DNA of 21,966 bases from a virus, in IMG/VR virus record IMGVR_UViG_3300037635_002938, positions 1-21,966 of that record. One strand, given 5' to 3'. Each line of letters opens with the position of its first letter. Position 1 is the first letter of the stretch. Both the position numbers and the translations under genes were made by a program. Of this stretch, positions 1 through 21,966 are shown in pieces. The notes below the pieces were generated by a model that saw nothing but the letters and a program-made list of their open reading frames with translations, was not told the origin of the DNA and searched no databases.

Positions 1-407
1 ATACCTTCTAAAGATGGAATTTGATTTGAGTTACCATAAACCGCAGAGGTTGATGACATTACAAATGATTTAATCTGACTAATTCTAGAAGCTTCAAGTA
101 CATTAGCTGTACCCAATGCGTTTACAGTAAATGTTGGGATTGGATCTTCAAATGATTCCTGTACACTGACTTTAGCAGCGGTATGAAATACATAGTCCAC
201 ACCAGCGAACAAAGGAACAATTTTAGCAAAATCGCAAATATCATACTTGTAGTTTTTTGCTTTGTGGTTCCAATAATACTTATCATGACCATCGGAAGAT
301 TCATTGTCAATGACAATAACTTTATGACCTAGATGTAATAATCTATCGACGAGGTGGCTGCCGATAAAACCAGCGCCACCCGTCACCAAAGATACTTTTT
401 GGTTCAT
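1..407 (-). CDS. NAD-dependent SDR epimerase/dehydratase, 3' part cut by window edge
   Basis: The first 135 residues of a nucleotide-sugar epimerase/dehydratase of the extended SDR family are visible; the frame is still open at base 1. The Rossmann motif GGAGFIGSHL lies near residues 10-19, followed by an acidic VIDNESS segment, HTAAKVSV near 70-77 and SSTSAVYG near 120-127, which is the pattern of UDP-glucose 4-epimerase-like proteins. The catalytic YxxxK should lie just past the edge, so activity cannot be judged. The ATG at 407 overlaps the upstream gene's TGA in an ATGA junction, which decides the start. Its place as the last visible gene of a sugar-nucleotide operon suggests it makes another activated sugar for the same glycan; the substrate is unknown. 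Confidence 0.85.
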   Translation of the reverse strand, partial: MNQKVSLVTGGAGFIGSHLVDRLLHLGHKVIVIDNESSDGHDKYYWNHKAKNYKYDICDFAKIVPLFAGVDYVFHTAAKVSVQESFEDPIPTFTVNALGTANVLEASRISQIKSFVMSSTSAVYGNSNQIPSLEG

Positions 408-1183
408 TTTTTGTTTGCGAAGTAGATGTAGTTTGTATGTCCAGGTCTAACTTCAGTCTCAGCTTCAATGTTAAAGTCTTTAGATGCGCGGAGTAGATAG
501 TCAGTCGAATTCATATTACCAGGAGTAATATTATTATACACCATATAGAATGATTTCGCATTCAATACTACATCACTGTAGTACTTTTCTTGGATGTCCA
601 TGCTACATTCGGAGAAAGCATAGTTGCTAATAACCAAGTCAATACCATCAATAGAATCTAGCTCAGTGAATGGGAGAGCGCGAAACTTACCATTTAAGTT
701 TTCAAATTTAGAAATGTACTTCTCCTGTAAAGCTGAAGCTTCAGGTAGATCGATGATTACATAGTTATCAAAATCAATAGCACAACTTAGGGTCTTACAT
801 AGACCACCATATCCACCTCCAATCTCAACGATATTTTTAATTTTGGAAGTATCAAACTCAGCAATAACGTCTAGAGTATTTTTGATATATCTAATAGTTG
901 AAGGCGAGATGCTTCCGAAGAAATCATACTCAAGAATTTCAGCATTTCCATACTTATCATTCTCTTTGAATTTCTCTAGAAGTTCTGGAGTGATTACTTC
1001 CTCATAATTTTTCATTTCATTAATGAACATTAGAGATTCGGGTCTCTTAACATGCTCTAGAATTTTCTTATACCTAGCATCTCTTTTAAAATTAGAAAAC
1101 GCTGTATCATCGTTGACAAATTCCATACAAGCCTGAGCGTACTCGGAGGCGTTTGTAGGATTCACATTCCATTCCTGGCTCAT
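404..1183 (-). CDS. SAM-dependent methyltransferase, putative sugar O-methyltransferase
   Basis: A 259-residue protein with a clear SAM-binding motif I, VEIGGGYGG, at about 119-127. An acidic post-I strand, VIIDLPE, lies at about 142-148, and an IDLVISNYAFSE segment at 181-192 is typical of the fourth strand of the Rossmann methyltransferase fold. The N-terminal ~110 residues are helical and carry no motif I recognise. The overall layout resembles the 'putative sugar O-methyltransferase' family found in polysaccharide clusters. That acceptor is inferred from the motif order and from the neighbours (glycosyltransferases, gmd, fcl), not shown. The gene starts 2 bases after the upstream glycosyltransferase stop and overlaps the next gene by ATGA, so the three are probably translated together. 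Confidence 0.75.
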   Translation of the reverse strand: MSQEWNVNPTNASEYAQACMEFVNDDTAFSNFKRDARYKKILEHVKRPESLMFINEMKNYEEVITPELLEKFKENDKYGNAEILEYDFFGSISPSTIRYIKNTLDVIAEFDTSKIKNIVEIGGGYGGLCKTLSCAIDFDNYVIIDLPEASALQEKYISKFENLNGKFRALPFTELDSIDGIDLVISNYAFSECSMDIQEKYYSDVVLNAKSFYMVYNNITPGNMNSTDYLLRASKDFNIEAETEVRPGHTNYIYFANKK

Positions 1184-1185
1184 AA

Positions 1186-2688
1186 TTAATCTCGGTATTT
1201 GGGGTGAGGGGTAGTGAAGTCAATTCCAACTCCACCATATGCGATTGGGTAATACCAGCTCTTATACTGTCCACCAATATCAACAACGTTGTTAAGCTTG
1301 TTTAGATCAAACTTAACCGCATCAAAGAACTGTTGGGATTCACTAATCTCAACACCAACTTTAGATAGAGTAACCTTAGTTGTTGCGGCATTTCCACCTA
1401 CCTGATGGAATGCTGGTGTATCTAGAGCATAGATGTTATAGAATTTTTGTGCGTCAGCAAATCCAACATCAATATGATAACCCCTTTCTACATGTGAACA
1501 TCTAGCAATACGTGTAGCGTGTTGACGATATTCTTCACTGAGGTAGATGATTGCGTGCGCTGATAACATATTATATATGCGTACAATGTCACTGCTAACT
1601 TCACCATAATGAACAAAAGGTCCCATGAAACTTAGGTATCTTCCCCACTGATTTGTTCCAATGTAGAGGGCATCAGCATCTTCTGGTAGGTCATAGATTA
1701 GCTTATCAATCCCCATAGGAAGAATATCATCTTCAGCTAATAAGAATGGAGTCTGAATACTAGTATCACTCAAAACTTTATAATGAGAACCAGAGCAACC
1801 AACTTTCTTAATTCTACTACGAACACCATCCACGCGAGTAACTTTGTCATAACCAAAATCACGCAGTGTCTTTTCAGTCCTAGTAACCTTACCAGGCTCA
1901 TAGTCTACATTAATATAGTATGCAGGTACTGATGTGATATCAAACTTTCTAGTTTTTATTTCAGGCTTAGGTTCTGGAGGATTTAGTGCAGCATTCTTAG
2001 ACTTTTCTAAATGGTACTTATTAGTCATTTTTTGTGGACCATATAAATGAGCAATCAAAGCATTTTGGTGGAATGAATTGAATCTATCATCCATAACAAT
2101 CAAATCAAGGTTATTCTTAAAGACTGTGTAGTTTAGTTCTGACTGATCACCAAAAGGAAAGCTATCAAATCGTTCTTTAAAGTTGCCGATACATTCACGA
2201 AGTTGTCTCATACTACTTTTATCGAAAAGTAATACACCAGAATTAAAATAATAATCTTTAATGTAATCCCAACTAAATTCGGATACAATTCTTTTTTCTG
2301 TCCATTGGATTGCTGGGTTTAAATCACGAACAACTCTGAGACATTCTTGTGGATAGATCTCAAAAAGATTAGGGCAGTCATCATAGACAAATGCATCAGA
2401 ATCCAAGTATAAAATATTATCATATTCAATTTCCCACTTCTCCTCTAGGAAAATTCTAAACCTCTCAAACATAGGATTTAGGAAATTTACATGTGGCTGA
2501 TCAAACAAAACATAATCCGCACCAATTCTCTCAGCATAACGTCTTGCTAGAATATGCGAGTGACCGTATAGTTCCATATTTAGATTCTTTGCGGTTAGCA
2601 TAGAACCTCGGGTACCATCATCCTTTAACTTAGCGTTATCACTAATCAAAGATCTATCAAAGAAAACCTGTACTACTAAATTTTTCAT
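1186..2688 (-). CDS. Two-domain glycosyltransferase (GT8-like plus GT25-like)
   Basis: A 500-residue protein that appears to join two glycosyltransferase units. The N-terminal half has a GT-A pattern like family GT8: YLDSDAF with the DxD metal motif at 96-98, YFNSGVLLFD at 147-156, GDQSELN at 180-186 and AHLYGP at 213-218. The second half, from about residue 255, resembles the GT25/LPS type. It has YYINVDYEPGKVTRTEKTL, then RVDG at 285-288, GCSGSHYKVL at 297-306 and FLLAEDDILP at 315-324, matching the family order of 'INLD..R', 'DG', 'GC..SH' and 'LEDD'. The last 50 residues fit neither unit. Start ATG 2688 overlaps the GT11 stop (ATGA). Sugar donors and acceptors cannot be read from the sequence. 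Confidence is higher for the first unit than for the second. Confidence 0.75.
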   Translation of the reverse strand: MKNLVVQVFFDRSLISDNAKLKDDGTRGSMLTAKNLNMELYGHSHILARRYAERIGADYVLFDQPHVNFLNPMFERFRIFLEEKWEIEYDNILYLDSDAFVYDDCPNLFEIYPQECLRVVRDLNPAIQWTEKRIVSEFSWDYIKDYYFNSGVLLFDKSSMRQLRECIGNFKERFDSFPFGDQSELNYTVFKNNLDLIVMDDRFNSFHQNALIAHLYGPQKMTNKYHLEKSKNAALNPPEPKPEIKTRKFDITSVPAYYINVDYEPGKVTRTEKTLRDFGYDKVTRVDGVRSRIKKVGCSGSHYKVLSDTSIQTPFLLAEDDILPMGIDKLIYDLPEDADALYIGTNQWGRYLSFMGPFVHYGEVSSDIVRIYNMLSAHAIIYLSEEYRQHATRIARCSHVERGYHIDVGFADAQKFYNIYALDTPAFHQVGGNAATTKVTLSKVGVEISESQQFFDAVKFDLNKLNNVVDIGGQYKSWYYPIAYGGVGIDFTTPHPKYRD

Positions 2689-3479
2689 TTAACAATAATC
2701 CAATTTTTACAGTAAACATCACTTGTGTCGTGATTTTTTGCGGGACCAAACCAAGGACTTGGAGCAATTACTTTTTCGGTTGTAGTTGAAAGCCAAGCAC
2801 CCCACCAAGAAAAAGTACTATTTGCAATTATATGATAATTACATAGACCCATTAAAGCCATATCAATATATGGATTCTGTGTTTCGGAAACTAAAAATCT
2901 ATCGTCAGGGAATGTTGGGTTGGTCTTAACCCAATTCACATCATCAGTAAATACAATACACTGAACATCATCCGGTATTAGTTTTAAAGCTTTCTGATAA
3001 TACTCAATACCGAAAGCCTCGTGTCCAGTATGTCCAATGTAATCTGTCCTGCGGACATGAATAGACGCAACTTTACCACTGAGTTGATTCCTCATAATAG
3101 TGGCTAGGTCTAAATGTTCTGGGCGGAAAGTGAAGGCGTCCCTCACTTCTTTCTCAACATTAATAAAATACTTTTCTGATTGAAAAAATCCAAATAGATT
3201 TGAATCTGCTTCGGGTGGATTATCAAAGAACTCGGTATCAAAATGAAAGTGAGCTGCTTCGATGGTAGGGAAGTCTGTAATTCCAGTGTCACATTTAATA
3301 TCAAATGCGTCGTATAGATTACTCTTCAGCCTTTGATTGTAATGGGCTCCGAATGAACTCTTAGGAGGAATCACAATATTTCTATTATGTTTTTTTGACA
3401 GACCCAATAAAACGGCATATTGAAACATCTGATTACCGAGATGTCCAAGATTACCCATACGATTAAAAGAAAAAGTCAT
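2685..3479 (-). CDS. GT11 family glycosyltransferase (alpha-1,2-fucosyltransferase type)
   Basis: A 264-residue, inverting GT-B enzyme of family GT11, whose members move L-fucose from GDP-fucose to O-2 of a galactose-type acceptor. Three family motifs are plain: LGNQMFQYA at 14-22, the donor-binding HVRRTDY at 141-147, and NSTFSWWGAWL at 220-230 near the C terminus. Length is near the usual 270-300. No signal peptide or membrane helix is seen, so it should act in the cytoplasm. It sits three genes after gmd and two after fcl, which would supply GDP-L-fucose. Because a ColD-like gene lies between, a 3,6-dideoxy analogue such as colitose is an alternative donor. It starts 1 base after the upstream stop and ends in an ATGA overlap. 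Confidence 0.92.
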   Translation of the reverse strand: MTFSFNRMGNLGHLGNQMFQYAVLLGLSKKHNRNIVIPPKSSFGAHYNQRLKSNLYDAFDIKCDTGITDFPTIEAAHFHFDTEFFDNPPEADSNLFGFFQSEKYFINVEKEVRDAFTFRPEHLDLATIMRNQLSGKVASIHVRRTDYIGHTGHEAFGIEYYQKALKLIPDDVQCIVFTDDVNWVKTNPTFPDDRFLVSETQNPYIDMALMGLCNYHIIANSTFSWWGAWLSTTTEKVIAPSPWFGPAKNHDTSDVYCKNWIIVK

Positions 3480-3480
3480 A

Positions 3481-4635
3481 TCAAAGTTGATTCAAAATTT
3501 CTTCAAGCATATTCAAATGCCCATCATTAACGAAATGACTATTACCAATATATAGTCCTCTATCCTGGAGGATATCTGCGTTAGGGCAGTGTGCTTTGTA
3601 TCCACTTAAGAATGGTTGCTTAAGTAAGTTACCACCAACTACTGGGCGATACTCAACTAGATATTCATCCAAGAGTTCTTGTAGTTTGATGTGAGTTTTC
3701 TTATGTATAGAAATCAATGGGAAGCAAAAGCTACTCATTCTATAGTTCCAAGTGGGTAGGTGGAACTTATCTTCGTGATGCATCAATAGGTCAATGAATG
3801 TCCGGTAGTTTTCATTGCGTTTGATAATCATATTATCAAGGCGGCGCAACTGTGACTGCCCTAGAACTGCTCCAATCTCATTATTGCGAAAGTTATATCC
3901 GTCAGTCATAAAGAGAAACTGGGAATTAATCTCGGGGTACATTGCAGCATACTTTTTAGCATGAATGGACTCACGAGATAAACCATGAGAACGCTTCATA
4001 CGCATCAGGTCATACATCTCTGTATTGTTAGTGGATACCATACCACCCTCAACCGTAGTCATATGATGTCCAAAGTAGAAGCTGAATGTACCACCTACAT
4101 CATATGTACCAGCCATAGTACCACCTTCAATAACAGCTCCGTGACTCTCACATACATCTTCTAGGATATCTACATCAGGGAAAATCTTATGAAAGTCCTC
4201 AACCTGTGCAGGAAAACCTAGTAAGTGTGTGACGAAGATTGCTCTGATATCTTTATGATCGCAAGCAATAGTCTGTAGGGCACCTAAATCAAAACTAAAA
4301 TCCTTTAGATTAATATCACAGAATACTGGTGTTAAGTTATTCTGAATGATAGGAGCAATGTTAGTAACCCAAGTGCAGGCAGGCACAATGACTTTAGCGC
4401 CATCAGGGATGTCATTTAGATCTTTCCAAGCAGATACCAACAGACTGTTGGCAGTACTACCACTACTAACAAAAAGAGAATGTTTAACTCCAAGCCAGTC
4501 ACTCCAATGCTCCTCGAATTTACGTACTTGTGGTCCCTGTGTTAATCGGCTGGTAGTCAAAACAAACCGAGCCATCCTCATACGGTCCCGCAAAGTAACC
4601 GTATCATCCATAAGATTCCAATTGTAATCAAACAT
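3481..4635 (-). CDS. DegT/DnrJ-fold PLP enzyme with His in place of the catalytic Lys (ColD-like 3-dehydratase)
   Basis: A 384-residue sugar aminotransferase-fold protein. SSGSTANSLL at 57-66 binds the PLP phosphate, the LED at 158-160 supplies the Asp facing the pyridine nitrogen, and EGGMV at 196-200 closes the active-site segment. In aminotransferases that segment reads S-F-x-x-x-K-x-x-T-x-x-E-G-G. Here it is FSFYFGHHMTTVEGG, so His190 takes the Lys position. That substitution is known from GDP-4-keto-6-deoxymannose 3-dehydratase (ColD) and from E1/RfbH 3-dehydrases. Length fits ColD (about 390) rather than RfbH (about 435), and I see no RfbH-like Cys cluster. With gmd upstream to make the substrate, a GDP-3,6-dideoxyhexose branch (colitose type) is the likely role. 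The product sugar is inference. It overlaps the fcl stop by 8 bases. Confidence 0.85.
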   Translation of the reverse strand: MFDYNWNLMDDTVTLRDRMRMARFVLTTSRLTQGPQVRKFEEHWSDWLGVKHSLFVSSGSTANSLLVSAWKDLNDIPDGAKVIVPACTWVTNIAPIIQNNLTPVFCDINLKDFSFDLGALQTIACDHKDIRAIFVTHLLGFPAQVEDFHKIFPDVDILEDVCESHGAVIEGGTMAGTYDVGGTFSFYFGHHMTTVEGGMVSTNNTEMYDLMRMKRSHGLSRESIHAKKYAAMYPEINSQFLFMTDGYNFRNNEIGAVLGQSQLRRLDNMIIKRNENYRTFIDLLMHHEDKFHLPTWNYRMSSFCFPLISIHKKTHIKLQELLDEYLVEYRPVVGGNLLKQPFLSGYKAHCPNADILQDRGLYIGNSHFVNDGHLNMLEEILNQL

Positions 4636-5551
4636 TCTTCAAATACCAACGATAAGTTTGCTGTAGACCGTCTTTAAAAGCAGTACTAGGCTTCCATCCT
4701 AGCTGATTAGCCATAGTGCTGTCAAGTAATTTGCGAGGATTTCCGTTAGGTTTTGTAGTGTCCCATAGAATCTCTCCTTCAAAACCAACAACCTTTGCGA
4801 CCCCTTCTGCTAGCTGTTTGATGGTGATGTCTTCACCAGTCCCAACATTAACGTGACCATAGTCACTGTAGTTATCCATAAAGAACATACAGGCTTCTCC
4901 AAGGTCTTCAGCGAAGAGAAACTCTCTCATAGGTGTTCCGTCACCCCAGCAGGTAACAGTGTCTTCACCAGCCACCTTGGCGTTGTGGAAGCGGTTCATC
5001 AATGATGCGAGGACGTGACCTGAGTCCTCGTGGAAATTGTCTCCAGGACCATATAGATTAGGAGGCATAATACTGATAGCATCAAATCCGTATTGCTCCC
5101 TGTAGAAGTCACACTGTTTGATTCCTGCGATCTTTGCGATTGCGTATGCGTCGTTAGTAGGCTCAAGAGCCCCCGTAAGGAGTTCATTTTCTTTTAGTGG
5201 GTGTTGGCGTCCAGCTGGATAGATGCAAGATGTTCCTAAGAATAGGAGCTTCTTAACACCTGAATAATATGATGAGTCAATTACATTACACTGCATCATT
5301 AGATTGTCGTGTAAGAACTCTGCTTTGCGAGTCTTGTTAGCCATAATACCACCAACTAGGGCAGCAGCTAGGATAACATAATCAACCTTATTAGTCTTAA
5401 ACCATGCACGAACATCTGCTTGTTCACGTAAATCTAGGTCTTTGCTGCGAGGTAGAAGTAGTTTATGTCTTTTGTTTATAAACTGTCTGGTGATTGCTCC
5501 TCCAGCTAAACCACCAGATCCAAAAATAGCTATTGTAGAATTATTGTCCAT
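4628..5551 (-). CDS. fcl: GDP-L-fucose synthase (or closely related ColC-type epimerase/reductase)
   Basis: A 307-residue extended SDR that turns GDP-4-keto-6-deoxymannose into GDP-L-fucose by 3,5-epimerisation and NADPH reduction. [14 protein letters not shown] (residues 7-20) is the cofactor loop. LGTSCIYP at 105-112 and YAIAK with Tyr136/Lys140 are the catalytic elements. [16 protein letters not shown] and NLYGPGDNF are highly typical of the fucose synthase family. A TTG at 5569 would extend the protein by 6 residues. I prefer ATG 5551 because it is a standard codon with an AAGAG stretch about 10 bases upstream, and it overlaps the gmd stop by only 11 bases. ColC, the last enzyme of colitose synthesis, belongs to the same family, and the neighbouring ColD-like gene leaves that option open. 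Confidence 0.93.
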
Positions 5552-6542
5552 TAAGTACCATCTCTTCAACTAGTCCATCAAATGTAAATTTAGGCTCCCA
5601 TCCCAAAACTGTTTTTGCTTTGGTTGGATCACCGAGAAGAGTTTCCACTTCTGCTGGTCTGAAATATTTAGGATTGACTTTCACAACTGTTCTGTTGGTG
5701 TTTAGGCAATAACCAAACTCTTCCATTCCTTCACCGCGCCACTCAATATTGAACCCAAAGTATGGGGCAGCAGCATCTACAAATTGCTTGACTGAATACT
5801 GCTCACCAGTTGCGATAACATAATCATCAGGCTTCTCCTGTTGGAGCATCAACCACATAGCTTCTACGTAGTCTTGTGCGTGTCCCCAGTCACGTCTTGC
5901 GTTGAGGTTTCCAAGTTGGAGATCACTTTGGAGTCCCACACTAATTCTGGACAAGGCTCGGACGATCTTGCGCGTGACGAACGTCTCTCCACGGCGGCTG
6001 CTCTCGTGGTTGAATAGAATTCCGCTAGAAGCATGTAAGTCATAACTTTCTCTGTAGTTCTTAATGATCCAGTACCCGTATAGTTTAGCAACTCCGTAGG
6101 GAGAACGTGGATACATCGGAGTGGTTTCTGTTTGTGGTGTCTCCTGTACTAGCCCATAAAGCTCACTGGTGCTCGCCTGATAGATTCGTACTGAATCCTC
6201 CATACCAAGTAAACGGACGGCTTCTAGGACACGTAGAGTGCCTAATGCGTCGGTATTAGCGGTATACTCTGGCTGATCGAAGGAAACCTTGACGTGACTC
6301 TGGGCACCTAGGTTATAAATCTCTTCTGGTTGGACTTCCTTAATGATCCTAACAATACCTAGGGCATCTGTTAGGTCACCGTAGTGAAGTGTAATACGGT
6401 CAAAAATATGGTCAATTCTATGGGTGTTAATCAGAGAGGAACGACGGACAATACCGTGAACTTCATATCCTTTTTGTAGGAGGAGTTCGGCTAGATATGA
6501 TCCATCCTGCCCTGTGATACCCGTAATAAGTGCTACTTTCAT
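5541..6542 (-). CDS. gmd: GDP-mannose 4,6-dehydratase
   Basis: A full-length 333-residue SDR that converts GDP-D-mannose to GDP-4-keto-6-deoxy-D-mannose, the common precursor of GDP-fucose, GDP-rhamnose, GDP-perosamine and GDP-colitose. The cofactor motif [11 protein letters not shown] begins at residue 7 and RRSSL is at 33-37. [10 protein letters not shown] at 121-130 supplies the Thr and Glu of the active site, and [10 protein letters not shown] has Tyr149 and Lys153 of Yxxx[12 protein letters not shown] and [17 protein letters not shown] are conserved in the family. It is the first gene of the glycan operon. It has its own extended -10 promoter just upstream and is insulated by a terminator. 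The mannose donor must come from the host, since no mannose pathway gene lies in this window. Confidence 0.97.
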
Positions 6543-6565
6543 TACAAATGGAATACTTAAAATAC

Positions 6566-6574
6566 ATTATAGCA
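6566..6574 (-). promoter_or_regulatory. Extended -10 promoter for the gmd glycan operon
   Basis: The minus strand reads TGCTATAAT here, a perfect extended -10 (TGn plus TATAAT) 24-32 bases before the gmd ATG. No -35 hexamer is recognisable; that position falls inside the upstream terminator hairpin. The same TGCTATAAT occurs at three other gene starts in this window. Confidence 0.7.
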
Positions 6575-6575
6575 T

Positions 6576-6600
6576 AAAAAAACCCCTTTCCGAGGGGGGT
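6576..6600 (-). terminator. Intrinsic terminator upstream of the gmd promoter
   Basis: On the minus strand a C-rich arm, a short loop (CGGAA) and AGGGG form a 5-bp CCCCT/AGGGG-type stem followed by a run of seven T. It ends transcription coming from the right and separates that unit from the glycan operon promoter only a few bases on. Confidence 0.8.
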
Positions 6601-6770
6601 CATCAAAAAATTGATAGGGTATATTATATGCTCGCCATACGATCTTTAAATGGAATCGCAAAACCATGCGATGAAATCATCCGCACCAACCATTCTTTAA
6701 GGGAGAATAGTAAACCTTGCCACGACGCGCCAGTCGGCATATTTAATGTGCCACCGACAGGCACAACTAA
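6601..6770 (-). other. Structured stretch before the terminator: candidate small RNA or tiny ORF
   Basis: No convincing gene fills this gap. On the minus strand it holds four short hairpins before the terminator: TGTGCC/GGCACA (6747-6765), TGCC-GAC with GTC-GGCA and a 2-base bulge (6718-6739), ATCGCA/TGCGAT (6655-6672) and ATCAA/TTGAT (6602-6615). Two tiny ORFs also exist. A minus-strand one spans 6624-6740 (38 codons, ATG after a weak GGTGG; residues include SLKEWLVRM and IPFKDRM). A plus-strand one starts at 6628 (53 codons, AGGG about 10 bases upstream). Neither is recognisable. A terminated, folded RNA on the minus strand is the reading I favour, weakly. Confidence 0.35.
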
Positions 6771-7007
6771 CTATGAAGTTATAACTTGAATTAGTTTAGT
6801 AACATCCATAGAACCAAAGACTAACTCCAAAGCAACTACGTCCCATAAGGCTAAACCTATAGCAAAGGGAAGAATGAGCGCACCGCCAATGATTTTGATA
6901 ATTAATGCGGGTTCTGTACTTCCCCAGAGTAGTGTGAAGTGTCCTATTACAAGTAATGTATTTCCAATGTAGCGTAAAAAAGATGTAGCTTTCATTGTAG
7001 ATACCAT
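6771..7007 (-). CDS. Small membrane protein, unknown function
   Basis: A 78-residue hydrophobic protein with two likely membrane segments: about residues 11-28 (YIGNTLLVIGHFTLLWG) and about 33-55 (PALIIKIIGGALILPFAIGLALW), then a short tail ending in TKLIQVITS. An alternative start is Met5 at 6995. Neither ATG has a clear ribosome binding site. I recognise it only as the kind of small conserved membrane protein common in cyanophage genomes. It follows the 79-residue gene after 40 bases, and the structured stretch and terminator follow it. No function can be assigned. Confidence 0.7.
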   Translation of the reverse strand: MVSTMKATSFLRYIGNTLLVIGHFTLLWGSTEPALIIKIIGGALILPFAIGLALWDVVALELVFGSMDVTKLIQVITS

Positions 7008-7047
7008 AAAGGGACTTGGTTAGGTCTCTTTTATAGTCTTACCGAGA

Positions 7048-7287
7048 CTAGTTATATGGACTAACAATTACATCCCTTACATATGCGGGATCTCCGCATA
7101 ACCATTTAGCATACTCTATGTCTTCCATAGCAGTACTACACTGCATTTGATTATCAAAGAGATATTCATCGTTCCAACGCTTCGTATAGAAGTCTTGTTT
7201 TTGGAGACGATAGTCAGGCTTACCGTTTAGTTTGATAATACCAGCTTCAACAAATCTGTAACCTTCACGTACTAATAATGTTTTCAT
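7048..7287 (-). CDS. Conserved-type small protein, unknown function
   Basis: A 79-residue, rather basic soluble protein beginning MKTLLVREGYRFVEAG, with WNDEYLFDNQMQCSTAMED and a final CGDPAYVRDVIVSPYN. A further in-frame ATG at 7323 would add 12 Arg-rich residues. I prefer 7287 because it forms an ATGA overlap with the upstream stop and has AGGTG about 9 bases upstream. No domain is recognised. It is translationally coupled to the 72-residue gene and shares its promoter at about 7525. Confidence 0.75.
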   Translation of the reverse strand: MKTLLVREGYRFVEAGIIKLNGKPDYRLQKQDFYTKRWNDEYLFDNQMQCSTAMEDIEYAKWLCGDPAYVRDVIVSPYN

Positions 7288-7502
7288 TGGATAGCACCTG
7301 CGGTTAAATCTTCTTGAATGCATTCTAAAATAATTTGATAGTCTTCAACGGAGTCACCTGTAAAGCGAACTCCTTCATCTTCATAAAAGCGTTTTACTTT
7401 CTTATATAGCTTTGGTTGAGAGTAGTCTAACTCAATGGTTCGACTAACAGCGTCTTGAAAAATCCCGATAGACTTACGGAATTTTGATCTGAGTTGGCTC
7501 AT
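7284..7502 (-). CDS. Small charged protein, unknown function
   Basis: A 72-residue protein rich in Lys, Arg, Glu and Asp, probably helical, starting MSQLRSKFRKSIGIFQDAV and ending DLTAGAIQ. No motif or membrane segment is recognised. It is the first gene behind a good sigma70-type promoter at 7525-7553 and overlaps the next gene by ATGA. An early, host-like transcription pattern is inferred from the promoter; the function is unknown. Confidence 0.75.
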   Translation of the reverse strand: MSQLRSKFRKSIGIFQDAVSRTIELDYSQPKLYKKVKRFYEDEGVRFTGDSVEDYQIILECIQEDLTAGAIQ

Positions 7503-7524
7503 ATCCTTGGTTGATTACCTAATT

Positions 7525-7553
7525 ATTATAGCAGGTTGGTGGGGGTTTGTGAA
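7525..7553 (-). promoter_or_regulatory. Sigma70-type promoter with extended -10
   Basis: The minus strand has TTCACA (7548-7553), a 17-base spacer and TATAAT (7525-7530) preceded by TGC. It differs from the host vegetative consensus at one -35 base. The stretch ACCTGCTATAATA is identical to the promoter before the primase. It precedes the 7502 start. Confidence 0.75.
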
Positions 7554-7570
7554 GGGGGTGTGCCAGTTTA

Positions 7571-7602
7571 TGAAGCGAATACTATGTGATAATCGCTTCA
7601 CA
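7571..7602 (-). repeat. Inverted repeat with two mutually exclusive stems
   Basis: TGAAGCGA (7571-7578) and TCGCTTCA (7593-7600) form a perfect 8-bp stem with a 14-base loop. TGTGA (7585-7589) and TCACA (7598-7602) offer a competing 5-bp stem. It lies just after the stop of the Zn-ribbon-like gene. No T run follows on the minus strand, so it may be an mRNA 3'-end structure rather than a classical terminator. Confidence 0.55.
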
Positions 7603-7612
7603 TAATTAAGAC

Positions 7613-7936
7613 TTACTTAAGTGGGTCGTCAAAGTGTGGGTCTTCACCATACTCTTCTTTGAAACGTGCTCTCTGGTCTTCCATACGGTCACGCTTCGCA
7701 TCAAAACCAACTTTAAGGTCTCCCTCACGGACTGCCCAAGTATCACCACTCTCATCTCCACGTAGTGGGTTGATACACTGGGAGTCACCTAGTTTATTAC
7801 AGACAAGACCGGCAAGGTCTGCTTCACTTCCTTTGTTGCCAGTATGCCACATATGTTGACCGTTGATCCAAGTGGCGCCACATTTGCCACACTCTTTGCG
7901 TTCCATTTTCAGGTCGCTAAATTCACGTTGTTCCAT
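7613..7936 (-). CDS. Small Zn-ribbon-like protein, unknown function
   Basis: A 107-residue soluble protein. The N-terminal third has CGKCG (Cys16, Cys19), a Trp-rich WINGQHMWHTG stretch with His28 and His31, and Cys46 and Cys54, which together could hold one zinc ion. The C-terminal half is charged and ends EEYGEDPHFDDPLK. Paired Cys of this sort occur in small nucleic-acid-binding and adaptor proteins, but no named family is recognised. It is separated from its neighbours by gaps with a hairpin on each side (7571-7602 and a weaker GGTAG/CTACC near 7949-7966), so it may be its own transcription unit. Confidence 0.75.
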   Translation of the reverse strand: MEQREFSDLKMERKECGKCGATWINGQHMWHTGNKGSEADLAGLVCNKLGDSQCINPLRGDESGDTWAVREGDLKVGFDAKRDRMEDQRARFKEEYGEDPHFDDPLK

Positions 7937-7993
7937 TTAAGTATTTAATAATGGTGTAGGTAGTATATAGTCTACCATAAAAAATGTATGTAT

Positions 7994-8137
7994 CTATTCG
8001 TACTCTTTAAATCTTAACTCAACACGATATGATTTCTCAAGGTGTTGAATTCTGCCACGAAGTGTAATAGTTTCAGCTCCATCATAATTATCTGGGATAG
8101 TCTCCCACTCTTCAGTTTCTAATTCCCAATAACTCAT
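7994..8137 (-). CDS. 47-residue protein coupled to peptide deformylase
   Basis: A short ORF that begins MSYWELETEEWETIPDN and ends VELRFKEYE. It is very acidic at the start with a basic middle (LRGRIQHLEKSYRVELR), and could be a small beta-rich fold. The ATG overlaps the deformylase stop as ATGA (8134-8137), the junction used throughout this window, which strongly supports translation. The function is unknown. Coupling suggests it is made in step with the deformylase, though a working link is not implied. Confidence 0.7.
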   Translation of the reverse strand: MSYWELETEEWETIPDNYDGAETITLRGRIQHLEKSYRVELRFKEYE

Positions 8138-8571
8138 AATCTTTCAGTCATTAAAATACCATCAAGATGATCATACTCATGAAGTAAAACACGCGCATCC
8201 ATTTTGTTGAGACACCAATATTTAAATTTACCATCACTTGTTTGAAATTTCACTCGCACTTGTTCAGGTCTATTGATCCTCATAATTTTTTTAGGAATAC
8301 TTAAACATCCCTCATCACTCCACTTTCTTTCATCAGAAGTCCAGCTAATTCTAGGATTTATCATCTCTTGAATTTTACCAGTACTTAAGCGGACTATGAT
8401 AAGACGGATGTTGTGACCTACTTGTGGTGCTGCTAATCCAATACCACCCCATTCAACCATCTTCACTTTCATTCTTTCTGAAAGGTCAATGATGTCTTTG
8501 GTTATATTCTCAATTGGGATTGATGGCTCAGTGAGGCAAGATTCACCTACAATTTTAAGATCCAAACCCAT
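8134..8571 (-). CDS. def: Peptide deformylase
   Basis: A 145-residue metalloenzyme that removes the formyl group from the first Met of new proteins. All three family motifs are present: GIGLAAPQVG at 43-52 (motif 1), EGCLS at 87-91 with the metal-binding Cys89 (motif 2), and HEYDH at 131-135 with the two metal-binding His and the catalytic Glu (motif 3). It is shorter than bacterial enzymes (about 165-190) because it ends ten residues after motif 3, as is usual for cyanophage deformylases, which are thought to favour turnover of host photosystem proteins such as D1. The start at 8571 overlaps the upstream small gene by 17 bases, and the stop overlaps the next gene by ATGA. Confidence 0.96.
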   Translation of the reverse strand: MGLDLKIVGESCLTEPSIPIENITKDIIDLSERMKVKMVEWGGIGLAAPQVGHNIRLIIVRLSTGKIQEMINPRISWTSDERKWSDEGCLSIPKKIMRINRPEQVRVKFQTSDGKFKYWCLNKMDARVLLHEYDHLDGILMTERL

Positions 8572-8716
8572 TCCTTTCTTCTCGTAAAAATTCTTGTTTT
8601 GATTCTGTTAGTGAACGAAGTTGTGTTTTCATAAAACGAATCTCTTCTTCACTGTAAAGCTGTGGCTTGGAAATTGCTTCTTTTAAATTTTTTAAGATTT
8701 GATCGTAACGTGACAT
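8555..8716 (-). CDS. 53-residue helical protein, unknown function
   Basis: A short ORF that begins MSRYDQILKNLKEAISK and ends FLREERNGFGS. It is charged and almost certainly helical (KNLKEAISKPQLYSEEEI, TQLRSLTESKQEFLREE). It fills the space between the 127-residue gene (stop at 8722) and deformylase, and its 3' end overlaps the deformylase start by 17 bases; the end of its coding sequence (GAAGAAAGGA) provides that gene's ribosome binding site. No domain is recognised and no clear ribosome binding site precedes its own ATG. Confidence 0.6.
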   Translation of the reverse strand: MSRYDQILKNLKEAISKPQLYSEEEIRFMKTQLRSLTESKQEFLREERNGFGS

Positions 8717-8721
8717 AATAA

Positions 8722-9105
8722 TTAATCGCTATTTTTATTCCAAGGTGATCTTAGTCTCATTTCCCCACCCAAAGGAGTTTCTCCTTCAGGTGTTTCTGTG
8801 AATACTGGAGGTTGAGGCTCATCTAATTCTACCATACTATTGTATTCTTCAATAGCCTTATCAATCTCCCTGTCAATTCTTCCTGACAAAAGTTCTGGAA
8901 CAGACAGGATTAAAGTATTGATAAGTTTAATTTTATACTTCTTTCCTATCTCATCAATAATAGCCCAAAGATCTTTCTTATCAGCTTTAGTATAATGAGA
9001 TAATAAATTAACTGCCAGACTTAAAAAGATGGCAGTTACGTATAGATTAAATGTTTTTACTGGTCGGATACCAAAGTAAAATTCAACCGCATACTCAGTT
9101 TTCAT
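8722..9105 (-). CDS. Membrane-anchored protein, unknown function
   Basis: A 127-residue protein with one likely membrane segment near residues 18-38 (TFNLYVTAIFLSLAVNLL), then a charged helical region (KADKKDLWAIIDEIGKKYKIK). A second moderately hydrophobic stretch (LINTLILSVPELL) is followed by an acidic, Pro-rich tail (DEPQPPVFTETPEGETP). A late-type CATAAATA site lies 20 bases upstream, and the preceding gene is a secreted lysozyme-type protein. That setting makes a lysis or envelope role possible, but its single TM segment and length do not match a holin family I know. Confidence 0.7.
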   Translation of the reverse strand: MKTEYAVEFYFGIRPVKTFNLYVTAIFLSLAVNLLSHYTKADKKDLWAIIDEIGKKYKIKLINTLILSVPELLSGRIDREIDKAIEEYNSMVELDEPQPPVFTETPEGETPLGGEMRLRSPWNKNSD

Positions 9106-9125
9106 AAAAAAATATAATTTTTTAT

Positions 9126-9133
9126 TATTTATG
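9126..9133 (-). promoter_or_regulatory. Late-promoter-like CATAAATA with the upstream stop codon inside
   Basis: The minus strand reads CATAAATA, one base from the T4 late consensus TATAAATA and within the NATAAATA form described for marine T4-like phages. It lies 20 bases before the 9105 start. The lysozyme gene's TAA (9129-9131) is part of the motif. Confidence 0.55.
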
Positions 9134-9743
9134 AGATCGGTACCTCAATGCTAGTAAGTCTAGCAGCATATTGTATAGCGTAATTAGTACGGTTACCGTG
9201 TACGCCCCAGCCAAGCCAATAATATGCCTTTCCCATATAGAAGCTAATACTTTGACCCCCGGTTTTAAAGGAGGGCTCGACCCCTCTCCACTGTCTTTCA
9301 GTAAAGAGGAATGAAACTTGGGCGTCAGTTGTTGATGGGTCAAGCCCAATTCGGGCAGCGTGTCTCCCAAGACCATGGTATCTATCTGAGGTGGTCCATT
9401 GAATGAGTCCATAGCCACCACTACGACAGCCGTGGTAAGACACCCTAGCACCACCTTCGCAAATGTTCGCATTAAATTTCGACTCTTGTTTAATGTTACC
9501 CATAACTGTAGCTATGGCATTTCGATCTTCAATTCCACGTTCTTGTAATGCACTAAGAACTTTCTTTTCTGTGAAAGAAGCTGTGGGTAATGCCCACTTT
9601 GTTTCCATCTTAACGACAGGCTTTTCTGGAACAGGTGACTTTTCTTCATCAATTTTTACAGTAGTATCAATTGGTACTGCCTGAGACAATTGAGAAGTTA
9701 GCAAAGTCATTGCTGTTACAGCAAAGGATGTAATAAGTTTCAA
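9129..9743 (-). CDS. Secreted tail-lysozyme-type muralytic protein
   Basis: A 204-residue protein with an N-terminal signal peptide: MKLITS, a hydrophobic core, and a probable cleavage site after SQA at residue 22. A Pro/Lys/Glu-rich linker runs to about residue 55. From about residue 60 it has the 'phage tail lysozyme' domain: an NAIATVMGNIKQESKFN segment with the probable catalytic Glu87, then CEGGARVSYHGCRSGGYGLIQW with the GYGLIQW core at 110-116, and an AQVSFLFTERQW segment. This family cleaves peptidoglycan. A signal peptide is unusual for a tail-bound lysozyme and fits a secreted endolysin or an enzyme for the host periplasm. A strong promoter lies at 9823-9852. Confidence 0.85.
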   Translation of the reverse strand: MKLITSFAVTAMTLLTSQLSQAVPIDTTVKIDEEKSPVPEKPVVKMETKWALPTASFTEKKVLSALQERGIEDRNAIATVMGNIKQESKFNANICEGGARVSYHGCRSGGYGLIQWTTSDRYHGLGRHAARIGLDPSTTDAQVSFLFTERQWRGVEPSFKTGGQSISFYMGKAYYWLGWGVHGNRTNYAIQYAARLTSIEVPIS

Positions 9744-9944
9744 ATTAATTAATAGAATTCAACATAGGTTTGAGGCTGTATTGCCTCTACCTCACACGCG
9801 CTCAAAAATTAAGAGCACATAAATAGTAGCACAGACAAAGACTAAAAGTCAATACTGTACCACTCACATAACTGTCTACTATGTTAGTTTCCTATAAGGA
9901 TATAAAAAACTTAGACGATTGTATAAGGTATTTAGAAACCAAGA
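9744..9944 (-). other. Gene-free 200-base stretch before the secreted lysozyme
   Basis: No ORF of more than a few codons is seen on the minus strand, and nothing convincing on the plus strand. It contains the sigma70-type promoter at 9823-9852, leaving a 5' leader of about 70 bases, and a TCTAAATA (9929-9936) one base from the late consensus that sits directly after the cpeT stop. Dual early and late expression of the lysozyme is possible but unproven. Confidence 0.5.
9823..9852 (-). promoter_or_regulatory. Sigma70-type promoter of the secreted lysozyme gene
   Basis: The minus strand has TTGACT (9847-9852), an 18-base spacer ending in TGC, and TACTAT (9823-9828). Each hexamer differs from consensus at one base, and TGn supplies an extended -10. 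It is the only likely promoter between cpeT and the 9743 start. Confidence 0.65.
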
Positions 9945-10364
9945 TTAAGTCCTATCAAACTCATAAAAGTTGTCCCCTTCAAGACCCCAAATTTGTTTAC
10001 CAGATTTTAGATCAAAGCCTTGATCTTTGACGTGATAGTATTGTTCTCCTAGGTATGCTTCGTTAATGTAACGGACACCTCGATTAACAAAATTTGATTT
10101 AGTTACAAAACATCCATTCTGAACATAAAACAAAATATCGTGTATTGGATTCTTCAATACAACACTACCATCATTATCATGAAGGGTGGCTTCAAAGTAC
10201 CTATAGGGATTCCTCTGTCTTCTATAACGATAAGAACATAGATATCTATCAACATCAAATTCATGTATGACATGAACTAATGCTTGACCTCGGGGATCAT
10301 TGTATGCTTGGCGCTCATTGTTCCAGAATCCCTGGAACCTCTCTTTAAACAGTGGTAATAACAT
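9945..10364 (-). CDS. cpeT: CpeT/CpcT-family phycobilin lyase-like protein
   Basis: A 139-residue protein of the CpeT/CpcT (T-type) family, whose cyanobacterial members attach bilins to a phycobiliprotein beta-subunit Cys or act as bilin chaperones. Family landmarks are GFWNNERQAYNDP near 12-24, YRRQRNPYRYF near 47-57 and the C-terminal YLGEQYYHVKDQGFDLKSGKQIWG near 104-127. It is shorter than host CpeT (about 200), as cyanophage versions usually are. A TTG at 10394 would extend it, but ATG 10364 lies 1 base after the endolysin stop and is preferred. The gene marks the phage as infecting phycobilisome- or phycoerythrin-containing cyanobacteria. Phage CpeT probably binds bilins but may not complete the lyase reaction. 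Confidence 0.9.
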   Translation of the reverse strand: MLLPLFKERFQGFWNNERQAYNDPRGQALVHVIHEFDVDRYLCSYRYRRQRNPYRYFEATLHDNDGSVVLKNPIHDILFYVQNGCFVTKSNFVNRGVRYINEAYLGEQYYHVKDQGFDLKSGKQIWGLEGDNFYEFDRT

Positions 10365-10365
10365 T

Positions 10366-11562
10366 TTAAGAATTCCAAAGATCACCTTCGGCAATACGGC
10401 GTCGAGACAAACCTGCCTCTACGCTAGTGCCTGGGTTACGGTATAAGTATAATGCATCTGGGACTTTTGACCACTCTTTCTCCTTCAAAACACGACTGAT
10501 TGTGTTGAAATTGGGACTTCCGTAGAATCTAGCACCTAAGTTATAAGCAAAACTAACCAATGCTCCGTGCTGATTGTCGTTCATCTCATCCCAGAATGGG
10601 ATTGTTTTTTCTAATACATCAAGATAGTTATACTTAACCTGCTGATCCAAGAGTAAGTCAGCCTTTTCCCTAGAGATTTTATCTCCAAGCTCAAATCGGG
10701 AGCCATCAATATCTTTAGTAGAACCCCAGCCAATAGTAATTGGGAGGTTTCCTGATAGTGGATCTGGGTATGCTTCTAGATGTAGTCCTTCAAATTCTTT
10801 AATGAGTTCCATACCAGCAGCAGGAAGCTTACCAGAGGAGCTAGGAGAGGTTTCAACTTTCGCATAGAACACACGTCCCCAACCAGTGCTAGGACCATCA
10901 ACAGTCCACCTAGCCTCTAGTACGTGCCTCTCATAGATGGCAGAGCGTCCGTTGTATACAGAACTAGTGTAGCCATCGTAAAGGTCTCCATATGGGTCGT
11001 GAACGATATACTGACCCTTTGCGTTCTTTCCTATGAGAACGATCATATGACCGCCTGTGGGTGCTGATAGGGTGCCTCTATGAAGAATGCCTAGCACAAC
11101 AGGTCTTTTTTCTTCTAACTCCTTATCTAGATCATCAAAGGATAGATTGTATTTAAATTCAGAATCAACACCATAGTCTTTTAATACTTTGGTTTGTACT
11201 GAGTGATCTGTTGTATCTCCAACAGCAAATACCTTACGGATATAATCATCATCACCTTTGGGACCCCGCAGAGTGCCTGGGCGAAAATACTCCAAAGTCA
11301 TAGCACAGGAAGATGAGTTACACGTTCTATCTGGTTCAGTGTAGTTATCTGTCTGTGGATAGAAAGGAACTGGAAGAAGTAACTCCGCAGGTTCTGGGTT
11401 TGGTTCTGGTTTATTGCGATATGTCTCTACCCATTCAGACTCATCTTCTAATAATTCTGGCGCTGCCTTTATTAATGCGGCTTCAAGTTCAGCGACAGCT
11501 TCCCTATGGTGAGAGAGTTTATCATCATAAAACTTGAAAAAGTTGCTAAGTTCTATTCTCAT
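10366..11562 (-). CDS. Two-domain lytic enzyme: C39-like peptidase plus GH24 lysozyme
   Basis: A 398-residue protein. Residues 1-60 are a helical, acidic then Pro-rich lead. Residues 62-235 resemble the C39-like papain-fold peptidases: LLPVPFYPQTDNY, TCNSSSCAM with candidate nucleophile Cys81 or Cys86, GGHMIVLIG with His172, and IVHDPYGD with Asp189. After a Ser-rich linker (238-245), residues 250-398 form a T4-type lysozyme domain (GH24): LIKEFEG with catalytic Glu258, AYPDPLSG with Asp267, TIGWGST with Thr276, QHGALVSFAYNLG, and a C-terminal GLSRRRIAEGDLW. The pair would cut both the peptide and glycan parts of murein. No signal peptide or TM segment is seen, so it would need a holin or sit in the virion. 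A late promoter (11581) precedes it and cpeT follows. Confidence 0.88.
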   Translation of the reverse strand: MRIELSNFFKFYDDKLSHHREAVAELEAALIKAAPELLEDESEWVETYRNKPEPNPEPAELLLPVPFYPQTDNYTEPDRTCNSSSCAMTLEYFRPGTLRGPKGDDDYIRKVFAVGDTTDHSVQTKVLKDYGVDSEFKYNLSFDDLDKELEEKRPVVLGILHRGTLSAPTGGHMIVLIGKNAKGQYIVHDPYGDLYDGYTSSVYNGRSAIYERHVLEARWTVDGPSTGWGRVFYAKVETSPSSSGKLPAAGMELIKEFEGLHLEAYPDPLSGNLPITIGWGSTKDIDGSRFELGDKISREKADLLLDQQVKYNYLDVLEKTIPFWDEMNDNQHGALVSFAYNLGARFYGSPNFNTISRVLKEKEWSKVPDALYLYRNPGTSVEAGLSRRRIAEGDLWNS

Positions 11563-11580
11563 AATATATCCGAGACGGTT

Positions 11581-11588
11581 TATTTATA
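11581..11588 (-). promoter_or_regulatory. T4-type late promoter TATAAATA before the lytic enzyme
   Basis: A perfect TATAAATA on the minus strand lies 19 bases before the 11562 ATG. The TAA stop of the upstream oxygenase (11584-11586) is part of the motif, so this gene end and promoter are the same bases. Confidence 0.75.
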
Positions 11589-12651
11589 CTGCCCACGTGA
11601 CGATAGCATATCTAATACCACTTGTTATCTCCTCAATTTTATGAGGGAACATAAAATTAGCTGGAAATATACAAATATCACCCATATTCAAATGAGTAAT
11701 GTACTTATCATAACAGTGACGTAAGGCTCCACCTTCATAGTCTTCATTCAATTGAATGATAATAGTAACTTCTCTATTATACTCTGAGAACTGATCGGTA
11801 TGGTAGTCATATTTTCCTCCAGGAGTATACCTTAGACAATTATATCCTGCATCCATAGAGACCTTAAAATCATCAAACTCTCTACAAAAATCACGCAGCG
11901 CTTTCCTAACATACATATTGATTGTCGAGTCAATAGAATCATCGGGAGTTAAATTTAAATCATCACATAATCTACCTATATCTGTACAAGTTTTACCAGA
12001 AGAAACTTCAGCCCTTTTCCATCTGCTTGAGTATTCATCACTAGTTATAACATCCACAATTTCTCCACAAACTTTACGTGGAACCATACTCCTATAAACT
12101 TTAATATAGTCACTCAAATTACCAGTTTTGTTTTGAAATTGACTTTCACATTCTCCACCTAGGAAAACATAATGGTGAAATGTTTGAAAATACTCTTCTC
12201 CACAGTACTCATCTCTCCAATGAACAGCATTGGGTCCGTCATATATAACTGCGTCACCTGGCTCTAGGTCAATTGATACATCTTTCCCATCTTTATTTTC
12301 AATATAAAATTTAGATTCAGCATCTCCATCTAGGTGGATGCTTAAAGATACCTCACAGGCATCTCTATCAGTATGCTTCTTTAGATCAGACTTATTCCCA
12401 TAAATTCTACTGTAAGTATATGTTGGTAATAATTTTGGACCACCAATATATTCATTTAAGAACGCAACTTTTTCAGAAGCAATAGCAGACATCTCACTAA
12501 GATTATAGAATGCTCGTCTATTGGGTTCTTCTTCATCAATCACCTCCTTACTATTCCTCATAGAATCAGCTAGCTGAAGTGCTGTTTCACGTGACAAATA
12601 TCCTCTAACAACTTTATAAGTGTCACCGATAACTTCTTGTAATTTTGACAT
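11584..12651 (-). CDS. Tandem 2-oxoglutarate/Fe(II) oxygenase-type protein
   Basis: A 355-residue protein with two prolyl-hydroxylase-like cupin units. In the first, KKHTDRD gives His93 and Asp95, DLEPGDAVIYDG (128-139) is the usual turn, and NAVHWRD gives His144. No Arg or Lys sits about ten residues later, where 2-oxoglutarate is normally held, so this unit may be degenerate or bind differently. The second is complete: YDYHTDQ with His284 and Asp286, YEGGAL at 305-310, NMGDICIFP, FPHKIEE with His337, and the co-substrate Arg347. Members hydroxylate or oxidise protein, lipid or small-molecule substrates; cyanophages carry many with unknown targets. The start overlaps the GIY-YIG gene stop by one base (TAATG), and the stop forms the late promoter of the next gene. 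Confidence 0.85.
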   Translation of the reverse strand: MSKLQEVIGDTYKVVRGYLSRETALQLADSMRNSKEVIDEEEPNRRAFYNLSEMSAIASEKVAFLNEYIGGPKLLPTYTYSRIYGNKSDLKKHTDRDACEVSLSIHLDGDAESKFYIENKDGKDVSIDLEPGDAVIYDGPNAVHWRDEYCGEEYFQTFHHYVFLGGECESQFQNKTGNLSDYIKVYRSMVPRKVCGEIVDVITSDEYSSRWKRAEVSSGKTCTDIGRLCDDLNLTPDDSIDSTINMYVRKALRDFCREFDDFKVSMDAGYNCLRYTPGGKYDYHTDQFSEYNREVTIIIQLNEDYEGGALRHCYDKYITHLNMGDICIFPANFMFPHKIEEITSGIRYAIVTWAV

Positions 12652-13079
12652 TAATCTTCCCAGTAGTGCTTTTTAAAATAGCGTCCAAGTATATTATCAT
12701 TATAGTACATTGGGCTTCCATTGTCCATCTTTTCTCTTAAGACATTGTACTTGAAGAGTGCTTCCGTCTCCGCATAGTTTGTCTTACCAACGGTCTTATG
12801 TAAAGACAATATTTTTCTACTAAAGTTTTCTTTACCAAACTCTTTAGCATCAGACTTTAACTGTTCGTTAGAACCATAATATTTCTTCCAATCACTTTCA
12901 GAAGTTACTCTACGCTTACCACCTTTAGGCTTTCGCTTCTGAACGAAGTACTTTCTACCCACATACTTTCTACCAGTGAGCTTATTCTCAATAAGGTATA
13001 AGAACCCATAATAATCTTTAATCTTTTTAGAAGTAAAAGGTTTCCCTCTATACATCCATGGGTTCTCATAATCTACCAT
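12651..13079 (-). CDS. SegE-like GIY-YIG endonuclease-family protein
   Basis: A 142-residue basic protein. GFLYLIENKLTGRKYVGRKYF (start residue 25) is a GIY-YIG core with G-F-L in place of G-I-Y and Y-V-G in place of Y-I-G, and the following Arg42 is in the right place for catalysis. SESDWKKYYGS at 60-70 and GKENFSRKILSL follow, and NYAETEAL (about 101-108) carries a candidate catalytic Glu. This order matches the SegE-type GIY-YIG proteins of T4-like phages. The T4 Seg proteins are free-standing homing endonucleases, but cyanophage relatives are often stable residents of unproven activity. A hairpin (13081-13098) lies directly before the ATG. Confidence 0.75.
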   Translation of the reverse strand: MVDYENPWMYRGKPFTSKKIKDYYGFLYLIENKLTGRKYVGRKYFVQKRKPKGGKRRVTSESDWKKYYGSNEQLKSDAKEFGKENFSRKILSLHKTVGKTNYAETEALFKYNVLREKMDNGSPMYYNDNILGRYFKKHYWED

Positions 13080-13080
13080 T

Positions 13081-13098
13081 GAAGTGGTTTACCGCTTC
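13081..13098 (-). promoter_or_regulatory. Hairpin directly before the GIY-YIG start codon
   Basis: GAAG-x-GG and CC-x-CTTC flank a 4-base loop (one mismatched pair), so on the minus-strand mRNA a stem of about 6 bp ends one base before the ATG. It covers where a ribosome binding site would be, and no good one is visible. Hairpins of this kind dampen translation of T4 homing-type genes; that role here is inference. Confidence 0.4.
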
Positions 13099-13108
13099 TT
13101 TATATATC

Positions 13109-13243
13109 CTATTCTAAAATCTCTTCCCAGTGATTGGGTTGATGACCACACGTGGCTAATTGTACCTGATAATATACCCGAACTTCTTCCCAAGTCTTTA
13201 ATACTACACTCTTTAATGGTGAATGCCAAATTCTATAAGCCAT
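13109..13243 (-). CDS. 44-residue protein, unknown function
   Basis: A short ORF that begins MAYRIWHSPLKSVVLKTWEE and ends NHWEEILE. It is Trp-, His- and charge-rich with no membrane segment, and its composition looks like protein rather than chance. An in-frame ATG at 13264 would add seven residues (MIIALNN). Neither has a clear ribosome binding site, so the start is uncertain. A weak late-like ACTAAATA (13266-13273, two mismatches) lies just upstream. No family is recognised. Confidence 0.5.
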   Translation of the reverse strand: MAYRIWHSPLKSVVLKTWEEVRVYYQVQLATCGHQPNHWEEILE

Positions 13244-13315
13244 ATTATTGAGAGCTATTATCATTTATTTAGTACTTAGAGTGACTTATCACCCTTGACA
13301 AGGCTGATTCTACAC

Positions 13316-13348
13316 AAAAAAAGACCCCCTGTCAAGTAGGAGGTCTTT
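13316..13348 (-). terminator. Intrinsic terminator after the 147-residue gene
   Basis: The minus strand has AAAGACCTCC and GGGGGTCTTT, a 10-bp stem with one G-U pair and a 9-base loop, followed by a T run. It begins 3 bases after the stop codon at 13352. Confidence 0.9.
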
Positions 13349-13351
13349 ATA

Positions 13352-13795
13352 TCACTCAGTAGCTTCTGTGTCAGATAGCAAGTAATCAGCAATAGTATCT
13401 AGATCAGCAGCAGCGATAGACATTTTAGCCTGAACCCACGCTGGTAGCTGTAGCATCTTGTCCCCATCAATGTATGTCTTGATGCGTAAGCAAGCATTCT
13501 CTGCGGTGGCTATCTGGCGCAGTACCATATATCCTTCTGGATCAGCCTCTAATCCCTGCGCGATGGCTTTAGCCGCCTCTGAGAGCGGCTGAGTGCCCTC
13601 TAAGGCATCTAGAATACCAGAAGCGGACTCTACGGTCATTCCTCTGAGGATTAGATCAATCTCACCGATTGTAGATGCGTGACCTAAACCAAGTAAGTGC
13701 TCTGCGATATCAACATAAATGTCCGCAGATTCTTCATTTTGCTCAGCAATAACTGAACCTTGTAGTGCCAATTCAATAAGTTCTTCCCTAGACAT
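13352..13795 (-). CDS. Helical acidic protein, unknown function
   Basis: A 147-residue protein starting MSREELIELALQGSVIAEQ, strongly helical and acidic, with AENACLRIKTYIDGDKMLQLPAWVQAK in the second half. No motif is recognised. The frame is open further upstream to 13876, but that extension would run through the terminator at 13833-13858, so ATG 13795 is the sensible start. It forms a single-gene unit: a late-type TCTAAATA (13821-13828) upstream and a strong terminator immediately downstream. Late expression would fit a virion or assembly role, but there is no direct evidence. Confidence 0.75.
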   Translation of the reverse strand: MSREELIELALQGSVIAEQNEESADIYVDIAEHLLGLGHASTIGEIDLILRGMTVESASGILDALEGTQPLSEAAKAIAQGLEADPEGYMVLRQIATAENACLRIKTYIDGDKMLQLPAWVQAKMSIAAADLDTIADYLLSDTEATE

Positions 13796-13820
13796 TATTT
13801 TAAGTAATACTTCATAAAAG

Positions 13821-13828
13821 TATTTAGA
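13821..13828 (-). promoter_or_regulatory. Late-promoter-like TCTAAATA
   Basis: TCTAAATA on the minus strand differs from TATAAATA at one base. It lies 26 bases before ATG 13795 and directly after a terminator, so the gene needs a promoter here and this is the best candidate. Confidence 0.45.
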
Positions 13829-13832
13829 CAAT

Positions 13833-13858
13833 AAAAAAGCTCCCCTATTAAGGGAGCT
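13833..13858 (-). terminator. Intrinsic terminator overlapping the oxygenase stop codon
   Basis: On the minus strand AGCTCCC and GGGAGCT form a 7-bp stem followed by six T. The oxygenase gene's TAA (13848-13850) lies in the loop, so the last codons form half of the stem. Confidence 0.88.
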
Positions 13859-14429
13859 CATACATAGTGAACGCAATAGTCTTTCTATACGCTTTAGCTA
13901 AAGAATTTGGGGCTGACCCTCGATGGTCTCTATGTGCTGCGCATAAACACCCACAGTTAGGTATAAATGGAACATAGTAATATTCACCTTCTGTGGTATA
14001 TACAAATTCCCCTCCCCATAGTGAATCCCAGTTGGTATTAAGAAAAATGACAAACGTCCAACACCCCTCAATTCCATCTTGATGAAAGGTATTTTCCATA
14101 CCAGGATATTGTATATTTGTATTGATACGAACTAGAGATAATTTTCTTTTTAATATTTTTTCCGACATTAATTTTATATTACTACCAATACGAATAAACG
14201 TTAGGTTATCTCCTAACAAATCATCGTTATATGTAATATTAATATTTTTATAGTGATATGGTTTTGATATCGCTAGTCTTGGTAATATATCAGATGAATC
14301 AATTGAATTATTTTTAACAAATAAATTATTGTAGCTGAAATTAAATTCATCATTTATAAGAGTAAAATCAGATATTGATAGCACATCCTTAATTTTATAT
14401 AAGGACGTGCTTATTTCTTTACACTTCAT
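13848..14429 (-). CDS. 2-oxoglutarate/Fe(II) oxygenase, prolyl-hydroxylase type
   Basis: A 193-residue protein. The C-terminal half is a P4H-like cupin: SLVRINTNIQYPG, FHQDG with iron ligands His116 and Asp118, FLNTNWDSLWGGEF at 129-142, PNCGCLCAAHRDHRGSAPN with His169 as the probable third ligand, and YRKTIAF with Arg182 for 2-oxoglutarate. The N-terminal ~95 residues are rich in Asn, Ile, Lys and Ser and have no known motif. By eye the gene is clearly more AT-rich than nrdB and nrdA beside it, suggesting recent transfer. Its start overlaps the nrdB stop (ATGA) and its end carries its own terminator, so it looks like a cargo gene added behind nrdB. The substrate is unknown. Confidence 0.82.
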   Translation of the reverse strand: MKCKEISTSLYKIKDVLSISDFTLINDEFNFSYNNLFVKNNSIDSSDILPRLAISKPYHYKNINITYNDDLLGDNLTFIRIGSNIKLMSEKILKRKLSLVRINTNIQYPGMENTFHQDGIEGCWTFVIFLNTNWDSLWGGEFVYTTEGEYYYVPFIPNCGCLCAAHRDHRGSAPNSLAKAYRKTIAFTMYELP

Positions 14430-15580
14430 AAACTAAATCCAGAGAACTGATCTTCTTTCATATCCTGCTTTAATCCCCCAACAATATAGGAGGTAATTTC
14501 TGTTTCTTGGGGAGCAACCTGTACGCTCTTGGAGTTGAGCCAGTGCTCTGTCCAAGGTAGTGGATTATTCTTGGCTGGCACATCAAAGATAGGATCTAAA
14601 CCAATAGCTTTCATACGGCGATTAGCAACCCACTCAACATAGTTTGCTAGTAGCTTTTCATTGAGACCGATCATAGAGCCATCTTTGAATAGATACTCTG
14701 CCCATTCTTTCTCTTGCTGAACAGCAGCACGGAATGTATTGATGACCCACTCCTTTTCTTCTTTAGCAATCTCAACCATCTCGGGATCATCACCCTTATC
14801 CCAGTTTTTTAGGATATTCTGAGTGATAACAAGGTGTTGTGACTCATCACGAGCAATTAAACTAATGATTTTAGCAGAACCTTCCATCTGCTTTAGCTCA
14901 CCAAAGGCAAAACTACAAGCAAATGATACGTAGAAACGAATACCTTCTAGGATATTGACGTTAGCAACAGCACGGTAGAGCTTACGCTTCAACTCACGGC
15001 GCTCTTCCTGAGCAACATATACATCTTCCTGTGCCTGCTCATAGACCTTACGGCTGTCATAGTCGTGTGCCGCATTGATAAACTCATTGTAGGCTGCTGT
15101 GACGGCAGTAGCACGTTCTATGATGCGATCATCCTTAAGGATAGTATCAAATACTTCAGAAGGATCTGAATAGATATTCTTAATAATATATGTGTAGGAA
15201 CGTGAATGGATCATCTCCATAAACTCCCACGCTTTCATACAACCTTCTAGTTCAGGTAGGGAGCAGTATGGGGCAAAAGCCATACTAGGACCACGCCCTT
15301 GTACTGAGTCTAGGAGGATTTGATATTTTAGATTACTGGTAAATATATGCTTCTGCTCTGGACGCAACTTATGATAGTCGGAACGATCTTTCTGAAGAGA
15401 GACTTCTTCTGGCTTCCAAAAGAATCCTAACTGCTGTTGAGTTAGCTTTTCAAAAATTGGATACTTATATGAGTCATACCTCTGAACTCCTAATGGTTGT
15501 CCAAAGAACATTGGCTGTTTTTTAGTGTCAACTTCGTTAGAATTAAAAACAGTCATTCCTTCGATACTTTGCGTGGTCAT
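14426..15580 (-). CDS. nrdB: Class Ia ribonucleotide reductase, small (beta) subunit
   Basis: A 384-residue radical-bearing subunit that pairs with NrdA to reduce ribonucleoside diphosphates. The metal and radical residues keep the spacing known from E. coli NrdB: Asp91, Glu122 and His125 (MEMIHSRSYT), radical Tyr129, Glu212 (LEGIRFYVSF), then Glu246 and His249 (ARDESQH). The C-terminal tail ends QFSGFSL, the part that docks onto NrdA. ATG 15580 is chosen; it lies 22 bases after the promoter's -10. The gene is separated from nrdA by a large inverted repeat and has its own promoter, so the two subunits can be tuned apart. Confidence 0.97.
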   Translation of the reverse strand: MTTQSIEGMTVFNSNEVDTKKQPMFFGQPLGVQRYDSYKYPIFEKLTQQQLGFFWKPEEVSLQKDRSDYHKLRPEQKHIFTSNLKYQILLDSVQGRGPSMAFAPYCSLPELEGCMKAWEFMEMIHSRSYTYIIKNIYSDPSEVFDTILKDDRIIERATAVTAAYNEFINAAHDYDSRKVYEQAQEDVYVAQEERRELKRKLYRAVANVNILEGIRFYVSFACSFAFGELKQMEGSAKIISLIARDESQHLVITQNILKNWDKGDDPEMVEIAKEEKEWVINTFRAAVQQEKEWAEYLFKDGSMIGLNEKLLANYVEWVANRRMKAIGLDPIFDVPAKNNPLPWTEHWLNSKSVQVAPQETEITSYIVGGLKQDMKEDQFSGFSL

Positions 15581-15601
15581 ACGTTCCTACGAGATTTTTT
15601 T

Positions 15602-15630
15602 ATTATAGCAGAAATGGGGAGCAGTGTCTA
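15602..15630 (-). promoter_or_regulatory. Sigma70-type promoter of nrdB
   Basis: TAGACA (15625-15630), a 17-base spacer and TATAAT (15602-15607) preceded by TGC on the minus strand. The -35 lies in the tip of the inverted repeat at 15614-15645. Confidence 0.7.
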
Positions 15631-15645
15631 TGACACTCTCCCCAT
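15614..15645. repeat. 14-bp inverted repeat between nrdA and nrdB
   Basis: ATGGGGAG plus AGTGTC (15614-15621, 15623-15628) is matched by GACACT plus CTCCCCAT (15632-15645), giving 14 paired bases with a 3-base loop and one bulged C. As minus-strand RNA it lies 14 bases after the nrdA stop but is not followed by a T run. It could be an mRNA-stabilising or processing site, an imperfect terminator, or an operator, since it overlaps the nrdB -35. Confidence 0.85.
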
Positions 15646-15659
15646 AATTATATATCCTA

Positions 15660-17963
15660 TTAGATTGCGCAGCTGTCGCAGGTGTCTTCGTCAGCATTAT
15701 CTAAAGTAGCCAGGATATCATCCATAGTTTCTTCTTTCACTTCTTCCTCTTCACCATCACTTGAAGTGTCATATGTGTTCTGATAGTAGCTAGTCTTCCA
15801 TCCCATTTTGTAAGTGGTGAGCCAGTCTTTGACCATAACAGATACGGGGACTTCTCCATCTGGATAGTTCTCTGGGTTGTATGACCAGTTGCCAGAAATG
15901 GCTTGGTCAAAGAACTTCTGCATGACAGCTACGATGTTAATGTAGCCCTCATTACTCTTCATATCCCACAATAAAGTGTAATGTTGCTTAAGAGTTTGGA
16001 AGGAAGGAACAATCTGCTTGAGAGGTCCTTTCTTACTCCTCTTAGTGGAGATGTATCCACGGGGTGGTTCGATACCATTAGTTGCGTTACAGACCACAGA
16101 GGAGCTTTCAGAAGGCATCTGTGCGCTCAATGTGGAGTTGCGTACCCCATACTTGATACAGTCGGCTCGTAGAGCTTCCCAGTCTAGTGAGAGATTGTTG
16201 GGAATTATATCATCAACATCAGTCTTGTATGTGTCAATAGGAAGAATACCGTGATGATACTTGGTGCGATGAGACCAACCACAAGCTCCTTTCTCTTTGG
16301 CGAGATTAGTTGTAGCTTTGATGAGGTAGTACTGGAAGTGCTCTGTAAGATCGTGAACTAGCTGTAGTGCCTCTGTATCGGAGTAGTTGATGTGGTGCTT
16401 GGCTAGGTAGTGTGCTAGTCCAATATAACCAATGCCAAGACTACGGCGGTTCTTGGTGGCAATCTCTGCGGCTTTGATTGGATACCCCTGGAAATCAATG
16501 AGCTCATCAAGTCCACGGACTGCTAGATCACATAGCTCTTCCATCTCTTCAAGGTTACGTAGCTTACCTACGTTGACTGCTGAAAGAATACAGAGAGCAA
16601 TCTCACCTTCAGTATCATCAATATGGGTAAGTGGTTTTGTTGGAAGTGTAATCTCTTGGCAGAGGTTAGACATCTCAACCTTATCAATGAATGATGAATG
16701 ACTATTACAGTGGTCAAGGTTCATAATATAGATACGACCTGTCTCCGCACGTTCCTTAAGGATGTCTAGGATAAGTTCCTGTGCCTTAACGGTCTTCTTA
16801 GGAGTCATATCATTGAGTTCGTACATCCTGTATAGAGTATCAAAATCCTCTGTACCAAATGCTTCATATAACCCAGGAACATCGTGTGGGGAGAATAATG
16901 TAATAACATCATTCTGAATAAAACGCTCATAGAAGAGCTTACTGAACTGAATAGAATAGTCTAGCTTACGTACTCGGTTATCCTCAGTGCCTTTGTTATT
17001 CTTAAGGACCATAATGTCCTCAATCTCTTGGTGCCAGATGGGAAAGTGAACAGTAGCAGATCCACCACGAATACCATTCTGGGTACAGCAGCGGACAGTA
17101 GATTCAAACTTTTTAAGGAATGGAATTACCCCGGTATGGCTGACCTCGCCACCACGGATCGTACTGTTGAGTCCACGGATTCTGCCAGCGTTGATCCCGA
17201 TTCCAGCTCTTTGCGCAACGTATCTGCCAATAGCCATATCAGAGCTAAAGATAGAATCGAGACTGTCGTCGGAATCAATAAGAACGCAGCTAGCGTACTG
17301 CCTAAGGGGCGTTCTAACACCTGCCATAACAGGCGTTGGAATATTGATACGGTGCTTTGATGTTGCGTCATAATAACGTTTTACGAAGGACATGCGGGTT
17401 GCTTTAGGATAGCGCGAAAACATAGTCGCGGCAACCAAAAGGTACATAAATTGTGGAGTCTCATACATAGTATCAGAACTTCTGTCCTGTACTAGGTACT
17501 TGTCAATTACTTGACGGAGACCTGCGAATGTGAAGATATAGTCACGGTCATGATCAATGATGCGATCAAACTCAGCAAACTCTTCATCTGAATATAGGGA
17601 AAGGATTTCCTCATCATACACACCAAACTCAACACAACGCTCTACCTGCTCCCTCACGGAGATTAGTTCATGGAGCTTACCATAAACCTGCTTACGTAGA
17701 GCAAACAGCATTAGACGGGCAGCCACGAACTGATAGTTGGGGTGCTCCAAGTCAATTAGATTGGAGGCAGAACTGACAAGAATACGTTGGATCTGATCAG
17801 TAGTAATACCATCAAAGAACTGAATCTCTGAAGTCATTTCAACTTGAGATACAGATACGCCAGCCAATCCTTCACAGGCAGCTTCTACCATTACATGTAG
17901 CTTATTGATATCAAGAGGCTCACTAGCACCAGATCTTTTAATTACCTTGATGTCGCTGTTCAT
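15660..17963 (-). CDS. nrdA: Class Ia ribonucleotide reductase, large (alpha) subunit
   Basis: A 767-residue catalytic subunit that makes deoxyribonucleotides for phage DNA synthesis. The N terminus holds an ATP-cone (IKVIKRSGASEPLDINKLH, then SEIQFFDGITTDQIQRIL). Active-site residues are visible: Cys226 (YASCVLIDS), Asn433/Cys435/Glu437 (SNLCQEITLPTKP) and Cys458 (GEIALCILSAVN). SAQMPSESSSVVCNATNGIEPPR is the conserved phosphate/radical region. The C-terminal CDSCAI is the Cys pair that passes reducing power from thioredoxin or glutaredoxin. Met1 at 17975 is possible, but ATG 17963 gives the ATGA overlap with the primase stop and has GGAA about 9 bases upstream. Full length with no break. 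Confidence 0.97.
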   Translation of the reverse strand: MNSDIKVIKRSGASEPLDINKLHVMVEAACEGLAGVSVSQVEMTSEIQFFDGITTDQIQRILVSSASNLIDLEHPNYQFVAARLMLFALRKQVYGKLHELISVREQVERCVEFGVYDEEILSLYSDEEFAEFDRIIDHDRDYIFTFAGLRQVIDKYLVQDRSSDTMYETPQFMYLLVAATMFSRYPKATRMSFVKRYYDATSKHRINIPTPVMAGVRTPLRQYASCVLIDSDDSLDSIFSSDMAIGRYVAQRAGIGINAGRIRGLNSTIRGGEVSHTGVIPFLKKFESTVRCCTQNGIRGGSATVHFPIWHQEIEDIMVLKNNKGTEDNRVRKLDYSIQFSKLFYERFIQNDVITLFSPHDVPGLYEAFGTEDFDTLYRMYELNDMTPKKTVKAQELILDILKERAETGRIYIMNLDHCNSHSSFIDKVEMSNLCQEITLPTKPLTHIDDTEGEIALCILSAVNVGKLRNLEEMEELCDLAVRGLDELIDFQGYPIKAAEIATKNRRSLGIGYIGLAHYLAKHHINYSDTEALQLVHDLTEHFQYYLIKATTNLAKEKGACGWSHRTKYHHGILPIDTYKTDVDDIIPNNLSLDWEALRADCIKYGVRNSTLSAQMPSESSSVVCNATNGIEPPRGYISTKRSKKGPLKQIVPSFQTLKQHYTLLWDMKSNEGYINIVAVMQKFFDQAISGNWSYNPENYPDGEVPVSVMVKDWLTTYKMGWKTSYYQNTYDTSSDGEEEEVKEETMDDILATLDNADEDTCDSCAI

Positions 17964-18937
17964 AGTCGTTTCCATTCGTTATACTTAATTGTTGCTGTGA
18001 GTGATTGGTATGTATTTGATTCTAGCATAGAATTAACGTCTATGCCTTGTAGAACCATATCGTTTAAGTCTTTCTCTATAATACGTGACGGGAAAATAAC
18101 AACCTTTTTACCTTGTTTAATTGCCTTCTCAATACGGGCACAGATTTCTTTGTTTCTTGGTTCGTTATCGTAAACGTATACTAGATCTTTTATTTGTAGA
18201 GTATCTAGGTCAACATCAGCACCACACATTGCGATACCGTTATTGACAAAAGTAGAGTCAAATGGACCCTCTACCACATAGACCGTCTTGTTCGTGTCTA
18301 CTGTATCCATCCCATACACTTTGGGATGGTCATCATTGAGCATGATGGTAATATATTTAACCTTACTAGGACCAAGGGCTCTTCCTTGGAAACCAAACAA
18401 GTCTCCTTTGGCTGTATATAGTGGGATTATAATACGTGCGTCATCATATTGAGTGCTATCGAATGCCTTAGTAAGTGTGTTTGCCCACTTCTTAAATGTT
18501 GGGGTGTAGTAAAACTTGTTTGGGTCTAACTTACGTTTCTCTAAGTATTCTTTTGCAGCTATATTCTCTGATGCTTTGGGTAATCTAATCTTTGTCTTTC
18601 TAGTGAAAGTGGGTGCCTTGAAGTCAAGTTTAGGAGTTGGTGTAGAGAAGTTTTTTCCTGCGTGACCTTCCTTAAACTTCTCCATAACATATTGCTTATG
18701 AAGGATTGTATCAAGCTTTTTAATGAAATTGTTTAGTGACATACTAGCGCCACAGTTATGACACTTAAAATTTGTGTTGTTCTTTACTGTGTAAAGGTAT
18801 CCTCTAGTCTTGGTCTTGTTTTTAGAAGAGTCCCCACAGATGGGGCAGCGGAAATTAAAAAGATCAGGCTTTACTCTTTTAAACTTCTCAAGACGAGAGG
18901 ATACTAGATTCACATATTTAGAGTCAACAAAATCCAT
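17960..18937 (-). CDS. 61: DNA primase, T4 gp61 type
   Basis: A 325-residue primase that makes RNA primers on the lagging strand with the gp41-type helicase. The N-terminal zinc ribbon has Cys31/Cys34 (FRCPICGDS) and Cys59/Cys62 (FKCHNCG). A charged linker follows to about 120. The TOPRIM core holds DARIIIPLY, GFQGRALG, then VYVVEGPFDS with Glu223, and VYVYDNEP with Asp257 for metal binding. Size is close to T4 gp61 (342). It is transcribed from an extended -10 promoter inside the end of the upstream gene and is translationally coupled to nrdA, joining priming and nucleotide supply in one unit. Confidence 0.93.
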   Translation of the reverse strand: MDFVDSKYVNLVSSRLEKFKRVKPDLFNFRCPICGDSSKNKTKTRGYLYTVKNNTNFKCHNCGASMSLNNFIKKLDTILHKQYVMEKFKEGHAGKNFSTPTPKLDFKAPTFTRKTKIRLPKASENIAAKEYLEKRKLDPNKFYYTPTFKKWANTLTKAFDSTQYDDARIIIPLYTAKGDLFGFQGRALGPSKVKYITIMLNDDHPKVYGMDTVDTNKTVYVVEGPFDSTFVNNGIAMCGADVDLDTLQIKDLVYVYDNEPRNKEICARIEKAIKQGKKVVIFPSRIIEKDLNDMVLQGIDVNSMLESNTYQSLTATIKYNEWKRL

Positions 18938-18950
18938 TGAAATACTAGTC

Positions 18951-19343
18951 TTAGTTCCTTGGAACTATTATAGCAGGTCTTTCTTCAACGAATACAAGTT
19001 CTGTGACAAAAGGGGAAATAATCATAAGTGTCACAAAGAAAAGACTAATACCACCCATTCCCATCCAAACTTTACGTTCGATGGTATTGATTCTAGTAAT
19101 AGCATCTTCTACTCTACCTTCAAGTTTGTCCCCAAGATCCTCAATATCTCTAGCATTTTCAGCTAAAGACTCTCTGGTAAAGTCTAGCTTCTCTTCATGA
19201 ACTGCCAACATTCTGCTGACACTTACACTTAGATCACTTAACTTTTCTATAGTTGTGTCTAACCTGGATAGAACTTCTACCATGTTACCCAACTTCTCTT
19301 CAAGGACTGCTAACTTAATGTTATCGGGGTCCTTTTCTGGCAT
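18951..19343 (-). CDS. Coiled-coil membrane protein, unknown function
   Basis: A 130-residue protein. Residues 8-90 form a long amphipathic coiled coil (KLAVLEEKLGNMVEVLSRLD, SVSRMLAVHEEKLDFTRE, LGDKLEGRVEDAITRINTIERKV). A membrane segment follows at about 95-113 (GGISLFFVTLMIISPFV), then a short tail. The layout, coiled coil then TM, is like small phage membrane proteins of the XhlA kind, but I do not claim homology. The ATG overlaps the 87-residue gene by 23 bases. The promoter of the primase lies within its last codons. Confidence 0.78.
   Translation of the reverse strand: MPEKDPDNIKLAVLEEKLGNMVEVLSRLDTTIEKLSDLSVSVSRMLAVHEEKLDFTRESLAENARDIEDLGDKLEGRVEDAITRINTIERKVWMGMGGISLFFVTLMIISPFVTELVFVEERPAIIVPRN
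18967..18975 (-). promoter_or_regulatory. Extended -10 promoter of the primase-nrdA unit
   Basis: TGCTATAAT on the minus strand, 30 bases before the primase ATG, embedded in the 3' end of the coiled-coil gene. ACCTGCTATAATA matches the promoter at 7525 exactly. No -35 is recognisable at normal spacing. Confidence 0.65.
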
Positions 19344-19584
19344 TTTTTGCTCCTTTGCTTGGTTTTACTGCTTGTCTGTAAAACATATTGAGCTTCTTAT
19401 ACTTGCGCTTGCGAAAGTCTACTGGCGCATCATATCCAGCAACTGGACCTTTGGAGTCAGCAGCACCAGAAAAACCAGGCTTCCCAGGAGAGGATTGAGT
19501 AGTCATACCACCAACGGCACCACCACCCATTTCTTCTTTAAGACGCCTATAGCATTCTAGTATTTTGTCTACCTTATTCTCCAT
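19321..19584 (-). CDS. Small basic Gly/Lys-rich protein, unknown function
   Basis: An 87-residue protein: a helical start (MENKVDKILECYRRLKEEMG), a Gly/Ser/Pro-rich, probably disordered middle (SSPGKPGFSGAADSKGPVAG), then DAPVDFRKRKYKK and a very basic tail ending KGAKNARKGPR. The general plan of a short helix, a loose linker and a basic end suits a small nucleic-acid- or virion-associated protein. No known domain is recognised. It overlaps the 126-residue gene by 11 bases and the coiled-coil gene by 23, so the three are one tight unit. Confidence 0.7.
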   Translation of the reverse strand: MENKVDKILECYRRLKEEMGGGAVGGMTTQSSPGKPGFSGAADSKGPVAGYDAPVDFRKRKYKKLNMFYRQAVKPSKGAKNARKGPR

Positions 19585-19954
19585 CGATATTCTCCAGTTG
19601 GTCCAAACAGTATTGGTCTAGCACTATATCATCAATTACACTTCTAGGAAACTCTGGGAGTTTATGTAAGAAGACGAGAAAGCTTTTAATGGAAGACCAT
19701 AAGTCTTTCTCTAAATTGAAAAATAATAGTGGGACTGCCGCATCTCCAAATACATTGAATAGCACTGTCAAATGATTAAGAATTAAATGTGTCTTCAGAG
19801 TATTGTTATTAACGTAACGTCTTAAAAGACGTTTCACATACTTAATCTTTTTCAAGTCTTCTTCAAAGTCTTCACGTGTAACCGCGTGAGGATTCTCATA
19901 ATACTTGATAGCAAATAGGAGATAATTATCATCATTTAGTTCTTTGAATTGCAT
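19574..19954 (-). CDS. Conserved-type cyanophage protein, unknown function
   Basis: A 126-residue, all-helical soluble protein starting MQFKELNDDNYLLFAIKYYE. Its FEEDLKKIKYVKRLLRRY and LILNHLTVLFNVFGDAA segments are, as I recall them, characteristic of a protein carried by many T4-like marine phages, but I know of no demonstrated function. The end (SFLVFLHKLPEFPRS) is also hydrophobic and helical. It precedes the 87-residue, coiled-coil and primase genes in one direction with overlaps, and no promoter is obvious in the 31 bases between it and the structural gene. Confidence 0.78.
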   Translation of the reverse strand: MQFKELNDDNYLLFAIKYYENPHAVTREDFEEDLKKIKYVKRLLRRYVNNNTLKTHLILNHLTVLFNVFGDAAVPLLFFNLEKDLWSSIKSFLVFLHKLPEFPRSVIDDIVLDQYCLDQLENIDGE

Positions 19955-19985
19955 AATCCCCTAAGCATATGTCACATATACAATA

Positions 19986-20501
19986 TTAAGTAGTGGGGTA
20001 CGGACGATTACCTGTCGCAATTCCAGATTGAGCAACAAAAGTTTCTGTCTTTGTGCGAAGATTGCCATGCATATCAACATAAGTCATAATACCAACCCAA
20101 CCAGCGTGGAATCCACCAGTAGTTGTTGTTAGTCCAGCGGCAGCAACACCAGCAGTAGATACACCAGCTAGAACTTGAGTACGACCTAGGCTTCCATCAG
20201 CAGAACTAGGAGCATAACCTGGATCATTCTTTAGACTAATAGGCTGTGTCGCATATGTGGCAGGATAGGTTCCAGCTGCTACAGCAGACATCTTACCTAC
20301 ACGATAAAGATCTGTAGAGATTTCGGCTTCTAATGTTACGAAACCAGATTCGCCACCATCTAGGATAGCAGAAGTTCCTGTTGCAATACCACTAGCACTT
20401 AGTCCCGCTGCTGATGCGGTCCAAAACTCAGAGCTAGCTGTACCGACAACGGTTACTGGGCTAGGTCCGGTTATATTATCTTGAGTTCCCCAGAGTGACA
20501 T
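19986..20501 (-). CDS. Probable virion structural protein
   Basis: A 171-residue protein, low in charge and rich in Ala, Gly, Ser and Thr (SASGIATGTSAILDGG, GVSTAGVAAAGLTTTTGGFH), the composition of beta-rich phage surface proteins. It starts MSLWGTQDN, a beginning I associate with cyanophage structural proteins, and has GWVGIMTYVDMHGNLRTKTE near the end. No signal peptide or TM segment is seen. A perfect late promoter TATAAATA (20537-20544) lies 36 bases upstream, and AAAGGA is well placed before the ATG. Decoration or head/tail surface protein is the likely class; the exact role is unknown. Confidence 0.75.
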   Translation of the reverse strand: MSLWGTQDNITGPSPVTVVGTASSEFWTASAAGLSASGIATGTSAILDGGESGFVTLEAEISTDLYRVGKMSAVAAGTYPATYATQPISLKNDPGYAPSSADGSLGRTQVLAGVSTAGVAAAGLTTTTGGFHAGWVGIMTYVDMHGNLRTKTETFVAQSGIATGNRPYPTT

Positions 20502-20536
20502 GTTCTGTTCCTTTTGTAATTTAATTACCGTAGTTT

Positions 20537-20544
20537 TATTTATA
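20537..20544 (-). promoter_or_regulatory. T4-type late promoter TATAAATA before the structural gene
   Basis: Perfect TATAAATA on the minus strand, 36 bases before ATG 20501 and just after the terminator of the upstream unit. Confidence 0.78.
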
Positions 20545-20546
20545 AT

Positions 20547-20575
20547 AAAAAAAAGACCCAGTTTTTTGGGTCTTT
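20547..20575 (-). terminator. Intrinsic terminator after the small membrane gene
   Basis: AAAGACCCA and TGGGTCTTT form a 9-bp stem with a 6-base loop, followed on the minus strand by a run of eight T. It begins 3 bases after the stop at 20579. Confidence 0.92.
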
Positions 20576-20578
20576 AAA

Positions 20579-20752
20579 TTACTTAAAAAATATTCTTCGC
20601 ATAGAGCGGAGAATGTATTCAAGTATATCTAATAATAATGATAGTACTCCATTTGCCTTCACAAGTTTTGTTTTACCTAGAGCTTCAGATAGAATCAGAA
20701 GTCCTGTAATAATCCAAAATGTAGTATGTGATAAGGCAAAACATTCAATCAC
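20579..20752 (-). CDS. 57-residue single-pass membrane protein with GTG start
   Basis: A short ORF read from GTG 20752, with MIECFALSHTTFWIITGLLI at the start and ILRSMRRIFFK at the end. It has one membrane segment (about residues 10-25), then LSEALGKTKLVKANGVLSLLLDILE, and a strongly basic tail. The GTG forms a GTGA overlap with the upstream stop, matching the ATGA junctions elsewhere, and a terminator follows at once, so I believe it is real. Size and layout resemble small phage membrane proteins, some of which are holins or lysis aids; no family assignment is claimed. Confidence 0.65.
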   Translation of the reverse strand: MIECFALSHTTFWIITGLLILSEALGKTKLVKANGVLSLLLDILEYILRSMRRIFFK

Positions 20753-20925
20753 TTAACTTCGCTAGGAAGTAGTGCTTTACGGACGGTAGCGACAACTAGG
20801 TCATCGATATCGTTATCGGTGGAGGCAGCATAACGCTCAAGTAGCTCAACTACTAGACGCTTTACTTCAGCAGAATCACGGAGCCACATAAGAACGGGCT
20901 TGAATAGTTCTACTAGCTTAGACAT
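20749..20925 (-). CDS. 58-residue helical protein, unknown function
   Basis: A short ORF beginning MSKLVELFKPVLMWLRDSAE, with KRLVVELLERYAASTDNDID in the middle and VRKALLPSEVK at the end. It is an amphipathic, helical, soluble-looking protein. It has AGGT before the ATG, and a perfect late promoter 25 bases upstream. It is coupled to the small membrane protein by GTGA, so the two are made together late in infection. No family is recognised. Confidence 0.7.
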   Translation of the reverse strand: MSKLVELFKPVLMWLRDSAEVKRLVVELLERYAASTDNDIDDLVVATVRKALLPSEVK

Positions 20926-20950
20926 AGGGGTTACCTATAAACTGCACCTT

Positions 20951-20958
20951 TATTTATA
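20951..20958 (-). promoter_or_regulatory. T4-type late promoter TATAAATA with the upstream stop codon inside
   Basis: Perfect TATAAATA on the minus strand, 25 bases before ATG 20925. The TAA stop of the charged structural gene (20954-20956) is part of the motif, as at 11581 and 9126. Confidence 0.78.
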
Positions 20959-21966
20959 CACCAGATCCGTTAGGAACGGTTCCCTTATCGAAAGGCAACT
21001 CAGGACCATCTGGAGCATTAGGTCTACGGTCTCCAGGAGCTTCACCAGCATTCTTATAACGCTTGGGCTTACCCTTTGGATTCATTACTCCAGGCTCACC
21101 TTCAGGATCTTTCTCAGGATCAATCATTTCCTTCGTAGGACCTGTTGCGTTGTTACGACTATATTCTAGGATAGGCATACCAGACTCATCAATCTTTGCC
21201 TTTTTCTTTTTGGGCTTCTCCTCTTTCTTGTCTTCACAGACACACTCAGGAGTTCCACACTTAGGGCAGCATTCTTCAGAAACTAGGTTCCTGATCTGAC
21301 TACGTAACTCTTCACTTACAGATGTACCACGTAGGCGACCCTGTGCGACACTTTGATTGTGATCAGTGATGATAGATTCATCAATAACAGGCATCAACTT
21401 TATGTTTGACTTGTTATCAACACCCTTGCCTGTTAGCTTTTTCCTTTCACGCTCACCCTGGTTCTCACGACCAGCGTCAACTAAGTCAGCTTCAGATACA
21501 AAGTCTTCACCAATAGAAGACTTCTTCTTCTTAAAGTCAACCGCCATACGACGCTTGTAGAGGTCTTTGATCTTGTCCTCGTCACGTCCATACTTTTTGG
21601 ACTTTCCTCTCTCAATTTCCTCCTCTCTGCCTAACTTAGCACCCTTGGCTTTACGCTTTTCGGTGGGGTCAGGCTTCCACTCTTCTTTAGTCTCTACTTT
21701 TTTTTTTGACTCTGCTCTCTTGTAAGCGGGGTTGCCTGCTTTGAGACGCTTGTATGCTTCGGTATTACCTCTCTCGTCAGCATCAGTGACTTCATATCTT
21801 TCAGCCAACTTAGCAGCACGAAGTTCTAGGTACTGTTCCCAAGCAGACTCCTTCTTTACACCAGGCTCTTTAGCTGGGCGATCCTTCATACTATGTGTAA
21901 AACTGGATCTGTGATCTTCTGGGGGATGAGTGCCGTCCTTACCAGTTCTCTTACCACCGTAAGTAT
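20954..21966 (-). CDS. Large charged protein, probably structural or scaffolding; 5' end beyond window
   Basis: At least 337 residues. The frame stays open past the ATG at 21889 to the edge (preceding residues include YGGKRTGKDGTHPPEDHRSS), so the true start is probably outside. It is extremely rich in Lys, Glu, Arg and Pro and likely disordered or helical. It includes KESAWEQYLELRAAKLAERYE, a Cys cluster CCPKCGTPECVCED that may bind zinc, a Lys-rich KKEEKPKKKKAKI run, and a Pro/Gly-rich tail ending FDKGTVPNGSGV. Its place upstream of two late units fits a head or assembly protein. No family is recognised, and assembly is inferred from composition only. Confidence 0.7.
   Translation of the reverse strand, partial: TYGGKRTGKDGTHPPEDHRSSFTHSMKDRPAKEPGVKKESAWEQYLELRAAKLAERYEVTDADERGNTEAYKRLKAGNPAYKRAESKKKVETKEEWKPDPTEKRKAKGAKLGREEEIERGKSKKYGRDEDKIKDLYKRRMAVDFKKKKSSIGEDFVSEADLVDAGRENQGERERKKLTGKGVDNKSNIKLMPVIDESIITDHNQSVAQGRLRGTSVSEELRSQIRNLVSEECCPKCGTPECVCEDKKEEKPKKKKAKIDESGMPILEYSRNNATGPTKEMIDPEKDPEGEPGVMNPKGKPKRYKNAGEAPGDRRPNAPDGPELPFDKGTVPNGSGV

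What the first reader, a model, noticed from the sequence alone, without database searches (positions are those of the whole stretch)
1186..2688. Fusion of a GT8-like and a GT25-like glycosyltransferase
The N-terminal half shows DxD, NSG, DQ and H motifs in GT8 order. The C-terminal half shows INVD, DG, GC..SH and AEDD in GT25 order. A single phage protein adding two sugars would be efficient for a short glycan and is not an arrangement I know as standard.
Basis: partly seen in the sequence, partly recalled or inferred. Interest (0 to 1): 0.5.

Follow-up and report, generated by a model that had tools for sequence, protein, structure and literature searches.

The report
Two-enzyme sugar transferase in a cyanophage
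A virus of marine cyanobacteria appears to encode one protein made of two different sugar-adding enzymes, and some of its relatives attach the same first enzyme to other second enzymes, as if these phages build their sugar-coating tools from exchangeable blocks.

Summary
Window 1186-2688, minus strand, is one 500-residue ORF. Residues 1-236 are a GT8-like domain: Pfam GT8 E 3.4e-10, GT8 motifs, predicted GT-A fold (pLDDT 84) matching PBCV-1 A064R, LARGE1, WbbM and LgtC at Z about 15. Residues 249-440 are a second GT-A domain related to GT25: its fold is closest to the catalytic domain of human COLGALT1 (Z 16.1) and its EDD motif is invariant. It misses Pfam's GT25 model, so I call it GT25-like.

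In cyanophage S-CAM7, the closest isolated relative, the halves are separate genes 26 kb apart. No other record seen carries this exact pair, so the pairing rests on one metagenome contig.

The wider point: relatives of the GT8-like domain are often joined to other enzymes (GT9, GT61, GT4-like, another DXD transferase, two kinds of methyltransferase; 19 of 31 clusters). Between two close phages the partner changes at residue 235-236. Outside this clade partners are mostly inherited.

Most likely this is a bifunctional transferase of a phage glycan cluster. Activity, sugars and acceptor are untested; a collagen-like tail protein is encoded beside the cluster in three relatives.

The parts
1186..2688 (-). 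ORF of the two-domain glycosyltransferase, 500 aa (P0001)
1981..2688 (-). GT8-like domain, residues 1-236
   Evidence: Pfam, PHROG, fold
1945..1980 (-). Proline-rich linker, residues 237-248; no in-frame ATG/GTG/TTG within residues 228-270
1369..1944 (-). GT25-like GT-A domain, residues 249-440
   Evidence: PHROG; hhalign; fold
1189..1368 (-). C-terminal tail, residues 441-500, low confidence in the model; partly covered by phrog_24091
2395..2403 (-). DxD motif of the GT8-like domain (D96, D98)
   Evidence: at least 90% conserved in 36 rows
2236..2244 (-). NSG motif (N149, G151 at least 90% conserved in 36 rows)
2143..2148 (-). DQ motif (D181, Q182): Q at least 90% conserved in 36 rows; D is E in many remote rows
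2029..2049 (-). HxxGxxK motif (H214, G217, K220): H and G at least 90% conserved in 36 rows, K only in the five close rows
1783..1800 (-). GCSGSH motif of the GT25-like domain (297-302)
   Evidence: G297 invariant in 36 rows
1726..1734 (-). EDD motif (319-321), like the COLGALT1 EDD metal site
   Evidence: invariant in 36 rows; PMC13382579 passage
404..1183 (-). neighbour: putative sugar O-methyltransferase
   Evidence: NCBIfam TIGR04371, 72.6 bits against 44
3..407 (-). neighbour: NAD-dependent sugar epimerase, cut by the contig end
2685..3479 (-). neighbour: GT11 (fucosyltransferase-type) glycosyltransferase
3481..4635 (-). neighbour: ColD-like 3-dehydratase (DegT fold, His-His in place of the catalytic Lys)
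4628..5569 (-). neighbour: GDP-L-fucose-synthase-like epimerase/reductase (below NCBIfam's cutoff, PDB match E 1e-90)
5541..6542 (-). neighbour: GDP-mannose 4,6-dehydratase

Best explanation
The protein is a bifunctional glycosyltransferase of a cyanophage glycan cluster. The N-terminal GT8-like domain transfers one sugar and the C-terminal GT25-like domain transfers another, probably in successive steps on one acceptor, so that both steps stay together. Shown by computation: one ORF, two complete GT-A folds, conserved motif positions in both, a neighbourhood of GDP-deoxysugar genes, and a GT8-like clade that often has a second sugar-modifying enzyme as covalent partner. Inferred: that both domains are active, that they act in sequence, and which sugars and acceptor they use. 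The fusion probably arose by recombination that brought a separately encoded GT25-like gene (still separate in S-CAM7) behind the GT8-like gene and removed the stop and start between them.
For: GT8: Pfam; motif positions invariant in 5 close rows and mostly kept in 36 rows; fold matches PBCV-1 glycosyltransferase entries 2p6w/2p72, LARGE1, WbbM, LgtC at Z 15.1-15.5. GT25-like: hhalign to six phage GT25 proteins (two of them checked with Pfam), probability 98.4, E 6.4e-15, over 75 columns, with control comparisons at probability 0.4 and 0.3; COLGALT1 catalytic domain Z 16.1, rmsd 2.8 over 172 residues; EDD invariant in 36 rows. Separate genes in S-CAM7: 167.9 kb (54% identity) and 141.0 kb (46%). 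GMD, ColD-like, fucose-synthase-like and GT11 genes upstream. Other partners of the GT8-like domain.
Against: The GT8-GT25 pair is seen in this one contig only (DNA patterns over the linker and over the start of the C domain gave 0). In COLGALT1, the nearest structure to the C domain, dimerisation is by the N-terminal domain and the C-terminal one is catalytic (passages of PMC13382579), so one domain here could be inactive; though a motif in the N-terminal part of GLT25D1 (166-168) was also needed for activity (abstract of PMC3244457). The GT25-like domain misses Pfam's GT25 model, and the hhalign match covers its first 75 columns only. No activity, donor or acceptor is known for either half.
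Confidence: 0.65

Rival explanations
1. Only one domain is catalytic; the other GT-A fold serves dimerisation or acceptor binding, as the N-terminal domain of COLGALT1 is said to do.
For: COLGALT1 is the best structural match of the C domain and is described with this division of labour (passages of PMC13382579).
Against: Both domains keep most of their motif positions across distant relatives, and both exist as stand-alone proteins in other phages, which argues that each works alone.
Confidence: 0.2
2. Assembly chimera or a decaying gene: the two genes were joined by mis-assembly or by a recent deletion without function.
For: Single contig; G+C differs between halves (33% N, 39% C; window 39.5%); no second copy found, though records very near the window's genome may be left out of those searches.
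Against: The join is in frame, between complete domains, with a linker; four other contigs (L007, L008, L096, L097) join a close relative of the same GT8-like domain to other enzymes at the same place, and a fifth (L009) ends 13 residues into the partner.
Confidence: 0.08
3. The enzyme acts on the host's lipopolysaccharide or exopolysaccharide (receptor masking), not on the phage particle.
For: GT8, GT9 and GT25 enzymes of bacteria commonly build lipopolysaccharide, and colitose and fucose are O-antigen sugars (both recalled); genes for such sugars lie beside it.
Against: In S-CAM7, L096 and L097 the cluster runs into a collagen-like tail protein gene. This is position only; no sequence evidence decides between targets.
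Confidence: 0.3

Closest known systems
PBCV-1 (chlorovirus) A064R and A111/114R
   Same: Viral proteins with a GT-A domain joined covalently to other transferases, building the virus's own glycan (passages of PMC7826918 and PMC9614988). PBCV-1 capsid-glycosylation entries 2p6w/2p72/2p73 are top matches of our N domain, Z 15.4-15.5 (that these are A064R domain 1 is recalled). A111/114R domain 1 is modelled on LgtC.
   Different: Three domains instead of two; partners are other families (a rhamnosyltransferase of a new family plus methyltransferase; xylosyl- and fucosyltransferase). Virus of a green alga; sequence relation was not tested.
LARGE1 (GT8 + GT49) and WbbM (GT8 with a second transferase domain)
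   Same: Enzymes with a GT8 domain and a second transferase domain; fold matches Z 15.5 and 15.3 to our N domain.
   Different: Second domains belong to other families (recalled); cellular enzymes. WbbM as bifunctional with a GT8-type C-terminal domain is stated in PMC7826918 (passage).
Human COLGALT1 / GLT25D1
   Same: Two domains in one chain, the C-terminal one catalytic with an EDD metal site (passages); best fold match to our C domain.
   Different: Its N-terminal domain is described as the dimerisation domain; ours ranks GT8 structures first. Eukaryotic, acts on collagen hydroxylysine.
S-CAM7 genes S420910_229 and S420910_186
   Same: Homologues of the two halves, 54% and 46% identical, in a phage sharing 86.5% DNA identity over 57% of the 8 kb queried.
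   Different: Two separate genes 26 kb apart, both annotated as hypothetical.

Membership tests
GT8 (N domain) | Pfam PF01501 above its curated cutoff | tested here: met
   40.4 bits against 24.3
GT8 (N domain) | DxD, NxG, DQ and HxxGxxK motif positions | tested here: met
   present in the window protein; in 36 rows D181 is often E and K220 is not kept. The motif list itself is recalled
GT8 (N domain) | GT-A fold most like GT8 enzymes | tested here: met
   LgtC, WbbM, LARGE1, GlyE among the top rows, Z 15.0-15.5
GT8 (N domain) | retaining transfer from a UDP-sugar | not testable with these tools
   needs enzymology
GT25 (C domain) | Pfam PF01755 above its curated cutoff | tested here: not met
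   no GT25 hit at E up to 1 for the window protein; S-CAM7 homologue 22.1, L010 20.5, P-SSM5 15.5 bits against 24
GT25 (C domain) | profile relation to GT25 proteins | tested here: met
   hhalign probability 98.4 over 75 columns; controls 0.4 and 0.3
GT25 (C domain) | GT25 fold and EDD metal motif | tested here: met
   COLGALT1 C-terminal domain Z 16.1; EDD invariant in 36 rows
COLGALT-type bi-domain galactosyltransferase | N-terminal domain homologous to the COLGALT1 N domain | tested here: inconclusive
   Foldseek aligns the whole chain with rmsd about 21 A; the N domain searched alone ranks GT8 structures first
A064R-type viral trifunctional enzyme | two transferase domains plus a methyltransferase in one chain | tested here: not met
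   no methyltransferase domain in the window protein; a methyltransferase partner occurs in relatives L008, L096, L097

The most novel reading that the evidence does not exclude
A phage GT8-like domain works as a fixed anchor whose second enzyme is exchanged at one junction (about residue 236), so that phages switch the next sugar, or a methyl cap, on their own surface glycan by swapping a domain rather than a gene. In this cyanophage lineage the glycan may decorate the Thr-rich collagen-like tail protein encoded beside the cluster, which would make the COLGALT1-like second domain part of a phage collagen-glycosylation system.
Probability: 0.2. Interest if true: 0.75.

Novelty: new variant of a known kind. 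Interest (0 to 1): 0.5.

Why it matters
Two PHROG families of unknown function get a predicted function as glycosyltransferases. The clade around this GT8-like domain shows covalent partner change between very close relatives, so domain-level turnover can be followed at DNA level. If the acceptor is the virion, the surface of marine cyanophages could change through a single recombination; S-CAM7, a cultured phage with both halves as separate genes, makes the acceptor testable.

Tried and rejected
Single full-length model: the first AlphaFold job (A7, 40 rows) gave a good C domain but a poor N domain (ten-residue means 37-71) because only seven rows covered the N domain. More relatives were found and the N domain was predicted alone. 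The relative placement of the two domains is therefore unknown.

PDB by sequence: phmmer with the whole protein found nothing at E up to 1. NCBIfam found nothing for the protein at E up to 0.001. The direct viral-contig search with the single protein gave no relatives; alignments of each half were needed. Genome contigs gave none with A3 and one with A9, a Pirellulales MAG contig.

Limits of 'seen once': the tools say that records of the window's genome, or of one very near it, may be left out; and of 93 C-half relatives only the best 80 were kept. So a second GT8-GT25 fusion may exist unseen.

Collagen link: 3 of the 6 close N-domain loci tested carry 12 or more consecutive Gly-X-Y triplets (L001, L096, L097; not L095, L098, L099), and 0 of the 79 C-half loci. 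Flanks are short, so this is weak support confined to one lineage, and it is kept as a possibility only.

Domain swapping as a general habit: over the whole tree of 37 N domains the partner labels need 8 changes, 7 being the least possible. GT9, Methyltransf_24 and the N-terminal DXD transferase each sit in one or nearly one clade. Exchange is thus shown for the window's own clade, not for the family at large. Nine rows have long end branches, so their places are unsure.

Internal start: in the four methyltransferase fusions (L008, L009, L096, L097) an ATG lies at residue 237 behind a ribosome-site-like stretch, so there the second enzyme may also be made alone. This is not so at the junction of the window protein or of L007.

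Absence in print: of the ten paper searches, three were on two-domain or fused glycosyltransferases: 10 of 10 papers listed; 15 of 24 listed; 0 papers. By title and start of abstract none listed describes a GT8-GT25 fusion in a phage. Subscription journals are mostly not held.

Literature seen: PMC7826918, PMC9614988 and PMC13382579 as passages only; PMC3244457 as outline with abstract. All others as search listings.

Full report
What is there. The finding lies on the minus strand. The ORF runs from 2688 down to 1186 and gives 500 residues. The window is a 21,966-base virus record. Its first 8 kb shares 86.5% DNA identity over 57% of its length with Synechococcus phage S-CAM7, a Kyanoviridae cyanophage.

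N-terminal domain. Pfam Glyco_transf_8 matches residues 77-208 above its cutoff. Among five close sequences all GT8 motif positions are invariant. Among 36 rows including remote phage relatives D96, D98, N149, G151, Q182, H214 and G217 are at least 90% conserved, while D181 is often E and K220 is not kept. Predicted alone from that alignment, the domain has mean pLDDT 83.7 and pTM 0.86. Foldseek's first three rows are LgtC, a PBCV-1 capsid-glycosylation enzyme (2p6w; A064R domain 1, as recalled) and GlyE. VIA-align gives Z 15.5 for 2p6w and 2p72 (rmsd 3.4-3.5, 186-188 residues) and LARGE1 (3.8 A, 205), 15.3 for WbbM (3.4 A, 204) and 15.2 for LgtC (3.6 A, 200); these are ties.

C-terminal domain. 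No Pfam family matches it reliably. Its homologues in S-CAM7 and L010 hit Glyco_transf_25 below the cutoff (22.1 and 20.5 bits against 24), that of P-SSM5 more weakly (15.5). A profile of 36 relatives matches a profile of six phage GT25 proteins (two of them checked with Pfam, 47.1 and 46.4 bits; the other four are close homologues) with probability 98.4 and E 6.4e-15 over 75 columns, while N domain against GT25 and C domain against N domain give 0.4 and 0.3. The model is confident at residues 241-430. Its nearest solved structure is the C-terminal, catalytic domain of human COLGALT1, Z 16.1, rmsd 2.8 over 172 residues; further rows include mimivirus R655 (13.1) and a beta-1,4-galactosyltransferase, 8xlz (12.8). 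E319, D320 and D321 are invariant in the 36 rows; COLGALT1 uses an EDD site for its metal (passage of PMC13382579). Because the Pfam threshold is missed I call the domain GT25-like, not a GT25 member.

The two halves elsewhere. In S-CAM7 the N half is a 261-residue gene at 167.9 kb and the C half a 238-residue gene at 141.0 kb. In P-SSM5 and two marine single-cell viruses the C half is a stand-alone gene of 212-215 residues. Of 93 stretches matched with the C-half alignment the best 80 were kept, as 79 loci; no ORF bearing the C half in them exceeds 250 residues (L072 and L073 are cut by contig ends and L075 is split into two ORFs). So among the sequences seen only the window has the C half fused. 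Patterns over the linker and over the start of the C domain found no second copy. Records very near the window's genome may be left out of these searches, so absence weighs little.

The wider pattern. The N domain behaves differently. Of five close contigs, L007 joins it to a GT61 domain (Pfam 4.7e-14) and L008 to a methyltransferase (Methyltransf_25, 27.8 bits against a cutoff of 27); L096 and L097 carry the same methyltransferase (69% identical to L008's) and L009 ends 13 residues into it. A wider search gave 48 viral loci. Counting one entry per contig, with S-CAM7, L100, L103 and L106 added, 51 sequences fall into 31 clusters at 80% identity. In 19 of 31 clusters a second enzyme is supported by a Pfam match above its cutoff or, for L096/L097, by similarity to L008: GT9 in 12, a GT4-like domain in 1 (26.5 bits against 26), Methyltransf_24 in 2, an N-terminal DXD sugar transferase in 2, and the two close clusters just described. 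Nine clusters stand alone by length or lack a recognised partner, and three are cut by contig ends. Pfam was run on one representative of the other clusters, and not on all stand-alone ones. In L100, L117, L134, L146 and L154 the GT8-like part is recognised by similarity to this family, not by Pfam GT8; in L137 it is below the cutoff.

Partner change. L007 and L008 share 91% DNA identity over 2,946 bases, and the identity ends at residue 235-236 of the GT8-like ORF, where the partners begin (coordinates of L095 and L098, the same contigs). On the tree of 37 N domains these two are sister rows (100/90) with different partners, and the seven-row clade that holds the window (100/99) contains four states: GT25-like, GT61, methyltransferase and none. 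Over the whole tree the labels need 8 changes (least possible 7; shuffled mean 18.2), so partners are inherited in most clades; exchange is shown for the window's own clade. In the four methyltransferase fusions an ATG sits at residue 237 behind a purine-rich, ribosome-site-like stretch; in the window and in L007 no such start exists at the junction. This suggests a path from overlapping genes through read-through to full fusion; that path is inference.

Setting. Next to the gene lie a GT11 gene, a ColD-like 3-dehydratase, a GDP-L-fucose-synthase-like gene, GDP-mannose 4,6-dehydratase, a putative sugar O-methyltransferase and a cut epimerase. The dehydratase matches ColD and its variants best (E 3.8e-49) and has HH where aminotransferases carry the catalytic lysine (the lysine/histidine rule is recalled). 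The cluster may thus make GDP-colitose, GDP-fucose or both. In S-CAM7 the cluster continues into an annotated tail fibre gene with Gly-X-Y repeats (146 triplets in runs of five or more), and in L096 and L097 into a similar ORF; in the longest runs the third position is Thr in 64-73%. The window ends before that point. Mimivirus L230 glucosylates peptides of a viral collagen-like protein (passage of PMC9614988), so the idea is not far-fetched, but no test here links this enzyme to the tail, and 0 of 79 C-half loci show such repeats nearby.

Mechanism. Most likely each domain binds a nucleotide sugar and the two steps follow each other on one acceptor. Two folds and conserved motif positions are shown by computation; activity, order, sugars and acceptor are inferred. 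The main rival on mechanism is a COLGALT1-like division with one inactive domain; on target, host lipopolysaccharide.

Novelty. Viral multi-domain glycosyltransferases are known from chloroviruses (passages of PMC7826918 and PMC9614988), so this is a new variant of a known kind. The pairing of GT8-like with GT25-like, and the exchange of partners behind a phage GT8-like domain, were not among the papers listed in the searches made.

Noticed in passing
window 3481-6542 (-): GDP-mannose 4,6-dehydratase, a ColD-like 3-dehydratase (His-His in place of the catalytic Lys) and a fucose-synthase-like gene: a possible phage-borne GDP-colitose pathway.
   Followed up: partly
L001 11540-15742; L096 10777-12726; L097 9132-11081: Collagen-like, Thr-rich tail protein genes after the glycan cluster in S-CAM7 and two relatives.
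   Followed up: partly
L008, L009, L096, L097, residue 237 of the GT8 ORF: In-frame ATG behind a ribosome-site-like stretch at the start of the methyltransferase part, so the second enzyme may also be made alone.
   Followed up: partly
window 10366-11562 (-): Fusion of a C39-like peptidase domain with a phage lysozyme domain.
   Followed up: no
window 11584-12651 and 13848-14429 (-): Two 2OG-Fe(II) oxygenase-like genes, the second only a sub-threshold match; whether they act on proteins is unknown.
   Followed up: no
L001 8770-9339 (S420910_230): Annotated as adenylylsulfate kinase, but the sequence reads like a SAM methyltransferase (by eye; no family search made).
   Followed up: no
L104 and L105 (same contigs as L144 and L132): An N-terminal DXD sugar transferase joined in front of the same GT8-like domain, the reverse order of the other fusions.
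   Followed up: partly
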